Positions 1 through 64,000 of a stretch of DNA of 64,000 nt are shown one piece after another (positions within the stretch are counted from its first letter, which is position 1; the number at the start of each line of letters is the position of its first letter). The DNA comes from Natrononativus amylolyticus. GTDB lineage: Archaea; Halobacteriota; Halobacteria; Halobacteriales; Natrialbaceae. Made by a program: the position numbers and the translations under genes. The stretch is from NCBI RefSeq assembly GCF_024362525.1, contig NZ_CP101458.1:2666001-2730000 (forward strand). The letters are read 5' to 3'. The notes below the pieces were generated by a model. That model saw only the letters and a list, made by a program, of their open reading frames with translations, ran no database searches and was not told the DNA's origin.

Positions 1-60
1 GGCCGCCTCGCTCTCTGGCGCGCGGCCGTCGTCGAGGTCGAAGGGATCGGTCGTGGTCAT
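1..60 (-). CDS. N-terminus of a truncated gene, possibly ABC permease (partial)
   Basis: An ATG at position 60 opens a minus-strand frame that runs off the window edge; the visible residues begin MTTTDPFDLDDGRAP. It starts 18 bases after the stop of the binding-protein gene upstream and in the same direction, so it is probably the next gene of that operon. In iron(III)-type importers this place is usually taken by the two-domain permease, and a short acidic N-terminal tail before the first membrane helix is normal for haloarchaeal permeases (the thiamine permease at 53.5 kb has one). The product is inferred from position only. Confidence 0.4.
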   Translation of the reverse strand, partial: MTTTDPFDLDDGRAPESEAA

Positions 61-78
61 TCGTGCGGGCGATACCGG

Positions 79-1173
79 CTACAGAATACCCTCCTCACGG
101 AGGAGATCGAGCGTCGGCTCGAGGTCGACCAGCCCTGCCAGGTCGAACGACGGCGGCTCGAACTCGTCGGTGCTCGGCAGTTGCTCGAGGGGGTCGACGC
201 CGTCGACCGTGGGGTACTCCCAGGTCGTCGTCGCGAAGTACTCCTGGGCCTCTGCGGCGGTGAGGTGAGCGACGAAGTTCGCGGCCGCCTCCCCCCGGTC
301 GCTGTCGGCGAGCACCGCCCCGCCGGTGACGTTGAACATCGCGCCCGCGTCGTCGCTGGTGAAGGCGAGGTCGAGGGTGCTGTCCGGGTGGTCCCGAAGC
401 ACGTAGTGGTTGGTGAGGGCGATCCCGACCTCGCCGTCGGCGACCGCCTGGGCCATCGCGCTGTCGCCGCCCGGCGACGTCTGAACGTTCTGCTCGTCGA
501 CCATCGTCCGGAGCCACTCGCGGGTCGCCCCCTCGCCCCCGAGTTCCCGAAACACGGAGACGAACGCCTGGAACGAGCCCTGGTCGGGCGCCCACATGAC
601 GTCCCCGTGAAACCGGTCGTCGGTCGCGTAGTCGTCGATCGAGTCGGGGAGTTCCTCGGCGTCGAAGCGCTCGCTATCGTAGCCGATCGCCCGAAACCGC
701 CGGGTGAAGCCGACCCAGTGGCCGTCCGGGTCGCGGCTGTCCTCGGAGACGGACTCGAGTACCTCCTCGGGGAGCGTCGCGAGGTAGCCCTCCTCCTCGA
801 GGTGGGTCATCGACTGGGACTCGCTGCCGTAGAAGACGTCCGCCGGCGTCTCGGCTTCGGCCTCGATCGTGCTCACGAGGTCGGCGGTGTCGTCGTAGCG
901 GACCTCGAGTGCGAGGTCGTCGTAGCGGTCCTCGATGTACTCGAGGAGTTCGCCGACTCGCGTCTGGCTGCGCCCCGAGTAGATCGTGAGTTCGCCCTCG
1001 AGGTCAGGGAGATCGTCCATCGAGGTGCCGCCGGGATCGGGGCGGCCCTCGACGTACTCGGGATCGCCGAGCACGTCGGACCCCTCGTCGTCGCCGAGAC
1101 AGCCGGCGATCGGTCCAACCGCGAGCGCGCCCGCCACAGCGAGGATCGTGCGACGATCGTGTGACTCGAGCAT
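79..1173 (-). CDS. Iron(III)-type ABC transporter substrate-binding lipoprotein
   Basis: A 364-residue extracellular binding protein of solute-binding family 1, the group that includes FbpA/FutA iron binders. The N-terminus has a Tat motif (RR at residues 7-8) and a lipobox ending in Cys25, so it is probably anchored outside the membrane as a lipoprotein. The mature part starts with a strand of type ELTIYSGRSQ, and has the 'PADVFYGSES' and 'NVQTSPGGDSAMAQAVADGEVGIALTNHY' type regions usual in iron(III) binders (shown only in part). The ATG at 1173 was chosen because the Tat motif follows at once; a longer upstream frame reads into non-coding DNA. Iron is likely but other ligands are possible. 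The gene before the window edge is probably its permease. Confidence 0.8.
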   Translation of the reverse strand: MLESHDRRTILAVAGALAVGPIAGCLGDDEGSDVLGDPEYVEGRPDPGGTSMDDLPDLEGELTIYSGRSQTRVGELLEYIEDRYDDLALEVRYDDTADLVSTIEAEAETPADVFYGSESQSMTHLEEEGYLATLPEEVLESVSEDSRDPDGHWVGFTRRFRAIGYDSERFDAEELPDSIDDYATDDRFHGDVMWAPDQGSFQAFVSVFRELGGEGATREWLRTMVDEQNVQTSPGGDSAMAQAVADGEVGIALTNHYVLRDHPDSTLDLAFTSDDAGAMFNVTGGAVLADSDRGEAAANFVAHLTAAEAQEYFATTTWEYPTVDGVDPLEQLPSTDEFEPPSFDLAGLVDLEPTLDLLREEGIL

Positions 1174-1555
1174 AGCCCGGCCACGCCGCCGGACGGCAAA
1201 AACCTCGGTGTTCGGGGAGGGTAGTTCGCTGGAAAAGTATACACGCAAGCGTTGATTGACCACGTTGCCGGGGCGAGGCGACGACCTCCAACGCGTTATT
1301 ACCGGCGCGAAACGCGAAGACGACCCGACTCGAGCGCACCGCCGCTTGTGGGTCTTCCGGGCGGCGGCGATGTGAACGCGAACCGGAGTCATTGCCTACA
1401 CCGCACGCCGTTTCGGACAAGAGTCTGTTTCTGACAAAACGATCGAGCCAGTTTACCTCAGTGAGCGTGGTGAGAAACGAACCTGTCGAAGCGGCGGTGG
1501 CGGGGATACGACCTCGCAACACGACAGCCGATCGAACACGAGGCGACGACGAGAC
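1174..1555. other. Intergenic region between divergent genes
   Basis: This 382-base stretch separates two divergently read genes. I see no convincing gene in it. It must hold both promoters. On the minus strand a TATA-like stretch (GTATACTTTT, about 1236-1245) lies roughly 65 bases before the binding-protein start. No strong inverted repeat was found. Confidence 0.5.
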
Positions 1556-3610
1556 ATGACACCATACAAGACACATACGACGACGCGACGAACGATTCTC
1601 CAGGCGGTCGCGGCCGGGACCGCAGTCAGCGTCGTAACAAAGGCGGTAGCGGCACAGGAGGCGCTCGACGGAGAGATCGAACTCGGCGGTCGACGAAGCG
1701 CCTGGGTCGGCCAGGCGCCCGACGAGATCGCCGACGAACGGAACCCGACGCTGCGTCTGACCGAGGGTCAGGAGTACACGCTTACCTGGGAGAACCTCGA
1801 CGGTGACGGGCACAACGTCGTCATCGAGGACGAGGACGGCGAGAACTTCCTCAGCACGGACATCGTCTCCGGCGTCGGTACGACCCAGACCGTCGAGTTC
1901 ACCGCGGAGGCCGGAATGGCCGAGTACTACTGTGCGCCCCACCCCTCGTCGATGCGCGGCGAGATCGAACTCGTCGACGGCGAGGAGGCCGAGGAGGAAG
2001 AGCCCGTCGAGGAAGAACCCGACGAGAACGGCGTACTCGTTCCCGAAGGGCCGACCGTCGGCCTCGAGACCGTCGCCGACGGACTGGCGGCGCCGGTCGA
2101 CCTCCAGGCCGCCCCCGGGGACGACGAGAACCGGTACGTCGTCGACCAGGTCGGGCAGATCTACGTCCACGGCCCGGACGGACTCGAGGAGGAGCCGTTT
2201 CTCGACCTCGAAGACCGGATGGTCGAACTCGATCCGGACTTCGACGAGCGCGGGCTCCTCGGACTCGCCTTCCACCCGGAGTTCGAGGAGAACCGCCGGT
2301 TTTTCGTCCACTACAGCGCGCCGGCACCGGATGGGGCAGAGATCGACGAGGGCGAAGACGGAGACGAGGAGGACGAACCTGAGGAAGAGGTCGACGAAGA
2401 AGAACCGGAAGAGGAGAATGACGACGAAACCGACGAGGACGAGGACGAACTCGACCACATCGGCACTATCGCAGAGTTCGAGGCGGACGACGACGGCACG
2501 TCGGCGGACCCGGGCTCCGAGCGGATCATCCTCGAGATACCGCACCCGCAGTTCAACCACAACGCCGGTCCGCTCGCGTTCGGCCCGGACGACGGCTATC
2601 TGTACGTGACAACCGGCGACGGTGGCGCGGGCGGTGACGTCGGCCCGGGGCACGTCGACGACTGGTACGACGAGATCGAGGGCGGGAACGGACAGGACAC
2701 GAGCGAGAACCTCCTCGGCGGAATCCTTCGGATCGACGTCGACGAGAACGGTGAGGGCGACCAGCCGTACGCGATTCCGGACGACAATCCGCTGGTCGGC
2801 TACGACGACTACTTGCCGGAGTACTACGCCTGGGGGATGCGCAACCCCTGGGGAATGTCCTTCACCAGGGACGGTGAACTGCTGGCGGCAGACGTCGGCC
2901 AGGCGCTGTTCGAGATCATCAACCACGTCGAGCGAGGCGGCAACTACGGCTGGAACGTCAGGGAAGGGACCCACTGTTTCGACCCCGAAACGCCGGAGGA
3001 GCCCCCCGAAGACTGCCCGCAGGCTGTCGACGAGGACGTTCCCGAACCTCGCGGCGGCGAACCGTTACTCGACCCGGTCGTCGAGTACCCGCAGTTCTAC
3101 GGCGATCAGGAGATCGGGATCGCCGTCATCGGCGGCTACCTCTACGAGACCGGGACGGTTCCGGCCCTCGAGGGGAACTACGTCTTCGGCGACTGGAGCC
3201 TCTCGTTCGACGATCCCTCCGGGTCGCTGTTCGTCGCCTACCCGCCCGAGGGGTGGCCCGACGAAGACGACCTCGAGGAGACGTTCGCCGATCAGGTCCC
3301 CGAGGGTGCCGACGAGGAGATCTTCCAGGAGGACCGCTGGGAGGGGCTCTGGCCGGTGGAGCAACTGCAGGTCGAGGGCGACGTCGCGGAGAACGGCCGA
3401 CTCGAGCGGTTCGTGCTGGGCTTCGGCCGGGACGCCGACGACGAACTCTACGTGTTGACGACCGAGGAGGGCGGTCCGACCGGCGAGACCGGACAGGTCC
3501 ACCGGATCGTCGACGCGAACGGAGAGTCAGACGCGGACGAGGACGAGGAGGTCGAAGACGGCGAAGACGGCGAAGACGACGGTGAAGAGACGACGGAAGA
3601 CGAGTCCTGA
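1556..3610 (+). CDS. Exported cupredoxin / PQQ-dependent sugar dehydrogenase fusion
   Basis: A 684-residue exported oxidoreductase. Residues 1-33 form a Tat signal (RR at 11-12, cleavage near AVAAQ). Residues about 36-140 are a blue-copper (cupredoxin) domain with the four type 1 copper ligands in order: His86, Cys126, His129, Met133. After an acidic linker, residues about 165-660 match soluble aldose sugar / glucose-sorbosone dehydrogenases, six-bladed propellers that use PQQ: 'ERGLLGLAFHPEF' (231-243), 'FNHNAGPLAFGPDDGYLYVTTGD' region with His335 as the likely catalytic base. An acidic block (about 264-299) is inserted inside the propeller, and the C-terminus is acidic too. The copper domain probably takes electrons from the quinone. 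It lies near, and converges on, a second quinoprotein gene. Confidence 0.85.
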   Translation: MTPYKTHTTTRRTILQAVAAGTAVSVVTKAVAAQEALDGEIELGGRRSAWVGQAPDEIADERNPTLRLTEGQEYTLTWENLDGDGHNVVIEDEDGENFLSTDIVSGVGTTQTVEFTAEAGMAEYYCAPHPSSMRGEIELVDGEEAEEEEPVEEEPDENGVLVPEGPTVGLETVADGLAAPVDLQAAPGDDENRYVVDQVGQIYVHGPDGLEEEPFLDLEDRMVELDPDFDERGLLGLAFHPEFEENRRFFVHYSAPAPDGAEIDEGEDGDEEDEPEEEVDEEEPEEENDDETDEDEDELDHIGTIAEFEADDDGTSADPGSERIILEIPHPQFNHNAGPLAFGPDDGYLYVTTGDGGAGGDVGPGHVDDWYDEIEGGNGQDTSENLLGGILRIDVDENGEGDQPYAIPDDNPLVGYDDYLPEYYAWGMRNPWGMSFTRDGELLAADVGQALFEIINHVERGGNYGWNVREGTHCFDPETPEEPPEDCPQAVDEDVPEPRGGEPLLDPVVEYPQFYGDQEIGIAVIGGYLYETGTVPALEGNYVFGDWSLSFDDPSGSLFVAYPPEGWPDEDDLEETFADQVPEGADEEIFQEDRWEGLWPVEQLQVEGDVAENGRLERFVLGFGRDADDELYVLTTEEGGPTGETGQVHRIVDANGESDADEDEEVEDGEDGEDDGEETTEDES

Positions 3611-3633
3611 TCGACTCGAGGCGGGTTCCACTC

Positions 3634-3652
3634 GCTTTTCACGCTTTTCACT
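3634..3652 (+). terminator. T-rich tracts between convergent genes
   Basis: Two short runs (CTTTTCACGCTTTTCAC) follow the sugar dehydrogenase stop by about 25 bases. T-rich tracts without a stem are the usual archaeal termination signal. The opposite gene ends at 3713, so the stretch sits between two convergent genes. Confidence 0.35.
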
Positions 3653-3712
3653 CGGTAACGCCGAACGATCGAATCGAGTCGATCGGCTCCGATAAAATGT
3701 ACAGCGGGCGTT

Positions 3713-5602
3713 TCAGGTGCTCAGCGAGTAAACGGTGACGACGTTACCCGCGAGATTCTCGTCGAGGGCGCCGCCGCGCCGTCCGCCCGCAGTGATCGCC
3801 ACGTAGGTTTTCTCCTCGTAGGGATCGTGCCAGATGATCGGGTCGCCGTCGACGCCGACGCCGATGTCGTCGACCCAGACGCGCTCGCCGGTTTCGGTCG
3901 CGTACGCGACGAACTCGCCCTCCGGCGTGCCGGCGAACGTCAGGCCGGTCGGCGTCGAGACGCAGCCGCCCGCGGTCGAGGTTTCGATGTCGAGCCAGTC
4001 CCGCCACTTGATCCGTCCCGTGAGCGGATCGAGGCCGACGATAACGCTGTGGTAGCCGTTCCACTCGTCGGGCCGTGGATCGTCCATCAGCGCCGGGTCT
4101 TCCTCTTCGTCCTCATCGTCATCCTCGTCGTCTTCGACCTCCTCTTCCTCCTCGTCTCCCGGCTCGTCGTCGTCGTTCTCATCCTCATCGGCGCCGAGTT
4201 CCTCCTCTTCTTCCTCCTCCTCTTCGGGCTCGTCCGCGACCGGTTCGGCCCGGATCGTGTCCATGCCGATGTAGTTCTCGCCGGCTTCGTACTCGACTTC
4301 GTACCACGAGAACTTCATGGGCTGGTTCGTCCCCTTGACGACGTAGGTCTGGGTGTGTGGATCGTAGGCGCTCGCCTGCGGATTCGTCCCGCCTTGCAGT
4401 TCCGGCATCACCCACGGTGCCGACTCGAGGTCGTCCTGGGGCGGAAGCGCCCACATGTTCAGGTGCTGGACGTGCTCTTCGCTGCGCTGGTAGAGCTGGC
4501 CGGTCTCCATGTTCACCGTGTAGATCCATCCGGTCTTCCCGGCCCAGACCGCCATGCTGGTCTGTTCGCCGTCGATCTCCCCCTGGATCACCATGGGCGG
4601 GTTCGAGGAGTCGTAGTCCCACCAGTCGTGGGGCGCGTCCTGGAAGTGCCAGGCGTACTCGCCGGTGTTCGCGTCGACGCCGACTTTGCCCGCGGAGTAG
4701 GGGTTAAAGCCCGGCCGGACGGTTCCGTACCACGGGCCCGGGTTCGCCGAGGGGATGACTATCTGTTCGGTCCGCGGATCGAGCGCGCCCGCCGGCCAGG
4801 CGGTCGCGCCGCCGTGTCGCCAGGAGTCGCCGACCCACTCGTGCTCGGGCGTCATATTGACGCGCCACTCGATGTTGCCCTCGAGGTCGATCGCGTCGTA
4901 GAACCCGCTCACCCCGTACTCGCCGCCGAAGCTGCCCTTGCTGAGTCGCCCGTTGTAGATGATCGGCGGGAACGAGGAAGTCGTTCCGACGGCGCGCTCC
5001 CACTGGAGTTCCTCGTGCATGACGTTCTCGGCGGGTTCGCCGCGGTAGGCTGCCGCCCCGTTGAAGTACCACTCCTCCTCGCCCGTGTACCGATCGAGCG
5101 CCTGGACGCCCAGGTCGAGGGTACTCGTGTAGATTCGATCGCCGAGGACCGAGACGCCGCGTTCGGCCGACGGGCTCTCCTCGGAGGTGCCGACGTACGG
5201 CTCGTAGACGTGCGACCACAGGAACTCGCCGGTCCGGGCGTTGAGGGCGTGGACGTGGTCCGGTCCGAACGTGATGTACATCACCGGCGGGTCGCCCTGG
5301 ATAATGATCGGCGAGCCCTGGAAGTCGTTCTGCGGAGTCAGGTGCTCGAACTGATACTCCACTTCCAGCTGGCCGACGTTGTCGGGCGTGATCTCCTCGC
5401 CGACGTAGTGGCGCTGGTTCTCGTAGTTGTTACCGTACATCAACCAGTTCTCGGTCGTCGAACCGGAGGCGAGCAAGTCGTCCTCGGTCACGTCGACCTC
5501 GGGGATCTGGTCGGTGTCGTGCTGTTCGATATCGGACTCGCCCGGCTTTTCGTGCCACGGCGCGTCTTCCGGTAGCTCTTCTAAGTGTGATTCGAACGTC
5601 AT
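3713..5602 (-). CDS. PQQ-dependent (quinoprotein) alcohol dehydrogenase without its own signal peptide
   Basis: A 629-residue eight-bladed propeller of the methanol/alcohol dehydrogenase family. Expected metal and catalytic residues are all visible: Glu228 (in GGEYGV), Asn287 (in SANPGPW), Asp329 (in HDWWDYD), plus Asp331 two residues later, the extra acid seen in lanthanide-dependent XoxF/ExaF/PedH enzymes. The tryptophan-docking repeat 'GGCVSTPTGLTFAGTPEGEF' is near residue 545. The adjacent Cys-Cys disulfide of bacterial enzymes is absent. An insert of almost only Glu/Asp lies at about 459-505. The N-terminus is acidic, not a signal peptide, although family members work outside the membrane. 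ATG 5602 is preferred over GTG 5611 because a strong Shine-Dalgarno (GAGGTGA) lies 5 bases before it and overlaps the stop of the upstream Tat-exported partner. Confidence 0.88.
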   Translation of the reverse strand: MTFESHLEELPEDAPWHEKPGESDIEQHDTDQIPEVDVTEDDLLASGSTTENWLMYGNNYENQRHYVGEEITPDNVGQLEVEYQFEHLTPQNDFQGSPIIIQGDPPVMYITFGPDHVHALNARTGEFLWSHVYEPYVGTSEESPSAERGVSVLGDRIYTSTLDLGVQALDRYTGEEEWYFNGAAAYRGEPAENVMHEELQWERAVGTTSSFPPIIYNGRLSKGSFGGEYGVSGFYDAIDLEGNIEWRVNMTPEHEWVGDSWRHGGATAWPAGALDPRTEQIVIPSANPGPWYGTVRPGFNPYSAGKVGVDANTGEYAWHFQDAPHDWWDYDSSNPPMVIQGEIDGEQTSMAVWAGKTGWIYTVNMETGQLYQRSEEHVQHLNMWALPPQDDLESAPWVMPELQGGTNPQASAYDPHTQTYVVKGTNQPMKFSWYEVEYEAGENYIGMDTIRAEPVADEPEEEEEEEEELGADEDENDDDEPGDEEEEEVEDDEDDDEDEEEDPALMDDPRPDEWNGYHSVIVGLDPLTGRIKWRDWLDIETSTAGGCVSTPTGLTFAGTPEGEFVAYATETGERVWVDDIGVGVDGDPIIWHDPYEEKTYVAITAGGRRGGALDENLAGNVVTVYSLST

Positions 5603-5607
5603 CGGTC

Positions 5608-5614
5608 TCACCTC
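5608..5614 (-). promoter_or_regulatory. Shine-Dalgarno overlapping the upstream stop codon
   Basis: GAGGTGA on the minus strand complements the 3' end of archaeal 16S rRNA (CACCTCC). Its last three bases are the TGA stop of the partner gene, and the ATG of the alcohol dehydrogenase follows after 5 bases. This tight arrangement suggests that both proteins are made in a coupled way. Confidence 0.75.
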
Positions 5615-6543
5615 GCCCCCGCCATGGGAGCACGCTTGTCGTCCGTGATTCGCACGACGTCGTGGAGCAGGAACTCCTGTGCGATGATCATGATCGCCGA
5701 TCCCGCCGTGATCAGCGTCGTCAGGTGTTCGTCGGCGATACTACCCGCGGCCAGGTCCCGCGCTGCCGATCCCAGCAGGTAGTAGCCCCCGAGCATCGAC
5801 TTGATGTCCCAGAGCCCGCGGTCGATCATCTCCGGCGTGACCAGGACCGCACGCTGCCAGAGGAAGTGATCCAACCCGTCGATCCACAGCAGGGACCCCT
5901 CCGCGGCCCGCTGCTGGAGCGGCGCGACGTACTCGTGGACGACGCCGTCGTCGACCGCCTCCGCCGGCGGGTACTCGAGCGTCGGCATCCACCAGGACAG
6001 CTGTTCGCGTGCGTTGACGATGTTGGCGACCAGCGCCGCCTGCTCCTGGCCGCTGAAGCCGAGTTCGCCGAGCGTCGCCGGGAGCGAGTCGATGTGCAGG
6101 AGCTGTCGGGTCGTCGTCTCGATGTGCTCGGGCGTAAACGCCGGCAACGTCTCCTCGGCGCTCGAGAAGAAGCCCACCGCCGCCAGGTGGTCGTTGATCG
6201 CCCACGCGCCCGTCGTCAGCTCGCGGTAGGCCGACTGTCCCTGCTCGGGGACCCCCATCGCCTGGAGCTGGGGGAGTTGTTCGAAACTCGAGGCGAGCGC
6301 CGACAGCTCGCTGGTGAGCAACGCCTGGTCGAGCGAGCCGGTGAGCCCGGAACGGAGCGACTCGCCCATCTCCGCGAGTCCGGCCGTCGAACCGGTCGAA
6401 ACCTCCGAGCGGAGGTCGCCGAGCGTCGCGCCCGCGACGCCGGCACCGGCGATGACGCCGAGGGCCTTCAGGAACTCGCGCCGGTCCTCGTCGCTCACCT
6501 CCCCGTAGCTGTATCGTTCGTCTGGATTCGTCCCATATGCCAT
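5608..6543 (-). CDS. Tat-exported partner protein of the quinoprotein dehydrogenase, unknown family
   Basis: A 311-residue protein that I do not recognise. It opens with a clear Tat signal: acidic N-terminus, RREFLK at residues 21-26, then a hydrophobic segment (ALGVIAGAGVAGATLG). The rest looks helical, with many Leu/Ala-rich stretches, and ends with a hydrophobic helix (about residues 272-295) that could be a membrane anchor or a buried helix. No cysteine pairs or cofactor motifs are visible. It is the first gene of a two-gene unit with the signal-less alcohol dehydrogenase, whose ribosome binding site overlaps this stop codon. By context it is a second subunit, export carrier or membrane anchor; this is inference. 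Confidence 0.75.
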   Translation of the reverse strand: MAYGTNPDERYSYGEVSDEDRREFLKALGVIAGAGVAGATLGDLRSEVSTGSTAGLAEMGESLRSGLTGSLDQALLTSELSALASSFEQLPQLQAMGVPEQGQSAYRELTTGAWAINDHLAAVGFFSSAEETLPAFTPEHIETTTRQLLHIDSLPATLGELGFSGQEQAALVANIVNAREQLSWWMPTLEYPPAEAVDDGVVHEYVAPLQQRAAEGSLLWIDGLDHFLWQRAVLVTPEMIDRGLWDIKSMLGGYYLLGSAARDLAAGSIADEHLTTLITAGSAIMIIAQEFLLHDVVRITDDKRAPMAGAR

Positions 6544-6600
6544 GGTGCTTTATAACACACCACGGGCTCACCATTAGTATTATCCACACCCACACATTTT

Positions 6601-6612
6601 GAAATATATTTC
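6601..6612. promoter_or_regulatory. AT-rich perfect palindrome in a divergent promoter region
   Basis: GAAATATATTTC is a perfect 12-base palindrome, in the AT-rich gap between the dehydrogenase-partner gene (minus) and the ABC exporter (plus). It lies about 58 bases before the minus-strand start. It could serve as a symmetric TATA element, or as an operator. Confidence 0.45.
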
Positions 6613-6759
6613 TACGAGCACGAGCGTTCGCTACTCTTGTCGTGTGTCGGTGCGACAAAAACCGGGTGCTGTCATGCGATCGGGTGGGAACCAGTCGCCG
6701 GTCTAACGGTGTCGGGAAACCGATGTGGGTTTACGGTTCGAAACAGTAGCGACTCGTCA

Positions 6760-8700
6760 GTGAGTACCACAGACGAAGAGACGCCGTTCGACGCCTACAG
6801 AGAGCACGTCGACCGTCCGCTCTCGAGGCTGTTCCGCGAGTACGGTCCCGGCCGGTTGCACTGGTTTTCGATCGCGATGGTGGCGAACTTCATCGCCCAG
6901 ATGTCCTCGCTCGTCCCGCCGCTGATCCTCGGAGCGGCGATCGACGCCATCTTCACCGAGGGCGGCGAGGGGTACAGCCTCCCGGTGGTACCCGACGCCT
7001 GGCTGCCGGCGACGGAGATGGCCCAGTTCTGGTTCTCCGTGAGCGCCATCGCGGGGGCGTTTATCCTGGTCGGCGTCTTCACCTGGATCTACGGCGTCTC
7101 GGGCAACCTGTTCGCCCACGACGTGATGCACACGGTCAGGGTCGACTGCTTCCGGAAGATGCAGGAACTGGACATGACCTTCTTCGACGACAAGCAGACC
7201 GGCGAGGTCATGGCCGTCCTCAACAACGACACCCAGAACCTCGAGATGTTCCTGGACAACGCGCTCATCAACTCGGTTCGACTGCTCGTGATGGTCGGCG
7301 GCATCACGGCGATCCTGTTCTTTCTCAACTGGCAGCTCGCGTTCGTCACGCTCGTCGCGATCCCGGTCATGTTCGCCTTCACCTACTGGTTCATGGTCAC
7401 CGTCGAACCCCGCTACGTTCGCCAGCGGGCGGCCGTCGGCTGGCTCAACACCCGCCTCGAGAACAGCCTCTCGGGGATGGGGTTGACGAAGACGACGAGC
7501 AGCGAGGAGTACGAAGTGGGTCGAGTCCGCAAGGCCTCGAAGCGGCTGTTCGACGACACGATGGCCGTCCTCAAGCTCTCCTACGTCTACCGGCCGGGGA
7601 TGGAACTGCTCGCCGGGATCGCCTTCGCCGCCACCTTCCTCGTCGGCGGCTGGTGGATCGCCACCGGCACCGCGCCGGGGCCGATGACCGGCACGCTCCA
7701 GGTCGGCGAGTTCGTCACCTTCCTCTTTCTGACGCAGTTCATCGTCTCGCCGCTCGCGGAGGTCTCGAACATCGTCGACCAGTACGAGAACGCCAAGGCC
7801 TCGAGCGAGCGCGTCTTCGGGCTGATGGACATCCCGATCTACGTCAGCGATCCGGACGAACCCGATGAGCTCGAGCCCGTAACGGGCCGGGTCGAGTACG
7901 ACGAGGTCTCCTTCAGCTACGCCGAGGGAGAGCGCCGGGCAGTCGGCGACGAGGCCGACGGTGAGGAGGAAGTCGTCGTCGAGGACCTCTCGTTCGTCGC
8001 CGAACCCGGCGACACCGTCGCGCTGGTCGGCCCGACGGGGGCCGGCAAGTCGACGGTGCTCAAGCTGCTGTTGCGGCTGTACGACGTCAGCGACGGCGAG
8101 ATCCGCGTCGACGGCCACGACGTCCGCGACGTCCGCCTCGACGAGCTCCGCGACGCGATCGGCTACGTCAGCCAGGAGACGTTCCTCTTCGACGGGACGA
8201 TCGCCGACAACATCCGGTACGGCCACTTCGAGGCGAGCAACGAGGCCGTCCGGGAGGCTGCGAAGGCGGCCCAGGCCCACGAGTTCATCGAAGAGCTCGA
8301 GGACGAGTACGAGACGCGCGTCGGCGAGCGCGGCGTGAAGCTCTCCGGCGGCCAGCGCCAGCGGGTCGCCCTCGCCCGGACCGTCCTCCAGGATCCCGAG
8401 GTCCTGATCTTAGACGAGGCGACCAGCGCCGTCGACACGAAGACCGAGCTGCTGATCCAGCGCTCGATCGACCGCCTCACCGAAGACCGGACGACGCTCG
8501 CGATCGCCCACCGGCTCTCGACGGTGAAGGACGCCGACACCATCCTCGTCCTCGAGGGCGGCCGGATCGTCGAGCGCGGGAGCCACGAGGAGTTACTCGA
8601 GCGCGGCGGGCGGTACGCGACGCTGTGGGGCGTCCAGGCCGGCGACGTCGACGAGGCGCTCGACGCGCTGGCCGACGGCGGCGGAGAGCGATCCTCCTGA
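6760..8700 (+). CDS. ABC exporter, fused membrane and ATPase domains
   Basis: A 646-residue type IV (multidrug/lipid exporter-like) half-transporter. An N-terminal domain with about six membrane segments (roughly residues 25-320) is followed by an ATPase with Walker A GPTGAGKST, signature LSGGQRQR, Walker B VLILDEATSAVD and a switch His in IAHRLST. A short acidic insert precedes Walker A. The frame is open from 6637, but the GTG at 6760 (VSTTDEETPFDAYREH) starts where homologous proteins normally start and the extra upstream residues look non-coding. It would work as a homodimer or with a partner encoded elsewhere. Substrate unknown. It stands alone, transcribed away from the quinoprotein unit. 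Confidence 0.85.
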   Translation: MSTTDEETPFDAYREHVDRPLSRLFREYGPGRLHWFSIAMVANFIAQMSSLVPPLILGAAIDAIFTEGGEGYSLPVVPDAWLPATEMAQFWFSVSAIAGAFILVGVFTWIYGVSGNLFAHDVMHTVRVDCFRKMQELDMTFFDDKQTGEVMAVLNNDTQNLEMFLDNALINSVRLLVMVGGITAILFFLNWQLAFVTLVAIPVMFAFTYWFMVTVEPRYVRQRAAVGWLNTRLENSLSGMGLTKTTSSEEYEVGRVRKASKRLFDDTMAVLKLSYVYRPGMELLAGIAFAATFLVGGWWIATGTAPGPMTGTLQVGEFVTFLFLTQFIVSPLAEVSNIVDQYENAKASSERVFGLMDIPIYVSDPDEPDELEPVTGRVEYDEVSFSYAEGERRAVGDEADGEEEVVVEDLSFVAEPGDTVALVGPTGAGKSTVLKLLLRLYDVSDGEIRVDGHDVRDVRLDELRDAIGYVSQETFLFDGTIADNIRYGHFEASNEAVREAAKAAQAHEFIEELEDEYETRVGERGVKLSGGQRQRVALARTVLQDPEVLILDEATSAVDTKTELLIQRSIDRLTEDRTTLAIAHRLSTVKDADTILVLEGGRIVERGSHEELLERGGRYATLWGVQAGDVDEALDALADGGGERSS

Positions 8701-8727
8701 GGCGCGAAACATCGCGTAAAAGACGAC

Positions 8728-9186
8728 TCAGTCTTCGATCTCGAGTTCGAACTGCTCGTTCTCGGTGACGGAGTTCAGCACGACGCTGGTGTTCGACTCC
8801 TTGATGTCGGGGTCCGTGAGCAGCGCCTTGATCTGGTCGTTCATGCCGTCGGTGTCCTTGAACTTGCCGATGGCGATGACGTCGTAGTCGCCGGTGACCT
8901 CGTAGACGCTGGTCATCTGCCGGTGGTCGCGTAGCGTGTCCGTGATCTCGGGGAGGGCGTTCCCCTCGACTTTCAGCTGGATGACCGCGGTGACGTCGTA
9001 GTCGAGGGCGTCGTAGTCGACTTTCGGCGTGTACCCCTGGATGACCCCTTCCTCCTCGAGATCGGAGAGATGATTCGAGACGGTGGTGACCGAGACGTCG
9101 AGTTCCTCCGCCAGGCTTCGCAGACTCGCACGGCCGTCGCCGAGGAGTGCATTCACCAACTTTGCATCGAGATTTTCGTACGTCAT
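8728..9186 (-). CDS. lrp: Lrp/AsnC-family transcription regulator
   Basis: A 152-residue Lrp/AsnC regulator: winged helix-turn-helix at about residues 4-60 ([16 protein letters not shown]... [22 protein letters not shown]) and a C-terminal ligand-binding RAM domain from about 65 ([11 protein letters not shown]... [16 protein letters not shown]). ATG 9186 is preferred; a GTG one codon upstream is possible. It is divergent from glnA with 125 bases between the starts, and the Lrp-glnA pair is a known haloarchaeal arrangement. Lrp proteins bind DNA as dimers or octamers and usually sense amino acids, so it probably controls glnA and itself; the glnA link is inference from position. Confidence 0.88.
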
Positions 9187-9270
9187 CACGCTGACCCACT
9201 CACCCCACCCATTAGAACTTTACGAATATCCACTTTCGTCGCAGTGACGGAAGATTTGCTCAGAGCAGCA

Positions 9271-9280
9271 GGATTTTAGT
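9271..9280 (+). promoter_or_regulatory. Putative glnA TATA box
   Basis: GGATTTTAGT lies 32-41 bases before the glnA ATG and is the best TATA-like element in the short lrp-glnA gap, giving a short untranslated leader. Confidence 0.4.
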
Positions 9281-9311
9281 AGTAGAGGTAGTTGTAGAGA
9301 GCGACCAGAAG

Positions 9312-10667
9312 ATGACAAGCGGAAATCTCTCAGCGACAGAGCAGGCGGTGCTCGACGAGATCGACGAGAAGGGTGTCGACTTCCTCAGACTCCAGTTTAC
9401 CGACATTCTCGGAACCGTAAAGAACGTCTCCGTCCCCGCCCGCCAGGCGGAGAAGGCGTTCACCGAGGGGATCTACTTCGACGGCTCCTCCATCGAAGGG
9501 TTCGTCCGGATCCAGGAGTCCGACATGCGCCTCAAACCCGACCCGGAGACGTTCGCGGTCCTGCCGTGGCGGGACAACGAGGAGAGCGCCGCCGGTCGGA
9601 TGATCTGCGACGTGATCAACACCTCGACCGGTGAACCGTTCGCGGGTGACCCCCGGTACGTGCTCAAGCGGGCCCTCGAGCGCGCGAGCGACATGGGCTA
9701 CACCATCAACGCCGCCCCCGAACCCGAGTTCTTCCTGTTCGAGGAGGACGAGGAGGGCCGCGCGACGACGAAGACCAACGACGCCGGCGGCTACTTCGAC
9801 CTCGCGCCGAAGGACCTCGCACAGGACGTCCGCCGGGACATCATCTACGGGCTCGAGGACATGGGCTTCGAGGTCGAAGCCAGCCACCACGAGGTCGCCG
9901 AGGGCCAACACGAGATCAACTTCGAGTACGACGACGCGCTCACGACCGCGGACAACGTCGGCACCTTCCGCACCGTCGTCCGCGCCATCGCCGCCCAGCA
10001 CGGCTACCACGCGACGTTCATGCCCAAGCCGATCGCCCGCATCAACGGCTCGGGGATGCACACCCACATCTCGCTGTTCACCGAGGACGGCGAGAACGCC
10101 TTCCACGACGACGACGACGAGTTCAACCTCAGCTCGGAAGCGAAGTCGTTCCTCGCGGGGATCTTAGAGCACGCCCCCGCGATCACGGCGATCGCCAACC
10201 CCACAGTCAACAGCTACAAGCGCCTGGTTCCCGGCTACGAGGCGCCGGTCTACGTGGCGTGGTCCGACCGCAACCGCTCGGCGCTGATCCGCCGGCCCGC
10301 CGCCCGCGTCCCCGCGGCCTCCCGGATCGAACTGCGCTCGCCCGACCCCTCGTGTAACCCCTACCTCGCGCTCGCGGTCATGATCCACGCCGGCCTCGAC
10401 GGCATGGAACAGGGCCTCGAGGCGCCCGACCCCGTCCGGGAGAACATCTACGAGTTCGACGAGGTGAAACGCGAGGAGTACGGCATCGAGACGCTGCCCG
10501 CCAACCTGGGCGAGGCCGTCGACGCCCTCGAGGCCGACGAGGCGATCTACAGCGCGCTGGGCCCCCACATCGGCCCGAAGTTCGTCGAGGCCAAGCGCCA
10601 GGAGTTCGAGGAGTACATCGTCGAAGTCTCCGAGTGGGAACTCGAGCGCTACCTCGAGACGTTCTGA
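9312..10667 (+). CDS. glnA: Glutamine synthetase type I (alpha subtype)
   Basis: A 451-residue glutamine synthetase that joins ammonia to glutamate using ATP, the main nitrogen assimilation step. Family motifs are present: DGSSIEGF (substrate/metal region), [10 protein letters not shown] (metal-binding Glu), GSGMHTHIS (ATP/ammonium site), [11 protein letters not shown] and [16 protein letters not shown]. The length and the absence of the 25-residue insert and of the adenylylation-site tyrosine motif (NLYDLPPEE-like) place it in the alpha subtype, controlled by feedback or protein partners and not by adenylylation. The divergent Lrp gene next to it is the likely regulator. Confidence 0.95.
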
Positions 10668-10714
10668 GCGTCGACCCGGAACGCCGCGCCGGCGAGCAGT
10701 CGGCAGCCGGCGGG

Positions 10715-10975
10715 CTATAGCTCCGCCTCGCAGTGTCGACACGCCGTCCGATCCGGATCGTTCGGGGCCCCGCACGCGGGGCAGTTGCGAACCGTCGTGA
10801 CGCCCTGCGTCGACCGACTTCGCCGAAGCAGTTTTCGAACGACCTGCGCGGTGCCGACGGCGAAGATCGTCCCGAACGCCAGCCAGCCGAGCGGCCCCAT
10901 CGCGACGAAACTCACGAAGAGGACCCAGCCGAGACCGAGGAGACCGACGGCCATCAGTGCGGCTCGCAGAGACAT
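10715..10975 (-). CDS. Small membrane protein with C-terminal zinc ribbon
   Basis: 86 residues: two hydrophobic segments (about residues 5-22 and 26-45), a basic stretch (RKLLRRSRS), then a rubredoxin-like zinc ribbon CPACGAPNDPDRTACRHC near the end, with two CxxC pairs. ATG 10975 starts directly at the first helix; the longer upstream frame is basic and non-coding in style. Small membrane proteins tipped by a zinc ribbon are common in haloarchaea; the function is unknown. Confidence 0.75.
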   Translation of the reverse strand: MSLRAALMAVGLLGLGWVLFVSFVAMGPLGWLAFGTIFAVGTAQVVRKLLRRSRSTQGVTTVRNCPACGAPNDPDRTACRHCEAEL

Positions 10976-11051
10976 GTTACTCCCTGGAAACCCGGATCGT
11001 ATAATTCTTCTTCTCTTCCAACAGTTCCTCGAGAGCGACCACCGGTTCGGA

Positions 11052-11936
11052 TTACGCAGTCGACCGGCCGCCCGTCTCGAATCGCCACGGGACCGTGATC
11101 GCCGCGAGGCCGACGACCGCACCCGCGACGAGCCACGGGAGCGCGACCGCGCCGCCGACGGCGATTGAGGCCAGGAGCGCGAGCGAACCGGCCGCGAGAG
11201 CCGGCCGACCGAGAGCCCCCGCAGCGTCCGCGTCTCGAGGCGAGGACGCGTACAGCCAGCCCGCGAGCGCGCCGACGGACGCGCCGACGAGGGCGGCGAC
11301 GTCCGCCCGTCCGGCGGTGAGAACCGAGAGGAGCGACAGCCCTCCCGCGAGCGTCAACACGGCGGCGGTTTCGGCTTCTGGCCCGCTCGAGGCGACCCGC
11401 CGCCGGAGCGCCAGCACGACTCCGAGGTAGGCGACGCCGACGGCCGCGCCGGCGACGACGTCGGCCGCGTAGTGGAGGCCGACCGCGATCCGCGAGAAGC
11501 CCACGAGCGCGACCACGACGCCGGCGGCAACGAGTCGCGCCCGACGGGTGCCGACGTCGGTCTCGAGGGCGAGCATCCCCCAGAGGACGACGGCGGCGAG
11601 CGCGTGCCCGCTGGGGAAGCTCTCGGTCGTGACCTTCACGGCCGGTGCGTAGAGGAGCGCGGCGGCCGTCGGCAGCTCCGCTGGCGAGATTGCGGGACCG
11701 ACGCCGGGACGGGAGACGGCGAACACCCCCTTGAGACCGGCCATAATCGCGTAACAGCCGATGACGGTGCCGAGCCACGGCGCGAACCGACGGCGGTCGA
11801 CGAACCAGTAGGCGAGGACGACCGTCGGGAGGACGACCCAGACGCTGCCGAGGTAAGAGAGGAATGCGAAGACGAACGCCGTCCACTCGGGGAACGCGTC
11901 GCGGACGGCCTCGACGTGCGCCGGATCGAACCACAT
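11052..11936 (-). CDS. PAP2-family membrane phosphatase
   Basis: A 294-residue polytopic membrane protein of the PAP2 (phosphatidic acid phosphatase type 2) superfamily. All three signature motifs are present in order: KxxxxxxRP (KGVFAVSRP), the PSGH core (ESFPSGHAL) and SRxxxxxHxxxD (SRIAVGLHYAAD). Members remove phosphate from lipid or isoprenoid phosphates; in archaea dolichyl or polyprenyl diphosphate is a plausible substrate. The catalytic motifs lie in the first half; the second half adds several extra hydrophobic helices. Its neighbours are unrelated membrane proteins in the same direction. Confidence 0.88.
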   Translation of the reverse strand: MWFDPAHVEAVRDAFPEWTAFVFAFLSYLGSVWVVLPTVVLAYWFVDRRRFAPWLGTVIGCYAIMAGLKGVFAVSRPGVGPAISPAELPTAAALLYAPAVKVTTESFPSGHALAAVVLWGMLALETDVGTRRARLVAAGVVVALVGFSRIAVGLHYAADVVAGAAVGVAYLGVVLALRRRVASSGPEAETAAVLTLAGGLSLLSVLTAGRADVAALVGASVGALAGWLYASSPRDADAAGALGRPALAAGSLALLASIAVGGAVALPWLVAGAVVGLAAITVPWRFETGGRSTA

Positions 11937-12007
11937 CGAAAGGTCTGTACGCTGTCAGGACTGGTAGCTCTGTCGGTACCGGGGCGGCGCGGTCTCCGAC
12001 GGGCCAA

Positions 12008-13315
12008 TCAGGAACGCCGCTCGCCGATCATGTTACGAACGCGCCCCGGAACGCCGAGCACCGACAGTCCGGCGCCGAACAGCACCATCAGCACGTAGAC
12101 GCCGAGCGTCGAGGTCCAGACGACGAACATCGCGAGGATGGCCCAGCCGCCGCTGAGGAAGTAAAACGCCGCGATCGCCATCGCGGTGCCGTACAGCAAG
12201 ACGAGGTACGGCCCCCAGCCGTGGGCGTGACCGGAGCGAACCCGACTGCGAACGTAGCGCTTGAGTTCGGCCTCGAGGGACTCCTTCTGGACCGTCCGGC
12301 GCTCGACGTCCTCTTCGAAGGACTCGAGGCGGTCGCGGAGCCGCTCGATCTCTTCGCGGAGCGCTTCCGGGTCCTGAGCACGGTCTGCGGTTCGGGCGCT
12401 CACGCGGCCTCCCGCCCCGGTCGCGGCCTCCTCGCCGGTGTCGCATCCCGTCACCCCGTCGTCAGTCCCCGTGGCGTCGTCGGTCATCGCTTCTGTCGAA
12501 AGCTGTCGCGGGCCGGGACTTTGTAGCTGCCGGTCCGCGTCACGGCCGGCCAACACCGCGTTGAGCACCGCGCCGAAGATGACGAGGATCGCCGCGACGT
12601 ACAGCCAGGCGAGCACGAGTAAGACCGCGCCGAGTGCCCCGTAGAACGCGTAGCTGCCCGCGACGCCGGCGTAGAGGGAGAACAGCCGCGCGAGCGCGAA
12701 CCAGCCGACGGCCGCGAGGATCGTCCCCGGAACGGCCTCCCGGACCCCGACGTCCGCGTCCGGAAAGATCAGGTACAGCGGGAGGAACGCGACGATCAGA
12801 CCCAGGACCACCAGCACCGGCCCGACGACGGAGAGGCCGAGTCCGGGGACGAGAACGACCAGCACCTCGAGACCGCCGAGCGCGATCAACCCCACGGTGA
12901 TCGCGAGCGCGACGATCATCGCGTCCCAGAACGTCTGGAGCAGCGACTTCGAGGCGGCGGTGCCGTAGATCTCCGAGAACGCGCGGTCGAGCCCGCGGAA
13001 CACCCGGCTGCCGCCCCAGAGCAGTCCGAGTGCGCCGACGATCGTCGCGTTTCGCTGGCCGGTTTCGTCGGCGATCGAGTCGGCGAGCAGCTGCTGTGCG
13101 CTCGGCGTGAGCACGTCGCTCGCGGCCGCCGAGACGCGCATCGCGAGGGCGTCGCCGCCGATCGAAGCCGCGATACCCAGCGCGAGCAACATCAGAGGGA
13201 CCAGCGAGACGAACGCGTAGTAGGCGACCCCCGCCGCCAGCAGCGTCAGCTGTTCGGTTCGCGCGAGACGAACCGCGCGCCGGCCGAGTTCGAATCCTGT
13301 CGTGCGGTCGATCAC
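12008..13315 (-). CDS. YihY/UPF0761-family membrane protein with coiled-coil extension
   Basis: A 435-residue membrane protein. Residues about 1-260 match the YihY/BrkB family (six helices; 'GVAYYAFVSLVPLMLLALG', 'LLWGGSRVFRGLDRAFSEIYG'). After an acidic, low-complexity linker (about 262-315) comes a charged coiled coil (EALREEIERLRDRLESFEEDVERR region, about 320-350), then two more membrane helices (about 372-415). The tail is an archaeal addition not found in bacterial YihY. The function of the family is not settled; despite old names (ribonuclease BN, virulence factor BrkB) it is best called a predicted membrane transporter or envelope protein. Confidence 0.82.
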   Translation of the reverse strand: MIDRTTGFELGRRAVRLARTEQLTLLAAGVAYYAFVSLVPLMLLALGIAASIGGDALAMRVSAAASDVLTPSAQQLLADSIADETGQRNATIVGALGLLWGGSRVFRGLDRAFSEIYGTAASKSLLQTFWDAMIVALAITVGLIALGGLEVLVVLVPGLGLSVVGPVLVVLGLIVAFLPLYLIFPDADVGVREAVPGTILAAVGWFALARLFSLYAGVAGSYAFYGALGAVLLVLAWLYVAAILVIFGAVLNAVLAGRDADRQLQSPGPRQLSTEAMTDDATGTDDGVTGCDTGEEAATGAGGRVSARTADRAQDPEALREEIERLRDRLESFEEDVERRTVQKESLEAELKRYVRSRVRSGHAHGWGPYLVLLYGTAMAIAAFYFLSGGWAILAMFVVWTSTLGVYVLMVLFGAGLSVLGVPGRVRNMIGERRS

Positions 13316-13405
13316 GTCCTTCTCTACGCCATCCGCCCCTAAATATCACGGACGGCGCCGGGGAGTGCGGAAAGATCTATACGCGACCGGTCGGAACGTC
13401 GACTC

Positions 13406-13477
13406 GTGACCCGGCCACAGTGTCCCGACTGCGGACTCGTCCGGCTGTACGCGCTCCTCGAGGATAGCGAACGCTGA
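13406..13477 (+). CDS. Possible 23-residue CPxCG microprotein or gene remnant
   Basis: A GTG-started frame of 23 codons, VTRPQCPDCGLVRLYALLEDSER, ends in TGA. It contains one CPDCG half zinc finger. A TATA-like stretch (AAGATCTATA, 13371-13380) lies about 26 bases before the GTG. Haloarchaea have many tiny CPxCG proteins, but those usually carry two such motifs, so this could equally be a remnant of a longer one or chance. It lies in the gap between the YihY-family gene and trm1, on the opposite strand to both. Confidence 0.25.
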   Translation: MTRPQCPDCGLVRLYALLEDSER

Positions 13478-13496
13478 TCGAGGGCAGGGAGGTGAC

Positions 13497-14615
13497 TCAG
13501 TCCGAGAGACTCTCGGCCGTCGCTGCCCGGATTTCGCCGACCGTCGCGTCCGTTTTGAACGTCGTGCCGCTGTAGTGGGCTCTCGAGGCGTCGTACCCCG
13601 CCTCCCCGAGGTCGGCGAGGAAGTCGTCCATCGCGTTCGCCGGCAGCCCCCACTCCTTGCACAGTCGGTGCTGGTCGTAGTGGGTCGGCACCGCGAGTTC
13701 GGCCTCGAGCGTCTCGAGCAGTTCGCGCCCCTTGTTCGCGGTGGCGAACTCGTCGGGGATCCGGTCGCGAACCGCCGCGACGAACGCGGGGTCGCAGGTC
13801 GGCCCCAGCCAGAGCGGCCCGGCCTCGAGCAGCCGCTCGCCGCCGCAGTTGGGACAGGTCTCGAGCGGATCCGCGATCAGTCCCCGGTGGTGCTCCCGAT
13901 AGAGACAGTCCTCGCAGTGAGAGAGGGAGCCCAGTTCCTCGAGGGCGGCGTCGGCGGCGGTCGGCTTGCGCTCGAGTTCGAGGTAGGTCCGGACGTAGTG
14001 GCTGCTCGCGTGGGTCAGAAGCGGCTGGACGCCGACGTCGAAGCGGGCGCCGCTGCGGGCGAGCGCCGACAGCAGGATCCGGACGCCCATCTCGGGGTGG
14101 TAGTCCGTGTTCCGGGGGACCGCGCCGTAGGAGCGCACCCCGCTGTTGAAGTGAGCGCCACACAGCGGGGCGGTGTCGGTCGCGGTGACACAGAGCAGAT
14201 TCCGACAGCGGGCGAAGGCGGCGTCGGCGAACGGCATCGGTGTCCCGAAGGGGTCGAGATCCACCACGTCGTAGGCCGACCGGTGGAGTTCGACGTTCGC
14301 GTCGGCGTGACGAACGTCGACCTCGAGGTCGTTTCGGGCCGCGTTCTCGCGGGCGAGGTCGACCGCCGCCTCGTCGCGGTCACAACAGGTCACCGCCCAG
14401 CCGTCCGCTGCCGCCCGCAGTCCGCGAACCCCGCTTGCGGTCATCGCATCGAGGTACGACTCGGCGTGGGGGTTTCGCCGCTCGTAGGCGCGCAGCGTCG
14501 CGACCGTCAGATCTCGATTCAGCTCCTGACGCGGGTTGTAGAACACCGACGCTTCGACGCCTCGCGTGGACTCGCCGGGCACCTCGAACTCGAGGCCGCC
14601 CTCCGTAACGCGCAT
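13497..14615 (-). CDS. trm1: tRNA (guanine26-N2)-dimethyltransferase
   Basis: A 372-residue Trm1 that uses S-adenosylmethionine to methylate G26 of tRNAs. Visible features: '[18 protein letters not shown]' near residue 22, the SAM-binding core '[16 protein letters not shown]', the DPFG motif ([13 protein letters not shown]), and a C-terminal part with zinc-binding cysteine pairs CEDC and CPNCGG. The ATG at 14615 gives the family length; the longer frame upstream is the reverse of the lipoprotein gene next door and is not real. It is divergent from the lipoprotein at 14743. Confidence 0.94.
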
Positions 14616-14709
14616 GCGACCACTCGACGGGGGAGCGCGAAAAGCGCCGCGGTCTCGTCGCCGGCGGGTGAGAATAGGTATCGTATGGCAAAACATTTCA
14701 GTATCGCGA

Positions 14710-14717
14710 CCTTTATC
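14710..14717 (+). promoter_or_regulatory. TATA box of the lipoprotein gene
   Basis: CCTTTATC lies 26-33 bases before the ATG at 14743, the right distance for a leaderless or nearly leaderless archaeal transcript. Confidence 0.5.
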
Positions 14718-14742
14718 CACGGCGGCAGGAGAGTCTACAGCG

Positions 14743-15249
14743 ATGGTGAAAAACACGCTTACGCGACGCCGATTCGGAGCCGCACTGATCGCAGCGACCT
14801 CGGTCGGTCTCGCGGGCTGTGGTGACAACGGAAACGGCGACGACGACGCAGCGACCAACGAGTCCGACGACGAGGATAACGAGTCGGAGGAAGCCGGCGA
14901 AGGCGAGTTCGGCACCGACCCACAGACCGGCGACCTCACGATCCACCTGGAGAACGAGGACGGCGAACCCGTCTCGAGCGGCGTCTCGATTCGCGTCTCC
15001 CAGGTCGACGGTAACCTGAACACGACGGTCCAGGAGGAGATCTCCGACGGCGAGGCGACGGTGTCGCTGACCGGAACGGGCGACTACTCGATCACCGTCG
15101 AGAGTCTCGAGGACGAGTTCGAGCCCGTCGAGGAGACCGTGACGATGGAAGAAGACGAGGACGAGGGCGTGCTCATCGAGCTCGAGGGCGCCTCGGGCGA
15201 CGAGGAGAACGGCGACGAAGACGGCGAAGACGGCGAAGACGACGAGTAA
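14743..15249 (+). CDS. Tat-exported lipoprotein with Ig-like carboxypeptidase-regulatory fold
   Basis: A 168-residue surface lipoprotein. The N-terminus has [19 protein letters not shown], a Tat signal joined to a lipobox. An acidic linker follows, then one beta-rich domain (about residues 63-150: [22 protein letters not shown]... [18 protein letters not shown]) that resembles CarboxypepD_reg-like / invasin-type Ig repeats, then an acidic tail. The function is unknown. It is divergent from trm1. The ATG at 14743 sits right before the Tat motif. Confidence 0.75.
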
Positions 15250-15394
15250 CCGAGCTCGTCGAACGGCGTCCGTCGGACCCTGCCCGCCGCGGTGGGCCGC
15301 GATTGGGTGATCGCAGCCGTGGAGGCGCAGACCAGTCGTCGCGAACAGACCACACAACCAAACCGATTTTACAGTTCGGCACAGAGTTCAGATC

Positions 15395-15751
15395 GTGCCC
15401 GAATCGAACCCCGTCGAGCGGTGGGAGGCCCGACTCGAGGAAGCCGGCGAGCTCACGCCGGAGATCGTCGGCCGTATCTCCCGCCTCCACGGCGACCGCG
15501 GGGTACACGCGATCGAGGCCGTCGCGGAGGGACGCGTGAAGGCGTATCGGGACTTTACGATCGTCGTCGGCTACGACGACGAGTACGTCGTCGAGGGGCG
15601 GGGGTGTACCTGCAAGGACAGCGAGTACAACCTCGACGCCGACGATCCGACCGATCTCTGCTGGCACGCCCTCGCCGTCGCCATCGCCCGCCGGGTCGGC
15701 CACGTCGACTACCACGACATGTGGTACTCCGAGGTTCGGGAGTTTCTCTGA
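15395..15751 (+). CDS. SWIM zinc-finger protein
   Basis: A 118-residue protein with a SWIM-type zinc motif (CxC...CxH): CTCKDSEYNLDADDPTDLCWH at about residues 70-91, followed by the usual helix. SWIM domains bind zinc and act in DNA, protein or recombination-linked complexes; the target here is unknown. Translation probably begins at GTG 15395, since a TATA-like GATTTTACA lies 22-30 bases upstream (15365-15373). Short SWIM proteins of this size are common in haloarchaea. Confidence 0.75.
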   Translation: MPESNPVERWEARLEEAGELTPEIVGRISRLHGDRGVHAIEAVAEGRVKAYRDFTIVVGYDDEYVVEGRGCTCKDSEYNLDADDPTDLCWHALAVAIARRVGHVDYHDMWYSEVREFL

Positions 15752-15948
15752 GCCGGTCGCGGGTCGCGTTCGCCGGCCGCGGCCGCCCGGAAACCGCCGG
15801 CTACCTCGCCGTTCACGAGATCCTAGAGGGGCCGCGAGCGGGAAGACGAGCGGTGAGAGCGGTGTTACCGGAAATTACACAAATACAGTACACAATTTAC
15901 AGAGATTTTACCATTACTAATTGGCACGAGCGGAGCAGTGCGAGACGC

Positions 15949-17127
15949 ATGCCGACCCACCAACCGACGCGGCGCGGATTCATCGCCCTGACCGGCGCAG
16001 CCACACTCGCCGGTATCGCAAGCAACGCGGTTGCGGCCCAGGAGACACAGCGGGATTCGTTCACCATCGCGGAGGGGACCGACTACGAGACCGAGGTGTT
16101 CGTCGTCGAGGCGCCCGAGAGCGGCCCGACCAGTATGGTCGTCGGCGGCCTCCACGGCGACGAGCAAAGCGGCGTGATCGCCGCCGAAAACCTCCTCGGG
16201 TGGACGCCGGCGTCCGGTCGCCTCGTCGTGATCCCCCGCGCGAACGAACCCGCCCTCGAGGAGGGAACGCGGGGCGGTCCGTCGGGACGGGACCAGAACC
16301 GACAGTTCATCGTCGGATCGGAGCCGACGACCGAAATTGCACGCGCGATCTGGGAGGTCGTCGAGACGTACCAGCCCGATACGCTTCTGGACCTCCACAG
16401 CTCCTGGGGAATCTACGGCGTCGACGAGAACACGTACGGACAGGCGATCTTCCACTCGAGGGAGAACGGGGAAGGAGCGCGAGCCAACGAGGCGGCGGCG
16501 TACCTGAACGAGAACTACGTCCCCGAGTCGATGCCCGAACACGACTTCGTCGCGGAGCCGCTCCAGTACACGGACGGGATGCTCGTGACGAAAGCCGCGA
16601 GCGAACTGGGAACGCGCTCGTTCCTGTTCGAGGTCACGCGCCGGGAAACGGACCTCGAGACGCAGGCCGAGTGGACCGAAGCGGGCACGATCCACCTCGT
16701 CCAGTCGGCCGAGTCGCTCGGCGACGGTGACGAGGACCCGGACGACGGCGACGAAGACGGCGAGGAAGAGCCGGATGACGGAGACGATGGCCCGGACGAC
16801 AGCGAGGAGGTACCGGACGACGGCGACGATGGCGCTCCGGACGACGGCGGCGAGGACGAACCCACCGGAATCGACGCCAGGATCGACGTCGACGTGCGCG
16901 ACGTCGGGCTGAGCGAGCGGGCGCTGGCGTTCTTCCGGGCCGACGCCTCGAGTTCGCCGGCCGAAATCGAGTGTTACGAGTGGGATACGACCGGCGACGG
17001 CGAGTTCGACTCGACCGGCGCCACCGCGAGGGCGCTCGTTAGCATCGTCGAACCGACCGCGATCACCCTCCGGATCACCGACGAGAGAGGCTGTGTCGAC
17101 ACCGCGAGCGTCACGCTTCAGCCGTAG
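15949..17127 (+). CDS. Tat-exported M14/aspartoacylase-like metallo-hydrolase with PKD-like tail
   Basis: A 392-residue exported enzyme. Tat signal with RRGFIALTG (RR at 8-9) and cleavage near AVAAQ (residue 31). The catalytic part (about 40-265) has zinc ligands of the carboxypeptidase M14 / succinylglutamate desuccinylase-aspartoacylase group: His69 and Glu72 (GLHGDEQSG) and His150 (LLDLHSSWG), an Arg/Asn motif (GRDQNRQF) and a later FLFEVTRRE that may give the catalytic Glu. A repeated Asp-rich linker (about 268-305) leads to a PKD-like beta domain (ALAFFRADASSSPAEIECYEW). It may trim peptides or N-acyl groups outside the cell; the exact substrate is not readable. The frame before ATG 15949 is non-coding. 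Confidence 0.82.
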   Translation: MPTHQPTRRGFIALTGAATLAGIASNAVAAQETQRDSFTIAEGTDYETEVFVVEAPESGPTSMVVGGLHGDEQSGVIAAENLLGWTPASGRLVVIPRANEPALEEGTRGGPSGRDQNRQFIVGSEPTTEIARAIWEVVETYQPDTLLDLHSSWGIYGVDENTYGQAIFHSRENGEGARANEAAAYLNENYVPESMPEHDFVAEPLQYTDGMLVTKAASELGTRSFLFEVTRRETDLETQAEWTEAGTIHLVQSAESLGDGDEDPDDGDEDGEEEPDDGDDGPDDSEEVPDDGDDGAPDDGGEDEPTGIDARIDVDVRDVGLSERALAFFRADASSSPAEIECYEWDTTGDGEFDSTGATARALVSIVEPTAITLRITDERGCVDTASVTLQP

Positions 17128-17276
17128 CGGGTCAGCTCAAACTCGAGCGGTCCTCGAGACGTGTCCCCGCGAACGTCGTCCGGCTGCCGCCTCGCGAGGC
17201 CACGGGGACTCGAGTCAGCACCCCTGCTCGGAACTGCAGCGAACGAGCGGCGCGAGGAATGTGCCGTCCGAACCGT

Positions 17277-17426
17277 TCAGGCCTCGAGTTCGCCGTCGTA
17301 CCGCCCGTCGCGCTCCGAGCGGTGGCGCCACCAGGTTCGACTGTACAGGTAGAACCCGAGCAGACCGACGACGACGAAGTAGAGGTAGATGCCGAGTTCG
17401 ACGTGAATAGGAACCGGTTCGAGCAT
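17277..17426 (-). CDS. Small single-helix membrane protein
   Basis: A 49-residue frame with ATG at 17426 and TGA at 17277-17279. It has a short amphipathic start (MLEPVPIHVE), one hydrophobic helix (LGIYLYFVVVGLLGFYLY, residues 11-28) and a charged tail (RTWWRHRSERDGRYDGELEA). The membrane pattern is clear and a good TATA box (TACCTTTATT) lies 25-34 bases upstream, which fits a leaderless transcript. Neighbours do not reveal a role. Single-helix proteins of this size often assist a larger membrane complex; this is only a possibility here. Confidence 0.6.
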   Translation of the reverse strand: MLEPVPIHVELGIYLYFVVVGLLGFYLYSRTWWRHRSERDGRYDGELEA

Positions 17427-17450
17427 TGGTATGTAATGTTCGTTAGGCAC

Positions 17451-17460
17451 AATAAAGGTA
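17451..17460 (-). promoter_or_regulatory. TATA box of the small membrane protein gene
   Basis: TACCTTTATT (minus strand) is 25-34 bases before ATG 17426, the spacing of a leaderless archaeal promoter, and supports the small gene. Confidence 0.55.
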
Positions 17461-17568
17461 CGCCTGTACGACTGTATAGTTACTATCGGGATTAACCGGA
17501 CAGGCGCACTGACAGTCAGCGTTTAGCGGAGTGTTAGTTCGTCAGGGGACGGAGACAGTCCCTCGAGC

Positions 17569-18231
17569 CTACTCGTCGGCGCAGCGTTCGACGAAGTTTC
17601 GCAGGATAGCCAGCCCCGTCTCCCCGCTCTTTTCGGGGTGGAACTGGGTGCCGAAGACGTTCCCCGCCTCGTTGGCGACGATCGAGGGGAACTCGCGGCC
17701 GTACTCCGTCGTCGCGACGACCGCCGACTCGTCATCGGGGACGGCGTAGTAGGAGTGAACGAAGTAGGCGTACTCGCCGTCGACTCCCTCGGTGAGGGGG
17801 TGGTCGCGCTCGACCGCGAGTTCGTTCCAGCCCATGTGCGGGACCTTCTGGCCCTCGGCGAAGCGGGCGTTGGTGCCCGGAATCAGGTCCAGCCCCTCGA
17901 CGGCGGACTCGCCCTCGTTCGATCCCTCCTCGCTCGTGGTCAGCAGCATCTGCATCCCTAGACAGATGCCGAACAGGGGCTGGCCCCGGTCTGCGACCTC
18001 GAGCAGGTCCTCCCGAAGCGGCTCGGCGTTCTCGACGCCCTCGCGGAAGGCGCCGACGCCGGGGAGGACGACGCCGTCGGCCGCGGCGAACGACTCGGGG
18101 TCGTCAGTGATCTCGACCGACGCGCCGGCGCGCTCTAAGCCACGGGTGACGCTGCGGAGGTTTCCGAGCCCGTAGTCGACGACGACGACGGAGGCCAGAG
18201 TCTCTTCGGGTGAAGACGAGGCAGCACTCAT
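17569..18231 (-). CDS. hisH: Imidazole glycerol phosphate synthase, glutaminase subunit
   Basis: A 220-residue class I glutamine amidotransferase that supplies ammonia to HisF in histidine synthesis. Visible motifs: VVDYGLGNLRSV at the start of the fold, VLPGVGAFREG, the nucleophile Cys90 in FGICLGMQ, VPHMGWNEL, and the His/Glu pair in FGTQFHPEKSG near the end. The start at ATG 18231 precedes a short Ser-rich tail; the longer frame upstream is not coding. No other his gene is next to it, as is usual in haloarchaea, where his genes are scattered. Confidence 0.95.
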   Translation of the reverse strand: MSAASSSPEETLASVVVVDYGLGNLRSVTRGLERAGASVEITDDPESFAAADGVVLPGVGAFREGVENAEPLREDLLEVADRGQPLFGICLGMQMLLTTSEEGSNEGESAVEGLDLIPGTNARFAEGQKVPHMGWNELAVERDHPLTEGVDGEYAYFVHSYYAVPDDESAVVATTEYGREFPSIVANEAGNVFGTQFHPEKSGETGLAILRNFVERCADE

Positions 18232-18304
18232 ACTCGAGGTGAGCGGCGAGCGGACAAGTGCGTTATCCTTCCGACGATGGGCGCGTCGAAATGGGAAAGC
18301 GGAG

Positions 18305-19243
18305 TTACTTTGTGATCGAGTCGGCCATTCGTTGTGGGAACCCTTTGAGGAGTTCGATGATCCCCATGGGTTCCTCGTCAGCGCGGATGTACGAACGGAC
18401 TCGTTGACTGAACATCTCAACGGAGAGGATCAGCACGAGGATGACGAGAATGGTCGCCATCATGTTCGTATACTCGAACAAGCGCTGCTGGACGGCGAGC
18501 ACGTGTCCGATACCACCGCCGCCGATGATACCCAGCGTGACGGCAATGCGAACGTTAATCTCGAAGATGTACAGCGTCCACGCGATAAACGACGTGTGTA
18601 CCTGCGAGAGCATCCCGAAGACGATCACCTGTACGCGCCCGGCGCCTGTCGTTTCGATCGCCTCGATCGGACCGTCTTCGATCTCCTCGAGTTCGTCGGT
18701 ATACAGCCGTCCCAGGTTTCCGATCGTGTCCGTTGCGATCGCCATCGTGGCCGTAAACGGCGTAACACCGCCCAGTGGAACGTAGATCAGCGCCCAGACA
18801 AGTGCCGGAATTGCCCGGATAGACGACATGATCCCGCGGAAGATAAAATTAAACGGGAACGGCGTGACGCGACCGGACCCGAGTACGCCGAAGATGAGCG
18901 CGAACGGGAAGCCGAGGATCGTTCCGGCGAACCCCATCGCGAGGGTGATCCCGGCTGATGCGAACAGGTTTCGCTCGACGATGAAGTCCCGGTACTGCCA
19001 GACGTCGAGAACCGGAACACCGTTGACCGACGTCATCGGGAAGTACTGGTTGAGCGCGCCGATGAACTGCGGCCCGTAGCGGACGAACTGCGCGATCGTA
19101 AAGTCGACCATTGTCAGCGCCAGATAGAAGAACCCCAGAACCAGAAGTCCCAGCGTGCTGAACAGCGCGACGCGAATTCGTCTCGCCCGTTTGATCTCCT
19201 CGTATCGCTCGTGGACCTGCCTCGAGACGGACTCCGCGCTCAT
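18305..19243 (-). CDS. phnE: Phosphonate-type ABC transporter permease
   Basis: A 312-residue permease of the PhnE family with about six membrane helices and the ABC-permease loop (EAIETTGAGRVQVIVFGMLSQ), followed by 'LGIIGGGGIGHVL', a family hallmark. It overlaps phnC by 4 bases (ATGA), so the two are translated together. With PhnC and PhnD it should import phosphonates, or phosphate/phosphite, across the membrane. No C-P lyase genes are visible in the window, so what the cell does with the substrate is open. Confidence 0.9.
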   Translation of the reverse strand: MSAESVSRQVHERYEEIKRARRIRVALFSTLGLLVLGFFYLALTMVDFTIAQFVRYGPQFIGALNQYFPMTSVNGVPVLDVWQYRDFIVERNLFASAGITLAMGFAGTILGFPFALIFGVLGSGRVTPFPFNFIFRGIMSSIRAIPALVWALIYVPLGGVTPFTATMAIATDTIGNLGRLYTDELEEIEDGPIEAIETTGAGRVQVIVFGMLSQVHTSFIAWTLYIFEINVRIAVTLGIIGGGGIGHVLAVQQRLFEYTNMMATILVILVLILSVEMFSQRVRSYIRADEEPMGIIELLKGFPQRMADSITK

Positions 19244-20019
19244 TGCGCGGTCACCCCGTCGTCCTGCGACGTGCGCTCTTCCCCGGTGTCGAGATCGTCG
19301 GTATCGACCGTTTCGTAGATGTCGTCGACGACGTCGAGGTCGAAGTCCTCGCTGTAGCCGTCGAAAACCAGTTCCCCGTTTTTCAGACCGATGAACCGCT
19401 GTCCAAACTGCCGAGCGAGGTTCACCTGGTGGAGACTTACCATGGTCGTCAGATTTCGATCCTCGGTGGCCGACAGCAGATATCCCATCACCTTGTTGGA
19501 ACTTCCCGGATCGAGACTGGCGACCGGTTCGTCAGCCAGCAACACGTTCGGCTCCTGGACGAGCGCGCGTGCGATGCCGACGCGCTGTTGTTGCCCGCCG
19601 CTCATTCGACGGGTTCGCTGCTGTGCCTCGTCGAGGAGGCCGACCGTCTCGAGCGCCTCGAGCGCTCGCAACTTGTCCTCGCGGTCGTTCAACTGCAAGA
19701 CGCTGTTGACGAGATTGGTTCGCTGCAGTGACCCGGTGAGCGCGTTCGCGTACGCGCTCATCTGATCGATGATATTGTGCTGCTGAAAAATCATCGCGAT
19801 GTCCGGGTGCGGTTCGGTGATTTCCACGCCGTCGACGGTGATCGTTCCCGACGTCGGCTTGGTCAACCCGTTCATACACCGAAGCAGCGTCGATTTACCC
19901 GAGCCGGACGCACCGAGAACGACGACGAACTCCCCCTCGGGAATTTCGAACGACACGTCGTCTAGTGCCTGCGTAGCGCCGAATCGTTTGCTCACCCCCT
20001 CAACTCTGATAGTAGCCAT
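19240..20019 (-). CDS. phnC: Phosphonate-type ABC transporter ATP-binding protein
   Basis: A 259-residue ATPase: Walker A GASGSGKST (residues about 36-44), Q-loop IFQQHNIIDQMS, signature MSGGQQQRV, Walker B VLLADEPVASLD, and switch His in MVSLHQVNLA. The phrase 'FQQHNII' and the position between phnD and phnE point to the phosphonate group. It lies 49 bases after phnD and overlaps phnE by 4 bases. Confidence 0.92.
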   Translation of the reverse strand: MATIRVEGVSKRFGATQALDDVSFEIPEGEFVVVLGASGSGKSTLLRCMNGLTKPTSGTITVDGVEITEPHPDIAMIFQQHNIIDQMSAYANALTGSLQRTNLVNSVLQLNDREDKLRALEALETVGLLDEAQQRTRRMSGGQQQRVGIARALVQEPNVLLADEPVASLDPGSSNKVMGYLLSATEDRNLTTMVSLHQVNLARQFGQRFIGLKNGELVFDGYSEDFDLDVVDDIYETVDTDDLDTGEERTSQDDGVTAQ

Positions 20020-20068
20020 CGATGGTAGTTGTGTAGAGACTCGTAAGAATCGTTTGGATTAGATCGGC

Positions 20069-21052
20069 CTACTCGTCTTCTTCCGCGAGGTCGGCGAACT
20101 CGAGATCGAGCGCGTCCATCACGTCCTCGATCGGCTGGAAGTTGTCGATCGAACCCTCCTCGAGCCCAGTGAACCACAGCTGGTGGTCTTCGTCGGCGTC
20201 CTCGTCGATCAGGTCCTCTTCGGTCGCGTTGAGAAGCGCCTCCTCGATGTCTTCTTTGACCGGGTCGTCCCAGTCCGCTCGGGCGACGATCGGCGCGCGT
20301 GGGATCGGGTCGGATTCGGCGACTAGGCGAAGCTCGTCGTCTTCGGTACCGGCGTTCGGCGCCTCGGCAGAGATGTCCATAAACTGATCGGAGAACTGAT
20401 CCTCCGGGATGTGGTGGGCCAGTGAGAATGCACCGGCACCCGCGGCGACGACTTCGTCCATCTGGAACAGCTCCTCACGCGCGGTACTGTGATCCGAATG
20501 GCGTGCGTTGAAGTCGACCGGGTCGCCATCGGGAGCGTTTCCGACATCGAGCCCCGCATCGTCCAGCATGAACAGCGGGAACAGACTGCCACTCACCGAC
20601 AGCGCGTCACCGATCGCGATGTCGTGTCCCTCGATGTCCGTGAGCTCCTCAATCTCGCTGTCCGGCGTCGTCGCGATCAACGAGAAGTACTGGTCTGCAC
20701 CGAACGCAACACGGATACCCAGAATGTCCATGTGGTCGGGCGCCGCGATCACACCCGTCGGCGAGATGTCCGCGAGTTCGGTCTGCTCGTTCCGGATCGC
20801 GTCGACCGTCGCCGTGTAACTCTCCGTCTCGGTTGCGTCGATCTCGACGCCCGTTTCCTCTTCGAGGTAGTCGAACAGTGGAGCGTACTGCTCCATCATG
20901 TCCACGTCACCCTCCGCCGGGTTGAGCACCATTCGAACTCCGTCGTCTTCGCCCGAAAGGTCGCCCACACAACCCGCGAGCGCTGCCGTTGCTGCCACAC
21001 CCGCCCCTTTCAAAAACGTCCGCCGCTTTGTCCACCGTGATTGATCGGACAT
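20069..21052 (-). CDS. phnD: Phosphonate-type ABC transporter substrate-binding lipoprotein
   Basis: A 327-residue PhnD-family binding protein, first gene of phnD-C-E. The N-terminus has KRRTFLKGAGVAATAALAGC, a Tat signal with lipobox. The mature protein has the family pattern: VRMVLNPAEG, a long helix (MMEQYAPLFDYLEEETGVEI), then 'TELADISPTGVIAA' and 'GHDIAIGDALSVSGSLFPLFML'. It should catch phosphonate or a related oxyanion at the cell surface. A strong A/T-rich promoter region with an inverted repeat lies upstream. Confidence 0.9.
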   Translation of the reverse strand: MSDQSRWTKRRTFLKGAGVAATAALAGCVGDLSGEDDGVRMVLNPAEGDVDMMEQYAPLFDYLEEETGVEIDATETESYTATVDAIRNEQTELADISPTGVIAAPDHMDILGIRVAFGADQYFSLIATTPDSEIEELTDIEGHDIAIGDALSVSGSLFPLFMLDDAGLDVGNAPDGDPVDFNARHSDHSTAREELFQMDEVVAAGAGAFSLAHHIPEDQFSDQFMDISAEAPNAGTEDDELRLVAESDPIPRAPIVARADWDDPVKEDIEEALLNATEEDLIDEDADEDHQLWFTGLEEGSIDNFQPIEDVMDALDLEFADLAEEDE

Positions 21053-21061
21053 GGGTTACAC

Positions 21062-21102
21062 TATGTAGCTCCCCATTTAGGATTTTCTATGTTGACTACA
21101 TA
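21062..21102 (-). promoter_or_regulatory. Promoter region of phnD with inverted repeat
   Basis: TATGTAG at 21062-21068 and CTACATA at 21096-21102 form an inverted repeat with 27 bases between the arms. Between them on the minus strand is an A/T-rich TATA-like stretch (ATAGAAAATCCTAAAT), 20-38 bases before the phnD start. The layout suits a repressor or a phosphate-responsive factor. Confidence 0.4.
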
Positions 21103-21249
21103 CCAGTCCATTGTCAGCCGGTAGAACGCCACAGTACCCCACCATCTGGTGAAACAATGCCACAAACAACCGGTTACTGCTCGAGTTTGCTTGACAAAGG
21201 ATGTCATTATTTCGACGTCATCGGCCGTGACGAATACACCGGCGGTCGG

Positions 21250-21864
21250 TCAGAACCCGTCGAGTCGGGACTGACCGCCGCTCCCCGGGTCGACGTCCGC
21301 GAGGTCGGCGGCCGTCGCCAGCGTCTCCGCGAGCGTCTCCTCCTGGCTCCGATCGTACAGCGTCGCCGCCGGGTGCAGACAGATCAGCACCCGCCGCGGC
21401 GTCCCCTCGATTCGCACCTCGTCGACGGTGCCCGCCTCCTTCGTTACCGCGACGGACCGCCCCAGCAGGTGTTCGCTCGGCACCTTCCCGAGCGTCACGA
21501 TCACGTCGGGGTCGACGAGGTCGATCTCGCGCTCGAGGTAGCCCCGGCAGTTCTCGAGTTCGGCTTTGTTCGGATCGCGGTTCTCCGGCGGGCGACACCG
21601 CACGCAGTTGGTGATCCGGACGGCCTCGCGCTCTAAGCCGACGGTTCGCAGGTGATCGTCGAGCACCGAGCCGCTGCGGCCGACGAACGGCTCGCCCTCT
21701 CGGTCCTCGTTCGCACCCGGGCCCTCGCCGACGAACAGCACGTCGGCGTCGGCGGGACCGGTGCCATTGACGATTCGGCTGCGCGAGTCGACCAGCGCCG
21801 GACAGCGCGTACACTCGGTGACACAGAGCCCCTCCATCTCGCCGTCGGCGTCAGTTTCGTCCAT
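21250..21864 (-). CDS. Uracil-DNA glycosylase, family 4
   Basis: A 204-residue [4Fe-4S] uracil-DNA glycosylase that removes uracil from DNA. Motifs: GEGPGANED (residues 46-54, water-activating region) and the distal CLHPAA. Four cysteines placed as iron-sulfur ligands: Cys18 and Cys21 (CTRC), Cys90 (NCVRCRPPENR) and Cys106 (NCRGYL). Repair of deaminated cytosine is a special need for a GC-rich genome. It is not obviously linked to its neighbours. Confidence 0.92.
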   Translation of the reverse strand: MDETDADGEMEGLCVTECTRCPALVDSRSRIVNGTGPADADVLFVGEGPGANEDREGEPFVGRSGSVLDDHLRTVGLEREAVRITNCVRCRPPENRDPNKAELENCRGYLEREIDLVDPDVIVTLGKVPSEHLLGRSVAVTKEAGTVDEVRIEGTPRRVLICLHPAATLYDRSQEETLAETLATAADLADVDPGSGGQSRLDGF

Positions 21865-21932
21865 ACTCGTGGCTCAGACGGACGGTTACTACCTCTTTCG
21901 GGTCGCACTTGCACGGTCGCCGGTTCGACCTC

Positions 21933-22505
21933 TCAGTCGCGGGGGCCGCCTACAGCGTGGCGGTAGGCGTCGCCGGCCCGCGCCGCGAGTCGCGCCACTC
22001 TGAGCGGTTCCGGGCGACCGCCCTCCGGCGTGAACGACCGGACGACCGTTTCGGCCTCCCGGCGCTCGAGCCCGACGCCCCTGACGTACAGCCGCTCGCC
22101 GTCGGCGGTCAGCTCACGACGCGGCGGCAACGCCCGATAGCGCTCGAGGCGGTCCTCGAGTTCGGGTCCCGAAAACGCCTCCCGAATACCCGCTTCGAGC
22201 CCCTCGCTTTCCTCGAACGTCACCGCGAGGGTCGGCCGATCGGCGGCCTCGTAGATTGCGCCCAGATCGAGGACGTTGTACCACGCCGGCGCGACCGCCC
22301 CGAGGAGGACGTAGCGGACGTCGGGGCGGTCGAGTCCCTCGAGAAGGTCGATCACCGCGGCTGTCGCGTCGGTGGCGCCGACCGTACACGAAGAAAACGA
22401 GAGTCCGTCGACGACGCGGTCAGCACGGACGACCGCTCCGGCGAGGGTGCTCGAATCGCCCCGGTAGGACTCCGCGACGCCCACCGCCCGCACGCCGGAC
22501 TTCAT
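21933..22505 (-). CDS. DUF99 (UPF0215) family protein
   Basis: A 190-residue protein of the archaeal DUF99 family: 'KSGVRAVGVAES' start, a conserved 'VLLGAVAPAWYNVLDL' central region and 'RPTLAVTFEE'. These proteins resemble an endonuclease V-like fold and are thought to act on nucleic acids, but no activity is established. The gene lies 68 bases upstream of the uracil-DNA glycosylase gene and 4 bases downstream of the next small gene, all on the minus strand, so it may be co-transcribed. Confidence 0.82.
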   Translation of the reverse strand: MKSGVRAVGVAESYRGDSSTLAGAVVRADRVVDGLSFSSCTVGATDATAAVIDLLEGLDRPDVRYVLLGAVAPAWYNVLDLGAIYEAADRPTLAVTFEESEGLEAGIREAFSGPELEDRLERYRALPPRRELTADGERLYVRGVGLERREAETVVRSFTPEGGRPEPLRVARLAARAGDAYRHAVGGPRD

Positions 22506-22509
22506 CGCG

Positions 22510-22689
22510 TTACGACTCGGGGTCGTCTTTGATCTCTTCGAGGCGGTCGATCAGTTCGTCGCTCGAGGCGCCGTTCTCGAACTCGAAGGAGCCGACGTGT
22601 GCGTGCTGTTCGGACTGAACGGCGTCGTCGTCGTCAAAATCCGCGTCGAGATCCTGCTGTTCGGATTCGTCGTAGCTTCCGAATCCCAT
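22510..22689 (-). CDS. Small acidic haloarchaeal protein, DUF5786-like
   Basis: A 59-residue acidic protein starting MGFGSYDESEQQ and ending RLEEIKDDPES. The start is typical of small conserved haloarchaeal proteins grouped as DUF5786. It ends 4 bases before the DUF99 gene start, in the same direction, suggesting one operon. There is no enzyme motif. The function is unknown. Confidence 0.75.
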   Translation of the reverse strand: MGFGSYDESEQQDLDADFDDDDAVQSEQHAHVGSFEFENGASSDELIDRLEEIKDDPES

Positions 22690-22844
22690 GCGGGTACACG
22701 TAGGGCCGTGAGGGGCAAAAAAGTACGGGCTATCGGCTCCGGTGAATTATCACCGGGCGTGGACAGAAGCGACATCACCGCCAGCGTTTCGTCGAACCGG
22801 CGGGGGGCGCCAGCGTTTTGTCGACGCGCGGTGAGCGGGTAGCC

Positions 22845-23462
22845 ATGGGCCACGCCGTTCACCACGTCACCGAGGACGCAGAGACGTTCACCTGCAACGC
22901 CTTCCTCGTCGAGGGGGGGCGAACGACGCTCGTCGACGCCGGCGCGATGGAGGGCGTCGTCGCGGCGATTCGGGACCACGTCGACGAACTCGAGCGGGTC
23001 GTCGTTACCCACCAGCACGGCGACCACGTCGCCCAGCTCGAGGCCGTCTGCGAGGCGTTCGACCCCGAGGTGTACGCCTACGCCGATCACCCGGAGCGAA
23101 CCCACGCCCTCGAGGACGGCGATACCGTCGAGATCGGCGACGAGACGTTCGAGGTGGTGTACACCCCCGGACACGCGGACGACCACGTCTCGTTCGTCTC
23201 CGAGACGTCCCTGTTCAGCGGCGACGCCGTGGTCCACGACGACGGCGCCTTCGAGGGCGGCAGCTTCGGCCGGACGGATATGGCGGGTCAGTCCCGCGAG
23301 ACGCTCATCGAGAGCATCGAGCGGTTGCTCGAGCGCCTGCCCGACGCCGTCGAGTCCATGTACGCCGGTCACGGGAGCGTCTTCCACGGCGACGTGCGCG
23401 AAATCGTCGAGACGGCCCTCGAGCGCGCCGAGCGCCGGGAGCCGAAGTATCCCGACGAGTAG
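22845..23462 (+). CDS. Metallo-beta-lactamase-fold hydrolase
   Basis: A 205-residue protein of the metallo-beta-lactamase superfamily. The metal motif HxHxDH is visible as THQHGDHVAQ (about residues 55-64), followed by further ligands in TPGHADDH (about 107-114), the Asp in LFSGDAVVHDD, and the last His in YAGHGSVFHG. It is close to glyoxalase II-like single-domain hydrolases; the substrate is unknown. ATG 22845 is chosen because the conserved N-terminus (HAVHHVTEDAETFTCNAFLV) follows it; an upstream TTG is less likely. Confidence 0.85.
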   Translation: MGHAVHHVTEDAETFTCNAFLVEGGRTTLVDAGAMEGVVAAIRDHVDELERVVVTHQHGDHVAQLEAVCEAFDPEVYAYADHPERTHALEDGDTVEIGDETFEVVYTPGHADDHVSFVSETSLFSGDAVVHDDGAFEGGSFGRTDMAGQSRETLIESIERLLERLPDAVESMYAGHGSVFHGDVREIVETALERAERREPKYPDE

Positions 23463-23518
23463 CGACTCGAGGGAGCCGACGCTACGGGCTCGCGGTCACG
23501 ACCGAAAGACGCCGAGAA

Positions 23519-23668
23519 TCAGGCCGCGCGGGCTTCCTTCGCCTTGGGGCGGAGGTTCTTGTAGCCGCACTTGCGACAGCGCGTGGCGTCTTTCGAGTTG
23601 CGAGCGTTACAGCGCATACAGATCATCTTCTCGAGGGTCCGCTTCTCTGCGGCGTCGAAACTGGCCAT
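23519..23668 (-). CDS. rpl40e: 50S ribosomal protein L40e
   Basis: A 49-residue zinc-ribbon ribosomal protein, [20 protein letters not shown] at the start, with the two CxxC pairs CMRC and CRKC that bind zinc, and a basic tail ([13 protein letters not shown]). Length and motif fit archaeal L40e, also called eL40. A TATA box (TGGTTAAATG, minus strand, 23691-23700) lies 23-32 bases upstream of the ATG, so the message is probably leaderless. Confidence 0.93.
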
Positions 23669-23690
23669 ACCGACTCGTTACGCGCTGGCG

Positions 23691-23700
23691 CATTTAACCA
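23691..23700 (-). promoter_or_regulatory. TATA box of the L40e gene
   Basis: TGGTTAAATG on the minus strand is 23-32 bases before the L40e start, typical for a strong leaderless archaeal promoter. Confidence 0.5.
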
Positions 23701-23737
23701 CTGTGATCTGTGGCCCCGCCGGCCGTGCGGGCGCCGG

Positions 23738-24241
23738 TCACTCCTCGTCGGCCAGGTACTCGCTCTGGACGGCGACGACCTCGCTCGAGTCCGCACACGC
23801 GGCGTACCGGCGCAGCGGTTCCTCGTTGAGCGTCAGGAAGGTCTCGCCCCAGCGAAACGGCTCGAGCAACTCCTCGGCCCGCTCGCGTTCGCCGAAGATA
23901 CTGAGCGCGGCGGCGAGCGCCTCGACGGTCGTCAGCCGGAACGGCCGGCCGTAGTTGACGGGATTCGCGGCGACCAGGAAGGGCAGCGCCCGGTGTTCGC
24001 CGGGCATCGAGAAGGCCGCCTTCTCGGCGGACTCCCAGGAGCAGTCGAGGGCGACGAGGGTGTCGAGCGCCGCCTCGGCGTCGGCCGGCGACAGCGCCCG
24101 CTCGGCGTGGGGGTTGAGCACGACGCCGTACGGCACCCGGCGCATCGACCGGTGGAGTATCGCCCGGTCGAAGCGCTCGAGGCGTCGCGCCGTACACTTT
24201 TTGGGATCGTCGTCGCCCTCGTAGTAGACGTGACACTCCAC
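23738..24241 (-). CDS. tsr3: 16S rRNA aminocarboxypropyltransferase
   Basis: A 167-residue Tsr3 (formerly DUF367) enzyme. Family members transfer the aminocarboxypropyl group of S-adenosylmethionine to a modified base in the small-subunit rRNA. Visible landmarks: 'KKCTARRL' near the N-terminus, '[17 protein letters not shown]', 'LDCSWESAE', '[28 protein letters not shown]' region, and 'LRRYA' near the C-terminus. It lies 69 bases upstream of L40e in the same direction, so two translation-related genes may be transcribed together. Confidence 0.9.
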
Positions 24242-24311
24242 GGCGGAGGGTGATCACCGACGACGAAAAACGCCGCGGTCTCGAGTCCCGACTCGACAGG
24301 TCGGTCTCAGA

Positions 24312-25631
24312 TCAGTTCGTTTCGTCGCGCTTCGACACCTGATAGGGGCCGTCCGGGTCGTGGAGGATGCACTTCGAGCGCTGAACGTCGGTCGCCTGGT
24401 AGGTCGGAATCGGCTCGCGCTCGCAGGGGCTCTCGAGTTCCTCCCGCAGCCGAGCAACCGCCTCGTCGTCGCTCGAGGAGGCGTACTCGGCCAGCGCCTC
24501 CGACAGGAGCGTCTCGACCCGCGAGTCGGACAGCTCCGCGGGAACGTCGTACGCTCGGCGCACTCCCGCGGGGTCGGTTCCGTCGCCCTCGTACGACGCC
24601 ACGTCGTCCTCCAGCAGGTCGTTTCGAAGCGTGGCGACCGACCGCCAGGTCGCCTGGTCCAGCGTGACGTCTTCCGGCGGGACGAGCTCCGGACAGCGGG
24701 GGTTGAACCGGCAGCCGGAGGGGACCTCGATCGCGTCGGGAACCTCGCCGACGAGTTCGATCCGTTCTCGCTCGGCGTCGGGGTTCACCCGCGGAACGGA
24801 CGAGACGAGCGCCTGCGTGTAGGGGTGTTGGGGGTTGTCGATGATCTCGTCGGCCGGCCCGACCTCGACGAGCTGGCCGAGGTACATGATGCCGATACGG
24901 TCGCAGACGTGTTTGAGCAGCGAGAGGTCGTGGCTGATGTACAGCGCCGTCAGCCCCAGCTCCGACTGGAGCCGGTCGAAGACGTCGAGGATGCTCGCTC
25001 GAATCGAGACGTCGAGCATGCTCGCGGGCTCGTCGGCGAGTAGGAACGACGGCTCGAGCACCAGCGCCCGCGCGATCCCCACTCGCTGGCGCTCGCCGCC
25101 GCTGAGCTCGCTCGGGTACTCGCTGGCGTACGCCTCCGGCGGTTCGAGTCCGGCCATCTCGAGGGTCTCGAGTACCCGCGCCTCCCGCTCCTCGGTCGAA
25201 TCGAAGCCGTGGACGATGAGCGGTTCTTCGACCCATTCGTACACCGTAAACCGGGGGTTGATCGAGTCGTAGGGGTTCTGGTGGATGATCTGTGCCTCGC
25301 GGCGGAACGCCTTCAGGTCGCCCCCGGAGAGGTCGGTGACGTCCTCGCCGTCGAAGTAGATCCGCCCGTCGGTGGGTTCGATGAGCTTGATCGCCGTCTT
25401 GCCGAGGGTCGTCTTGCCACAGCCGGACTCCCCGGCCAGCCCGAACGCCTCCCCCTCGGCGATCGAGAGCGTGACGTCGTCGACGGCGTGGACGTACTGG
25501 GAGGACTCCCCGCGAAGGATCCGGGCGAGTACGCCGCGGTTGACCGGGAAGTGTTTGTCGACGCCCTCGAGGCTCAGCTTCGCCTCACCGCCTTCATCGT
25601 CGAGGATCTCGGTTTCGGAGACGATCGACAT
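24312..25631 (-). CDS. dppF: Peptide-type ABC transporter ATPase 2
   Basis: A 439-residue ATPase of the DppF/OppF type. Walker A GESGCGKTT (about residues 68-76), Q-loop 'IIHQNPYDSINPRF', signature LSGGERQRVGIARAL, Walker B LLADEPASMLDVS and switch His in YISHDLSLL. After the ATPase core come the usual Pro-rich oligopeptide-transporter C-terminal region (HPYTQALVSSVP) and Cys motif (CRFNPRCPE), then an extra haloarchaeal stretch of about 100 residues with two more cysteines near the end. Last gene of the five-gene importer; its ATG overlaps the stop of the other ATPase by one base. Confidence 0.9.
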   Translation of the reverse strand: MSIVSETEILDDEGGEAKLSLEGVDKHFPVNRGVLARILRGESSQYVHAVDDVTLSIAEGEAFGLAGESGCGKTTLGKTAIKLIEPTDGRIYFDGEDVTDLSGGDLKAFRREAQIIHQNPYDSINPRFTVYEWVEEPLIVHGFDSTEEREARVLETLEMAGLEPPEAYASEYPSELSGGERQRVGIARALVLEPSFLLADEPASMLDVSIRASILDVFDRLQSELGLTALYISHDLSLLKHVCDRIGIMYLGQLVEVGPADEIIDNPQHPYTQALVSSVPRVNPDAERERIELVGEVPDAIEVPSGCRFNPRCPELVPPEDVTLDQATWRSVATLRNDLLEDDVASYEGDGTDPAGVRRAYDVPAELSDSRVETLLSEALAEYASSSDDEAVARLREELESPCEREPIPTYQATDVQRSKCILHDPDGPYQVSKRDETN

Positions 25632-26686
25632 CAGTCGTCACCCTCCCGGAGCGGCGTCTCGGGTTCGCCGACGTCCATCTCCATCCACGTCTCCTTCTGG
25701 TCCGCCCGGCGGCGGAGTTCGTCGGCCTCGTCGGCCCGGTGGCACTCGACGACGTGGCCGTCGTCGTACTCCTCGGGCTCGGGGGTGACGTCCCAGCACT
25801 CGTCCTCGGCGAACGGACACCGCGGAGCGAACCGACACCCCTCCCCCGGGTCGACGAGTTCGGGCGGCGTTCCCGGGATCGAGATGAGTTCGTCGTCCGA
25901 GTCGCCGATGTCCGGGAACGCGTTTCGCAGCCCGAGCGTGTAGGGATGGCGCGGGTTCTTGATGATCGTGGCCGCGTCGGCCTGCTCGACGATCCGGCCG
26001 CCGTAACAGACGGCGATCCGATCCGCGGTTTCGCTCACGACGGAGATGTCGTGGGTGATCAGGATCATCGCGCTGTCGAACTCCGCTTGCATCTCCGTGA
26101 TCGTCTCGAGGATGCGATCCTGAATCACCACGTCCAGCGCGGTCGTCGGCTCGTCGGCGAGCACCAGCTTGGGCTCGAGACAGAGCGCCAGGGCGATCAT
26201 CGCCCGCTGGGCCATGCCGCCGGAGAACTGGTGTGGGTAGTCGTCGATCCGATCGGGGTCGATCCCGAGTTCGGCGAACAGCTCTCGCGCGCGGTCTTTC
26301 GCCTCGGCTTTCGAGACGCCGTCCTCGTGATAGCGGATCACCTGGACGATCTGCTGGCCGACGGTGTACACCGGATCGAAGCTGTTCATCGCGTTCTGCG
26401 GGATCATCGAGACCTCCTGCCACCGGATCTGCTTTCGCAGCTCCCGCTCGGAGAGTTCGGTAATCTCCGTGCCGTCGAAGTCGATCGAGCCGTCGATGAC
26501 CTCGGCGTTGTCGGGGAGCAGCCGGATGACCGACCGTGCGATCGTCGTCTTCCCCGATCCGCTCTCGCCGACGAGCCCCAGGGTTCGTCCCCGCTCGAGC
26601 TCGAGGTTGATGTCGTCCGCCGCCCGGACGTAACCGTCCTCGCTACGATAGTACATCCGTAGACCGTCGATTGTGAGTAGCGTCAT
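25631..26686 (-). CDS. dppD: Peptide-type ABC transporter ATPase 1
   Basis: A 351-residue ATPase of the DppD/OppD type: Walker [10 protein letters not shown], '[16 protein letters not shown]' Q-loop, signature [15 protein letters not shown], Walker [15 protein letters not shown] and switch His [10 protein letters not shown]. The C-terminus carries the oligopeptide-transporter motif with cysteines CRFAPRCPF and DECW. It pairs with the second ATPase to drive import through the two permeases. It lies 31 bases after the DppC gene. Confidence 0.9.
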
Positions 26687-26717
26687 GTTGTGTCGAATCG
26701 CGTTGTGTTCCGTCGAG

Positions 26718-27680
26718 TCATTGCGTGTGGCGGAGTTCGGGGTTGACCACCTTCTCTAGCGAGCGGCCGATGAAGAACACCGACATCACGAACAGCATGA
26801 TGCAGATCCCCGGCGGGAACACCCACCACCACGCCTCGCGCAGCGCCCCGGCGCTGCGGACGTCGTAGATGATCTCGCCCCACGAGAGCATCCCCGGCGG
26901 CCCCAGTCCGAGAAACGAGAGGCTGGCCTCGGCGATCACGGCCCAGGCGACCGCGAACGCGGCGTACAGCGAGATCAGCGGCAGGACGTTCGGCATGATC
27001 TGGACGTACATGATCCGGAAGTTGCTCGCACCGATCGCCTTCGCGCTCTCGACGTACGGGCGTTGCTTGTGGCTCAGCACCTGCGACCTGACGACGCGAG
27101 CGGTCCCCCGCCAGAGGATCAACACGATCGCGAAGATGACGTTCACCAGGCTGGCGCCGAGGATGAACACCAGCGCGATCGCGAACGGCAGGAACGGGAC
27201 GCCGTAGACGACGTCGGTGATCCGCATCAGGACGTCGTCGACCCAGCCGCCGTAGTAGGCGCTGATGATGCCGACGTTGGCGCCGATGAACACCGCCATG
27301 AACGCGGCGATGGTGCCGACGATCAGCGTCACTCGAGTGCCCACGATCACCTGCGAGAGCACGTCGCGTCCGAGCGCGGTCGTCCCCAGCGGGTGGTCCC
27401 ACGTGGGCCCCTGCAGGTTCTCGTCGGCGACGCGGGCGCCGGGCTCGTACGGCGCGAGCGAGAACGGCTGGATCTGGAACCACGCGGGGCCGATCTCGAT
27501 CGTGATCGGGCGGGCGAAGATCCCGACGAGGATGAACGCCGCGAGGATCGCCAGTCCCACCTGCCCGAGCCGGTCGTCTTTCATCACGCCGACCCAGTTG
27601 CGAAGCGCGTTGAGTCGGCGCTGCCAGCGGAGCCTGCGTCGACTGACCGATTCGACCTCCGTGTCTGTTGGCGTACTCAT
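26718..27680 (-). CDS. dppC: Peptide-type ABC transporter permease C
   Basis: A 320-residue permease with an N-terminal cytoplasmic stretch, a first helix at about 40-58, a long external loop holding 'HPLGTTALGRDVLSQVI' (a mark of DppC/OppC proteins), and five further helices. The ATPase-contact loop 'YVESAKAIGASNFRIMYVQIMPN' is clear. It overlaps the DppB gene by 4 bases. Confidence 0.9.
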   Translation of the reverse strand: MSTPTDTEVESVSRRRLRWQRRLNALRNWVGVMKDDRLGQVGLAILAAFILVGIFARPITIEIGPAWFQIQPFSLAPYEPGARVADENLQGPTWDHPLGTTALGRDVLSQVIVGTRVTLIVGTIAAFMAVFIGANVGIISAYYGGWVDDVLMRITDVVYGVPFLPFAIALVFILGASLVNVIFAIVLILWRGTARVVRSQVLSHKQRPYVESAKAIGASNFRIMYVQIMPNVLPLISLYAAFAVAWAVIAEASLSFLGLGPPGMLSWGEIIYDVRSAGALREAWWWVFPPGICIMLFVMSVFFIGRSLEKVVNPELRHTQ

Positions 27681-28657
27681 TCGTATTTCACCCGCGGGTC
27701 GAGGTACAGATACAGCATGTCGGCGACGAAGTTCATCACGATCACCGCCGTCCCCATCAGGAGGAACGCGGCCATCGCTACCGGGTAGTCGTTTCTGGTC
27801 ACCGAGTTGACCATCTCGCGGCCGATGCCCGGCCAGTTGAAGACCGTCTCGATGATGACCGACCCGCCCATCGCCGCGCCGGTCGCGATCGCCGCGACGG
27901 TAACGAGCGGCAGCACCGAGTTGCGAGCGGCGTGTTTGTAGAGCACCGTCCGCTCGGGGAGTCCTTCGGCCTTTTTCATCTCGACGAAGTCGGCTTTCAG
28001 AACCTCGAGCATCGTGTTACGCATCAGCAGGGCGGGCGTCGCCAGGTAGACGATCGCACCCGTCAGCGCCGGCAGTATCAGGTGGCGCAGGAAGTCGAAA
28101 TTGACGTACCGGTCGATGACGTTCATCGTCAACTCGCCGCCGTAGCCACCGATCCCGCTGCGGGGCAGCCAGCCGAGCTGGAAGACGAAGACCGTCACGA
28201 GGATGATCCCGACCCAAAATTCGGGCGAGGAACGAGCCATGAGGACGCCGATGATGCCGGCACGTTCGAACCGACTGCCCCGGAGCCACCCCATCGCCGC
28301 GCCGAACAGCACGCCGATCGTGTAGGCGATCAACAGCGCGGTGAACATGAGCACGACCGTGTTGAGAAACAGCGGGAAGATGAGCTCCCTGACCGGCTCG
28401 CGGTAGTGAGTCGAATCGCCGAACTCCCCCCGCAACAGCTGACTCATGTACTCGACGTACTGGACGTACAGCGGTTCGTTGAGCCCCAGCTCCTGGATCC
28501 GCGCCTCTCGCTCTTCCGTCGTCGGATACTCCATGACGAACCGCGTCGTCGGATCGCCCGGAACCATCCGGAACAGGACGAAGAGCAGGGTGACGAACGC
28601 CCACAGCGTGAACACGAGCTGCAGGATGCGTCGAACGACGTACTCTCTCAGTCCCAT
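27677..28657 (-). CDS. dppB: Peptide-type ABC transporter permease B
   Basis: A 326-residue DppB/OppB permease with six helices. The start 'YVVRRILQLVFTLWAFVTLLFVLFRMVPGDP' is the family signature, and the ATPase-contact loop reads 'VLKADFVEMKKAEGLPERTVLYKHAARNSVLP' (seen in part). The next gene starts inside its last codons. The binding protein gene ends 147 bases upstream. Confidence 0.9.
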   Translation of the reverse strand: MGLREYVVRRILQLVFTLWAFVTLLFVLFRMVPGDPTTRFVMEYPTTEEREARIQELGLNEPLYVQYVEYMSQLLRGEFGDSTHYREPVRELIFPLFLNTVVLMFTALLIAYTIGVLFGAAMGWLRGSRFERAGIIGVLMARSSPEFWVGIILVTVFVFQLGWLPRSGIGGYGGELTMNVIDRYVNFDFLRHLILPALTGAIVYLATPALLMRNTMLEVLKADFVEMKKAEGLPERTVLYKHAARNSVLPLVTVAAIATGAAMGGSVIIETVFNWPGIGREMVNSVTRNDYPVAMAAFLLMGTAVIVMNFVADMLYLYLDPRVKYE

Positions 28658-28804
28658 CGGTTGTGTGTTCTCGCTTCCATTGGTTGTGTTTTTCAGGTCT
28701 GTTGACGAGCTGTCTCGTTGGTACCGGCCACCGCAAACGGCGTGTCGACCGATTCGATCGCCCGACGCGTTCGGCGGCTCATGCGGTGGCTCGGTCGAGC
28801 CTCG

Positions 28805-30442
28805 TTACTCCGCCGGATAGTGCAGCTGTCCGCCGCCGTCCCACACGTATCCGCCCTCCTCGAGTTCGCCCTCCGCCGCGTCGAGGTCCTCGGTGAACTC
28901 TCGGACGTCGGGGTTGTGCCAGTCCTCGAGCACCGGCGCGATGGGGGAGTGGGTCACGGTTCCCATGCCGCCGCGGATGTCCTCGACGAACGCCTCCTTG
29001 GGGACGCAGTAGGAGATCGCCCGCCGCACGTGAGCGTCGTCCATGTGCTCGCGTCGCATGTTGTACGCGAGTTTCGCGTGGCCGATCGCCTCGAAGGTGG
29101 CGAGGCCCAGATCGGGATCCTCGTCGATCCGGTCCGCCTGCGACGGCGTCGGGTCGTTTCCGAGCATGTCGAGTTCGTGGGCCTCGATCTCGTCGACGAG
29201 CGCGTCCTCGTCGCCGGGGACGCGGATGAGCCGCTCGATGTTCGGCGGCTCGAAGTGGTCGTCGAACCGGCTCAGCTGCATCTCGCGCTCGCGTTCCCAG
29301 GCGTCGAACTGGAACGGGCCGCTGCCGACGTAGTCCTCGTCGTCCTGTTCGGTCGGATCGTCGATGTCCTCCCAGATGTGCTGCGGGAAGATGTAGATCT
29401 GCGCCAGGGCGTTGCGCGTGAACGTCGCGTCCGGCTCGCTGAGGTGGAAGGTGATCTCGTTGCCGTTCGTCTCCATCTCCTCGACGGCGTCGAGGTACAC
29501 CGAGTACGTCGGCGAGTGCTCCTCGAAGAGTTCGTAGGAGAAGAGCACGTCGTCGATCGTGACCTCCTCGCCGTCGTGGAAGGTGTGTCCCTCGCGGATC
29601 GTCACCGTGAACGTCGTCCCCTCCTCGTCGATCTCCGGATCGTCCTCGGCCAGCCACGGGATTGGCTCACCCTCCTCGCCGAAGCGATACAGCTGGTCGT
29701 AGATGAGCCGGATGAACTGTCGGTCCGGCGTCGCCAGGTCCTGCATCGGGTTGAGCGAGCCGATGTCCGCGGAGTAGCCGAACGTGACCTGATCGACGCC
29801 GTCGGCGGGCTGGGCCTCCATGAAGTTCCAGAAGCCGTTGAGTCCCTCGCCCAGCGTGGGGTTTACGCTCTCGAGGCGCTCGGCGTTGTACGGGTGGTCA
29901 CCGCCCTCGTTGGCGATGTAACACCGGGGCTGGTCCTCGGCGAGCATCTCCTGGGCCTCGAAGACGAGGTCGCGTCGGGCGTCCTCGTCGACCTCCTGGG
30001 CCTGCGCCTCGGCGATTTCGTCGTAATCGGGGTTCTCGTAGCCCGGCGAGTTACGGCCTCCCGGATCGGTGAACCCCGAGTGGTGCATGTCCATGAGGAA
30101 AATGTGCGGGTCGATGCGCTCGGGCGTGCCACCCCAGCCCAGCAGCGAGACGTCGAAGTCGTGTTCGACGATGGCCTGGTCGACGTGCGCATCGAAGTCA
30201 CGCTCCTGGCGGTCGACCTCGAAACCGACTTCCTCCATGTTGTCCGCGACCATGTGGCCGAGCTCGTTCCGGTCGGGGTTCGCTCCCGAGGTCGGAATGA
30301 CGAACTGGATCTCCTCGAACGCGTCACCGACGTCCTCGTCGTCGGTGTCGTCCAACCCGACACAGCCCGCCAGCGCAGCCGACCCGATCGCACCCGCCGC
30401 CCCAATTGACCGAAGAAACGATCTTCGTGAGTTCGAAGGCAT
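28805..30442 (-). CDS. Peptide-type ABC binding lipoprotein with circularly permuted fold
   Basis: A 545-residue Tat lipoprotein (RRSFL at 6-10, lipobox Cys27), first gene of the importer. Its segments match solute-binding family 5 but in swapped order. Residues about 216-545 look like the usual N-terminal two thirds: 'IGSLNPMQDLATPDRQFIRL', 'TIREGHTFHDGEEVTIDDVLFSYELF', 'YVGSGPFQF', 'VRRAISYCVPKEAFV', ending 'GYVWDGGGQLHYPAE'. Residues about 43-210 look like the usual C-terminal third: 'EEIQFVIPTSGANPDR', 'DFDVSLLGWGG', 'NSPGYENPDYDEI', 'QEMLAEDQPRCYI'. In normal members the 'GY.WD..G.L.YP' strand is directly followed by an 'I.F.I.T....P.R' strand, so the ends here are new. The reading frame is intact and all other importer genes follow. 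Ligand unknown, probably peptides. Confidence 0.85.
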   Translation of the reverse strand: MPSNSRRSFLRSIGAAGAIGSAALAGCVGLDDTDDEDVGDAFEEIQFVIPTSGANPDRNELGHMVADNMEEVGFEVDRQERDFDAHVDQAIVEHDFDVSLLGWGGTPERIDPHIFLMDMHHSGFTDPGGRNSPGYENPDYDEIAEAQAQEVDEDARRDLVFEAQEMLAEDQPRCYIANEGGDHPYNAERLESVNPTLGEGLNGFWNFMEAQPADGVDQVTFGYSADIGSLNPMQDLATPDRQFIRLIYDQLYRFGEEGEPIPWLAEDDPEIDEEGTTFTVTIREGHTFHDGEEVTIDDVLFSYELFEEHSPTYSVYLDAVEEMETNGNEITFHLSEPDATFTRNALAQIYIFPQHIWEDIDDPTEQDDEDYVGSGPFQFDAWEREREMQLSRFDDHFEPPNIERLIRVPGDEDALVDEIEAHELDMLGNDPTPSQADRIDEDPDLGLATFEAIGHAKLAYNMRREHMDDAHVRRAISYCVPKEAFVEDIRGGMGTVTHSPIAPVLEDWHNPDVREFTEDLDAAEGELEEGGYVWDGGGQLHYPAE

Positions 30443-30783
30443 AGCTCATCTGACGAGCCGGATGGCATAAGGCTTGCGAATACGTACCATACTGTAATTT
30501 CGGAGACGAGACTGGGGTCGACTCGAGGCTTCGGGACGGTTTCGGCGCCCGGTCTATCCCCACAGAGCGTGGGGCCCACGAGTGCGACCGGAGCCCCCGC
30601 TCTCCGTTCGAACGGACGAAAAATCGAACGGTCGCGAATCCCCTCGGTCGAGTGCTGTCGAGCGACACTCCAGTACACGACAGCGAGCCGCATCGCCGGA
30701 AACTGCGAAAGTGCACGATTCCGTCGATTACCGGCGACCGGCTCGACTACGGTGTGAGCGCGACCGGCGAAGTCACGACGCGA
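30443..30783. other. Intergenic region without a recognised gene
   Basis: This 341-base stretch lies between the start of the importer operon (minus) and the end of a DsbA-like gene. It must hold the importer promoter. I see no convincing gene, RNA or repeat. Short inverted sequences such as CGTTCGAACG (about 30606-30615) are present but common in this GC-rich DNA. Confidence 0.5.
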
Positions 30784-31731
30784 TCAGGTCGGACAGTGCG
30801 GCGGTTCGTCGTCGTCCTCGTCGTCCTCGTCGTCTTCCTCGGGCGCCTCCTCTTCAGGTTCTTCTTCAGGCGCCTCTTCCTCGGATTCGTCCTCTTCGGG
30901 CGCCTCCTCCTCGGGTTCTTCTTCCTCAGGCGCCTCCTCTTCGGGCTCCTCTTCCTCGGGCTCGTCCTCTTCCGGCTCTTCGGGCTCCTCTTCCTCGGGT
31001 TCTTCTTCCTCAGGCTCTTCCTCTTCCGGCTCCTCCGGCGGCTCGGACGGTGCCGAGTCGACGCGAGCGTCGATCCAGGTGAGGATCGACTGCGTGCCGT
31101 GGTGTGGCGCGGTCGACTCGCCGCCGAGCTCGAGAATCGGAACGAACGACGCGCCGTCCTCGACGGCGGTGCTCGCGACGCGGGTGACCGCACTGTCGTA
31201 CTGGCCATCGCTGGCGCGGTCGACCGCCGTGCCGACGCTCGAGACGCCCGCCTGGTTCGCGAGGCCGGCGAGTTCGTCGTACTCGACCCAGCCGGAGGGC
31301 GCGACGTCGAACGTCGTCGCGAAGAAGTCCCAGTAGCTCTGGGGGTCGACGTCCCAGACGGCGCGTCCGAACGCGGCCATCCGGGGGTCGCTGCTCGAGA
31401 TGTAGTAACTCGAGGTGTCACCCTGCTGGTAGGCGAGGTTCGCGAACTCGATGTTGAGCTGGCCCGTCAGAACGAACTCCTCGATGATCGCCTCGAGGTT
31501 TCCGAACACGAAACCGCGCGTGACCGGACACTTGAAGTTGCCGTAGACGGTCGCAGTCGGGTTGTCGCCGTCCGTTCCCATCGTCGGCCTGCCCCTGGCG
31601 CCAGCGTCGTCGGGAATCGGTACGTCAGCAACCGTTGCGTTAGTCTGCCCCTGTGCAATCCCTGCAAAACCCAGAAGCGATGCACTTCCGGTTGCCGTGA
31701 GCCACTCACGGCGCGTCAGATTCGTTCGCAT
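30784..31731 (-). CDS. Tat-exported DsbA-like thioredoxin-fold protein with degenerate active site
   Basis: A 315-residue exported protein. Tat signal with TRREWLTATG (RR at 7-8). Residues about 55-228 resemble DsbA-type thioredoxin folds: strand 'ATVYGNFKCPVTRGFVFGNLE' (active-site region), a helical insert with 'FGRAVWDVDPQSYWDFFATTF', and 'SFVPILELGGE' with the cis-Pro area. The active site is CPVT (Cys68, Thr71), not CPxC, so ordinary disulfide exchange is doubtful. The C-terminal 80 residues are a Glu/Pro repeat (EEEPEEE type) ending in PPHCPT. The repeat is protein-coding, not a DNA repeat array. ATG 31731 is at the Tat motif. Confidence 0.78.
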   Translation of the reverse strand: MRTNLTRREWLTATGSASLLGFAGIAQGQTNATVADVPIPDDAGARGRPTMGTDGDNPTATVYGNFKCPVTRGFVFGNLEAIIEEFVLTGQLNIEFANLAYQQGDTSSYYISSSDPRMAAFGRAVWDVDPQSYWDFFATTFDVAPSGWVEYDELAGLANQAGVSSVGTAVDRASDGQYDSAVTRVASTAVEDGASFVPILELGGESTAPHHGTQSILTWIDARVDSAPSEPPEEPEEEEPEEEEPEEEEPEEPEEDEPEEEEPEEEAPEEEEPEEEAPEEDESEEEAPEEEPEEEAPEEDDEDDEDDDEPPHCPT

Positions 31732-31974
31732 GCACTCCCCGCTGAACAAGGGGGATAGATAAACGGCGCGACCGTCCAGTCGATTTGTTCGGCTTCACCA
31801 CGCCCAGAGCCCGTATCGTCCGTTTTAGCGGGTTTCAGGCCCAGATGAAGAGTGATTAATTCGGGTGAAATTCAGGTAAAGGGTACAGTCACGGCGAAAA
31901 ACAGTCCGACTATCTACAGCCGGCGAATTCGGTAAATAAAGGCTGCACATGTGCACTCGTCACTCGAGTTGCAG

Positions 31975-33750
31975 TTACTCGCCCGCGTGAATCGACTCGC
32001 CCCGATTCAGTCTGGCCGCGATGGTGAACGTCTGTTCGGCCTCCCGGCGGGTCGGGAAGTGGGCGGCCATGTAACGGGCGGTCGCGATCATCGGAAGCCG
32101 CCGGAACGCCTCGTCGTCGGCCGCCAGGTCGGACTGGCGGAACGCAGCCTCGACGTTCTGGAGCGTGTGAAAGCCGGCGTCCTCGCGGAGCAGCCCGCGG
32201 GCGAGCGTCGACTCGAGGGCGGCGGACTCGCCGCCGCAGTCGAAGAACTCGCCGACGAGACGGCCCGCCTCGTTGACGCCGCCCTCCTCGTCGAACGTCT
32301 CGAGGAGGTCCTCGAGCACCCGCTCCGGGTCGCGGCCGGTGTCGTTGTCCCCGGGTTCGGGTACCGGTGCCGGCGGCGTGTTGAGAAAGCGGTCGAGATA
32401 GACGCTCATCGCGCCGTCGAAGACCCCCCGGTAGAGTTCGACGGCGTTGGTTCGACGGCTCGCCTGGTGGACCGCGTTGGCGTAGGTGAACGTGTGGTGA
32501 ACCGTGTTCCAGTCGGAGAACTCGTTGGCCGTGCCGAACTGGGCGACGCGCCGGCCGGCGGCCCGGGCGACCTGTGCCGCGAGCTGCTCGGTCGTCGCGC
32601 CCTCGCCGACGGCGGTCGCCAGCCCGTCGACGATCGCCGCCGGGTCGTCCGAGAGCAGCAGGTCCTGGAACCCCTCGGGGGCGGTCCAGCTCTGGTCTCC
32701 CCCCTCGGCCGCGAGCGCCTCGAGGCCGCTCGTCTCGCCGACGTCGCCGCCGTAGACGTCCTCGAGCAGGGAAACGAGGTCGGTCGGCTGGCGCCACGAG
32801 GAGAGTTCGTCGCTGCGGGTCGCGTCGGTGAGCTGATCGACCAGGCTCGCCAACGTCTCGTCGGCGAACTCCCAGCCGACGTGCTCGAGACACTCGAAGG
32901 CCTTGTTCGAAAAGTCGAGGACGTGACCCGCCGAGAGGTAGGGGTGGTCGGTCGCGGCCGCGAAGACGATCTCGGCGACCGCGCGCTCGTCGTGACCGGC
33001 GGCGACCGCGGTCCGAAGGCAGCGTTCGGCGCCGTCGCTGTCCCGGACCTCGATGCAGTCGCGGAACCACCGTTTGAGCCGGTCGAACTCGACCTCGCTC
33101 GTCGAAAAGGAGGGCTGATCGAAGTTCGGCGGCTCGCCGGCGCAGTCGCTGGCGACGTGTCGGACGCCCGTATAGAGCGCCCGTTTTCGATCTTCGGGCT
33201 CGAGGTCGTCCATAAGGTTCGCCATGCAGCCCAGAATCGTCAGTCCGGACGACCAGCCCATCTCGCGGTAGCGGGTGCCGAACTCGAGCGTCGTCGCCAC
33301 CGGCTCCTCGTAGTCCACGCCGGCGTCGAGCAACCCGATGGTCGACTTGGCGACGACCAGCCGCAGGTTCTCCTCGAGTCCCGTTTCCAGTCTGTCGGCC
33401 CAGTGTTCGGCCGGCGGCTTCTCGCGTTCGGGGGTCGGATTCACGTAGACGATCCCGTCGCGCACCTCGACCGGGTAGGTCTGGACGTCGTCAGCCCACG
33501 GATCGAACGTGTCCCCACAGGAGAGTTCGAACCGGGCGTGGTGCCAGTGGCAGGTCAGGATACCGTCGTCGACGGTGCCCTCCGCGAGCGGGAAGCCCAT
33601 GTGCGGACAGCGGTTGTCGACCGCCCGCACCTCGCCCTCGTGGTGAAAGAGCGCGATCGCCGTTCCGTTCACCGACAGCAGTTTTCGACCCTCGTCTGTG
33701 AGTTCCTCGAGCGGCGTCGCCTCGACGAACTCCGCGTCAGTCGTTGCCAT
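31975..33750 (-). CDS. Rieske iron-sulfur protein fused to a large helical domain
   Basis: A 591-residue protein. Residues 1-105 form a Rieske ferredoxin: Cys48-x-His50 (RCPHMGFPL) and Cys67-x2-His70 (LTCHWHHARF), which bind a [2Fe-2S] cluster. The remaining nearly 480 residues are mostly helical and I do not recognise them with certainty. They contain His-rich stretches (ATDHPYLSAGH, WNTVHHTFTYANAVHQ, 'HVGWEF') that could bind a metal or substrate. A relation to questin-oxidase-like monooxygenases is a guess to test. No signal peptide, so cytoplasmic. Such a fusion suggests a self-contained oxygenase or electron-transfer enzyme. It is divergent from an NTF2-like gene. ATG 33750 begins the Rieske domain. 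Confidence 0.78.
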   Translation of the reverse strand: MATTDAEFVEATPLEELTDEGRKLLSVNGTAIALFHHEGEVRAVDNRCPHMGFPLAEGTVDDGILTCHWHHARFELSCGDTFDPWADDVQTYPVEVRDGIVYVNPTPEREKPPAEHWADRLETGLEENLRLVVAKSTIGLLDAGVDYEEPVATTLEFGTRYREMGWSSGLTILGCMANLMDDLEPEDRKRALYTGVRHVASDCAGEPPNFDQPSFSTSEVEFDRLKRWFRDCIEVRDSDGAERCLRTAVAAGHDERAVAEIVFAAATDHPYLSAGHVLDFSNKAFECLEHVGWEFADETLASLVDQLTDATRSDELSSWRQPTDLVSLLEDVYGGDVGETSGLEALAAEGGDQSWTAPEGFQDLLLSDDPAAIVDGLATAVGEGATTEQLAAQVARAAGRRVAQFGTANEFSDWNTVHHTFTYANAVHQASRRTNAVELYRGVFDGAMSVYLDRFLNTPPAPVPEPGDNDTGRDPERVLEDLLETFDEEGGVNEAGRLVGEFFDCGGESAALESTLARGLLREDAGFHTLQNVEAAFRQSDLAADDEAFRRLPMIATARYMAAHFPTRREAEQTFTIAARLNRGESIHAGE

Positions 33751-33869
33751 ACACACGGGTTCGGCGACCGGCACCAAAACCGTTCGCTGAAATCGGTTTT
33801 TGAAATGTATCTGATATATTTTGCGGAGAGACCGGAGCGTTTCTGTCGCCCGCCTCCGAACGAGCGCCC

Positions 33870-34223
33870 ATGGCAGGGGTCGGCGAGCCGACCGACGGAG
33901 CGGGAACCGAAGCGGTGGTGCGGGCGTACTACGCCGCGCTCGACGGACACGCCTACGAGAACCTCGAGTCGCTGCTCGCATCCGACTTTCGCCAGCGCCG
34001 CCCCGACCGGACCCTCGAGGGGCGCGAGGCGTTCGTCCGGTTCATGCGCGAGGAGCGGCCCAACAGAGAAACGACCCACGAACTGGAGAGCGTGGTCGTC
34101 GACGGCGACCGCGCCGTCGTCCGGGGTCGGCTGCTCGACGGCGGCGAGGAACTGCTCGCGTTCTCCGATCACTTCGCGCTCGAGGACGGCCGGATCAACC
34201 GCCTCGAGACCGACACTCGTTGA
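33870..34223 (+). CDS. NTF2-like (SnoaL-type) protein
   Basis: A 117-residue cone-shaped fold of the NTF2/SnoaL group: helix 'EAVVRAYYAALDGHAYENLESLLASDF', the strand pair and 'EGREAFVRFMREE', then 'ESVVVDGDRAVVRGRLLDGGEELLAFSDHFALEDGRINRLE'(seen in parts). Such proteins bind small hydrophobic ligands or act as isomerases or cyclases. Divergent from the Rieske fusion gene with a 119-base gap holding a TATA-like ATATATTTTG (33819-33828). Confidence 0.75.
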   Translation: MAGVGEPTDGAGTEAVVRAYYAALDGHAYENLESLLASDFRQRRPDRTLEGREAFVRFMREERPNRETTHELESVVVDGDRAVVRGRLLDGGEELLAFSDHFALEDGRINRLETDTR

Positions 34224-34248
34224 ATCGCAGAGCGTCTGCCGGCCGAAC

Positions 34249-35394
34249 CTACGCCGAACAGTTGTTCGGCCCCAGCTCGAGTTCGACCCGGTCCTCCGGC
34301 GGCTCCTCGCGTGCGCCCCGGTTGAGCTCGATAATCTCCTCGAAGTTGGCCGGCTCCTCGCCCGCGTCGGCCATCCGCTCGACGAACGCGTCTTCCTCGA
34401 GGGCGAGCAGGTCGATTCCCGTGCGCGCGTCGCGAACCGTCGTCGCGATCGGTTCGCCCGGCGAGCCGTGGCCGAACTCGCCCTCGCTCGTGACCTCGAC
34501 GTGGCCCGGCAGGACGACGAGCCCCTCCGGCTCCGCGAGGATCGTTCGGTGGAGCGACTCGTAGAGCATTCTGGCACCCTCCTCGCCCTCGTCCTCGCTG
34601 AACTCGAGTTCCGTGCGCCCCGTCGAGTCGACGTGCAGCGTATCGGCGGTGAGCAGCGCCCGGTCGTCGACCAGCGGCGTGATCATCTCGCTCGTGTGTC
34701 CCGGCGTGTACAGCGCCTTCACCTCGAGGTCGCCCACCTCGAGCACCTCGTTGCGCGCGAGCGGCGTGTACTCGAACTCGACGTCGCGCTCCGTGGCCCA
34801 CTCGCCCAGGTAGTAGGGCACGTCGAGCTCGTCGGCGAGCTGTCGGCTACCCGAGAGATGGTCCGCGTGAACGTGCGTGTCGATCACCCCCTGGATCGTC
34901 AGGTCGTGTTCGGTGGCGGCGGTCTCGAACTCCTCGAGATCCTCCGTGGGATCGACGACGACCGCCTCGCCGGTCTCTCCGCCGACGACGTAGCCCAGAC
35001 AGCCCTTCGCCCGGCGCTGGACCTGAACGGCCGTCACGCCCTCTCCGAGATCTATCTCGACGTGGGCGTAGACGCCGCTCCAGCCCTTCATGCCGCCCTC
35101 GACGGCCCGGACTTCGAACTCGTCGGTCGCGGACTCGAGCTGGGTCGCGAGGTTTCCCGACGAAAGCCCCTTCGCGCAGATGGTGACGATCCGCTCGGTA
35201 TCGCCGACGAGCTCCCGCAGCTCCTCGAGTTGGCCGTTTTCCTCGAACTCCTCCTCGGGACCGAACGGGAAGTTGCGCGCGCCCTGTACGTGCCACGCCT
35301 CGAAGCTCTCTTCCGGGCGGGTGTCGACCAGCGCGAACTCCGCGCCCTCGTCCTGCAGTTCGGCGAGCCGCTCGGCGGTGAGTGTAGTGACCAT
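34249..35394 (-). CDS. Rhodanese-metallo-beta-lactamase fusion (persulfide dioxygenase-like)
   Basis: A 381-residue cytoplasmic protein. Residues 1-110 are a rhodanese domain with active-site Cys73 (IVTICAKGLSSG). From about 120 comes a metallo-beta-lactamase domain: 'GCLGYVVGG', metal motif His174-x-His176-x-Asp178-His179 (DTHVHADHLSG), 'YTPGHTSEM', 'LLTADTLHVD' and 'LPGHVEV'. The MBL part resembles ETHE1-type persulfide dioxygenases, which oxidise persulfides to sulfite. In many fusions the rhodanese comes last; here it comes first. It probably handles sulfane sulfur. ATG 35394 starts the rhodanese. Confidence 0.82.
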   Translation of the reverse strand: MVTTLTAERLAELQDEGAEFALVDTRPEESFEAWHVQGARNFPFGPEEEFEENGQLEELRELVGDTERIVTICAKGLSSGNLATQLESATDEFEVRAVEGGMKGWSGVYAHVEIDLGEGVTAVQVQRRAKGCLGYVVGGETGEAVVVDPTEDLEEFETAATEHDLTIQGVIDTHVHADHLSGSRQLADELDVPYYLGEWATERDVEFEYTPLARNEVLEVGDLEVKALYTPGHTSEMITPLVDDRALLTADTLHVDSTGRTELEFSEDEGEEGARMLYESLHRTILAEPEGLVVLPGHVEVTSEGEFGHGSPGEPIATTVRDARTGIDLLALEEDAFVERMADAGEEPANFEEIIELNRGAREEPPEDRVELELGPNNCSA

Positions 35395-35559
35395 TGGCGG
35401 ACCTTCGGCTTCCGCGGTCAAAACGACGGCGCTGCAGTCGCAACCGCGCCCGTGAGAGCCGACGCCGCCGGTCGGCAGGGAGCGATCCACGTGTGGTTTG
35501 TGTTGCAAAGTAGGTTTGCATCGAAAAGTATTATGCGGTTCGAACCGAGAGGGGTAACG

Positions 35560-36411
35560 ATGGCGACGACACCGGAATCACACGATCACGCTTCCGCGGA
35601 GCGCCTCTCCTCGAGAGTCCACCTCCGACAGGCCGCGGCGTTTACCGAACGAAGCCTCCGAGAGGTGGGCAACAGCTGGACGATGCTCCTCACGATCGTC
35701 GCGCTCGCGCCCGGAATGCAGCTGCTGTACACCTCCCAGGGGGGCGGGATGTCCCCTGCCACGATCGCGAGCTGGGCGATCGGAACCGGCGTCTTCGGGG
35801 CGATCTACGTCTGCCTCTACGTCTTCGGCTACCAGCTCTCGAGCGACCTGGAGGACCGCCGCTACGCGGCATATCGGTCGATGCCAATATCGCCGGTCGC
35901 GGAGCTCTCCGGTCGAATGCTCGCCGGGCTGGCGCTGGCGGCGACGACGTTCGCGCTGACCCTCGGCGCGGGAGCCGCGACGGGCGGCTCGTTCGGCCTC
36001 CGCGGCCTCGAGTCGGTTCCGGTCGTCGTCCTGGCGTTCGCGCTCACGTGCGCCGTGTGGATGATCGTCGCCGTTCCGTTCGTCGTCTACGCGAAGAACG
36101 AGCGCGTCGCCGAGTACGCGGTGCCGCTGATAGCGATCGCCGGCTACATCCTGACCGGGTTCAACGGCGTCGTCGCGGAGATGTCGTTCGTCGACGGAGA
36201 CGCGCTGAACTACCTCCCGAACACCCTGCCGACCCGCGTGCTGGTGTACCACCTCGTGCCGGACGCGGACTGGACGGCGATCGGCGCCGCACCACCCGCG
36301 GCGCCGGCCGGCCCCGAGTACGTCGCACTCCTGGTGATTTACGCCGCGGTCGCTCTCGCCATCGGCGCGGTGCTGTTCAACAGAGTCCTGTACGAGCGGG
36401 GGTGGTGGTGA
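35560..36411 (+). CDS. ABC-2 type transporter permease
   Basis: A 283-residue membrane protein with six hydrophobic segments (about residues 40-280) and a short N-terminal cytoplasmic stretch, the layout of ABC-2 export permeases. It is the first of four tightly packed genes: its stop shares a base with the ATG of the ATPase (TGATG). ATG 35560 has a purine-rich sequence (GAGAGGGG) just upstream; an ATG at 35533 is an alternative. The substrate is unknown; such exporters often remove antibiotics or lipids. Confidence 0.8.
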   Translation: MATTPESHDHASAERLSSRVHLRQAAAFTERSLREVGNSWTMLLTIVALAPGMQLLYTSQGGGMSPATIASWAIGTGVFGAIYVCLYVFGYQLSSDLEDRRYAAYRSMPISPVAELSGRMLAGLALAATTFALTLGAGAATGGSFGLRGLESVPVVVLAFALTCAVWMIVAVPFVVYAKNERVAEYAVPLIAIAGYILTGFNGVVAEMSFVDGDALNYLPNTLPTRVLVYHLVPDADWTAIGAAPPAAPAGPEYVALLVIYAAVALAIGAVLFNRVLYERGWW

Positions 36412-37286
36412 TGAGCCAGCCCGCGATCGTCGCGTCGAACCTCGAGAAGTCCTTCGACGGGGAGGCCGTCCTTCGCGGCGCCTCGCTCACCGTCGAGCGG
36501 GGCGAACTGCTCGCCGTCCTCGGCCCCAACGGCGTCGGGAAATCGGTGCTCTTCTCGTGTCTGGCGGGAAGCGAACGCCCCTCGGCCGGCACGGTCGAGG
36601 TCCTCGGGACGGCGGCGACGGAGCGCTTCGACAGGACGAGCTTCCTTCTCCAGGACGCGCTGTGTCTCCCCCGGCTGACCGGCCGCGAGAACGTTCGCTT
36701 CTACAGCCGGCTCCACCCGTCGTTCGCCGACGAGTGGCGCGAGTACGCCGAGGTGCTCGGACTCACCGACGACCTCGAGAAATCCGTCGGGGACTACTCC
36801 GGCGGGATGAAGCGCAAGCTCGAACTGGTGATCGCGCTGAGCATCGACGTCCCGATCTACCTCCTCGACGAGCCGACGGCCGCCCTCGACCTCCCGACGA
36901 TCCAGGAGGTACACGCCCTGCTCCGCGAGAAGCAGGCGGCCGGGAAGACGATCGTGCTCTCGAGCCACCAGCCGATGGACGCCGACATCGCGGACCGGCT
37001 CGCGTTCGTCGCGGACGGACGGGTGGTCGCGACCGGCGTCGCCGACGAGCTGTTCGACGCCGTCCCGCCCGTCGTCGAGGCGACGCTGGGGGACGCCGGA
37101 ATCCTCTCCGAGTACGTGATCGGCGGGGCGGTGTTCCGCGGTGACGGGACCGTTCGCGGGTTCGCATCCCCGAACGGGACGGTGGACGGCCTCGAGGCGA
37201 TCGACGAACTCGCCGTGGTCTCGCCGACGTACACCGACCTGTTTAACTACTACACGAACCGAGTCGAAGACACGACCGACCGATGA
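36411..37286 (+). CDS. ABC-2 type transporter ATPase
   Basis: A 291-residue ATPase: Walker A GPNGVGKSV (the usual T/S at the end is V, with Ser before it), Q-loop LLQDALCLP, signature YSGGMKRKLELVIAL, Walker B IYLLDEPTAALD and switch His VLSSHQPMD. Ends with a stretch of about 70 residues typical of exporter ATPases. Overlaps the permease by 1 base and the next gene by 4 bases, so all are likely co-translated. Confidence 0.88.
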   Translation: MSQPAIVASNLEKSFDGEAVLRGASLTVERGELLAVLGPNGVGKSVLFSCLAGSERPSAGTVEVLGTAATERFDRTSFLLQDALCLPRLTGRENVRFYSRLHPSFADEWREYAEVLGLTDDLEKSVGDYSGGMKRKLELVIALSIDVPIYLLDEPTAALDLPTIQEVHALLREKQAAGKTIVLSSHQPMDADIADRLAFVADGRVVATGVADELFDAVPPVVEATLGDAGILSEYVIGGAVFRGDGTVRGFASPNGTVDGLEAIDELAVVSPTYTDLFNYYTNRVEDTTDR

Positions 37287-37906
37287 GCGAGACGGGCGAC
37301 GACGTCGACAAGGACGCCCTCCAGGAGGAACTCGGCCAGATCAAGCAGGCGATGGGACTCCGGGAGGCCCACCCCTACTGGTGGCGGTTCTGGATCGTCG
37401 AGGGCCTCGGCGTGGGGATCATCTTTCCGATCATGCAACTCGGGCTCCGCGACGGATTCAGTCCGTGGATCGTCGCCCTGCTCGTCGGCGTGTTCGTCGC
37501 CCATCAACTCGTGCTCTGGCGCGTCCTGTCGGCGTACGAGCGCCCGACGACCGGCGTGCCGAGCTGGCGGACGTGGCACTTCGTCCTGTTCGCGGGGTTC
37601 GGCGCGCTGCTCGTCGGGATCCGCCCGTTTTTCGACGCGATCGATCCGGCCCAGCGGCTGACGCTCTGGCTGGTCGTGGTCGCATCCGTTTTCGGGGTCG
37701 CCTACCTCTATCTCGGGCAGTTGCTCGCCGCGTACGACATCCGACGCGCTGACTGCTACGCGTTCTACCTCGGCGGTGCGTGGATCCTCGTCCTGGCGGC
37801 GGTGATCCCCTACCTCTCGGCCATCCGGGGGTGGGAGTTCGCCGTCTTCGGAATCGCCTACGCGCTCTACTGTATCGCCGCGTACGTCGTCCTCTCGAGG
37901 GTGTAA
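37283..37906 (+). CDS. Membrane protein of the ABC-2 operon
   Basis: A 207-residue protein with an acidic cytoplasmic N-terminus (about 45 residues) and about six hydrophobic segments. It overlaps the ATPase gene by 4 bases. I do not recognise a family. By context it is a second membrane part of the transporter or an accessory to it. Confidence 0.7.
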   Translation: MSETGDDVDKDALQEELGQIKQAMGLREAHPYWWRFWIVEGLGVGIIFPIMQLGLRDGFSPWIVALLVGVFVAHQLVLWRVLSAYERPTTGVPSWRTWHFVLFAGFGALLVGIRPFFDAIDPAQRLTLWLVVVASVFGVAYLYLGQLLAAYDIRRADCYAFYLGGAWILVLAAVIPYLSAIRGWEFAVFGIAYALYCIAAYVVLSRV

Positions 37907-37912
37907 GTGGCC

Positions 37913-38200
37913 ATGGAGTTCGACAAACTCGTCCACCAGCCGACGCGGCTACAGATATTCGCCTATCTCTACGCCCACGGCGAGGCGAGCTTCACCGAAC
38001 TCAAAGAGGAACTCGAGATCACCGAGGGGAACCTCGCGAGCCACATCGGCACGATGGAGGACGCGAACTGCGTCGCCGTCGAAAAGCGGTTCGTCGACCG
38101 CAAGCCGCAGACGACCTACCGGCTCACGGAGCGCGGCGAGTCGCTGTTCGAGGACCACGTCGAAACTCTGGAGCGGCTCATCGAGGGCCTCGACGAGTAA
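37913..38200 (+). CDS. Winged-helix transcription regulator of the ABC-2 operon
   Basis: A 95-residue winged helix protein, MEFDKLVHQPTRLQIFAYLY at the start, helix-turn-helix 'SFTELKEELEITEGNLASHI' and a wing with 'VEKRFVDRKPQTTYRLTERG'. It belongs to the small one-domain ArsR/MarR-type regulators (HTH_34-like). Six bases after the preceding stop, so it is in the same operon; an alternative GTG at 37907 directly follows that stop. It probably senses the substrate or controls the operon; the direction of control cannot be seen. Confidence 0.85.
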   Translation: MEFDKLVHQPTRLQIFAYLYAHGEASFTELKEELEITEGNLASHIGTMEDANCVAVEKRFVDRKPQTTYRLTERGESLFEDHVETLERLIEGLDE

Positions 38201-38350
38201 CCCGAGCGGGATATCACACGAACCGAGCGGAGAAGGCAACTGAACTCGCTCACACTGCGGCGAGGTCTGGCATCCGCGCACTCGAGGATCGCCGGCAGAA
38301 GAGCGTTTTCAGCGGGGTGAAACGGGGGTATAACTCGCGCCGGACGTCGG

Positions 38351-39730
38351 TCACTCCCGCTCGCCCGCTCCCAGCGCGCTCTCGCCGACCTTCTCGTGGC
38401 CCTCGATGACCTCCTGGCCGCCCATGTAGGGGCGCAGCGCCTCGGGAATCGTCACGGTTCCGTCCTCGTTCTGGTAGTACTCGAGGATCGCGACCATCAC
38501 CCGCGGCAGCGCCAGCCCGGAGGCGTTCAGCGTGTGGAGGTACTCGGCCGACTCGTGACGCTCGGGGCGGTAGCGCAGGCCGGCGCGTCGGGACTGGAAC
38601 GCCTCGAAGTTCGAGGCGCTCGAGACCTCGAGCCAGCGACCGCCCTCCTCGGGGCCGTCCTCCATGTCGTCGCCGGGCGCCCAGGCCTCGATGTCGTAGG
38701 TCTTCGCGCTGGCGAAGCCGAGGTCGCCGGTACACAGCTCGAGGATCCGGTACGGAAGCCCGAGCCGACGGAGGACCTCCTCGGCCTCGCCGACGAGGCT
38801 CTCGAGGCGCTCCCCGCTCTCCTCGGGGCGGACGAAGTTCACCAGTTCGACCTTGTTGAACTGGTGGACGCGAACGATCCCGCGGGTCTCGGTGCCGTGT
38901 TCGCCGGCCTCTCGCCGGAAGTTCGGGCTGTAGGCCTGGTGTTTCAACGGGAGGTCGTCGTCGAGCAGGATCTCGTCGACGTACATGTTGGTGACCGACA
39001 CCTCCGCGGTCGGACAGAGCCAGAGGTCCTCGTCGTCGTAGGCGTCCTCGTTGCTCCCGCCCAGCCGGTAGGCGTCGTCGACGAACTTGGGGAACTGGCC
39101 GGTCCCGCGCATCGCCGTACTCTTGACCGGCACCGGCGGCAGGACGTCGACGTACCCCTGCTCGCGGTGAACGTCGAGCATGAACTGGATCAGCGCGTGC
39201 TCTAAGCGAGCGCCGTCGCCCTTGAGGAAGTAGAAGCCGGCGCCGGTCGTCTTCGCGCCGCGGGCCTCGTCGATGACGTCCAGTTCCTCCCCGAGATCGT
39301 AGTGCGGGGTGATCTCGTCGGGCAACTCGCGGAGGTCGTCGAACCCCCAGCGGCGGCGCTCGACGTTGTCCGTTTCGTCCGCGCCGACCGGGACGCTCTC
39401 GTCGGGGAGCTGTGGGAACTCGAGCAAGGCCGCCTCGAGTTCGGCCTCGAGTGCGGCGGCTTCCTCCTCGACGTTCTCGATCTCGGCTTTCAGCGACTGG
39501 GACTCCTCGATGGCCTCCTGGGCGGCCTCCTCGTCGCCGGCCTGTTTCAGCTCGCCGATCCGCGAGCTGATCTCGTTTCGCTCGTGGCGCAGGCTATCGC
39601 CTCGCTTCTTGCGGTTTCGCCACTTCTCGTCGAGGGCGAGCACCGCCTCGAGGTCGACGTCGGCGCCCCGGTCGTCGAGGGCCGCGCCGACCGCCTCGGG
39701 GTTCTCGCGCAGGTAGGTCCGGTCGAGCAT
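38351..39730 (-). CDS. serS: Seryl-tRNA synthetase
   Basis: A 459-residue class II seryl-tRNA synthetase of the bacterial/common type. Residues about 35-110 form the long antiparallel coiled coil that reads the tRNA variable arm (KRGDSLRHERNEISSRI... LKAEIENVEEEAAALEAEL). Class II motifs follow: 'DVLPPVPVKSTAMRGTGQFPKF' (motif 1 area), motif 2 'SPNFRREAGEHGTETRGIVRVHQF' and motif 3 'NASGLALPRVMVAILEYYQ'. The ATG at 39730 begins with the standard MLDRTYLRENPE. Confidence 0.96.
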   Translation of the reverse strand: MLDRTYLRENPEAVGAALDDRGADVDLEAVLALDEKWRNRKKRGDSLRHERNEISSRIGELKQAGDEEAAQEAIEESQSLKAEIENVEEEAAALEAELEAALLEFPQLPDESVPVGADETDNVERRRWGFDDLRELPDEITPHYDLGEELDVIDEARGAKTTGAGFYFLKGDGARLEHALIQFMLDVHREQGYVDVLPPVPVKSTAMRGTGQFPKFVDDAYRLGGSNEDAYDDEDLWLCPTAEVSVTNMYVDEILLDDDLPLKHQAYSPNFRREAGEHGTETRGIVRVHQFNKVELVNFVRPEESGERLESLVGEAEEVLRRLGLPYRILELCTGDLGFASAKTYDIEAWAPGDDMEDGPEEGGRWLEVSSASNFEAFQSRRAGLRYRPERHESAEYLHTLNASGLALPRVMVAILEYYQNEDGTVTIPEALRPYMGGQEVIEGHEKVGESALGAGERE

Positions 39731-39800
39731 TGGCCGTCGATTCCCGCCGCCCGCCCAAAACCGTGTCGGAAGTCTGCAACCGGTGCACACGGCGACCCCG

Positions 39801-40805
39801 TCACTCCCCCTCTTCGAGCGGCGGCCAGTGGCGGGCGTCGGACTCGATCATCCCGAGGAGCTTTCGGCGTCGCTCGCCCAGCCCCTCGAGGTCGTCTTCG
39901 AACGCCGCCGCCGGAGCCGTTGGGATCCCCTCCTCGCGCAGGCGCTCGAGTTCCGGCGGCGGCGGAACGTCGTCGGCGGAGTCGATGAACGCGCCGTCGA
40001 GGGTGTCGAGGTAGCTGTCGACGCTCGAGCGGGCGGCCTCGACCAGCGGAGCCGGCGGCTGGTGTTCGTCGGGAACGCCGTGACGGTACAGCGTCAGCGC
40101 CTCGTCGAAGATCGGGACGGCCATCGCCGAGGCCTGTTCACCGTTCTCGCTGTGGTAGTAGTGCAGGATCGGGTAGGACTTGTGCTGTTCGGCGAGCAGA
40201 TCGAGCTGTGAGGCGAGACTCTCGAGGGGGAGATCGATCCCCTCGAAGTCCCCGCGCGACCAGCTGGCCCGGACGAACGCCTCGCCCCGGTCGCCGAGGC
40301 CGGTGACGCCGTTGGCGAACGCCCGCTTCTCCGAGACCGCGCCGAGCACCGAGAGCACGTAGGAGACGCCGAGGGTGACGAACAGCATCCCCGTCGCGGT
40401 GGTAAAGGAGCTGGCGAGCTCCCAGGTCGACCCGTTGGGCGTGTAGTCGCCGTTCCCGTTCGTGAACATCGTGTAGGCGACGTAGTAGAGCCGCCCCACC
40501 CACGAGGCCGGCTCGCCGGTCTGAGTGTCGAGTAAGGCGTTCTGGCCGCCGGCGAAGAGCAACGTCCAGCCGGTCCAGATGAGCCCGATCCACATCGCCA
40601 GCGTCGCCGTGAGGATGACCGGGCCGGCGAGACTGCGAATCCTGGGGCGGTGTCGACTCAGCCGTCGCAGACCGCTCCAGATCCTGGAGGCCAGCCGCGC
40701 CGAGAGCGGTCCCGAGCCGCCGTCGACCCAGAGGGTCGTCCAGAGGATGTCGACGATCGCCGCCAGCAGAACGATGGCTCCGAGGACCAGAAATACGCGA
40801 CTCAT
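39801..40805 (-). CDS. Two-helix potassium channel-like membrane protein
   Basis: A 334-residue protein with helices at about 4-24, 60-85 and 125-148. The pore segment between the last two reads YTMFTNGNGDYTP, with the selectivity filter at 115-120 as TNGNGD instead of the usual TVGYGD. The C-terminal 180 residues are cytoplasmic and helical with no recognised domain (no RCK/TrkA). It is probably a cation channel; whether it still selects potassium cannot be told. Confidence 0.75.
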   Translation of the reverse strand: MSRVFLVLGAIVLLAAIVDILWTTLWVDGGSGPLSARLASRIWSGLRRLSRHRPRIRSLAGPVILTATLAMWIGLIWTGWTLLFAGGQNALLDTQTGEPASWVGRLYYVAYTMFTNGNGDYTPNGSTWELASSFTTATGMLFVTLGVSYVLSVLGAVSEKRAFANGVTGLGDRGEAFVRASWSRGDFEGIDLPLESLASQLDLLAEQHKSYPILHYYHSENGEQASAMAVPIFDEALTLYRHGVPDEHQPPAPLVEAARSSVDSYLDTLDGAFIDSADDVPPPPELERLREEGIPTAPAAAFEDDLEGLGERRRKLLGMIESDARHWPPLEEGE

Positions 40806-41005
40806 CGCGTGCTCCGAGCCGGCGTCCAGCTCTCGAAGACGGTCGCGAACGCCGCGATGGTGGTTCGATACGGTCTGGACACGACAGGCGATCGATGAGA
40901 CATATGCCAGTCAAACCACACCGACGCACTTTGGCGTTTTGTACCCGGTACCCGCCGCTCGAGTCGGTCTCACAGGTCTCTTTGGCGCCTGTCGCCGGTT
41001 TGTCC

Positions 41006-41368
41006 CTACGCGAACCCCACGAGCAGCCAGGCGAAGCCGATCGCCGCGAGCGAGACGAGCAGGTTCGCGCCGGCGTTGATCGCGGCGAGTTTGCGGTCGC
41101 CGCGCTCCCATATCTGAACGGTTTCGACCGAAAACGACGAGAACGTCGTAAAGGAGCCGCAGATCCCGATTCCCAGAAACTGGATCGTCGACTCTCCAGC
41201 GCCAGCGAACACCGCCGCGCCGAAGAGGAAGCTCCCGATGACGTTGACCGCGAGCGTCGCCACCGGGACGTCCTCCCAGGTGACGTGGAGGTAGACCCAG
41301 TGGCGCAGCAGGGCGCCGATCGCGCCGCCGGTGCCGACGACGTGGGCGGGCTCGAGGTCCGGGATCAC
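41006..41368 (-). CDS. crcB: Fluoride channel FluC/CrcB, subunit 2
   Basis: A 120-residue four-helix protein of the FluC/CrcB family, which exports fluoride passively. Motifs: GGAIGALLRHWVY, NVIGSFLFGAA and the conserved 'CGSFTTFSSFSVET' (TTFS motif). It overlaps the first crcB by 4 bases. Since each FluC channel needs two copies in opposite orientation, paired genes usually make a heterodimer. Confidence 0.92.
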   Translation of the reverse strand: MIPDLEPAHVVGTGGAIGALLRHWVYLHVTWEDVPVATLAVNVIGSFLFGAAVFAGAGESTIQFLGIGICGSFTTFSSFSVETVQIWERGDRKLAAINAGANLLVSLAAIGFAWLLVGFA

Positions 41369-41754
41369 CGCCGATCACCCCGGAACCGCCGCGCGAGGCC
41401 GCGGCCGGCGAGCACGCCCGTAAAGCCGATCCCGTAGTTCGCGGCGACGATCCCAAGGGCGAGCAGCGGGCCGCCCGCGGTCGCCGTCTGCACCGCGAAC
41501 GTGCTGTAGGTCGTCAGCGAGGAGAGAAAACCGGTGGTGAAGACGAGCCGCGCCTTCCGGTCGACGATTCCGGAGTACTGGGCTTCGTACACCAGAAACC
41601 CGAGCGCGAGGCTCCCGAGGACGTTGACGAGCAACACCGCATAGACCTCCGGGAGCTGTCCCAACGCGAAAAACCGCAGGTTCGAGCCGGCGAAGCCGCC
41701 GATGCCGATGAGTGCGAGCGTCTCGAGTCGAACGAGGGGGTGGGCGTCTGCCAT
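41365..41754 (-). CDS. crcB: Fluoride channel FluC/CrcB, subunit 1
   Basis: A 129-residue FluC/CrcB homolog: GGFAGSNLRFF, NVLGSLALGFLVYEA and 'FLSSLTTYSTFAVQT' (TTYST in place of TTFST). It is the first of the pair and is preceded by a fluoride riboswitch whose 3' end lies 14 bases before this ATG. With the second gene it should form the channel that keeps cytoplasmic fluoride low. Confidence 0.92.
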   Translation of the reverse strand: MADAHPLVRLETLALIGIGGFAGSNLRFFALGQLPEVYAVLLVNVLGSLALGFLVYEAQYSGIVDRKARLVFTTGFLSSLTTYSTFAVQTATAGGPLLALGIVAANYGIGFTGVLAGRGLARRFRGDRR

Positions 41755-41762
41755 GGCTGGTC

Positions 41763-41818
41763 GGTGCAGGGACCGTCAGCCGAGTGCCGGCGGTTGGATC
41801 GGGCGGGCCCCATCGCCC
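41763..41818 (-). ncRNA. Fluoride riboswitch (crcB RNA motif)
   Basis: On the minus strand, just before crcB: stem 1 GGGC/GCCC (41815-41818 with 41801-41804) closing the loop GATGGGGCCC, stem 2 GCCG/CGGC (41788-41791 with 41779-41782) with a five-base loop, then TGACGG. Loop 1 GGGGCC (41806-41811) can pair with GGTCCC (41769-41774) as the pseudoknot. The first 18 bases differ from the Thermotoga petrophila fluoride riboswitch, as I recall it, at one base, and the paired partner base changes with it (A-U to G-C). One deviation is TGACGG instead of TGATGG. The pseudoknot ends 14 bases before the ATG, so control of translation is likely. Confidence 0.85.
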
Positions 41819-41893
41819 GGTTACGACGGGCTACTCGAGAGAGTCCCATCAGCATTGCGGAAGTCGCCGTGCTCTCCGAAGGAAAAGACACAA

Positions 41894-41912
41894 GTTTAGA
41901 CTCCATCTAAAC
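41894..41912 (+). promoter_or_regulatory. Inverted repeat at the start of the cation diffusion facilitator gene
   Basis: GTTTAGA-CTCCA-TCTAAAC: two perfect 7-base arms with a 5-base spacer, ending 5 bases before the ATG at 41918. It lies where transcription would start if the message is leaderless, so a bound repressor would block it. The size and symmetry suit a dimeric metal-dependent repressor such as a DtxR/MntR relative. Confidence 0.6.
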
Positions 41913-41917
41913 CAGCC

Positions 41918-42820
41918 ATGGACGGAGACGAGGATCGCCGCCGCTTCGCTCGCGCCTCGTGGGCGAACGTGATCGGGAACGCGGTGAAGATCGTCGTCGA
42001 GGGCGCGGTCGGCATCACCTTCGGTAGTGTCGCCCTGATCGCCGACGCCGCCCACTCCGTGGCCGACCTCGTCGCCAGCGTCGTCGTCCTCGTCTGGGGC
42101 CGGAGCACGTTCGACGAACCCGACGACACCCACCCCCACGGTCACGACCGGATCGAGCCGCTGACCGCCCTGTTCGTCGGCGCGGTGATCGCGCTGCTCG
42201 GACTGAACCTGCTGTACGAGTCGATCCGGGGGATCGTCTTCGGGGTCGACGTCGAACCCAGCTACCTCCTGCTCGTCGCGCTGGCGTTCGCGATCGCCAC
42301 GATGTACCTCGTCTACCGCTACACCGAGGCGGTCAACGAGGAGGTCGGCTCGACGGCGCTCGCGGCGCTCGCGAAGGACTGCCTCAACGACATCTACACC
42401 TCCTTCGCCGCGGCCGTCGGCGTCCTCGGCGTGTTGCTAGGGGTGCCCCTGCTCGATCCCGTCGCCGGCGGACTCGTCAGCATCCTCGTCATCTACCAGG
42501 GGGTCGTCATCGGCCGCGAGAACGTCGACTACCTGATCGGGGCCGCGCCCTCGAGTGAAAAACGCGAGCGGATCACGCACATTCTCCGCTCACACCCCGA
42601 CGTCGAGGGCGTCCACGACCTGGCGGTGTACTACGACGGGACGGTACTCGAGGTCGAGGTTCACGTCGAGGTCGACGGCGACATGCCGTTCCGGCAGGCT
42701 CACGACATCGAGACCGACCTCGTCGATTCGCTGCGCGACCTCGAGGACGTCGGCGACGCCCACGTCCACCTCGACCCCTCGGGGATCGGCGAGTGGAAGG
42801 ACGTCCCCGAACGGCGGTGA
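41918..42820 (+). CDS. Cation diffusion facilitator metal exporter
   Basis: A 300-residue CDF transporter with six membrane helices and a C-terminal cytoplasmic ferredoxin-like domain (about 205-290). Metal-site residues: helix 2 'IADAAHSVADLVAS' (His-x3-Asp) and helix 5 'AKDCLNDIYTSFA' (Asp-x3-Asp); the loop after helix 2 holds a His cluster (HPHGHDR). This mix leaves zinc, iron or manganese possible. An inverted repeat right before the start suggests metal-dependent repression. It is divergent from the fluoride channel genes. Confidence 0.88.
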   Translation: MDGDEDRRRFARASWANVIGNAVKIVVEGAVGITFGSVALIADAAHSVADLVASVVVLVWGRSTFDEPDDTHPHGHDRIEPLTALFVGAVIALLGLNLLYESIRGIVFGVDVEPSYLLLVALAFAIATMYLVYRYTEAVNEEVGSTALAALAKDCLNDIYTSFAAAVGVLGVLLGVPLLDPVAGGLVSILVIYQGVVIGRENVDYLIGAAPSSEKRERITHILRSHPDVEGVHDLAVYYDGTVLEVEVHVEVDGDMPFRQAHDIETDLVDSLRDLEDVGDAHVHLDPSGIGEWKDVPERR

Positions 42821-42852
42821 GCCTTTTGACCCTCGCCGGCGTCGGATTCGGT

Positions 42853-43254
42853 ATGCACCGACTCCTCACGCTGCTCGCCGTCCTCGAGTTCCTGTTCCCG
42901 AGACGAATCATCGCCGCCGGCGAACGCCTCGCCTTCGAGACCCCCGGTGCGGGCGAACTGCGGGCGACGACGGTTCCGCTGGCCCGTCTCGAGGGACTGG
43001 CCGCCGTCGCGCTCGTCCGCCGCGGTCGCCGGTCGCCGACGCTCGAGAAACTCGTCGGTCTCCTCGGCATCGCGGCCCTCCTCGCGCCGCGTCGGTTCCT
43101 GCGCGGGGCGCTCTGGCTCGCCTATCGAAACCCCGATCGGGTCGCCGTGAAGCCCTGGGTCCGGCCGTTCACCCGCCTGCTGGGGCTGTGTTACGTGGGA
43201 ATCGGCGTCGCGGCGGTCGGGCGCGAGCGGGCGTCGACTCGACGGACGGAGTGA
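42853..43254 (+). CDS. Small membrane protein of unknown function
   Basis: A 133-residue protein starting MHRLLTLLAVLEFLFPRRII, with hydrophobic stretches near residues 2-18, 45-60, 70-88 and 108-122, and many Arg residues between. I do not recognise a family. It starts 33 bases after the CDF gene in the same direction and may be co-transcribed. A frame extension upstream overlaps the CDF gene and is less likely. Confidence 0.6.
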   Translation: MHRLLTLLAVLEFLFPRRIIAAGERLAFETPGAGELRATTVPLARLEGLAAVALVRRGRRSPTLEKLVGLLGIAALLAPRRFLRGALWLAYRNPDRVAVKPWVRPFTRLLGLCYVGIGVAAVGRERASTRRTE

Positions 43255-43273
43255 GAAACCGACTGCGCCGACG

Positions 43274-43933
43274 TCAGTCCAGCTCGGCGGGCTCGGGGTC
43301 GGAAACCGCGGTGAGCTCGGCGTTCGCCAGCGTCCCGTAGGCCCGCCGGAGCCGCTCGGAGAGCGCCTGGTGGGAGATGTCGAGCTCGGTCGCGAGGTTC
43401 TGCATCGAGATCCGACGCGGAATCTCGAAGTAGCCGTGCTCGACGGCCGCCGTCAGCGCCTCGTACTGTTCGGGGGTGAGTCCGATCTCGAGCGACGACT
43501 CCTCGGTCAGGTCGTAGATCCGGCCGACGTCGACCGCGGCGTCCGTCTCCCGGAGCTCCTCGTAGGTCAGACGCAGGTAGTCGCGGTCGGGATAGCGCAC
43601 GCGCAACACCCAGCCGTCGGCTCGCCCCTTCGCGCTGAGCAGGGTTCCGCGGTGGGAGAGAAAGAGCTCCCCGAGTGTCCAGAACTCGTCACCGAACTCG
43701 ATCTCGTACAGCCACCGGCCGTCGTCGCCGGTGAGCGGTTCGAACCGGTCGACCGACGGATCCGCCTCGAGTGCGGCGTCGACGGTGTCGCGCTCGGTGT
43801 CTCTGAACCAGACGGCGGGGTGCTCCGATTCGACGACGCGTTCGAACTCGCAGTCGATCGACGGATGCTGCGTGAGCGTCGATCCGAGGGCCGTGCCAGC
43901 CGTTCCCAGGCGAAACTCTGCGATGGTTGCCAT
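43274..43933 (-). CDS. HTH_10 (bacterio-opsin activator-like) transcription regulator
   Basis: A 219-residue regulator. Residues about 1-155 form the N-terminal domain typical of short Bat-like proteins, and 'LTPEQYEALTAAVEHGYFEIPRRISMQNLATELDISHQALSERLRRA' (about 160-205, shown only in parts) is the HTH_10 DNA-binding domain. Many haloarchaea have dozens of these paralogs. Divergent from the metallo-hydrolase gene at 44069, which it may control. Confidence 0.88.
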   Translation of the reverse strand: MATIAEFRLGTAGTALGSTLTQHPSIDCEFERVVESEHPAVWFRDTERDTVDAALEADPSVDRFEPLTGDDGRWLYEIEFGDEFWTLGELFLSHRGTLLSAKGRADGWVLRVRYPDRDYLRLTYEELRETDAAVDVGRIYDLTEESSLEIGLTPEQYEALTAAVEHGYFEIPRRISMQNLATELDISHQALSERLRRAYGTLANAELTAVSDPEPAELD

Positions 43934-44037
43934 GATACCCGGGGTACGCGTCCAGCGAGCATAACCGCTACTGCGAAGAACGCGCGAGTCCGACGCCGGT
44001 CACGAACCGCCCGGCCGGCGCTCGAGAGCGAGCCCAG

Positions 44038-44045
44038 CCTTTATC
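44038..44045 (+). promoter_or_regulatory. TATA box of the metallo-hydrolase gene
   Basis: CCTTTATC lies 24-31 bases before the ATG at 44069 and fits a leaderless transcript. Confidence 0.45.
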
Positions 44046-44068
44046 GGCTCCCCCGACGCCGTGTGCGT

Positions 44069-44992
44069 ATGGACATCGGAGACGTTCAGGAAGTTACGGC
44101 GGGCGACTGTTCGGACCTCTACTACGTCGATACGGGAATGTACGAGACGGCCGAATACGGCGCGGTCTACGTGCTCGACGACGACCGCCCCGCCGTCGTC
44201 GATACCGGGATCGGCACCAACTACGAACGGATCCTCGATGCCCTCGAGACGGTCGGTATCGACCGGGAAGAGCTCGAAGTGATCGCCGTCACGCACGTCC
44301 ACCTGGATCACGCCGGCGGCGCGGGCTACCTGGCCGATGCGTGCCCGAACGCCGACGTCTACGTGCCGTCGGTCGGCGCCTCCCACCTCGTCGATCCCAC
44401 CCGGCTCGTGGAGGGGACGAAGGCCGCCGTCGGTGACCAGTGGGAGTTCTACGCCGAGCCGAAGCCGGTCCCCGAAGACCGGCTCGTCGAGATCGAGGGC
44501 GGCGACGCCATCGACCTCGGAACCCACGAGCTCCGGGTCCACGAGGCACCCGGCCACGCCCCCCACCAGGTCGTCTTCTCCGACCCCGCAAACGACGCGG
44601 TGTTCACCGCCGACGCCGCCGGCATCTGGGTCCCCAGTCTCGAGCGGATCAGGGAGACCTCCCCGCCCTCACAGTTCGACCTGGATGGCTGTCTCGCCGA
44701 CCTCGAGACGATCGCCGAGATCGACCCCGACGTGCTGTGTTACCCCCATTTCGGCCCGCGTGAGGTCGGCGACGACCTCGAGAGCGTCCTCGAGGAGTAC
44801 GAGCGCGTGCTCACGCGGTGGGTCGGCGAGGTCGAAGCCGCCCGCGAGGAACTCGCGGACGACGACGCCGTGATCGAGGCGCTCTCGCGCGAGACGGACG
44901 TCGACGCGGTCTGGGGCGAGCGCAAGGCCCGTGCCGAGACGGCGATGAACGTCCGCGGGGTCCTCGGCTACCTCGACTACCGGGACCGCTGA
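44069..44992 (+). CDS. Metallo-beta-lactamase-fold hydrolase
   Basis: A 307-residue protein with the metallo-beta-lactamase core: 'AVVDTGIGTNYERILDAL', metal motif THVHLDHAGG (about residues 76-85), 'HEAPGHAPHQVVF' and 'AVFTADAAGIW', plus the final His in CYPHFGP. The C-terminal part is helical and long. Proteins of this size and with 'TGIGTNY' often act on thioesters or lactones; the substrate is open. Divergent from the HTH_10 regulator. Confidence 0.85.
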   Translation: MDIGDVQEVTAGDCSDLYYVDTGMYETAEYGAVYVLDDDRPAVVDTGIGTNYERILDALETVGIDREELEVIAVTHVHLDHAGGAGYLADACPNADVYVPSVGASHLVDPTRLVEGTKAAVGDQWEFYAEPKPVPEDRLVEIEGGDAIDLGTHELRVHEAPGHAPHQVVFSDPANDAVFTADAAGIWVPSLERIRETSPPSQFDLDGCLADLETIAEIDPDVLCYPHFGPREVGDDLESVLEEYERVLTRWVGEVEAAREELADDDAVIEALSRETDVDAVWGERKARAETAMNVRGVLGYLDYRDR

Positions 44993-45035
44993 CCGCTCGC
45001 GGCGGTGTAACGATTTTGCCGGTGGGTGGTGTGGG

Positions 45036-45821
45036 ATGGCTATGCCCGAACTACTCTCCGACAGGACAGCGGTCGTCACCGGCGCGGCCAGCGGAATCGG
45101 TCGCGAGATCGCCCACACCTACGCCCGCCACGGCGCGAGCGTCGTCGTCGCCGACGTCCAGGAGGCCCCGCGGGAGGAGGGGACGCCGACCCACGAGTGG
45201 ATCGCCGACGAAACCGGCGCCGACACGCGGTTCGTCGAGTGCGACGTGACCGACCGGGCGGATCTCGAGGCCTCGGTCGACGCCGCCGACGAGTTCGGCG
45301 GACTGGACGTGATGGTGAACAACGCGGGGATCGTCGGCCCCGTCGCCCCGATCCAGGAGATAGACCGCGAGGAGTACGACCGGCTCCGGTCGATCAACCT
45401 TGACGGCGTGTATTTCGGCTGCCAGGTCGCCGCCGACCGGCTGCTCGAGCGCGGAGAAGGCGGTAGCATCATCAACATGTCGAGCGCCGCCGGGATGGTC
45501 GGCTACCCGAACATCTCGCCGTACAACGTCGCGAAGGGGGGCGTTCGCCTGCTCACTTACGGACTGGCGGCCGAACTCGGCCCGCACGGTGTTCGGGTGA
45601 ACGCGATCCACCCGGGGGTCATCGAGACCGAGATGACCCGCAGCGACTTCCCGATCGTCGGCACCGAGGAGGGCGAGGAGACGATGGAGACGATCCCGTT
45701 GCGGCGCTTCGGGACCCCCGAAGACGTCGCCAGCGTCGCGACGTTCCTCGCGAGCGACCTCGCGAGCTACGTCACCGCGGAGTCGATCGTCGTCGACGGC
45801 GGTCAGCTCAACACGGCCTGA
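45036..45821 (+). CDS. Short-chain dehydrogenase/reductase
   Basis: A 261-residue classical SDR. Cofactor motif TGAASGIGRE (about residues 15-24), 'CDVTDRADLE', NNAG (NNAGIVGPVAP), catalytic Ser in NMSSAAGMVG and the YxxxK pair YNVAKGG, and the C-terminal 'SIVVDGGQLNTA'. An Asp at the end of the second strand (VVVAD) suggests NAD. It might act as a 3-oxoacyl or alcohol dehydrogenase; with the acyl-CoA synthetases 114 bases downstream it could act in fatty acid metabolism. A second ATG at 45042 is possible. Confidence 0.9.
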   Translation: MAMPELLSDRTAVVTGAASGIGREIAHTYARHGASVVVADVQEAPREEGTPTHEWIADETGADTRFVECDVTDRADLEASVDAADEFGGLDVMVNNAGIVGPVAPIQEIDREEYDRLRSINLDGVYFGCQVAADRLLERGEGGSIINMSSAAGMVGYPNISPYNVAKGGVRLLTYGLAAELGPHGVRVNAIHPGVIETEMTRSDFPIVGTEEGEETMETIPLRRFGTPEDVASVATFLASDLASYVTAESIVVDGGQLNTA

Positions 45822-45902
45822 TACGGACGCTTGCTTCCGCTGGTCCAACGTCGCACGGCTCCGCCGAATAAACCTCGACTCGTGGACGAGGAGTTCCCGC
45901 CG

Positions 45903-45908
45903 TTTTAT
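45903..45908 (+). promoter_or_regulatory. TATA box of the first acyl-CoA synthetase gene
   Basis: TTTTAT is 27-32 bases before the ATG at 45935. Confidence 0.4.
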
Positions 45909-45934
45909 CGCACGGGAGGTGCTGTCACGCGAGT

Positions 45935-47917
45935 ATGAACTGGCGGGACGCCGAACGGGAGTACACGGACGCGGTGATCGGGGAGACGACGCTGGGACGG
46001 CTGTTCGAGGACGCGGCGGAACGCAACGCGAACAGACCGGCCCAGCGGTACAAAGGCGGCGTCTACGACCGGTCGCTCGCCGACGCGGCGCTTCCCGCCG
46101 CCGCGCCGGGTTCGTTTCGGGCGATCTCCTACGCGGAGATGCGCGGGATCGTTCGCACCCTCTCGGCGGGCTTTCGCGACCTCGGCGTCGAGGTCGGCGA
46201 CCGCGTCGCCATCTTCGCCGACACCCGCGTGGAGTGGGCGCAGTCCGATTTCGCGCTGCTCGCCGCGGGCGCGGTCGTCACCACCGTCTACGAGAGTTCC
46301 TCGCCCGAGCAGGTCCGCTACCTGCTCTCCGATCCCGGCGCAACCGGCGTCGTCGTCGAGAACGCCGCCCTCGCCGACCGGGTGCTCGAGACCGCGGACG
46401 ACCTCGAGCTGGAGTTCGTCGTCTCGATGGATCGGCTCGGCGGCGAGTACGACGACCGCGAGGGCGTCTACGAGCTCGCGGACGTCTACGCCCGCGGAGA
46501 GGAGGCGTTCGACCTCGAGGCCTACCAGGAGCGCGTCGACGCGCCCGCGATGGACGATCTGGCGAGTCTGATCTACACGAGCGGCACTACGGGCCAGCCC
46601 AAGGGCGTCGAGCTCACCCACCGCAACTTCCGGTCGAACGTCAACGGCATTCGAAAGCGATTCGGCCCGCGCCCCGACAAACCCGACGACGTCCCCGCGA
46701 TCGACGAGTCGACTCAGACGGTGTCGTTCCTGCCGCTGGCACACGTCTTCGAGCGCACCGCCGGTCACTTCCTGATGTTCGCCTCCGGCGCCTGCGTCGC
46801 CTACGCCGAGAGTTCGGACACGCTGAAGGACGACTTCGGCGCGGTCGGCCCCACGGCCGCGACGAGCGTCCCGCGGGTGTACGAGAAGATTTACGACGCG
46901 ATCCGCGAGGGGGCGAGCGAGTCGTCGGTCAAAGAGCGCATCTTCGAGTGGGCCGTCGAGGTCGGCCGGGCCTACCAGGCGGCCGACGAGCCGGGGCCGG
47001 TACTCTCGGGCAAACGCGCCGTCGCGGACACGCTCGTCTTCTCGCAGGTCGAAGAGGCGCTCGGCGGCAACGTCGAGATGCTGATCAGCGGCGGCGGCAG
47101 CCTCTCGCCCGAACTCTGTACCCTCTATCACGGGATGGGGCTCCCGATCTTCGAGGGGTACGGCCTCACCGAAACCGCCCCGGTCGTCGCCGTCAACCCG
47201 CCCGAGGAGCCGAAGATCGGCACCATCGGCCCCGCGCTCGTCGACGTCGAACTCGAGGTCGACGAGTCGGTCGTCGACCAGTCGGTGTTCGAGGACGATC
47301 CGGGCCGGGTCGGCGAACTGCTCGTCAGCGGGCCGAACGTGACGAGCGGTTACTGGAATCGGCCGGAGGCGACCGAGCAGGCGTTCACCGGGAACGTTCC
47401 GGGCCGCGAGGAGGAGTCGGCCGACGGCGAGCGCTGGTTCCGAACCGGCGATATCGTCCACCTCCGGCCCGACGGCTACGTCGAGTTCCGCGAGCGCGCG
47501 AAACAGATCCTCGTGCTCTCGACGGGCAAGAACGTCGCGCCCGCCCCACTCGAGGACGCCTTCGCCGCGAGCGAGGTCGTCGAGCAGTGTATGGTCGTTG
47601 GCGACGGCGAGAAGTTCGTCGGCGCACTGATCGTCCCGAACTTCGAGGGCGTCCGGGCGTGGGCCGCCGAGGAGGGGATCGACCTCCCGGACGACGAGCG
47701 GGACCTCTGTGCCGACGAGCGCGTCCGGTCGTACGTGGGCAGGGAGGTCGAGCGGGTCAACGAGGGCTTCGAGCGCCACGAGCGGATCAAGGAGTTCCGG
47801 CTCGTCCACGAGGAGTTCACCGAGGAGAACGAGATGCTCACCCCCACGATGAAGAAGAAGCGCCGCGTGATCCGCCGGTCGTTCGACGAGCGCGTCGCGG
47901 ACATCTACGCCGACTGA
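45935..47917 (+). CDS. Long-chain acyl-CoA synthetase, copy 1
   Basis: A 660-residue AMP-forming ligase that activates fatty acids to acyl-CoA. Motifs: P-loop 'LIYTSGTTGQPKGVELTHRN', 'TETAPVVA' in the GYGLTET motif, 'WFRTGDIV' with the catalytic hinge, and 'KQILVLSTGKNVAPAPLE' near the C-terminal domain. It starts MNWRDAEREYTDAV. It is the first of two tandem copies with long stretches of identical DNA (see the second copy), and belongs to the FadD/AACS15 group. No signal peptide; cytoplasmic. Confidence 0.93.
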   Translation: MNWRDAEREYTDAVIGETTLGRLFEDAAERNANRPAQRYKGGVYDRSLADAALPAAAPGSFRAISYAEMRGIVRTLSAGFRDLGVEVGDRVAIFADTRVEWAQSDFALLAAGAVVTTVYESSSPEQVRYLLSDPGATGVVVENAALADRVLETADDLELEFVVSMDRLGGEYDDREGVYELADVYARGEEAFDLEAYQERVDAPAMDDLASLIYTSGTTGQPKGVELTHRNFRSNVNGIRKRFGPRPDKPDDVPAIDESTQTVSFLPLAHVFERTAGHFLMFASGACVAYAESSDTLKDDFGAVGPTAATSVPRVYEKIYDAIREGASESSVKERIFEWAVEVGRAYQAADEPGPVLSGKRAVADTLVFSQVEEALGGNVEMLISGGGSLSPELCTLYHGMGLPIFEGYGLTETAPVVAVNPPEEPKIGTIGPALVDVELEVDESVVDQSVFEDDPGRVGELLVSGPNVTSGYWNRPEATEQAFTGNVPGREEESADGERWFRTGDIVHLRPDGYVEFRERAKQILVLSTGKNVAPAPLEDAFAASEVVEQCMVVGDGEKFVGALIVPNFEGVRAWAAEEGIDLPDDERDLCADERVRSYVGREVERVNEGFERHERIKEFRLVHEEFTEENEMLTPTMKKKRRVIRRSFDERVADIYAD

Positions 47918-48052
47918 GCGGACCGCCGCCGCTCGAGCGAGGAAACGCGAGCCGAACGCCGTTGACGTCGTCCCGATACCCGCCGGCGCTCCGATTCGGC
48001 GTCGAATGAGCCGAATCATTGATGATAGACAACGACCTTGGTACGACAAGCC

Positions 48053-50014
48053 ATGGACTGGAGGGACGCAGAGCGGGAGTTCGATAGCGACGTACTCGAG
48101 ACCGATACGCTCGCGCAAATGTTCGAGAAGGCGGTCGACCGCAACGCCGACCGGCCGGCCCAGCGGTACAAAGGCGGGATCTACGACCGGTCGCTCGCCG
48201 GGGTGGCGTTCGAGTCGGCTCCAGACGGCGAGTTTGCACCGCTGTCCTACGCGGAGATGCGCGAGATCGTTCGCCACCTCGCCACCGGCTTCCGCGACCT
48301 CGGCGTCGAGGTCGGCGACCGCGTCGCCATCTTCGCCGACACCCGCGTGGAGTGGGCGCAGTCCGATTTCGCGCTGCTCGCCGCGGGCGCGGTCGTGACG
48401 ACGATCTACCGAAACTCCTCGACCAGGCAGGTCCGGTACCTGCTCTCCGATCCCGGCGCAACCGGCGTCGTCGTCGAGAACGCCGCCCTCGCCGACCGGG
48501 TGCTCGAGGCCGCGGACGACCTCGAGTTCGTCGTCTCGATCGACGAACTCGGCGGGGCCCACGCCGACGACGACCGGGTTCACACGCTCGCGGACGTTTA
48601 CGAGCGGGGACGAGAGACGTTCGACGAGGACCGGTATCGGGAGTGGCTCGAGGAGCGGACCCCGGACGACCTGGCGAGTCTGATCTACACGAGCGGCACC
48701 ACGGGCCAACCCAAGGGCGTCGAACTCACCCACCGCAACTTCCGGGTGAACGTCAACCAGGTGTACCGCCGGTACGGGCCCCGGCCCGACAAACCGGACG
48801 ACATGCCGGCGATCGACGAGTCGACTCAGACGGTGTCGTTCCTGCCGCTGGCGCACGTCTTCGAGCGCACCGCCGGCCACTTCCTGATGTTCGCCTCCGG
48901 CGCCTGCGTCGCCTACGCCGAGAGTTCGGACACCCTCAAAGAGGACTTCCAGCTCGTCGGTCCCACGACGGCGACGAGCGTCCCGCGGGTGTACGAGAAG
49001 ATCTACGACGCGATCCGCGAGCAGGCGAGCGAGTCGTCGGTCAAAGAGCGCATCTTCGAGTGGGCCACCGAGGTGAGCCGGGAGTACTACCGCGCGGACA
49101 GTCCCGGGAGAACCCTCGAGACGAAGATGCGGATCGCCGACAAACTCGTCTTCTCGCAGGTCAAGGAGGCGCTGGGCGGAAACGTCGAGTTCCTCGTCAG
49201 CGGCGGCGGCACGCTCTCGGCCGACCTCTGTACGCTGTATCACGGGATGGGGCTCCCGATCCTCGAGGGATACGGCCTCACGGAGACGTCGCCGGTCGTC
49301 ACGACGAACCCGCCCGAGGAGCCCAAGATCGGCACCATCGGTCTGCCGGTGCCGGACTGTGAGGTGAAAGTCGATCCGAGCGTGGGCGGGGACGCCGCCG
49401 CCGACGCCGACGGCGAAACCGGCGAACTGCTCGTCAGCGGGCCGAACGTGGCCCGGGGCTACTGGAACAAACCCGGGAAGACCGCCGAGGCGTTCTTCGA
49501 GGAAGACGGCGAGCGCTGGTTCCGAACCGGCGACATCGTCACCATCCGCCCGGACGACTACATCGAGTTCCGCGAGCGCGCGAAACAGATTCTCGTGCTC
49601 TCGACGGGCAAGAACGTCGCGCCCGCCCCCCTCGAGGACGCCTTCGCCGACAGCCAGGTCGTCGAGCAGTGTATGGTGATCGGCGACGGCGAGAAGTTCG
49701 TCGGCGCGTTACTCGTTCCGAACTTCGAGTACCTCAGAGACGCCGTCGACGCGGCCGACGACGAGCCGCTCGTCGAGCACCCGGAGGTCGAGGCGTTGGT
49801 CCAGGCGGAGGTCGACGCCGTCAACGAGGACTTCGAGTCCTACGAGCGGATCAAGCAGTTCCAGCTCGTCCCCGAGGAGTTCACCGAGGAGAACGAGATG
49901 CTCACCCCCACGATGAAGAAGAAGCGCCGGGTGATCCTCGAGAAGTTCGCCGAGGAGGTCGCGGACATCTACGACGAGCCGACCGGCGGCGAGCCCGCGG
50001 AGGCGACGGGCTGA
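48053..50014 (+). CDS. Long-chain acyl-CoA synthetase, copy 2
   Basis: A 653-residue paralog of the preceding gene, 135 bases further on, in the same direction. All ligase motifs are kept ('LIYTSGTTGQPKGVELTHRN', 'GYGLTETSPVV', 'WFRTGDIVT', 'KNVAPAPLE'). Differences concentrate in the N-terminus (MDWRDAEREFDSDVLETDTL) and the region before the C-terminal domain, where substrate length may be set. A 104-base block (48293-48396) is identical, third codon positions included, to 46175-46278 of copy 1, which points to gene conversion. ATG 48053 matches the first copy's start. Confidence 0.93.
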   Translation: MDWRDAEREFDSDVLETDTLAQMFEKAVDRNADRPAQRYKGGIYDRSLAGVAFESAPDGEFAPLSYAEMREIVRHLATGFRDLGVEVGDRVAIFADTRVEWAQSDFALLAAGAVVTTIYRNSSTRQVRYLLSDPGATGVVVENAALADRVLEAADDLEFVVSIDELGGAHADDDRVHTLADVYERGRETFDEDRYREWLEERTPDDLASLIYTSGTTGQPKGVELTHRNFRVNVNQVYRRYGPRPDKPDDMPAIDESTQTVSFLPLAHVFERTAGHFLMFASGACVAYAESSDTLKEDFQLVGPTTATSVPRVYEKIYDAIREQASESSVKERIFEWATEVSREYYRADSPGRTLETKMRIADKLVFSQVKEALGGNVEFLVSGGGTLSADLCTLYHGMGLPILEGYGLTETSPVVTTNPPEEPKIGTIGLPVPDCEVKVDPSVGGDAAADADGETGELLVSGPNVARGYWNKPGKTAEAFFEEDGERWFRTGDIVTIRPDDYIEFRERAKQILVLSTGKNVAPAPLEDAFADSQVVEQCMVIGDGEKFVGALLVPNFEYLRDAVDAADDEPLVEHPEVEALVQAEVDAVNEDFESYERIKQFQLVPEEFTEENEMLTPTMKKKRRVILEKFAEEVADIYDEPTGGEPAEATG

Positions 50015-50061
50015 GTCGGCGCCGGGGTGGCGAGTCGGCGCCGCGAACCGCGCCAGCGGGC

Positions 50062-50070
50062 AGTATAAGT
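50062..50070 (+). promoter_or_regulatory. TATA box of the asparagine-synthetase-like gene
   Basis: AGTATAAGT lies 24-32 bases before the ATG at 50094, a good leaderless promoter. Confidence 0.5.
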
Positions 50071-50093
50071 GTCCCCTCGAGCCACGGGTAGAT

Positions 50094-51848
50094 ATGCACC
50101 TGTCCCTTCGCGCCGACGGCTGGACCCGCCTCCCGGAGGCCGCGGTTCGCGGCCGGGCGTTCGACGGCGACCGGCTCCTCGAGGGCCGCGCTCTCGCCGC
50201 CCGGCTCGCGGACGCCGCGACCGGGGGCCTCGAGTCCGTCGCCGCCGTCGCCGCCGACCTCGAGGGGTTCTACGGGGCGGTCCTCGAGGCCGGTGAGACC
50301 ACCTACCTCGTCGCGGACGGCACGCGCTCGATTCCCCTCTACTACGACGCGGCAGGGACCGCGATCAGCGACCGCGGACGGCTCGTCCGCGACGCGGTGG
50401 GCGCCCGGCGCGACCGGATCACCGAGAGCGAGTTCGTGCTCACGCGGTACGTGACCGGGCCCGAGACGATCTGGCGGGGCGTGCTGGCGACGCAGCCGGG
50501 CGAGGTCGTGGCACTCGAGGCGGGTTCGAAACCGGTTCGGGAGACCTACCGGGAGTACTGGCCCACCGGTTCCCGCGACGAGAGCGGGGGGCCGTCGCTC
50601 GAGGGCGCCTTCGAAACCGCCCTCGACCGGCTCGAGACCGTCGCCGGCGACCGGCCCGTCGTCGTCCCGCTGTCGGGCGGCTACGACTCGCGGCTGCTCG
50701 CGGCCGCGCTCGCCGCCCGCGGTCGCGAGGTGATCGCCTACACGTTCGGCCGGTCGGGTCACCCCGACGTGGAGGTGAGCCGCGAGGTCGCCGCCCGCCT
50801 CGGGATCCGCTGGGAGTTCTGCGAGTACGATCGGACGCTGTGGCGCGACCTGTACCACGGCCCCGCGGGTGAGCGCTACCGCGAGCGAGCGTTCGGCGGC
50901 GACGCCCTCCCCTTCCTCGCGGAGTGGCCGGCGCTCCGGCGGCTGCTCGAGGCCGACCGGCTCCCCGAAGACGCCCTCTACTGCCCCGGTCACACCGTCG
51001 CCACGCCGAGCGAGCGGCTGCCGCGGTTCGCCGGCGAGGCCGCTTCGACCGGGAGCAGCGGGGACGCGGGCTGCGGGCCGGCCGTCGACGCCGACGTCGC
51101 TGCCGAAGACGGTGGGGAGGTCGTCGAGCCGTCGCTCGAGGGCCTTCTCGAGTACGTCCTCGAGAGCCACTACGTGCTCTGGCGGCGCGATACGAGCGAC
51201 CGGGCGTTCGATCTCGCGGTCCGCGATCGGATCCGACGGGGACTGATCGGCGGGCGCGAACCGAGCGACGTCGACGGCCCGGCGGCCGCCGCGGCCGCCT
51301 ACGAGCGCTGGGAGTGGCGCGGCCGGATGGCGACGTTCACCGCCGGCGACTTACGGGTGTACGAAGACTGCGGCGTCGACTGGTGGCTGCCGCTCTGGGA
51401 CCCGGCGTACGTCCGCGCGTGGGCGGGCGTCGGCCTCGAGGACCGCCGCGGAAAGGCCGCCCACGCCGCCCTCGCGCGCGAGTGCTATCGGCGGGCCGCG
51501 GACGTCCCCCTGGAGCGAGTCGCGCTGACCGACCGGAGCCTGTCGCCGTCCGATCGGCTGCTGGCGCTCTGCCGGCACACCCCCGAACGACAGTTCGCCG
51601 AGCGCGGCGGCGACTGGGCGCCGCCGTTCCAGGTCTCGAGATCTGGGTGGACGACGCGGGGGAACCACCCGCTGGCCTGGGATGCGATCGTCGATTCCGC
51701 GACGTGGGACCGCCTGCCGCCGTTTCGGAACCTGTACGCGCTCCGGGTCCTCGAGGCGACGGGGCGACTCGAGCTGACTGCGCCCGACGCGGAACCGAAT
51801 TTCGAGGGGATCGCGGCGACGGCGTGCGACGAACGTACAGTCGACTGA
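50094..51848 (+). CDS. Asparagine synthetase-like protein without the glutaminase cysteine
   Basis: A 584-residue protein with the two-part build of asparagine synthetase B: an N-terminal Ntn-type part (about 1-150) and a PP-loop ATPase part. The PP-loop SGGYDS is at 194-199, and 'REVIAYTFGRSGHPDVEVSREVA' follows. The N-terminus is MHLSL: the Cys that follows Met in active glutaminases is missing, so it probably cannot use glutamine and would use ammonia or another nucleophile. There is a variable Gly/Ala-rich insert at about 315-340. Such paralogs often modify surface polysaccharides or natural products; the substrate is not known. Confidence 0.8.
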   Translation: MHLSLRADGWTRLPEAAVRGRAFDGDRLLEGRALAARLADAATGGLESVAAVAADLEGFYGAVLEAGETTYLVADGTRSIPLYYDAAGTAISDRGRLVRDAVGARRDRITESEFVLTRYVTGPETIWRGVLATQPGEVVALEAGSKPVRETYREYWPTGSRDESGGPSLEGAFETALDRLETVAGDRPVVVPLSGGYDSRLLAAALAARGREVIAYTFGRSGHPDVEVSREVAARLGIRWEFCEYDRTLWRDLYHGPAGERYRERAFGGDALPFLAEWPALRRLLEADRLPEDALYCPGHTVATPSERLPRFAGEAASTGSSGDAGCGPAVDADVAAEDGGEVVEPSLEGLLEYVLESHYVLWRRDTSDRAFDLAVRDRIRRGLIGGREPSDVDGPAAAAAAYERWEWRGRMATFTAGDLRVYEDCGVDWWLPLWDPAYVRAWAGVGLEDRRGKAAHAALARECYRRAADVPLERVALTDRSLSPSDRLLALCRHTPERQFAERGGDWAPPFQVSRSGWTTRGNHPLAWDAIVDSATWDRLPPFRNLYALRVLEATGRLELTAPDAEPNFEGIAATACDERTVD

Positions 51849-51903
51849 CGTGTTTCGACCGGGACCGCGGCCCTTACGTATCACCGGCTACCACCACAGA
51901 GTA

Positions 51904-53037
51904 ATGAAGCGACGAACGTTCCTCGCGAGCGGCGTGACGACGGCGACGCTCGGCGTCGCCGGCTGTATCAGCGAGGTCGACGACGAGGGTGAAAACGGCG
52001 CCGACGATACGAGCGACGACACCGAAACCAGCGACGACGGCGGCGCGAACGGAGACGACGGCGCCGACACGCTCACCGTCGCGACGTACGGTTCGTTCAT
52101 CGACGCCCCGAGCGACAGCGCGGGCGAGTGGGTCAAAGAGCAGTTCGACGAACGCTTCGACGCGACCCTCGAGTGGAGCGCCCCCGACCAGGAGGTGAAC
52201 TACTTCATCGAGCGCCACAACGCCGACGCGGGCATCGACGCCGACGTCTACCTCGGCGTTCGACCCCACGACCTCGTCCGGATCGACCAGAGCACCGACG
52301 GGGGGCTGCTCGCGGAAACCGACGAGAGCCGACTCGACCACGCCGCGGACATCGGCGAGGAGTATTACTTCGACCCCGAGGGGCGGGCGATCCCCTCCTA
52401 CCGGAGCTTCTGTAGTCTCGTCTACAACGGCCACGAGGTCGAGAATCCGGGGAGCTTCGAGGCGCTGCTCGAGGACCAGTACAAGGGCCGCTTCGGTCTG
52501 CCGAATCCCCAGGAGGGGACGACCGGCCTGCTGTTCTTGCTGTGGACGATCAACGAGTTCGGCGAGGACGGCTACCTCGAGTACTGGAACGACCTGCTCG
52601 ACAACGACGCCCGCATCGTCAACTCCTGGAGCGACCTCTACCCCCAGTTCGAGAACGACGAGATTCCGGTCGTCGTCTCCTACTCGAACGACCGGGTGTA
52701 CGCGAAGCGCGCCGGCAACGACCTCGAGAAACACCAGGTCGGCTTCCTCGACGGCGAAGCCTACGCCAACATGCTCGGAATGGCCCCATTCGCCGACGCG
52801 TCGAACGAGGAGCTCGCCTACGAGTTCATGGATTTCATCCTCGAGCCGGAGATCCAGGCGGGGATCGCCGAGCGGAACGTCACCGGGCCGGTCAACCAGG
52901 AGACGACCCCGCCGGAGGTCTACCGGGAGTACGCCGAGGAGCCCGACGAGATCGTCTTCTTCGACTACGAGGAGCTCTCGGGCAACCTCGACGACTGGGT
53001 CGACGAGTGGGGTCGCGAGATCGCCGGTGGCCGCTGA
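51904..53037 (+). CDS. thiB: Thiamine-type ABC transporter substrate-binding lipoprotein
   Basis: A 377-residue binding protein of the ThiB (TbpA) group. Tat signal with lipobox (KRRTFLASG..VAGC, Cys21), a long acidic linker to about residue 58, then 'TLTVATYGSFIDAP', 'NADAGIDADVYLGVRPHDLVRI', 'IPSYRSFCSLVYN' and 'FGLPNPQEGTTGLLFLLW', which fit thiamine binding proteins. The next genes on this strand encode the permease and ATPase, and a thiamine-binding MTH1187-family gene lies between, which supports thiamine as the ligand. Confidence 0.85.
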   Translation: MKRRTFLASGVTTATLGVAGCISEVDDEGENGADDTSDDTETSDDGGANGDDGADTLTVATYGSFIDAPSDSAGEWVKEQFDERFDATLEWSAPDQEVNYFIERHNADAGIDADVYLGVRPHDLVRIDQSTDGGLLAETDESRLDHAADIGEEYYFDPEGRAIPSYRSFCSLVYNGHEVENPGSFEALLEDQYKGRFGLPNPQEGTTGLLFLLWTINEFGEDGYLEYWNDLLDNDARIVNSWSDLYPQFENDEIPVVVSYSNDRVYAKRAGNDLEKHQVGFLDGEAYANMLGMAPFADASNEELAYEFMDFILEPEIQAGIAERNVTGPVNQETTPPEVYREYAEEPDEIVFFDYEELSGNLDDWVDEWGREIAGGR

Positions 53038-53103
53038 GACGACGGCGACGCGCGGTCGACACCCTCCTCGAGCGAGCGGCGGCGCTCTCGAACTCCGACC
53101 CGC

Positions 53104-53418
53104 TCACTCGCGGTCGCTTCTCGCCTCGCGGCCGAGTTCGGCCTCCACCGAGTCGACCTTCTCGCTCGCGGCCATCGTCTTCTCGCGCTTGTCGTCGACC
53201 TGGACGAGCGTCTGGACCTCCGCGGCGTCGACGGCCTCGTGGGCCGCCGCGCAGGCGGCGAACAGCTCGCGGACGTCCTCGGCTTCGATCGTCGTCGCCA
53301 TCGGCGTCGTCTCGTACGCCACGTCGTGGTCCTCTAAGGCGTCGATCGCGGCCGCGACGTCGGCGGTGACGTCGCCGTCGGTGATCGGCGTCACGCGCAG
53401 CAGGGCAAAGACGGTCAT
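53104..53418 (-). CDS. MTH1187-family thiamine-binding protein
   Basis: A 104-residue protein of the MTH1187/YkoF-like (DUF77) family, MTVFALLRVTPITDG at the start, 'VAYETTPMATTIEAEDVRELF' in the middle and 'EVQTLVQVDDKREKT' near the end. Members bind thiamine in the cytoplasm and often lie next to thiamine transporters. Here it is on the minus strand between thiB and thiP, so it is not in their transcript but in the same locus. ATG 53418 gives the family length; the very long frame upstream on this strand is not real. Confidence 0.88.
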   Translation of the reverse strand: MTVFALLRVTPITDGDVTADVAAAIDALEDHDVAYETTPMATTIEAEDVRELFAACAAAHEAVDAAEVQTLVQVDDKREKTMAASEKVDSVEAELGREARSDRE

Positions 53419-53502
53419 AGACGAGCGTTCGCCGGTGTCTCCGATAGGGGTTTCGCTCCCCTCGAGTCGGCGTCCCGGCTCGCTCCCGACGGGGGGAGCG
53501 AC

Positions 53503-55347
53503 GTGACCGCTGATCCACGGCCGGTCCCCTCGGAGGCGGAGTCGACGGCTGAGGAAGCGGACGACGGCGACGGCGGCTACCGCGTCCGCGACCGTCTCGA
53601 GCGCCGGGCGATCGCCGTCGCGGCCGTCGTCACCGCGGGCGTGCTCTCGCTGCTGTTTTACTACCCCGTGGCGACGGTGTTCGTCGAGTCGGTGCTCGTC
53701 GAGGGGACGCTCACGCTCGCGGTCTTCCTCGAGATCCTGCGCGACCCCTTCTACTTCGGGGATCTCGCCCGGCTGTTCGCCGGCGAGTCGCCGCTGGCGG
53801 TGGGACGGGACCTGCTCTCGAGCGACCGCCGGCTGGGGATCGTCGGCTTTACGGCCTACCAGGCGGCGCTCTCGACGGTACTGAGCGTCGCCCTCGGCGT
53901 TCCCGCCGCGTACCTGCTCGCCCGCTACGAGTTCCGCGGCCGGCGGCTGTTGCGGTCCCTGACGATCCTGCCGTTCGTGCTGCCCTCGATCATGGTCGCG
54001 GTTGGGTTCGTCGCCACCTTCGGGCGCAACGGCACCCTGAACGGTGTTCTGGGGGTGTTCGGGCTCGGTCCGATAGAGCTCATGTTCACGCTCGAGGCGA
54101 TCCTGATCGCCCACGCCTTCTACAACGCCCCCCTCGTGGCGCGGGTGACGACCGCCGCCTGGGAGTCCGTCGACGCCAGCGCCGTCGAAACCGCCCGCAG
54201 TTTGGGTGCGAGCCCGATGCGGGCCTTTCGCGACGTGATCGCCCCGCAGCTCTACCCGGCGGTGATGATGGGCGCGGCGCTGACGTTCGTGTTCACCTTC
54301 GGCACCTTTCCCATCGCCCTGGCTCTCGGCGGCTTCCAGCTGGCGACCGTCGAGGTGTTCGTCTACCGGCTGGTTCGCGACCTCAACTACGCCGAGGCCG
54401 CGGCGCTGGCGATCATCGAACTCCTCATCACCCTGGGTATCCTCTACGCCTACCTTCGGTACGAGGCCAGCCACGCCGTCCGCTCGCGGGGGATCCGACC
54501 GCTGCCGCGTCACCCGCTGTCCCCGCCGACGCTCTCGGTGCGAGAGCTCCTCCCCCGCGCCGGGCTGGCCGTCTACGCGGTGATCGCCCTGTTCGTCTTC
54601 GTCTTCCCCATCGCGAGCATGCTCTACGCGAGCGTCTCCGGCCCCGGCGGTTTCACCCTCGATCACTACCGCTTCCTCGCCGAGCGCCAGGCGACCGGCG
54701 CGGCGTTTCAGGTCCGTCCGTGGCCCGCCGTCCGCAACTCCCTGCTCTTCGCCGTCGGCGCGCTGCTCATCGCGCTGCCGATGGGCGTCGTCGTCTCGGT
54801 GCTGACGACGCGGCGCTACCGCGGTCGAAAGCTGATCGACGCGGTGGCGATGGCGCCGCTCGCGGTGTCGGGGATCATCGTCGGCCTCGGCCTCCTTCGG
54901 GGGCCCGTCTTCGGCATCGAGTTCGCCGGCTGGCGCTTCGCGGTGGGCGGCGCGGTCGCCATCGTCGCCGCACACGCCGTCTCGGGCTACCCGTTCGTGG
55001 TCCGAACCGTGGCGCCGGGGCTCGAGGGGATCGACCGCAGCCTGATCGAGTCCGCGCGGGCGCTCGGGGCGTCGCGCTGGCGGGCGCTCGTCGACGTCGA
55101 ACTGCCGCTGGTGTGGCCGGGCGTCGTCGCCGGCGCCGCCTTCGCCTTCGCCATCTCGATGGGGGAGTTCTCCTCGACGGTCGTCCTCGCGACGGGCACC
55201 GACCAGTACACGATGCCGGTGGCGATCGAACGGTTCATCGGCCGTCGGCTCGGACCCGCAACCGCAATGGGAGCCGTCCTGCTGGTGATCACGAGCATCA
55301 GTTTCGTCGTCCTCGACAGACTCGGGGGTGAGAGCTTTGGGATCTGA
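53503..55347 (+). CDS. thiP: Thiamine-type ABC transporter permease
   Basis: A 614-residue two-domain permease with about twelve membrane helices. Both halves have the ATPase-contact loop: 'ETARSLGASPMRAFRDVIAPQL' (first half) and 'ESARALGASRWRALVDVELPLV' (second half), as in ThiP and FbpB proteins. An acidic N-terminal tail of about 30 residues precedes the first helix. GTG 53503 with a preceding GGGGGGAG is the likely start. It imports thiamine (inferred from thiB and the MTH1187 protein) with the ATPase whose start it overlaps. Confidence 0.87.
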   Translation: MTADPRPVPSEAESTAEEADDGDGGYRVRDRLERRAIAVAAVVTAGVLSLLFYYPVATVFVESVLVEGTLTLAVFLEILRDPFYFGDLARLFAGESPLAVGRDLLSSDRRLGIVGFTAYQAALSTVLSVALGVPAAYLLARYEFRGRRLLRSLTILPFVLPSIMVAVGFVATFGRNGTLNGVLGVFGLGPIELMFTLEAILIAHAFYNAPLVARVTTAAWESVDASAVETARSLGASPMRAFRDVIAPQLYPAVMMGAALTFVFTFGTFPIALALGGFQLATVEVFVYRLVRDLNYAEAAALAIIELLITLGILYAYLRYEASHAVRSRGIRPLPRHPLSPPTLSVRELLPRAGLAVYAVIALFVFVFPIASMLYASVSGPGGFTLDHYRFLAERQATGAAFQVRPWPAVRNSLLFAVGALLIALPMGVVVSVLTTRRYRGRKLIDAVAMAPLAVSGIIVGLGLLRGPVFGIEFAGWRFAVGGAVAIVAAHAVSGYPFVVRTVAPGLEGIDRSLIESARALGASRWRALVDVELPLVWPGVVAGAAFAFAISMGEFSSTVVLATGTDQYTMPVAIERFIGRRLGPATAMGAVLLVITSISFVVLDRLGGESFGI

Positions 55348-56482
55348 CGAACGGGGCGGCCGCGAGAGCGGCGTCGCAGCCTCCGCGGCGGCCGACCGCA
55401 TCGCCGACGCACCCGGCCCCGACGCCCCCGTCGCCGTGGAACTCGAGGGCGTCACCAAACGATACGCAGAAACGACCGCCGTCGACGACGTCTCCCTGGC
55501 GGTGCGCGAGGGCGAGTTCTTCACGCTCGTCGGTCCCTCCGGCTGCGGGAAGACGACCACCCTCAGGCTGGTCGCCGGCTTCGAGGAGCCCACCGCGGGC
55601 GTGGTCCGCTTCCGGGGAACCGACGTCACCGGCGTCCCCCCCGAGGATCGGGACGTCGGCGTCGTCTTCCAGAACTACGCGCTGTTCCCGCACATGAGCG
55701 TCGGCGAAAATATCGCCTACGGGCTCAAGTTCGCCGATCCGCCCGGCGGGGTGTCCGACGAGCGACGAGTACGCGAACTGCTCGAGCTAGTCGACCTCGA
55801 GGGGATGCAGGATCGAGAACCCGACCAGCTGTCAGGGGGACAGCAACAGCGCGTCGCCATCGCCCGCGCGCTGGCCCCCGGCCCGAGCGTGCTGTTGCTC
55901 GACGAGCCGATGAGCGCTTTAGACGCCCAGCTCCGCGAGCGCCTCCGCGTGCAGGTGAAGGCGATCCAGCGCGAACTCGGGATCACCACCATCTACGTCA
56001 CCCACGACCAGGAGGAGGCGCTCGCCATCTCCGATCGGGTGGCGGTGATGCGCGAGGGACGCCCGGATCAGGTCGGCCCGCCCCGGGAGATCTACCGCCG
56101 ACCCGAGACGCCGTTCGTCGCCTCGTTCGTCGGCGACAACAACGTCTTCGACGGCGAGATCGCCGACCTGCGCTCGACGTCCGACGGCGCGGTCGCCACC
56201 GTCAGAGTCGGCGCCGAAACCCTCGAGGTCGCCGCCGACGACCGGTCGCTCTCGGTCGGCGACCGGCTCACGTTCTGCGTGCGCCCCGAGCGCTTCGTCA
56301 TCGGGAGCGAGGAGAACGCACTCACCGCGACCGTCGCGAGCGCGGAGTTCCTCGGGGAGACGACGCGGGTTCACCTCGAGTGGCAGGAGCGGGAGCTGCT
56401 GGTTCGGACGCGAGATCCGCTCTCGGGGGAGGTTACGGTGGGGTTCGATCCTGCGGACGCCCACGTCGTCGACGATTCCTGA
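55328..56482 (+). CDS. Thiamine-type ABC transporter ATPase with TOBE domain
   Basis: A 384-residue ATPase: Walker A GPSGCGKTT, Q-loop VVFQNYALFPHMS, signature LSGGQQQRV, Walker B VLLLDEPMSALD and switch His YVTHDQEEA. The C-terminal 110 residues form a TOBE domain like those of PotA/FbpC ('FCVRPERFVIGSEEN'), so it is larger than bacterial ThiQ. The first codons (GTG 55328) overlap the permease end by 20 bases; TTG 55337 is an alternative. It drives the permease. Confidence 0.87.
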   Translation: MRALGSDERGGRESGVAASAAADRIADAPGPDAPVAVELEGVTKRYAETTAVDDVSLAVREGEFFTLVGPSGCGKTTTLRLVAGFEEPTAGVVRFRGTDVTGVPPEDRDVGVVFQNYALFPHMSVGENIAYGLKFADPPGGVSDERRVRELLELVDLEGMQDREPDQLSGGQQQRVAIARALAPGPSVLLLDEPMSALDAQLRERLRVQVKAIQRELGITTIYVTHDQEEALAISDRVAVMREGRPDQVGPPREIYRRPETPFVASFVGDNNVFDGEIADLRSTSDGAVATVRVGAETLEVAADDRSLSVGDRLTFCVRPERFVIGSEENALTATVASAEFLGETTRVHLEWQERELLVRTRDPLSGEVTVGFDPADAHVVDDS

Positions 56483-56525
56483 GGCCGGTCCCGGCCGATG
56501 GCGACCCGCGGGAGCGGACCTGAAG

Positions 56526-56535
56526 ACATATATCA
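56526..56535 (+). promoter_or_regulatory. TATA box of the lipoprotein gene at 56557
   Basis: ACATATATCA is 22-31 bases before ATG 56557, which supports a separate leaderless transcript for this lipoprotein. Confidence 0.5.
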
Positions 56536-56556
56536 GTGGGGAGACGGACCACTGGC

Positions 56557-57597
56557 ATGAAACGGCGCGCCCTCCTCGCAACGCTGACGACCGGCGCCGC
56601 GGCGGCCGTCGCCGGCTGTGCGGACGGGTTCGAAGCGCTCGACTCCGGAGCGTCGAACCGAGAGCCCTACGGCGTCGACGACGACGAGTACGTCGATCCC
56701 GACCCCGACGACGATCGGCCGGCGCCGGAGGACGACGAGCGCGCGCTACACGCCGCACTGTACCCCCGGGCCGATCTGGTCGGCAGCGAACACGACCTCG
56801 CGCTCGAGGTGTTCGCGGTGCCGGAGGACACCGAGGAACTCGTCTTCGAGCTCGATCTCGGGGTGCTCGACGCACACGGCGTCACCCTCGAGGAGCCCGA
56901 ACTCGACGTGGAGTTCGTCGAGGGCGACGGCTACGACGAGTCCGACGGGCTCGAGCTCGCGGTGGCGGGCGCCGACGGGAACGCCCTCGAGTTGACCCTG
57001 ACGACCCTCGAGGCGTTCCACGCCGTCGCCGTCTTCTCGCTGGTCGGGTTCGACACGAGCGAGGCCGGAGCGGCGACGGATCTCGAGTACGGGCTTTCGG
57101 TCCGGGATCACGACGCCGAGGTGCGATCAGGGACGTTCGATCTCGTCGATCTCGAGAACCAGTCGCCGACGGTTTCTCCGAGAGAGCTATTTACCGGCCG
57201 GGAGACACAACGACAGCGGATCGACCTCGAGTGGCTCCGCCCAGCGGGGGAGGAGATCAGGGTCGAGATCGACGTCACCGCCCTCGAGGAGTACGGCTCG
57301 CTCGAGGAGACGACGGTCGATCGAACGGAGTTCGTGGGCGGAACCGTCGAGCACGCGGCGGTCGAGGGCGGAATCGTCTCGCTCGAGCTGGCCGTCCCGC
57401 CCGACGGCGAGTACGCGACCGGTCAGGTGACGATCGCCGAGATGGACGTCTCGGTCGAGGAGCCCGTCGAGGACGTGATATACGGGGTGTCACTCGAGGG
57501 CGTCGTCGACGACGACGCCAAGGTCGAGCCGTTCGAGATCGGTAACTGGGTTTTCAAGACAGAGGCCGAAGCCGCCGAAGACGACGCCGAGGAGTAA
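56557..57597 (+). CDS. Haloarchaeal surface lipoprotein of unknown function
   Basis: A 346-residue Tat lipoprotein: KRRALLATLTTGAAAAVAGC at the start (Cys21), then an acidic linker, then two similar beta-rich parts (about 65-200 and 210-335), each with a strand pair and 'VFELDL'/'IRVEIDV'-like sequences. Possibly two related domains. No enzyme motif, no relative recognised. It has its own promoter and lies 74 bases after the thiamine ATPase gene. Confidence 0.7.
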   Translation: MKRRALLATLTTGAAAAVAGCADGFEALDSGASNREPYGVDDDEYVDPDPDDDRPAPEDDERALHAALYPRADLVGSEHDLALEVFAVPEDTEELVFELDLGVLDAHGVTLEEPELDVEFVEGDGYDESDGLELAVAGADGNALELTLTTLEAFHAVAVFSLVGFDTSEAGAATDLEYGLSVRDHDAEVRSGTFDLVDLENQSPTVSPRELFTGRETQRQRIDLEWLRPAGEEIRVEIDVTALEEYGSLEETTVDRTEFVGGTVEHAAVEGGIVSLELAVPPDGEYATGQVTIAEMDVSVEEPVEDVIYGVSLEGVVDDDAKVEPFEIGNWVFKTEAEAAEDDAEE

Positions 57598-57672
57598 CGA
57601 CGAAACCGGGACGGGGCGACGGGGCAACGGCCGCGTTCGACACGCGCCGTCTCGACGGCCCCGCGAGACCGG

Positions 57673-58287
57673 CTACAGGACGAGCCAGACCACGGAGAAG
57701 AGGATGAGCACGCCGGTGATATCACAGACGTTCGTGACGACCGGTATCGTCGTGTCGTCGGGATCGTAGCCCAGCCGAAAGGAGACGTAGACGGAGACGG
57801 AGCTGACGACGACGACCCACGCCGCCAGCAGCATCCCGCTGACCATCGTGATGAACAGCAGCGTTCCGAGCCCCAGGGTCCCGCCGAGCGCGCGACCGAT
57901 CGCCCACGAGGCGACCCCGAGGAGGACGAAGACGGTCGCCGCCAGCCCGAACACCGCGACGACGTTCGCCCGGACGTTCGGATTGCTCGGCGAGAACTCG
58001 AGGGTCCCGAGGTGAAGCTGGGTGGACAGCCGCGCGCACATGATCGAGCCGAGGTTGCCCGCGGTGCCGATCATCACCGGGACGAGGACGAGCAGCGACG
58101 GGTTCTCGAGCAACTGGTCTTCGAACGTCTCGAGGACCGCCCCCGAGCCCATCTGGAGCGCCGAGAGGACGACCAGTAGCGGCACGAGCGTGGTGACGAT
58201 CCCGGCGACGGTCCACTCGTCGATGAACTCCTCGACGCCCAGCAGTTCGGGGCCGGCATCGGCGTCCGGCTCGCCGTCGGCGCTCAC
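57673..58287 (-). CDS. Split MgtE magnesium transporter domain, second half
   Basis: A 204-residue protein of the MgtE integral membrane family with about five helices: 'LVPVMIGTAGNLGSIMCARLSTQLHLG' and 'VSGMLLAAWVVVVSSVSVYVSF', ending with 'IPVVTNVCDITGVLILFSVVWL', close to the end of MgtE proteins. The GTG at 58287 overlaps the stop of the first half by 4 bases (GTGA). It has no cytoplasmic N-domain or CBS domains. It should pair with the first half to form a cation transporter. Confidence 0.85.
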   Translation of the reverse strand: MSADGEPDADAGPELLGVEEFIDEWTVAGIVTTLVPLLVVLSALQMGSGAVLETFEDQLLENPSLLVLVPVMIGTAGNLGSIMCARLSTQLHLGTLEFSPSNPNVRANVVAVFGLAATVFVLLGVASWAIGRALGGTLGLGTLLFITMVSGMLLAAWVVVVSSVSVYVSFRLGYDPDDTTIPVVTNVCDITGVLILFSVVWLVL

Positions 58288-58856
58288 AACACCACCCCCG
58301 CGACGTAGACGCCGACGAGCAGGAACGCGACGCCGAAGACGTCGCCGACGGTCGTGACGACCGGGCCGATGACGTTGTCGGGATCGAGCCCGTGCTGGTA
58401 GCCCTTGAAGACCACCGTCAGGAGCACCCCGAGCATCGCGACCGCGCTCAACAGTGCGGCGACCAGCAGGATCACCACGAGCTCGAGTAAGTTCCCGCTT
58501 CGACCCAGCGCCAGCAGGACGACCCAGGCGAGGACGGCGATGAACACCGAGACGATGATCCCGTTGAGAAACGAGGCGATCACGGCGTTTCGCAGGCGGT
58601 CGTTCCACTCGAAACGGGGTTCGATCAGTCCCTTGTGGAGGCCGCTCGAGAGCCTGGCGCCGAGCGAGCCGTAGACGCCGCCGCGGGTCGCGAGAAACGC
58701 CGGCAGTAACAGGAGCAGCCCGGGAACGCTCTCGATCCCGTCCCGCATCGTCTCGGTACCGAGAACCGTTCCGGCGAAGAGGCCCGCCACCAGGCTCACG
58801 AGGATAACCGGGAGGGCCTGGCGGTAGACGTCGAGGGCGGAGTCGTAGCCCAGCAT
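58284..58856 (-). CDS. Split MgtE magnesium transporter domain, first half
   Basis: A 190-residue membrane protein with about five helices and the MgtE repeat: 'LLLLLPAFLATRGGVYGSLGARLSSGLHKG' and 'DPDNVIGPVVTTVGDVFGVAFLLVGVYV'. It has the same architecture as the downstream gene and probably forms a pseudo-dimer with it. Magnesium is the likely substrate, by family. A TATA-like stretch (TGTAAAGC) lies about 25-30 bases before the ATG. Confidence 0.85.
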   Translation of the reverse strand: MLGYDSALDVYRQALPVILVSLVAGLFAGTVLGTETMRDGIESVPGLLLLLPAFLATRGGVYGSLGARLSSGLHKGLIEPRFEWNDRLRNAVIASFLNGIIVSVFIAVLAWVVLLALGRSGNLLELVVILLVAALLSAVAMLGVLLTVVFKGYQHGLDPDNVIGPVVTTVGDVFGVAFLLVGVYVAGVVL

Positions 58857-59036
58857 CTACTGAGACGTGTTTCTCGAGGAGCTTTACAGATGTGTCGGCA
58901 CGGAGCCGTGCGGACGACCGACCCACGTCGGTGTAACGCGTCGCCCGGCCGGCTGGGTGCGAAACCGATCCTCGACCGACGGAACGCGCGCCCCGATCGG
59001 CCGCTACCGCCGACGGCGCGGTCCGTCGGCACGGCG

Positions 59037-59624
59037 TCAGTCTTCCCCCGGCAGGATGTCCCCGAGCGCGCCGCCGACGGCCATCGCGGTGAAGACGACC
59101 GACACCTGACAGAGGTGGACCCACGGCTCCGCCCAGTCGACCCGGCCCCACAGCGTCATCATCAGCGCCGCGGTGGCGAACGCGATCGCGAGCACCCACA
59201 CCGGCCGGCGCGGGACCACGCCGAAGTAGGGGTCGTGTATCTGGACCTCCTGAAACCCCGCGACGTAGAGGATGCCGACGACCAGCGCCGCCGCGAAGGC
59301 GAGGTTAGCGACGAAGAACGCCGGCGTCGCCGCGAGAAACTCGCCGATCTCGTGGACGCCGTCTTCGACCAGCAGCGGCAGTCCGAAGACGACGCTCCCG
59401 ACGAACGCCTCGGCTTTGTCCTTGCGCGTGAACTCCGTGATGACGGCGCCGAAGACGCCGTTGTCGGTGACCCGGCGAGTCAGACGGATCGCGTCTCGCA
59501 CCTCCCGGCGCTCCTCCGGCGCGTCGACCGTCTCCTCGAGGCTCTCGAGTTGGGTCAACACGTCCTCGATCGTCGGATCGGACGGGGGCGGTGAGTCGGG
59601 GGGCCGGTTCGACTGACGGGACAT
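59037..59624 (-). CDS. DUF2391-family membrane protein
   Basis: A 195-residue membrane protein: cytoplasmic N-terminus with a helical stretch (VLTQLESLEETVDAPEERREV), then about five helices from residue 70 ('AFVGSVVFGLPLLVEDGVHEIGEFL', 'FFVANLAFAAALVVGILYVAGF', 'VWVLAIAFATAALMMTLWGRV'), and a last one near the end. It fits the DUF2391 (TIGR02587-like) group of unknown function. ATG 59624 starts a polar tail rich in Ser and Pro. Divergent from the aldehyde oxidoreductase. Confidence 0.72.
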   Translation of the reverse strand: MSRQSNRPPDSPPPSDPTIEDVLTQLESLEETVDAPEERREVRDAIRLTRRVTDNGVFGAVITEFTRKDKAEAFVGSVVFGLPLLVEDGVHEIGEFLAATPAFFVANLAFAAALVVGILYVAGFQEVQIHDPYFGVVPRRPVWVLAIAFATAALMMTLWGRVDWAEPWVHLCQVSVVFTAMAVGGALGDILPGED

Positions 59625-59740
59625 ACGAAACGCACTCGAGTCGAGGGCGGAAAAGCCGTCGACTCGCGGGTGCGTTCGCCGCGGCTCGCGGGCGCAAAAA
59701 ACCGGCACTGTTTTGCGCGACCGTGTGCCAGTGTGTGCAT

Positions 59741-61432
59741 ATGAAACACGCGAAGGGCCCACTGCTCTCGATCGACCTGAGCGAGCGCGAGGCGACCACC
59801 GAGGAGATCGACGACCTCCTCGAGACCTACGTCGGCGGCCGCGCCGTCGGCACCAAACTCGCCCACGACCGGATCCCGTTCGACGCGGACCCGCTGGGCG
59901 CGGAGAACCGCCTCTACCTCTCGACGGGGCCGTTCCAGCACTCCCAGATGAGCTTCACCGGCCGGATGTCGGCGACCGCGCTCTCGCCGCTCACCGACGG
60001 CCTGCTCTCCTCGAACGCCGGCGGCTTCCTCTCGCGGAACTTCACCGCGACGGGGTACGGCGCCGTCGAAATCGTCGGCGAGAGCGACGAACTCGTCATC
60101 GTTCACGTCACCGACGAGGGGGTCGAGTTCGAGGCCGTTCCGGATCTCGCGGGCGCGGAAACCTCCGAGATCTGTGACTACATCGAAGACGAGCACGGCC
60201 TCGAGGAGGACCACACCGCCACCGTCGGCCCCGCCGGCGAGAACGAGGTCCGCTTCGCGTCGCTGATGACCTCCCGCGAGCGGGCGTTCGGCCGCGGCGG
60301 CCTCGGCGCCGTTCTGGGCGCGAAGAACGTGAAGGCGATCACGTTCGACGGCGACTCAGGTGCCGAAATCGAGATTCCGCCGCTGCAGATGGACGTCCAC
60401 CGCGAGGCCGCCCAGTCGGATCACATCATGAAGCGCCAGGGAACCTCCTCGATGACGGAGTTCGCGAGCACCGTCAACGCCCTGCCCACCTACTACTTCT
60501 CGGAGCTCTCCTTCGAGGGCGCCGAGGGAATCAGCGGCGACCGCGTCGAGGAGAAGAAGTACAAGAAGGGGACCTGCTCGGCGTGTGCGTTCGCCTGCAA
60601 GCTCCCCACTCGCGACGAGGAGAGCGGCCTCGAGACCGAGGGCCCCGAGTACGAGACCGTGATGGCCTTCGGCTCGAACTCGGGGGTGGACGACATCGTC
60701 GACGTGATGCAGTCGAACAAGCTCTGTGACGAACTCGGGATGGACACCATCTCGGCGGGCGACACCGTCGCCGCCTACCTCGCGAGCGAAGACGAGTTCG
60801 GCAACGTCGAACTGATCCACGAGACCGTCGAGAAAATCGCCCACCGCGAGGGGATCGGCGACACGCTCGCGGAGGGCGTCGAGCGCTGTTACGACGAGCT
60901 GGGCGTCGACAACTGGACCGTGAAGGGCATGGAGTTCCCCGCCCACGACGGGCGCACCCTGAACGGCCAGGGGCTCGCCTTCGCCACCTCGAACCGCGGC
61001 GCCGACCACATGTACGCCGAGTTCTACTCGCTCGAGTACCCCCTCGTCGACGAGGACCAGGCGCTGGACAAGGAAGGGCTCGAGGGCAAGCCGCCGAAGG
61101 TCGTCGAGAAGGAGAACCTCAACGTCATCAAGGACAGCGCCGTCCTCTGTAAGTTCTCGCGGGACTTCGTCACGCCCGATCGGCTGGAAACCTTACTCGA
61201 CGCCGACTACGAGGACCTCCTCGAGATCGGCGCCGAAGTCGTCAGCCTCGAGCGTCACTTCAACAACCAGCGCGGGATGAACCGGAACGACGACACGGTG
61301 CCCTACGCCGACGACCTCGAGGGGTTCGAGGAGGCGCTCGACGCCTACTACGAGGAGCGGGGCTGGAACGACGATGGCACGGTTCCCGAGGGAGCCATCG
61401 GCGGTGCGGAAGCCGCGACCGCGGACGACTGA
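59741..61432 (+). CDS. aor: Tungsten-dependent aldehyde ferredoxin oxidoreductase
   Basis: A 563-residue AOR-family enzyme. It holds a tungsten or molybdenum bis-pterin cofactor and a [4Fe-4S] cluster. Cluster ligands are Cys279, Cys282 and Cys286 (CSACAFAC) and Cys470 (AVLCKF). The pterin region has 'GRAVGTKLAHDRIP', 'TGPFQHSQMSFTGRMSATALSP' and 'GRGGLGAVLGAKNVKAI', and the central region 'ELGMDTISAGDTVAAYL'. It oxidises aldehydes to acids with ferredoxin as acceptor. Length is slightly short of the 600-residue average. No cofactor gene is next to it. A divergent DUF2391 gene starts 116 bases upstream. Confidence 0.9.
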   Translation: MKHAKGPLLSIDLSEREATTEEIDDLLETYVGGRAVGTKLAHDRIPFDADPLGAENRLYLSTGPFQHSQMSFTGRMSATALSPLTDGLLSSNAGGFLSRNFTATGYGAVEIVGESDELVIVHVTDEGVEFEAVPDLAGAETSEICDYIEDEHGLEEDHTATVGPAGENEVRFASLMTSRERAFGRGGLGAVLGAKNVKAITFDGDSGAEIEIPPLQMDVHREAAQSDHIMKRQGTSSMTEFASTVNALPTYYFSELSFEGAEGISGDRVEEKKYKKGTCSACAFACKLPTRDEESGLETEGPEYETVMAFGSNSGVDDIVDVMQSNKLCDELGMDTISAGDTVAAYLASEDEFGNVELIHETVEKIAHREGIGDTLAEGVERCYDELGVDNWTVKGMEFPAHDGRTLNGQGLAFATSNRGADHMYAEFYSLEYPLVDEDQALDKEGLEGKPPKVVEKENLNVIKDSAVLCKFSRDFVTPDRLETLLDADYEDLLEIGAEVVSLERHFNNQRGMNRNDDTVPYADDLEGFEEALDAYYEERGWNDDGTVPEGAIGGAEAATADD

Positions 61433-61439
61433 TCGGCTT

Positions 61440-63059
61440 CTACTGCGGCGAGTCGGCGGCGGGCGCTTCGCCGCCGGCTTCGTAGCGTTCGAGAGCGGCG
61501 CTCGCGTAGCGGTAGCCGACGAGACCGGCCGCGACGGCGCCGATCGACGTCGCGGCCACGCCGGCCGGCGCGAGCGACGACCCGCTGCCGACCAGCCAGA
61601 AGCCCGCGAAGGCGGGAAGCGCGAGGAGAACCATCGCGAGGAGGTGCGCCACCATCGCCGAGAGCTCCGGCGGGGTCAACGACGCGGCCATCGGCCCCTC
61701 GAGCGTCGGGAGGAACGCCCCGACGCCGAGCGAGATGCCGACGCTCGCGAGCGTCAGGGCGGCCCCGACGGCGACGAGCGCGACCAGCGAGACGCCGTCG
61801 TAGCCGCCCACGACGCCGGTCACGACGGCGACGGCGACGGCCAGCGGAACGCCCGGGACGAGCGCCGCGAGGGCGTGGCCCCGCAGCACCGCCCGCCGGC
61901 CGCCGGGTGTCGTGAGCAACACCGGCAGCGCGATCCGCTCGTTGCCGATCGGGTTGAGCGTCGTCCCCATCCCGACCGCGGCGGCGACGTACAGCGTGAC
62001 GAGCGGGGGGACGAACGCCGGCTGTGCGCTCGAGATCTCCGCGGTCACCGGTCCGACCAGCGCGAACGGGAGGACGACGTAGATCATCGCCCGCGGCGAC
62101 CGGCCGATCCGCCGCCAGACCGCCCGGACGACCGCGGCGGTCTGGCGGCCCGAGACCGCCTCGAGGCCAACTGTTAGCGAGCCAGCGAGGCCACCCGCGT
62201 CAGCGTCGACGGTGCCGTCGTCGAGGACGGCCTCGGCGAACCAGAGCGACCGCGCCGCGACGAGAACCGTCGCCGTCGCCAGCGCCGCGATTCCGGCACT
62301 GCCGACCAGCGCCGCGAGCGCGCGGACGGGGTCGGCGCCGCCGTCGGGCGTGGTCACCAGAATCAGGTCGCCGTACCAGCCGAGCGGCGTCGCCGCGAGC
62401 GCCCCGCCGGCGGTCCGGCTGAGCGCGAGCCCCATGAACGTCGCGAAGACGACGACGATCCCGACGCCGTAGCGGGCGGCGTACAGCCGCGGCGAGCGCC
62501 GGATCAGCGCCCGCACGCCGAGGCCCGCCGCCGTCCCGGCGAGCAGTCCGGTCAGCACGACGGCGAGTCCGCCGACCAGCGCGCCCACCGCCGTGACCGG
62601 GGCGCCGGTTCCCGCGGCGAACGCGACCGCCCCGGCGACCGCGACCGGGCCGACGAACCACGCGTTCTCGAGCAGTTCGTCGACGAGCACGCCGGCGATC
62701 GCCGTCGGCAGCGAGAGCGCGGTGACGAGTTCGACCGGCGGCTCCTCCCAGTCGTCGCTCGTCGTCGCCCCGAGTGCGGCGAGGACGGTGACGACGACGA
62801 CGCCGATGGCGCCGATCTCCCGGGTGAGCGCGGCGACGGCGGCGGCGTTTTCGCCGGCGACGGTGCCGTAGTGATAGGCGCCGGGTTCGGGCCAGAACGC
62901 CGCGTACAGCGGCAGCGGCAGCGAGCCGACGATCACCAGCACGCCGACGGTCGCACCGAGGAGGACCGCCAGGCCGAGCTGCGGGTGTTTGCGCCGCCGA
63001 CGCAGTTCGACGCGGTGGCGAACGGCCGCGATGAAGGCGATCGTCCGGGACCGGCTCAT
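61440..63059 (-). CDS. ABC-2 type exporter permease
   Basis: A 539-residue membrane protein with about twelve to fourteen hydrophobic helices and a basic N-terminus (RHRVELRRRRKHPQ). It follows an ATPase gene on the same strand and overlaps it by 4 bases. It is longer than the usual ABC-2 permease (twice the normal number of helices), like a fused pair. The substrate is unknown. Confidence 0.75.
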   Translation of the reverse strand: MSRSRTIAFIAAVRHRVELRRRRKHPQLGLAVLLGATVGVLVIVGSLPLPLYAAFWPEPGAYHYGTVAGENAAAVAALTREIGAIGVVVVTVLAALGATTSDDWEEPPVELVTALSLPTAIAGVLVDELLENAWFVGPVAVAGAVAFAAGTGAPVTAVGALVGGLAVVLTGLLAGTAAGLGVRALIRRSPRLYAARYGVGIVVVFATFMGLALSRTAGGALAATPLGWYGDLILVTTPDGGADPVRALAALVGSAGIAALATATVLVAARSLWFAEAVLDDGTVDADAGGLAGSLTVGLEAVSGRQTAAVVRAVWRRIGRSPRAMIYVVLPFALVGPVTAEISSAQPAFVPPLVTLYVAAAVGMGTTLNPIGNERIALPVLLTTPGGRRAVLRGHALAALVPGVPLAVAVAVVTGVVGGYDGVSLVALVAVGAALTLASVGISLGVGAFLPTLEGPMAASLTPPELSAMVAHLLAMVLLALPAFAGFWLVGSGSSLAPAGVAATSIGAVAAGLVGYRYASAALERYEAGGEAPAADSPQ

Positions 63060-63823
63060 GAAGACTGCGCGGTGTAGGCGTCGTCGTCCGTGCCTGTCAC
63101 CTCGAGGAAGACGTCTTCCAGGCTGCCCGCCCCGGCGCCGCGTTCCGCGCGGCGCTTGAGTTCGGCCGGCGTCCCCTCGGCGACCAGCCGGCCGTCGTGG
63201 AGGACGCCGATCGCGTCCGCAAGCTCGTCGACGACCGAGAGGATGTGCGTCGACAGAAAGATGGTCATCTCCCGGTCCGCGAGGTCGGCGATCGTCTCGC
63301 GCATGGTGCGGGCGGCGCGGGGATCGAGACCGCTCGTGGGCTCGTCGAGAAACGCGACGCTGGGTTCGTGGAGCACCGCCTGAATGACGCCGACCTTCTG
63401 GCGCATCCCCTTCGAGTAGGTGTCGATTCGCTTGTCGGCGTCCTCGTGGAGGTCGAAGCGCTCGAGCAGCGCCTCGATGCGGTCGTCGGCCTCCTCCGAC
63501 GGCAGCTCCCGGAGTCCGGCGACGTACTCGAGCTGTTCGCGACCGGTCAGCTCGTCGTACAGCGGCGGCTCCTCGGGGAGGTAGCCGATGTGGGGGGTGA
63601 CGGCGTCGCGGTCGGTGACGTCGTAGCCGGCGACGCGGGCCACCCCCGACGTCGGCCGCGTCAGCGTCGTCAGCATCCGCATCGTCGTCGTCTTCCCCGC
63701 ACCGTTGGGGCCGAGAAAGCCGTAGACACGCCCTCGAGGGATTTCGATCGAGAGCCCGTCGACGGCGGCTTCGTCGCCGTAGCGCTTGGTGAGCTCCCGG
63801 GTTTCGATGGCGAGATCGGACAT
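63056..63823 (-). CDS. ABC-2 type exporter ATPase
   Basis: A 255-residue ATPase: Walker A GPNGAGKTT, Q-loop YLPEEPPLYDELTG, a non-standard signature stretch YSKGMRQKVG (in place of LSGGQ), Walker B VAFLDEPTSGLDP and switch His STHILSV. The 'YSKGM' form is typical of the CcmA-like exporter group. It ends 4 bases into the permease gene, so the two form one unit. Confidence 0.88.
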   Translation of the reverse strand: MSDLAIETRELTKRYGDEAAVDGLSIEIPRGRVYGFLGPNGAGKTTTMRMLTTLTRPTSGVARVAGYDVTDRDAVTPHIGYLPEEPPLYDELTGREQLEYVAGLRELPSEEADDRIEALLERFDLHEDADKRIDTYSKGMRQKVGVIQAVLHEPSVAFLDEPTSGLDPRAARTMRETIADLADREMTIFLSTHILSVVDELADAIGVLHDGRLVAEGTPAELKRRAERGAGAGSLEDVFLEVTGTDDDAYTAQSS

Positions 63824-63891
63824 TCGTTACGCGGACTTGTCTCGGGATAGTAATAACGGTGTCTGTCGCGACACTCCCGTCGCGCTCGGGG

Positions 63892-64000
63892 CTACTCGTC
63901 CTCGTCGTTTCGCGGCCGGTTCGGGCGCACGTCGTCTTCTCGAGAGGGGTGGACGTTGATCCCGTGACCCCGGTAGGGGTCCTCGTCGGGGTCGTAGAAC
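63892..64000 (-). CDS. C-terminus of a truncated acidic protein (partial)
   Basis: The last 35 or so codons of a minus-strand gene that enters from the right edge: ...FYDPDEDPYRGHGINVHPSREDDVRPNRPRNDEDE (only part is quoted), stopping with TAG at 63892-63894. The stretch is hydrophilic, with no motif to name. The phase of the codons is clear from the stop. Confidence 0.5.
   Translation of the reverse strand, partial: FYDPDEDPYRGHGINVHPSREDDVRPNRPRNDEDE

Follow-up and report, generated by a model that had tools for sequence, protein, structure and literature searches.

The gene on the minus strand at positions 3713 to 5611 of the window (the whole stretch of 64,000 nucleotides of Natrononativus amylolyticus contig NZ_CP101458.1 that was analysed) was read, at a probability of about 0.62, as coding for the catalytic subunit of a two-subunit PQQ dehydrogenase specific to haloarchaea, probably exported as a hitchhiker through the Tat system and feeding a blue copper protein. 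The interest of the system lies as much in its obligate partner and haloarchaeal architecture as in its metal motif. The features used below are listed with their coordinates; residue numbers in P0001 equal those of a preliminary description of this DNA plus 3, and the metal ligands are given in both numberings.

1556..3610, plus strand: GSDH-type dehydrogenase (PF07995) carrying a fused cupredoxin domain (PF00127) that has a Tat-like N-terminus; convergent neighbour
3713..5611, minus strand: catalytic subunit P0001, eight-bladed PQQ dehydrogenase (PF01011), 632 aa from GTG 5611
4085..4225, minus strand: long acidic low-complexity insert, predicted to be disordered (pLDDT <50 at 470-509)
4535..4537, minus strand: active-site Lys K359, Arg in MDH and XoxF (alignment)
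4610..4612, minus strand: extra Asp331 (D334) at +2, a lanthanide-type ligand position, in PHDWWDYDS (alignment; conservation)
4616..4618, minus strand: catalytic and metal Asp329 (D332) (alignment to 6zcw and 6dam; conservation)
4742..4744, minus strand: metal ligand Asn287 (N290), in ANPGP (alignment to 6zcw and 6dam)
4796..4798, minus strand: PQQ-floor Trp W272, invariant in 136 haloarchaeal and bacterial rows
4919..4921, minus strand: metal ligand Glu228 (E231), in GGE (alignment to 6zcw and 6dam)
5608..6543, minus strand: partner subunit P0002, all-helical with a Tat signal, directly upstream of the catalytic gene and in the same direction
6409..6483, minus strand: the partner's twin-arginine motif with its hydrophobic stretch, RREFLKALGVIAGAGVAGA, including RREFLKALG

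The preliminary description had placed a quinoprotein dehydrogenase at 3713-5602. The open reading frame proved real, on the minus strand, and scored 164 bits with PF01011, whose cut-off is 26.7. The start given there, ATG 5602, yields 629 aa and was favoured because homologues mostly start with MTF or MTY; if GTG 5611 is used, the gene overlaps P0002 by 4 nt (GTGA). The AlphaFold2 model of the catalytic subunit had a pLDDT of 83.9 and a pTM of 0.86. Its top structural match was the lanthanide enzyme PedH (Foldseek E 4.6e-41; VIA-align Z 41.2, 2.2 Å, 500 residues), with Ca-dependent alcohol and methanol dehydrogenases close behind (VIA-align Z 37-40) and solved PQQ dehydrogenases generally at Z 35-41.

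The metal site had been described as complete (Glu228, Asn287, Asp329 and Asp331), and this was borne out: the four residues occupy those positions and align gaplessly (phmmer) to PedH (6zcw) and XoxF (6dam), the PedH counterparts of the three stretches being GGEFGV, GNPAPW and PHDGWDFDG. Model pLDDT was about 80 around the Asp-x-Asp motif, and the assignment of Asp331 as a ligand rests on the gapless PedH alignment. The PQQ-floor Trp, the metal Glu, Asn and Asp and the active-site Arg or Lys by which the PQQ dehydrogenase superfamily is recognised were all present, as was, by sequence, the ligand set (Glu, Asn, Asp, plus a further Asp at +2) expected of lanthanide-dependent PQQ alcohol dehydrogenases; the Trp, Arg, Lys and Glu of the PQQ pocket were conserved. 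W272 is presumably the position of Trp243 of MDH, judging by its spacing to the Asn. The residue before the metal Glu was Gly, as in XoxF and PedH, a Gly that MxaF lacks, and the NPxP loop carried Pro as in PedH and MxaF, where XoxF has Thr.

Conservation was assessed in a set of 40 haloarchaeal homologues that a whole-protein search had supplied with no use of the motif. W272, N290, D332, Y333, D334, K359 and R151 were invariant in 40 of 40, and since this set was unbiased, the invariance of the first six argues against a chance origin of the metal-site residues. The exception among the PQQ and metal residues was the Glu ligand in group C (groups are defined below). A wider alignment comprised 51 haloarchaeal rows, 10 of them pattern-selected, and 85 bacterial rows; E231 was Glu in 44 of the 51 and Asp or Tyr in the 7 most divergent. 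The bacterial loci (L112-L181) were chosen with a pattern containing HDxWDYD, so the frequency of Asp at +2 in them is no evidence of its prevalence; the unbiased sets were the plasmid set and the 40 haloarchaeal rows. The metal site could probably hold a trivalent lanthanide.

Relatives of the catalytic subunit were found by protein search in 59 of 341 haloarchaeal genomes, from Natrialbaceae and other haloarchaea. Two trees were built, one with plasmid references (careful, under a mixture model) and a quick one with the 85 bacterial rows. The preliminary description had proposed a phylogeny with XoxF, MxaF and ExaF. In both trees all haloarchaeal proteins formed one haloarchaea-only clade with full support, apart from XoxF and the alcohol and glucose dehydrogenases. 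The NCBIfam model for methanol and ethanol PQQ dehydrogenases (TIGR03075) gave 277 bits, under its cut-off of 480. This score and the clade together define a separate branch of PQQ dehydrogenases that is neither XoxF nor ExaF. The model for membrane glucose dehydrogenase (TIGR03074) gave 120 bits against a cut-off of 833, with its best stretch at profile positions 384-504, and a hydrophobic N-terminus was not found. The relatives were sorted into four groups: A, with the window's copy; A', to which the other copy of that genome (L063:9586-11295) belongs; B; and C. The acidic insert was confined to group A catalytic subunits, where its length was very variable, and was absent from groups A', B and C. 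The vicinal Cys-Cys of methanol dehydrogenase was missing in the window's group, which reads SEESPSAERG at that place, and was present in group B.

Likeness to characterised enzymes was partial in each case. The lanthanide PQQ ethanol dehydrogenase PedH/ExaF (PDB 6zcv/6zcw) shares the fold, the four metal ligands, the Gly before the Glu and the NPxPW loop, whereas the haloarchaeal enzyme is only 28% identical, has Lys for Arg and no vicinal disulphide, forms its own clade, carries no signal peptide of its own, has an obligate helical partner and lies in a cupredoxin rather than a cytochrome c context. XoxF methanol dehydrogenase has the same fold, E-N-D-D site and WDYD but falls in a different clade, and the haloarchaeal enzyme lacks its Cys pair, has Pro rather than Thr in NPxPW and showed neither xoxG cytochrome c nor xoxJ binding-protein genes among its neighbours. 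With membrane glucose dehydrogenase (Gcd) and its relatives it shares HDxWDxD, the active-site Lys and the lack of the vicinal Cys pair; it differs in lacking the N-terminal membrane helices, in possessing the Glu ligand that Gcd lacks, and in its separate branch. Quinoproteins of marine heterotrophic thaumarchaea (HMT) are likewise PQQ dehydrogenases from Archaea; DYD occurs in some of them and the Cys pair in none. They are set apart by their published description: most have signal or membrane segments of their own, no partner is described, and a PQQ synthase is reported, of which none was found in the haloarchaeal genomes examined here (PMC7300363).

The partner subunit was modelled with confidence (pLDDT 90.6), and beyond its signal no Pfam or NCBIfam family was recognised in it. 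Foldseek returned no solved structure at E <= 0.001, and the best VIA-align match (Z 6.6) was at helical-bundle level only, for which reason no fold relation is claimed. The profile of the partner alignment found nothing among PDB sequences. The partner adjoined every haloarchaeal PQQ dehydrogenase gene inspected (45 partners for 45 PQQ genes, one of these genes cut by a locus edge) and likewise adjoined it at 11 further loci. The partner, searched for by profile, and the dehydrogenase, searched for by protein sequence, occurred in the same 59 of 341 genomes, G216 having only fragments of both, and the other 282 had neither at the thresholds used; no partner was found beside any bacterial homologue in the stretches fetched. 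The catalytic gene and its partner are an obligate two-gene unit. The preliminary description, which pictured one gene, had overlooked the partner, the absence of PQQ synthesis and the cupredoxin context.

Neither a twin-arginine signal nor a strongly hydrophobic N-terminus was found on any catalytic subunit, and the Tat motif was present on all group A and group C partners listed. A signal on the partner only, joined with strict gene linkage, is the mark of a Tat hitchhiker pair, and both were found in the window and in groups A and C. Such export has been demonstrated for the FAD glucose dehydrogenase of Burkholderia cepacia, whose small helical subunit likewise carries a Tat signal and lacks known structural relatives; its catalytic subunit is a GMC flavoprotein of unrelated fold and its gamma subunit has 168 aa against 311 aa in the haloarchaeal partner, so that the mechanism would be analogous and the proteins not related (PMC6719666). 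By this analogy and from the distribution of signals, export on the partner's Tat signal is probably the simplest reading. Three group C catalytic subunits (L079, L080 and L082) ended in PGF-CTERM-like tails. PGF-CTERM anchors are carried by exported proteins only, and such tails on signal-less subunits imply export by some carrier. The Tat motif was lost in the partners of group A' and of most of group B while the gene pair was kept (e.g. L063:11299-12249 and L074:10070-10990), which means that the partner does more than carry a signal or that these enzymes stay inside the cell, and suggests a second role for it such as folding or PQQ loading. The same loss is the ground for regarding the partner as a dedicated chaperone or electron-transfer subunit, with export by another route. 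That explanation is unlikely, because in groups A and C the partner's signal is the sole recognisable one, the PGF-CTERM-like tails imply some carrier, and the aligned partners showed no obvious motif for binding a metal or haem.

Profiles of PqqC and PqqE stayed under their cut-offs in 10 of 10 haloarchaea that hold the enzyme (of these, G285 and G357 are apparently one genome under two handles), and both positive controls, Methylomonas and Amphritea, exceeded them. PqqE was also under its cut-off in all 61 family members searched, and PqqB in the window's genome. Because the canonical synthesis genes are absent, PQQ would have to come from scavenging or from some non-canonical pathway; scavenging from the surroundings is probable, and many non-producers are described as scavengers (PMC12124388). 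The lack of synthesis genes could alternatively mean an empty quinoprotein, a propeller kept for some other role that binds no PQQ, to which a weak similarity to acido-empty-quinoprotein group A (TIGR04528; 198 bits, under the cut-off of 650) might also point. Strict conservation of the PQQ and metal residues in the 40 haloarchaeal sequences, the group C Glu excepted, together with the scavenging habit of non-producers, makes this very improbable.

As to the acceptor, the cupredoxin forms the N-terminal domain of the protein at 1556-3610 and is the probable electron acceptor of the PQQ dehydrogenase. A cupredoxin lay within 3 kb of 24 of 40 PQQ dehydrogenase copies, and L083 and L084 had enzyme and cupredoxin as a fusion; with the profile used, none was found near the other 16. 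Cupredoxins are numerous in haloarchaea, which counts against the link: the window's genome gave 17 matches, two of them the immediate neighbours of its two PQQ dehydrogenases. For the HMT quinoproteins, transfer to quinones or blue copper proteins has been proposed (PMC7300363).

In the reading preferred here, the catalytic protein and its partner would associate, Tat would export the pair by means of the signal on the partner, and PQQ would be picked up from the surroundings. Outside the cell a metal held by the Glu, Asn and two Asp residues would activate PQQ, and an alcohol-type group (alcohol, polyol or sugar) would be oxidised with Asp329 as the putative catalytic base. Electrons would then pass singly to the blue copper protein, and from there enter the respiratory chain.

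Whether the normal metal is a lanthanide or calcium stands at about even odds. The extra Asp had been taken as separating lanthanide-dependent from calcium-dependent enzymes, and that rule is not supported as it stood: Klebsiella membrane glucose dehydrogenase carries HHDLWDFD, and the E. coli enzyme (mGDH) has the motif and takes Ca, Mg, Zn or Sr, even though the same paper treats Asp-x-Asp as diagnostic and predicts facultative lanthanide dependence for it (PMC11996626). Since the motif occurs in a Ca- and Mg-using enzyme, it is insufficient by itself to call a lanthanide enzyme. The present site is nevertheless closer to PedH and XoxF than to mGDH, which has no Glu ligand, and lanthanide use by the haloarchaeal enzyme is plausible from its sequence. 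Strict dependence, with La, Ce or Nd needed and little or no activity with Ca as in XoxF and PedH, has somewhat less than an even chance. It is favoured by the full E-N-D-D quartet with Gly preceding the Glu, the Asp at +2 in all 40 haloarchaeal homologues and the rank of PedH as top structural match, and by the table of PMC11845868, in which the enzymes with this quartet are lanthanide enzymes; against these are set the different clade at about 28% identity, the Lys for Arg, the missing vicinal disulphide and xoxG/J neighbours, the mGDH precedent for Asp-x-Asp combined with Ca or Mg, and the fact that no lanthanide uptake or regulation gene was identified. Free Ca is, moreover, far more abundant than lanthanides in most waters.

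The converse, a Ca (or Mg) quinoprotein whose extra Asp is ancestral, inherited and non-selective as in membrane glucose dehydrogenase, falls a little short of evens. It draws on the Asp-x-Asp motifs outside lanthanide enzymes and on a Na+/Ca2+ exchanger (PF01699) subfamily that lies within 8 kb of a PQQ dehydrogenase gene in 11 of the 16 genomes examined, the exchanger having partly guided the choice of these genomes. It has to contend with the Glu ligand, present here and missing from mGDH, and the exchanger is not at the window's locus. To our knowledge, every characterised enzyme that combines the four ligands is a lanthanide enzyme. The exchanger loci are L047:12347-13474, L051-L054, L057, L058, L060-L062, L067 and L068, often with an HTH and an amphi-Trp gene alongside; they are possibly concerned with metal supply. 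Beside the cluster in the window, the solute-binding protein at 79-1392 belongs to SBP_bac_6, and its resemblance to Fe3+-type binding proteins was judged by eye. It was considered as a trivalent-metal importer and dropped, not being among the neighbours common to most other PQQ loci.

The fuller proposal, a lanthanide-dependent two-subunit haloarchaeal dehydrogenase that is exported by Tat on a partner of unknown family, uses scavenged PQQ and replaces cytochrome c with blue copper, is put forward tentatively, with the odds leaning against it. If true, no earlier rare-earth enzyme demonstrated in haloarchaea, and no earlier quinoprotein equipped with a hitchhiker subunit, would be known to us; the rare-earth biology known to us is so far bacterial and rests on XoxF and ExaF/PedH. 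Searches of the open literature, in which few subscription papers are covered, turned up nothing specific to haloarchaeal PQQ or lanthanide dehydrogenases. The preliminary description had considered such an enzyme noteworthy in Archaea, and a complete site of the XoxF/ExaF/PedH type in an archaeon was borne out; it is not the first DYD quinoprotein in Archaea, and the archaeal host is not new in itself, since marine thaumarchaea had earlier yielded DYD quinoproteins that lack the Cys pair (PMC7300363). The haloarchaeal family, conserved and with all four metal ligands, offers a defined, expressible system for asking about lanthanide use in Archaea and brines, and bears on whether Asp-x-Asp is a diagnostic feature or just an ancestral one. 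The partner family, with no named-family match, provides a ready test of quinoprotein co-export by Tat in organisms that rely heavily on that pathway, and the lack of PQQ synthesis would turn PQQ into a vitamin exchanged among members of hypersaline communities.

Several loci showed further features. Three group B loci (L077:1892-4793, L072:14976-17841 and L067:14067-17974) carried three tandem signal-less NMT1/THI5-like proteins, in places with a VOC-like protein alongside, possibly a cofactor pathway. Near group B copies there were also genes that by sequence appearance code for aldehyde ferredoxin oxidoreductase-like and formate dehydrogenase-like molybdoenzymes (L071:5280-7208, L075:1653-3590 and L067:11207-13411); these putative genes are compatible with a route from alcohol through aldehyde to acid. 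In G047 the PQQ dehydrogenase was split into two overlapping frames (L065:8228-9739 and 9618-10517), through either breakage of the gene or misassembly. On the Natrinema plasmid NZ_CP082248 (L086:6953-8710) the PQQ dehydrogenase was annotated only as hypothetical, with its start at 7559 instead of near 6953.

Follow-up and report, generated by a model that had tools for sequence, protein, structure and literature searches.

How does a quinoprotein dehydrogenase that carries no signal of its own come to work outside the cell membrane, and does it do so at all? This question is raised by two adjacent genes of Natrononativus amylolyticus, which we studied in a window of 64,000 nucleotides (contig NZ_CP101458.1, positions 2,666,001 to 2,730,000; coordinates below are those of the window). 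An earlier note on this DNA had suggested that the dehydrogenase folds and takes up its cofactor in the cytoplasm and is then exported jointly with the Tat-signal protein encoded before it.

A Tat signal on one of two coupled gene products

The upstream gene (5608-6543, minus strand) encodes a Tat-signal protein of 311 aa, here called the partner, of an all-helical, otherwise undescribed family that is restricted to Halobacteria as far as scanned. It is followed by the gene of a methanol/ethanol-type quinoprotein dehydrogenase (PQQ beta-propeller, 629 aa; 3713-5602, minus strand) without a signal peptide; the span 5602-6543 comprises the partner gene and the coupling site, and the dehydrogenase gene continues to 3713. 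The dehydrogenase matches PF01011 with 164.2 bits, above the gathering score of 26.7. At the subfamily level it scored 277.4 bits against TIGR03075 (methanol/ethanol PQQ dehydrogenases), under the curated cut-off of 480.05, and second best was TIGR04528 (acido-empty-quinoprotein group A) with 198.3 bits, under the cut-off of 650 bits. The best solved relative is the ethanol dehydrogenase PedH (6zcw, E 3e-42).

The N-terminus of the dehydrogenase, MTFESHLEELPEDAPWHEKPGESDIEQ, is acidic and lacks any hydrophobic segment, the highest 15-residue Kyte-Doolittle mean within residues 1-60 being 0.14. The sole nearby alternative start, a GTG three codons upstream, adds no signal. This agrees with the earlier description of an acidic, signal-less N-terminus, and a signal missed at another start codon, which had been named as a point that would speak against joint export, is excluded by the sequence. 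Among 124 related pairs, alternative starts included, no believable signal was found on the dehydrogenase. In most loci the partner's own stop forms an in-frame boundary, which leaves no room for a hidden signal. One formal regular-expression match, on the dehydrogenase of locus L231, came from a reading that starts far upstream of the real start and was discarded as spurious.

The partner, on the other hand, does carry the Tat signal that had been assigned to it. It begins with MAYGTNPDERYSYGEVSDEDRREFLKALGVIAGAGVAGATLGDL, which contains the canonical motif DRREFLK; the twin arginine R21-R22 (6478-6483, minus strand) is kept in 21 of 21 partners of clade A, the clade of the window. Residues 27-42, ALGVIAGAGVAGATLG (6418-6465, minus strand), form an uncharged h-region with a 15-residue Kyte-Doolittle mean of 1.81. 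The partner passes the NCBIfam model TAT_signal_seq (21.1 bits, cut-off 16.7), and TatC is present, with three matches. It is very improbable that this N-terminus does not function as a signal. Its score is below the Pfam TAT_signal cut-off (14.7 versus 22.7 bits) and no clear AxA cleavage site was seen after the h-region, but the canonical RREFLK, the uncharged 16-residue core and the NCBIfam score argue for function, as do the retention of the core and RR throughout the partners of clades A, D and E and the lack of any Cys in 49 of 49 such partners.

The two genes meet at GGCGAGGTGAGACCGATG on the minus strand. The Shine-Dalgarno sequence GAGGTGA (5608-5614, minus strand) has the partner's TGA stop codon (5610-5608) as its final three bases, and five bases (5607-5603) separate it from the ATG of the dehydrogenase (5602-5600), which confirms the arrangement reported earlier. 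GAGGTGA complements the 16S 3' end of this genome, TGCGGCTGGATCACCTCC, where the matching stretch GGATCACCTCC is present. In 120 of the 124 related pairs the dehydrogenase starts between -10 and +30 nt from the partner stop. A Shine-Dalgarno match of at least 5 nt was found in 90 of these 120, compared to a background of 7% at random positions. The Shine-Dalgarno overlaps the partner stop in 55 related pairs. Because of these frequencies, the arrangement is not due to chance.

Linkage of the two genes and loss of the signal

The earlier note had also asked if the two genes always occur together, and we found that they do. At the family level, the same 54 of 125 genomes hold partner and dehydrogenase, and of 391 genomes searched with profiles at the class level, the same 70 hold both genes. 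Every one of the 78 family dehydrogenases is immediately preceded by the partner on the same strand. Across 84,980 species scanned there were 48 partner loci, all of them haloarchaeal. The trees of the two proteins show the same clades, and therefore no re-pairing took place. Judged by gene content, partner and dehydrogenase form an obligate pair, on which literature searches returned no paper. Decaying pairs were also seen: at L135 (G045) the dehydrogenase is split into two frames beside an intact partner, at L107 (G073) the partner is split and the dehydrogenase intact, and at L137 (G066) only remnants of both genes are left.

The partner's Tat signal is present in 49-50 of 124 pairs, namely in clades A, D and E, and absent in clades B and C1+C2. 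On a midpoint-rooted tree, the signal appears to be ancestral in the partner and to have been lost twice. The L086 partner is intermediate, with RR retained and a weak core. A second pair in the genome of N. amylolyticus itself (L084; G000, contig C2, 143607-146249) belongs to clade B, and its partner reads NHHRFQKALGVSSTETTDRP at the place of the window partner's DRREFLKALGVIAGAGVAGA, a signal decayed in place. No believable signal was found on either protein in 71-72 of 121 intact pairs, and for this reason many members of the dehydrogenase family look cytoplasmic. The earlier assumption that the family as a whole acts beyond the membrane was therefore too broad.

Since most relatives in the family tree have no signal, the conservation of the pair has a cause other than export. 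The partner could serve chiefly as a structural subunit or in electron transfer, or it could be a membrane anchor whose Tat signal stays uncleaved; the pair would then be a fixed complex for which export is secondary. We regard this as a serious possibility, if somewhat short of probable: the linkage is 100% even after loss of the Tat signal, an AxA site is not obvious, and W, H and D positions conserved in the partner lie far from the signal, but neither a cofactor motif nor a family could be recognised in the partner. Apart from the Tat signal, it has no relatives in Pfam, NCBIfam or the PDB. Its AlphaFold2 model is of high confidence (pLDDT 89.6) and all-helical, and it gave no Foldseek fold match at E<=0.001; the fold relatives proposed by VIA-align (best Z 5.8) were designed or common helical bundles and were set aside as uninformative. 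A structural role of this kind is compatible with piggyback export, but the reason for the linkage is then catalysis. Because it does not exclude the explanation favoured below, our confidences in the different readings exceed one in sum.

For complex prediction, 55 pairs with both genes in one frame were read as a single chain. Stops were read as Ser in these fused chains, which is a computing device and no claim of readthrough. The paired fused AlphaFold2 model reached a pTM of 0.62, about the value for two independently placed domains, and contained no confident interface.

Cysteine content and the probable route of export

To compare lineages with and without the partner signal, the tree was used to count the residues gained in Tat-minus and Tat-plus branches, and the 20 residues were ranked. 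Cys ranked first among the residues gained in Tat-minus branches in both proteins. In the partner, 16 Cys gains fell on Tat-minus branches and none on Tat-plus branches (p=6e-5), and in the dehydrogenase the gains were 39 and 21, respectively (ratio 2.5, p=5e-4). Accordingly, Cys-containing partners make up 0 of 49 Tat-plus and 54 of 72 Tat-minus cases. Seventeen genomes hold Tat-plus as well as Tat-minus pairs, and in 16 of them non-vicinal Cys are more numerous in the Tat-minus dehydrogenase; genome-wide composition is therefore not the cause. The environment of the dehydrogenase thus appears to follow the signal of its partner, because Cys was gained in lineages that lost this signal. As predicted by piggyback export, the Cys signature tracks the partner signal, which lends co-export in the clade of the window indirect support.

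Cys content by itself is a weak compartment marker. When calibrated on neighbouring genes, it came to 0.45 Cys per 100 aa in Tat proteins and 0.77 in other soluble proteins, but the Cys-free fractions of the two groups were equal. As there were only two independent signal losses, clade-specific drift is a less likely but conceivable source of the pattern. Glycosylation sequons gave no consistent separation of the clades.

For the clade of the window, we favour with good confidence co-export of the dehydrogenase by its Tat-bearing partner as the best explanation. It rests on features read from the sequence, namely a predicted Tat signal on one protein only, translational coupling, obligate linkage and a concordant change after signal loss. 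Partner and dehydrogenase would act as an obligate two-protein unit, in which the dehydrogenase would be made directly behind the partner through translational coupling, fold in the cytoplasm and bind the partner. The Tat signal of the partner would then target the pair to the Tat translocase for co-translocation, which would bring both proteins to the outer side of the membrane. In this location the dehydrogenase would oxidise an alcohol or aldehyde, and electrons would probably pass to a Tat-exported cupredoxin, for example the putative acceptor encoded at 1556-3610. Any site of PQQ and metal insertion is presumptive. Sister clades that lost the signal probably retain their pair within the cell. 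The joint Tat export proposed earlier was thus upheld in part: the obligate pair, the signal-less cargo and the Cys gains that track the partner signal speak for it, whereas the physical complex is a presumed one.

Alternatively, the dehydrogenase could be cytoplasmic in all clades, with the partner alone exported and the linkage reflecting regulation or a trans-membrane relay. We consider this quite unlikely. A constant compartment would leave the Cys gains in the dehydrogenase, which occur where the partner loses its signal, unexpected; moreover, the closest solved relatives are periplasmic alcohol/methanol dehydrogenases, and an exported cupredoxin adjoins the dehydrogenase. Such a location would nevertheless fit a dehydrogenase that never bears a signal, the lack of a signal on either protein in clades B, C1 and C2, the aldehyde ferredoxin oxidoreductase and 2Fe-2S ferredoxin genes that C2 pairs can adjoin, and the fused model without an interface.

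Metal site, neighbouring genes and known systems

Alignment with 6zcw, together with column counts, placed the predicted metal ligands of the dehydrogenase at 4610-4921 (minus strand). E228 (4919-4921), N287 (4742-4744), D329 (4616-4618) and D331 (4610-4612) align with the metal-site pattern of PedH. The extra Asp two residues past the catalytic Asp (D-x-D, D329/D331) is found in 121 of 121 aligned sequences, and E228 is conserved outside clade D. D-x-D is a signature used for lanthanide dependence (PMC11996626, PMC5487730). The haloarchaeal dehydrogenase family is therefore predicted to have lanthanide-type metal ligands. Tentatively, and with confidence a little under even, we suggest that a conserved quinoprotein unit changed compartment at least twice through the signal loss of one subunit, that the partner signal would be a switch for the whole enzyme, and that C2 would be a cytoplasmic lanthanide-type alcohol dehydrogenase.

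The quinoprotein ethanol and methanol dehydrogenases PedH, XoxF and MxaF have signal peptides of their own. The window dehydrogenase shares with them the propeller, the E-N-D-x-D ligands and the Trp and Lys that are invariant in the PQQ pocket. Unlike them, it has no signal and no vicinal Cys-Cys, and it stays under the TIGR03075 cut-off. Clades C1, C2 and E have this vicinal Cys-Cys near the cofactor, a feature of methanol dehydrogenase, whereas clades A, B and D lack it. No match to PqqC was found in 125 family genomes, although control genomes were silent too and its absence is not proven, and a profile search for PqqE gave nothing above the cut-off in this genome. On these grounds, PQQ may be supplied from outside, and the earlier idea of cofactor loading inside is doubtful. 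In the TIGR04528 group PQQ synthesis is likewise not seen, but the window protein scores far under the cut-off of that group.

The dehydrogenase also has a highly acidic insertion in its propeller (4085-4237, minus strand; approximately residues 456-506), about 50 residues in a row of which most are acidic. Mean dehydrogenase length is 648 aa in clade A, compared to 569-578 aa in clades B, C1, C2 and E, so that the added length of about 70-80 aa is typical of clade A.

Convergent to the pair lies a gene (1556-3610, plus strand) for a cupredoxin that, in clade A, is fused to a glucose/sorbosone dehydrogenase (PF00127, 2.7e-9; PF07995, 6.7e-24) and is Tat-exported by its own signal. Its product is a candidate extracellular electron acceptor or companion enzyme. 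Relatives of this gene lie near most pairs of clades A, B and C1, and the one in Natrinema thermotolerans is annotated as plastocyanin. In clades B and C1, a gene with a Tat signal and a cupredoxin domain follows the pair directly; at L084, a Tat-signal DUF7282-cupredoxin gene begins 5 nt downstream. The carrier role could thus have moved to this cupredoxin in B and C1, with the pairs exported via a different subunit, and clade E loci that have both the partner Tat signal and a downstream Tat-cupredoxin could be the intermediate state. We think this unlikely, as partner and dehydrogenase of B and C1 are Cys-enriched like those of C2, which has neither a partner Tat signal nor a downstream Tat-cupredoxin, and the cupredoxin can be exported alone.

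Possibly, the clade C2 pairs are a cytoplasmic quinoprotein. An example C2 neighbourhood holds genes for an aldehyde ferredoxin oxidoreductase, a CDC48 ATPase and the ferredoxin Fer. Across C2 loci, a 2Fe-2S ferredoxin gene was seen near many pairs, and aldehyde ferredoxin oxidoreductase and CDC48 ATPase genes near some. At L119, L122, L125 and L242, all of clade C2, no Tat signal was seen on the partner, the dehydrogenase or the next gene.

Tat heterodimers with one signal are a known precedent (PMC10924467). Like the pair studied here, the hitchhiker pair described there has one twin-arginine subunit and one without, adjacent genes and a redox enzyme. Unlike in that pair, a non-catalytic protein from an undescribed family bears the signal here and a quinoprotein is the cargo; moreover, sister clades lost the signal with the pair intact, and the complex is a putative one. 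For haloarchaeal NarGH, joint Tat export of a two-subunit redox enzyme was inferred from one signal (PMC8301774); in NarGH the signal is on the catalytic subunit, whereas here the catalytic protein has none. New are the family of signal-bearing helpers and the apparent compartment switch, Tat hitchhiking itself being known. If co-export is correct, this would be an archaeal Tat piggyback system for a quinoprotein with a natural experiment built in, as the pair persists without the signal in sister lineages and in another copy within one genome. Whether the signal of one subunit sets the address of the whole enzyme can thus be tested directly. The haloarchaeal family also has predicted lanthanide-type ligands, and searches of its genomes did not find the usual PQQ-synthesis genes, which puts the source of the cofactor in question.

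Some other genes recur around the pairs. Some C1 pairs are preceded by genes for a molybdopterin oxidoreductase and an aldehyde ferredoxin oxidoreductase (L094, 6947-12192), which suggests an alcohol-to-acid pathway. A sodium:calcium antiporter gene recurs by pairs of clades A, B, C1 and C2 (L064, L241, L242 and about 20 other loci), and its product perhaps supplies metal to the dehydrogenase. Genes of an NMT1/THI5-like ABC transporter recur by pairs of clades C1, C2 and D (L088, L099, L122, L127 and L136).

Follow-up and report, generated by a model that had tools for sequence, protein, structure and literature searches.

Few transport proteins have been studied as closely as the family 5 substrate-binding proteins (cluster C, SBP_bac_5). 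One gene in the 64,000-nucleotide stretch of the Natrononativus amylolyticus genome that we analyzed (the window) raises the question of whether a member of this family can carry the two parts of its chain in exchanged order and still operate as the binding protein of an ABC importer. The gene (positions 28805..30442, minus strand, as are all window features below) encodes P0001, a permuted family 5 substrate-binding lipoprotein of 545 amino acids (aa) that was recognized from its open reading frame and from PDB, Pfam, and HMM matches. At its start, the protein has a lipoprotein signal peptide of the Tat type with a lipobox (aa 1 to 27, 30362..30442; SRRSFLRS ... LAGC, with Cys27), the signal being SRRSFLRSIGAAGAIGSAALAGC, and continues with an acidic linker, delimited from the sequence (aa 28 to 43, 30314..30361), that leads from the lipid anchor to the first folded piece. 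This moved piece (aa 44 to 215, 29798..30313) corresponds to the C-terminal part of the family and comprises the second half of lobe 2, including the GWG ligand strand, and then the terminal lobe 1 segment. The piece behind it (aa 216 to 545, 28808..29797) corresponds to the N-terminal part of the family, with lobe 1 and the first half of lobe 2, and the chain stops at the cut. The peptides that a first-pass annotation had quoted in proposing a permuted binding protein were all found, in the order stated; the annotation had named no strand. Just upstream of this gene, on the same strand, lies a gene for a secreted thioredoxin/DsbA-like protein (PF13462, 30784-31749), which has an unusually long Glu/Pro repeat tail of the PEEEEPEE type (~90 residues).

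The exchanged order was recovered in three kinds of profile comparison. Searches with phmmer against PDB chains aligned residues 14-323 of 8efz to P0001 219-533 and residues 336-454 to P0001 44-171; likewise, residues 47-345 of AppA (1xoc) aligned to P0001 242-533 and residues 343-497 to P0001 29-188, so that the order was reversed in both cases. The Pfam model PF00496, whose alignment in two pieces had been suggested as a check, scored 214.6 bits on P0001 (cut-off 32.4; E=3e-63) in two stretches, the C-terminal piece covering profile positions 1-286 and the N-terminal piece positions 287-351, with no gap at the 286/287 cut. A canonical HMM, trained on six canonical paralogs from the N. amylolyticus genome itself, matched residues 6-41 with model positions 27-60 (signal and lipobox), residues 44-177 with model positions 393-523 (45 bits), and residues 218-536 with model positions 73-393 (190 bits). 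A collinear full-length family alignment of P0001 was sought and not found. P0001 is thus a permuted variant rather than an ordinary member, since its match has the expected profile length and its segments depart from the canonical SBP_bac_5 order. The two pieces are complementary, occur once each, abut at one position, and have the old termini joined; P0001 is circularly permuted and keeps its signal peptide at the front. The same order in dozens of relatives, together with these comparisons, bears out the original proposal.

A permutation seen in a single assembly could be an assembly error or a decaying rearranged gene, a reading for which we found no support and which can be dismissed, as orthologs of 71-86% identity in independent assemblies have the identical swapped order, the order recurs in dozens of genomes, including single-contig ones, and on complete plasmids, the frame is open throughout, and both pieces are under purifying selection (dN/dS 0.13-0.26 between P0001 and its orthologs).

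Published lobe boundaries place the rearrangement within the fold. In canonical cluster C proteins, domain I of lobe 1 contains both the N- and the C-terminal segment, and the part of the chain that is cut here lies inside lobe 2 (AliD, PMC11192437; SapA, PMC8519434). With these boundaries, the order along the permuted chain is lobe 2b - lobe 1 - lobe 2a, and two lobe crossings are kept. The canonical chain runs from lobe 1 to lobe 2 and back to lobe 1; in the permuted chain, the old ends would be fused directly and the new ends would lie in a variable lobe 2 loop. P0001 would most likely adopt one compact bilobed cluster C fold. It is very improbable that it instead comprises two independently working domains, in which a fragment of family 5 type would be joined to a truncated binding protein. 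AlphaFold2, run on a four-sequence alignment (the window protein and loci L016-L018), did not show a compact fold, but its pLDDT of 37.8 speaks neither for nor against the bilobed fold of the family with its extra domain and two-strand hinge. The pieces meet at a single model position without loss or repetition of any part (PF00496 1-286 and 287-351), and the stretch that joins the old C-terminus to the old N-terminus is short and hardly varies in length. By the published boundaries, moreover, each piece alone would hold only part of lobe 2, the N-terminal piece just half of it, which makes independent domains, an outcome that the first-pass annotation had set against its own proposal, unlikely. 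Fusion of unrelated domains was also considered and rejected.

Four further importer genes adjoin the P0001 gene: a DppB-type permease (27677..28657; PF00528 and PF19300), which falls in the permease clade of the main permuted type described below; a DppC-type permease (26718..27680; PF00528); and DppD-type (25631..26686) and DppF-type (24312..25631) ATPases, both with PF00005 and oligo_HPY PF08352. The locus thus has the two BPD_transp_1 permease genes and two oligo_HPY ATPase genes of a family 5 importer side by side. This complete importer, together with the purifying selection on both pieces, agrees with the earlier description of an intact operon. Permease and ATPase genes also adjoin 34 of the 40 permuted loci examined; the others are five orphans (L116, L117, L128, L132, and L135) and one partial locus. 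L116 (G000:C1:355736-357523) and L117 (G000:C1:1384583-1386310) are permuted proteins of the same genome as the window with no permease genes within ~5 kb, so that not every permuted member need serve its own importer; these two are possibly orphans that use another importer, or sensors.

In relatives, the operon neighbors include genes for M20 and M28 peptidases, hydantoinase/oxoprolinase, D-aminoacylase, and dipeptide epimerase or creatininase, which points to peptides and related amides as ligands. No such peptidase or amide-enzyme neighbor was recognized in the operon of the window, and for its importer this ligand class is only a guess. In the phmmer comparison with PDB chains, W103 of P0001 aligns with the Trp of the DppA GWTG motif. 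In Ami proteins, the amino end of the peptide is held by the strand equivalent to the GWG strand together with an Asp close by (PMC11192437); E108 of P0001 may stand in place of that Asp, though this is uncertain. We infer that P0001 binds a ligand and takes part in transport: it would capture a peptide or peptide-like ligand by a Venus-flytrap motion and would pass it to its own BC permease, energized by the DF ATPases. In E. coli DppABCDF, the DppB scoop lies between the lobes and touches both (PMC12136057), and by analogy a folded permuted protein would be expected to dock in the same way.

The first-pass annotation had called a permuted binding lipoprotein unusual and had suggested a search of other haloarchaea. 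Its description holds for the family at large and does not hold within haloarchaea, where the subfamily is widespread: at least 60 of 146 Halobacteriales genomes, from many families and including single-contig genomes, had a match spanning both pieces collinearly with P0001. The N. amylolyticus genome (3.99 Mb) alone encodes about 17 family 5 proteins, four of which are permuted; in each of these, the main PF00496 match extends no further than profile position 286-287 of 368, versus 339-366 in the canonical paralogs. Across 148 phylum-wide genomes, the matches listed outside the order cover only the C-terminal piece of P0001, like canonical proteins. Among bacteria, for which the survey consisted of plasmids only, 46 plasmid records match P0001 over at least 80% of its length at a single place, and these include six families of Alphaproteobacteria (Nitratireductor, Ketogulonicigenium, Roseomonas, Microvirga, Neorhizobium, and Maritalea). 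IMG/VR yielded no relatives at first and then two weak matches only, both canonical in order. Classing the fetched proteins with the canonical HMM gave 64 permuted and 46 canonical proteins, counts that include some duplicate loci, and one left open that was then read as permuted.

Where permuted records were annotated, the product name was 'ABC transporter substrate-binding protein' only; profile-based annotation and collinear alignment miss about one-third of each permuted protein. Among the best 60 of 112 matches to solved structures, none was collinear with the permuted profile, and the best stretches start at a profile position of at least 185. A literature search, in a library with few subscription journals, turned up no report of a permuted binding protein from family 5 or cluster C. 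Permuted family 5 proteins thus form a widespread and apparently undescribed subfamily.

All permuted proteins that were classified, except the L077 group, have a chain end that fits one common cut (type A). These chains end behind a motif of the type AG(Y/F).(W/Y)..DG.L, past which canonical relatives run on into the strand that opens the moved piece. The loop that holds this cut is the one that varies most in length among canonical members (97-98th percentile). The L077 group, with the relatives L112-L115 from four genomes of the family to which the window belongs, is cut ~20-25 residues earlier (type B). The helix PAEELIQ.GFEAAG precedes the cut in type A and follows the lipobox in type B, in which the chain ends at TPISPMLEEY...EEYVRPN; the type B cut lies in a variable loop on the other side of this helix (86th percentile in canonical members). 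The type B loci L112-L115 (e.g., L113:5633-7300) have a complete importer operon. An extra cut site at model positions 357-361 (L004, L074-L078, and L081) was dropped except for L077, because the other sequences reach an AG(F/Y).Y.D.G.L-type end, that is, the type A cut. Two nearby cut sites suggest loops that tolerate new termini, which would be useful for sensor design.

Whether the two types go back to one event was addressed with trees of the permeases and of the binding proteins, the latter built from the unrearranged middle segment. In the permease tree, one clade (100/99) unites the 29 permeases of type A; those of type B, four in all, group with that of a canonical importer (100/98); and a single clade of both types is rejected (AU p=0.001). 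In the binding protein tree, type A is not strictly one group in the free search, but one type A clade is not rejected (AU p=0.82) and reaches a higher likelihood than the free-search tree; type B sits among canonical sequences, and a single clade of both types is not rejected (AU p=0.355). In the first binding protein tree, L077 stood next to the binding protein of the canonical importer L012/L147, the one that is paired with the type B permeases, and, among canonical importers, that of L147 is the most closely related to the type B permuted ones. L147 itself (C1:233000-243000 of the N. amylolyticus genome; a frame of 762 aa) is a family 5 protein of the canonical kind that appears to carry ~60 inserted residues.

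A single permutation whose cut later shifted by one helix would fit the short distance of ~20-25 residues between the cuts and the failure of the binding protein tree to reject a joint clade. We consider it unlikely, given the permease tree, which rejects that clade and groups type B with a canonical importer, and given the position of L077 beside the L012/L147 binding protein. Because the operons suggest that binding protein and permease are inherited together, the permease tree implies at least two permutation events, and type B is probably a separate permutation at the neighboring loop, within the family of the window. We favor, with some reserve, a history of at least two independent permutations at neighboring lobe 2 loops, one of which founded a large subfamily with its own permease clade that crossed between haloarchaea and Alphaproteobacteria, and in which the shift of the termini to the other lobe may alter docking or tethering.

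What the permutation does to tethering bears on a further claim of the annotation, namely that the lipid anchor is now attached to a different lobe. For the archaeal permuted members, which are lipoproteins, this stands, and the anchor would be on lobe 2. It does not extend to the alphaproteobacterial type A members, which have a signal peptide without a lipobox and are presumably soluble. These members are permuted all the same, so tethering is not a general reason for permutation. That the permutation is a tethering adaptation, with selection favoring an anchor on lobe 2, thus appears improbable to us, even though archaeal permuted members are lipoproteins and a comparable idea has been proposed for the tethered Tp0684 of Treponema pallidum (PMC4990184); apart from the alphaproteobacterial members, canonical haloarchaeal paralogs in the N. 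amylolyticus genome are tethered via the usual N-terminus.

We are confident in the overall reading that P0001 is a working permuted Dpp/Opp-type binding protein with an ordinary fold, that type A is old and inherited with its importer, and that type B is probably separate. The permuted order would have arisen probably by tandem duplication followed by trimming, and type A would since have been inherited together with the importer in many haloarchaea and some Alphaproteobacteria.

Among known systems, the closest are the canonical cluster C proteins DppA, OppA, AppA, NikA, and AliD, which are homologous to P0001 over both pieces, share its motifs, among them the GW(G/T) ligand strand, and belong to the same type of importer operon; P0001 differs from them in the swapped order of its pieces, in having both termini in lobe 2 rather than lobe 1, and in the fusion of the old termini. 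A subfamily with inverted topology offers a natural test of how chain order relates to flytrap motion, permease docking, and tethering site. At the root of the binding-protein superfamily, a topology switch (domain dislocation) separates the type I and type II periplasmic binding protein fold classes; it is likewise a topological rearrangement, whereas the P0001 type belongs, as a subfamily, to cluster C of class II. The nearest precedent for the permuted order is Tp0684 (TpMglB-2), a cluster B lipoprotein that is permuted yet folds and binds glucose, and for which its authors proposed the name 'cluster Bc' (PMC4990184). In both Tp0684 and P0001, the binding lipoprotein of an ABC importer is circularly permuted by nature, with the bilobed fold and ligand binding proven for Tp0684. 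They differ in that Tp0684 is a cluster B glucose binder with a cut in the N-lobe sheet that adds a fourth hinge crossing, an unrelated event in an unrelated family, and P0001, with SBP_bac_5 as its sole Pfam match, falls outside cluster Bc by homology. By analogy, the permuted cluster C group would be 'cluster Cc'.

Follow-up and report, generated by a model that had tools for sequence, protein, structure and literature searches.

The window, by which the whole 64-kb stretch analysed here is meant, holds on its minus strand a pair of genes of the fluoride channel family, crcB. Their coordinates and scores are given in Table 1, together with those of the RNA features that lie in front of them. 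The two genes share 4 bases, at the end of gene 1 and the start of gene 2. Both match PF02537, and the aptamer lies directly before them, as stated in the preliminary description. The gene that follows the pair (39801-40805, minus strand) carries an Ion_trans_2 domain (PF07885, 26 bits against a cut-off of 22.5). Upstream of the aptamer, and divergent from it, is a cation diffusion facilitator gene, just before whose start a perfect inverted repeat, GTTTAGA-N5-TCTAAAC, is found at 41894-41912. A close form of the repeat recurs in 56 of the 115 riboswitch loci that were fetched, and a metal regulator may therefore use it as an operator.

Table 1. Position and basis of the features at the crcB locus of the window.
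Feature	Position	Strand	Basis
Fluoride riboswitch aptamer (RF01734)	41760..41826	-	Rfam model, 38.6 bits (gathering score 34, E 3.8e-7), model positions 1-64 of 64; haloarchaeal model R2 (41818-41764), 66 bits
P1 hairpin GGGCG/CGCCC (41818-41814 with 41805-41801)	41801..41818	-	sequence, RF01734, covariation
5' pseudoknot strand GGGGCC, in the P1 loop	41811-41806	-	sequence
P3 hairpin GCCG(GCACT)CGGC (41791-41788 with 41782-41779)	41779..41791	-	sequence, RF01734, covariation
3' pseudoknot strand GGTCCC (partner 41811-41806, one G.U pair)	41769..41774	-	sequence, covariation
A40 and U48 (linchpin pair), both kept	41776, 41768	-	alignment
C at the U41 position	41775	-	survey of own-family copies
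Proposed sequestering hairpin of the fluoride-free state: GGCUG (41781-41777) with CAGCC (41759-41755), CGGU (41775-41772) with ACCG (41765-41762)	41755..41781	-	folding and complementarity statistics
Weak promoter-like element CCGCAATGCTGAT (putative)	41848..41860	-	aligned with the BRE/TATA-like block of relatives
crcB gene 1, 129 aa, fluoride channel family	41365..41754	-	PF02537, 57.3 bits (cut-off 32.9); below NCBIfam equivalog cut-offs
crcB gene 2, 120 aa	41006..41368	-	PF02537, 83.8 bits; TIGR00494, 77.1 bits (cut-off 80.45)

The aptamer passes the covariance-model check that had been proposed for it: the RF01734 match lies above the gathering score and is complete. RF01734 is the one family that the Rfam search found in the window, and its model has a single match in the whole genome. 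The haloarchaeal model R2, under which the score is higher, was built from 35 haloarchaeal sequences (alignment A1), the window copy included. In A1, 98.8% of the 490 cells of P1, P3 and the pseudoknot are paired, a percentage that leans high because the sequences were picked as family matches; when the 3' partners are slid, 31-57% are paired. The covariation score is 0.273, against 0.160 for shuffled alignments, and none of 500 shuffles reaches 0.273. Six pairs change on both sides. Among them are two pairs of the pseudoknot, 10-68 and 12-66, where both sides change in 12 and 13 of the 35 sequences; the one appears as AU, GC, GU and CG, the other as UA and CG. P1, P3 and the loop-to-3' pseudoknot, as drawn in the preliminary description, are all present in the sequence, and the three helices covary among relatives. 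By curated score and helix covariation, the element belongs to the fluoride (crcB) riboswitch family, and the window aptamer would be expected to bind fluoride. The distance to the AUG had been put at 14 bases. This is correct for the stretch between GGTCCC and the A (41754), but from 41763, which had been given as the end of the riboswitch, the distance is 8. A40, U41 and U48 are numbered after the Thermotoga petrophila riboswitch, from which the first 18 bases would, according to the preliminary description, differ by one base.

How widely is the element distributed? Among 391 genomes of the class, the Rfam model has matches in 66 at E <=0.001, and 34 pass the cut-off. Most copies in the host's own family (which we take to be the Natrialbaceae, the family of Natrinema, Natronorubrum, Halopiger and others) score below the Rfam cut-off because they carry C41 and because their P3 loop is longer by tens of bases. 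With R2, matches at E <=0.001 are found in 92 of 125 own-family genomes and matches of at least 30 bits in 84, the weaker ones being doubtful; in the family of genome G296 the figures are 50 and 22 of 170. Motif contigs among the matches listed come from Natrinema, Natronorubrum, Natrialba, Halopiger, Halovivax and Natronosalvus. A 15-mer scan of contigs returned mostly chance places, and among the matches listed 10 of 80 loci reach at least 37 bits with R2. Two Rfam matches of 23-24 bits (L070, L071) have no crcB behind them and look like chance; R2 matches near 22 bits, including a second one in the host's own genome (L267), are likely chance as well. These were rejected.

Several variants of the arrangement were seen. 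P3 is longer by tens of bases in own-family aptamers (L042, L044, L222, L239 and others), and the span from P1 to the end of P3 reaches about 200. Own-family crcB genes at L363, L374, L365, L366, L364, L370 and L371 keep the promoter-like block, with the aptamer eroded or missing, as though the switch had been lost repeatedly. In the own-family genome G254, a canonical fluoride aptamer (L007) has no crcB motif downstream and is perhaps an orphan that remained after gene loss. In L032 (about 954-1254) a second fluoride aptamer lies some 350 bases upstream of the one that precedes crcB, and L033 is arranged alike. The second aptamer precedes a gene for a hydrophobic protein of 68 or 72 aa, and this gene, unlike crcB, has a Shine-Dalgarno sequence, GGTGGAGGT, before its start. 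Outside the class, four genomes of other Halobacteriota (G692, G465, G470, G488) have 5-8 fluoride aptamer matches each, several of them close together on one contig.

How might the aptamer act on the genes behind it? The bases in front of the AUG offer a hint. In the aptamer fold of the window copy, the strand GGCUG-A-CGGU contributes to P3, to the ligand pocket and to the pseudoknot. It is also complementary to the stretch ACCG-AC-CAGCC, which runs up to the AUG. A hairpin of these two strands would draw on the 3' strand of P3 and on some of the pseudoknot strand, and would therefore exclude the aptamer fold. Folding of the window leader with energies for 1 M salt and nested pairs only, the pseudoknot thus lying outside the calculation, gives the hairpin pairs probabilities of 0.96-1.00 and P3 near 0.

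The complementarity is not peculiar to the window. From 71 class-wide matches, 65 copies with an assignable crcB start were retained (L007, L013, L032, L033, L070 and L071 were left out), start codons of haloarchaeal copies being assigned by homology. In these 65 crcB-linked copies, the helix ending at -2 to +1 of the start has a mean of -9.90 kcal/mol, against -4.45 with shuffled linkers, a mean that none of 500 shuffled sets reaches; the shuffles, here and below, permute linker bases singly and ignore relatedness. Averaged over 29 genera, the values are -10.4 and -4.4. Held-out copies behave in the same way. Among 56 new own-family places, two (L196, L199) dropped out when the motif was being located, 10 were skipped and 44 were used; their helix mean is -10.62, against -4.69 shuffled, and 0 of 500 sets reach it. 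Other families supplied 11 new loci, and the 7 usable ones gave -7.70 against -4.83, a value reached by 3 of 1000 sets. Counted by length, 78 of 109 copies from haloarchaea have a helix of at least 5 bp at -2 to +1 (shuffled sets average 10.9 and reach 18 at most), 39 have one of at least 6 bp (3.9 shuffled) and 23 one of at least 7 bp (1.2 shuffled). The other aptamer strands, at -7.53, -6.05 and -6.84, show no excess over their shuffled counterparts (-7.91, -6.41 and -7.17). When coding-region windows are used for comparison, the gap is smaller than with shuffled linkers (mean helix -8.46, against -10.50 observed). In the copies L048, L060 and L063, helices of 9-10 bp match the entire GGCUGACGG(U) strand; in 18 of the 109, including own-family L041, L051, L054 and L058, the abutting helix is shorter than 4 bp.

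The pairing register varies between lineages, and the helix remains at the start codon. The own-family register is CAGCC with GGCUG, and L002 has CAUCAGCCA with UGGCUGAUG; other registers are GAGUCAU with AUGACUC (L004, L006) and CCAUC with GAUGG (L024, L029). All five pairs of the window register are found in 9 of 31 copies of other families, which use registers of their own. Within genus g35, GAUGAC/GUCAUC (L018) is replaced by GACGAC/GUCGUC (L046) and the start-abutting helix is kept. Linkers fit their own aptamer better than that of another family, with means of 5.27 and 5.06 bp, and 1 of 300 swaps reaches the former; the advantage is slight because most aptamer strands are alike.

What this helix would hide is not a ribosome-binding sequence. 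A 5-nt match to the Shine-Dalgarno sequence GGAGGTGAT is present in 0 of 109 haloarchaeal linkers, and GGAG is present in 5. A translational riboswitch of the kind that hides a Shine-Dalgarno sequence would have one between aptamer and start, and none was seen there. Upstream of the aptamer, relatives have a conserved BRE/TATA-like block at about -39 to -30. In 75 own-family and 31 other sequences the AT content is highest at -34 to -30, which would fit a transcription start just in front of the aptamer. The transcription start in the window is predicted at about 41822-41824. In genus g19, crcB genes that lack the aptamer (L344, L345) show, by eye, TTTTAGT roughly 30 bases before the ATG, as expected of leaderless genes.

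These features are consistent with a translational ON switch of the crcB pair, in which fluoride frees the flank of the start codon; from the sequence comparisons, we put the probability of this reading at about three in four. The leader, of about 70 nt, would extend from just before the aptamer to the AUG. With fluoride, P1, P3 and the pseudoknot would close and the bases before the AUG would be free. Without fluoride, the strand GGCUGACGGU would quit P3, ligand pocket and pseudoknot alike and pair with ACCG-AC-CAGCC, whose last base touches the AUG, and the small ribosomal subunit could then not load. The hairpin would thereby lower translation. The hidden target would be the start-codon flank itself, there being no Shine-Dalgarno sequence to hide. 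Translational control, as put forward in the preliminary description, thus gains support from comparison, albeit by a route that it did not name, i.e. the 3' strand of the aptamer pairing with the bases that abut the AUG. An OFF switch was dropped as a candidate because crcB genes export fluoride. That haloarchaea hold a whole lineage of natural riboswitches gating Shine-Dalgarno-free initiation, with one aptamer strand serving either the pocket or a start-touching helix, appears somewhat better than an even bet.

Could the aptamer act on transcription instead, a terminator forming before crcB when fluoride is absent? Many bacterial crcB RNAs are described as overlapping predicted terminators (PMC2864571; PMC13273304), but in the window no terminator hairpin with a T-run was found before the gene: the conserved alternative hairpin ends at the AUG and coding sequence comes next. 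The haloarchaeal linkers have a median length of 15 nt, and only 7 of the 109 carry a run of four Ts, always just after the pseudoknot strand and upstream of the 3' arm of the hairpin. Termination is thus quite unlikely here. A general haloarchaeal start context, independent of the aptamer, would also account for a CAGCC-AUG box. Within the own family the box varies little, not much is lost when aptamer strands are exchanged between families, and the box also stands before 7 of 36 own-family crcB genes that lack a convincing aptamer (G312, G028, G142, G307, G398, G362, G254). These 36 genes were chosen for having no convincing R2 match and include distant paralogues and eroded copies; several of those with the box (e.g. 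L365, L366) keep visible aptamer remnants and can be read either way. However, the box is found in 57 of 78 own-family crcB genes with an aptamer, against the 7 of 36 without (Fisher p 1.4e-7, relatedness ignored). The registers of other families match the bases of their own aptamers, as in L004, L006, L024 and L029, and the helices of at least 7 bp far outnumber those of the shuffled linkers. An aptamer-independent context is therefore unlikely.

It might also be argued that the own-family aptamer is decaying or has been retuned, U41C and the G.U pair of the pseudoknot having removed or changed ligand binding. The score of 38.6 bits, the many own-family copies under the Rfam cut-off and the eroded copies in relatives (G202, G005, G142, G307) point in this direction. 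The deviation TGACGG for TGATGG, which the preliminary description had singled out, is real, but it is a trait of the whole lineage and no defect of the window copy: C41 was found in 33 of 34 crcB-linked own-family copies in the first survey. The 44 later own-family copies were left out of this evidence, since they had been picked by CTGACGG or near forms. The RF01734 consensus has U at position 41, and all 27 aptamers of other Halobacteriota have T. A complete aptamer of 45.6 bits on a Spirochaetaceae contig (L139, 2327-2377) has C41 and the same GGCTGACGGTCCCTG as haloarchaea. C41 is therefore not confined to archaea, and U41 is a frequent consensus base rather than an invariant one. The aptamer core, moreover, is nearly invariant across 34 own-family copies, and A40 and U48, described as forming the linchpin pair when fluoride is bound (PMC8752731), are invariant in all 35 sequences of A1. 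Decay or altered binding is thus very improbable, and the translational ON switch is the reading kept here.

Archaeal fluoride riboswitches are known in general, as accounts of the family report (PMC2864571, PMC4247193) and as the preliminary description held. Its remark that a leader is unusual in a haloarchaeon fits a report that 72% of protein-coding transcripts of Haloferax volcanii are leaderless, and from data on that organism control by structured leaders was judged 'not typical in haloarchaea' (PMC4983044). According to a sentence in a review, the fluoride switch of Thermococcus kodakarensis is the one natural riboswitch of archaea that has been determined experimentally (PMC8241225). 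In the open-licence literature, neither a natural haloarchaeal riboswitch nor a start-codon-flank platform was found in print. The aptamer family is known; the haloarchaeal expression platform looks new. If the proposed mechanism is true, no natural riboswitch would have been shown in haloarchaea before this one, and its platform would be of a class whose target is no ribosome-binding sequence. Translation start on leadered haloarchaeal mRNAs without a Shine-Dalgarno sequence is poorly understood. A ligand-controlled block at the start-codon flank would offer a handle on such initiation, and a fluoride-inducible tool for halophiles.

How does the putative switch compare with known systems? The fluoride riboswitch of Thermococcus kodakarensis, reportedly the subject of a study by Speed et al. 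2018, is a natural point of comparison. It is archaeal and is called translational, and it is by these descriptions that it is likened to the window element (PMC11077080, PMC8241225). About 12% of transcripts are reported as leaderless in that organism (PMC4983044). Other Halobacteriota, methanogen-type classes of the same phylum as the window host, have aptamers over the Rfam cut-off; a 5-nt Shine-Dalgarno match or GGAG lies within 22 nt of the start in 16 of 24, and the box in 0 of 24, with starts chosen heuristically by a length rule. The synthetic theophylline riboswitch E of Haloferax volcanii is described as likewise hiding the start-codon region in a hairpin; it differs in being engineered and in hiding a Shine-Dalgarno sequence too (PMC8241225). 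With the RF01734 family as a whole, the window element shares aptamer structure, conserved core and gene context. It is set apart by U41C, a mark of its own family, by a P3 that in many relatives is tens of bases longer, and by the candidate platform that abuts the AUG.
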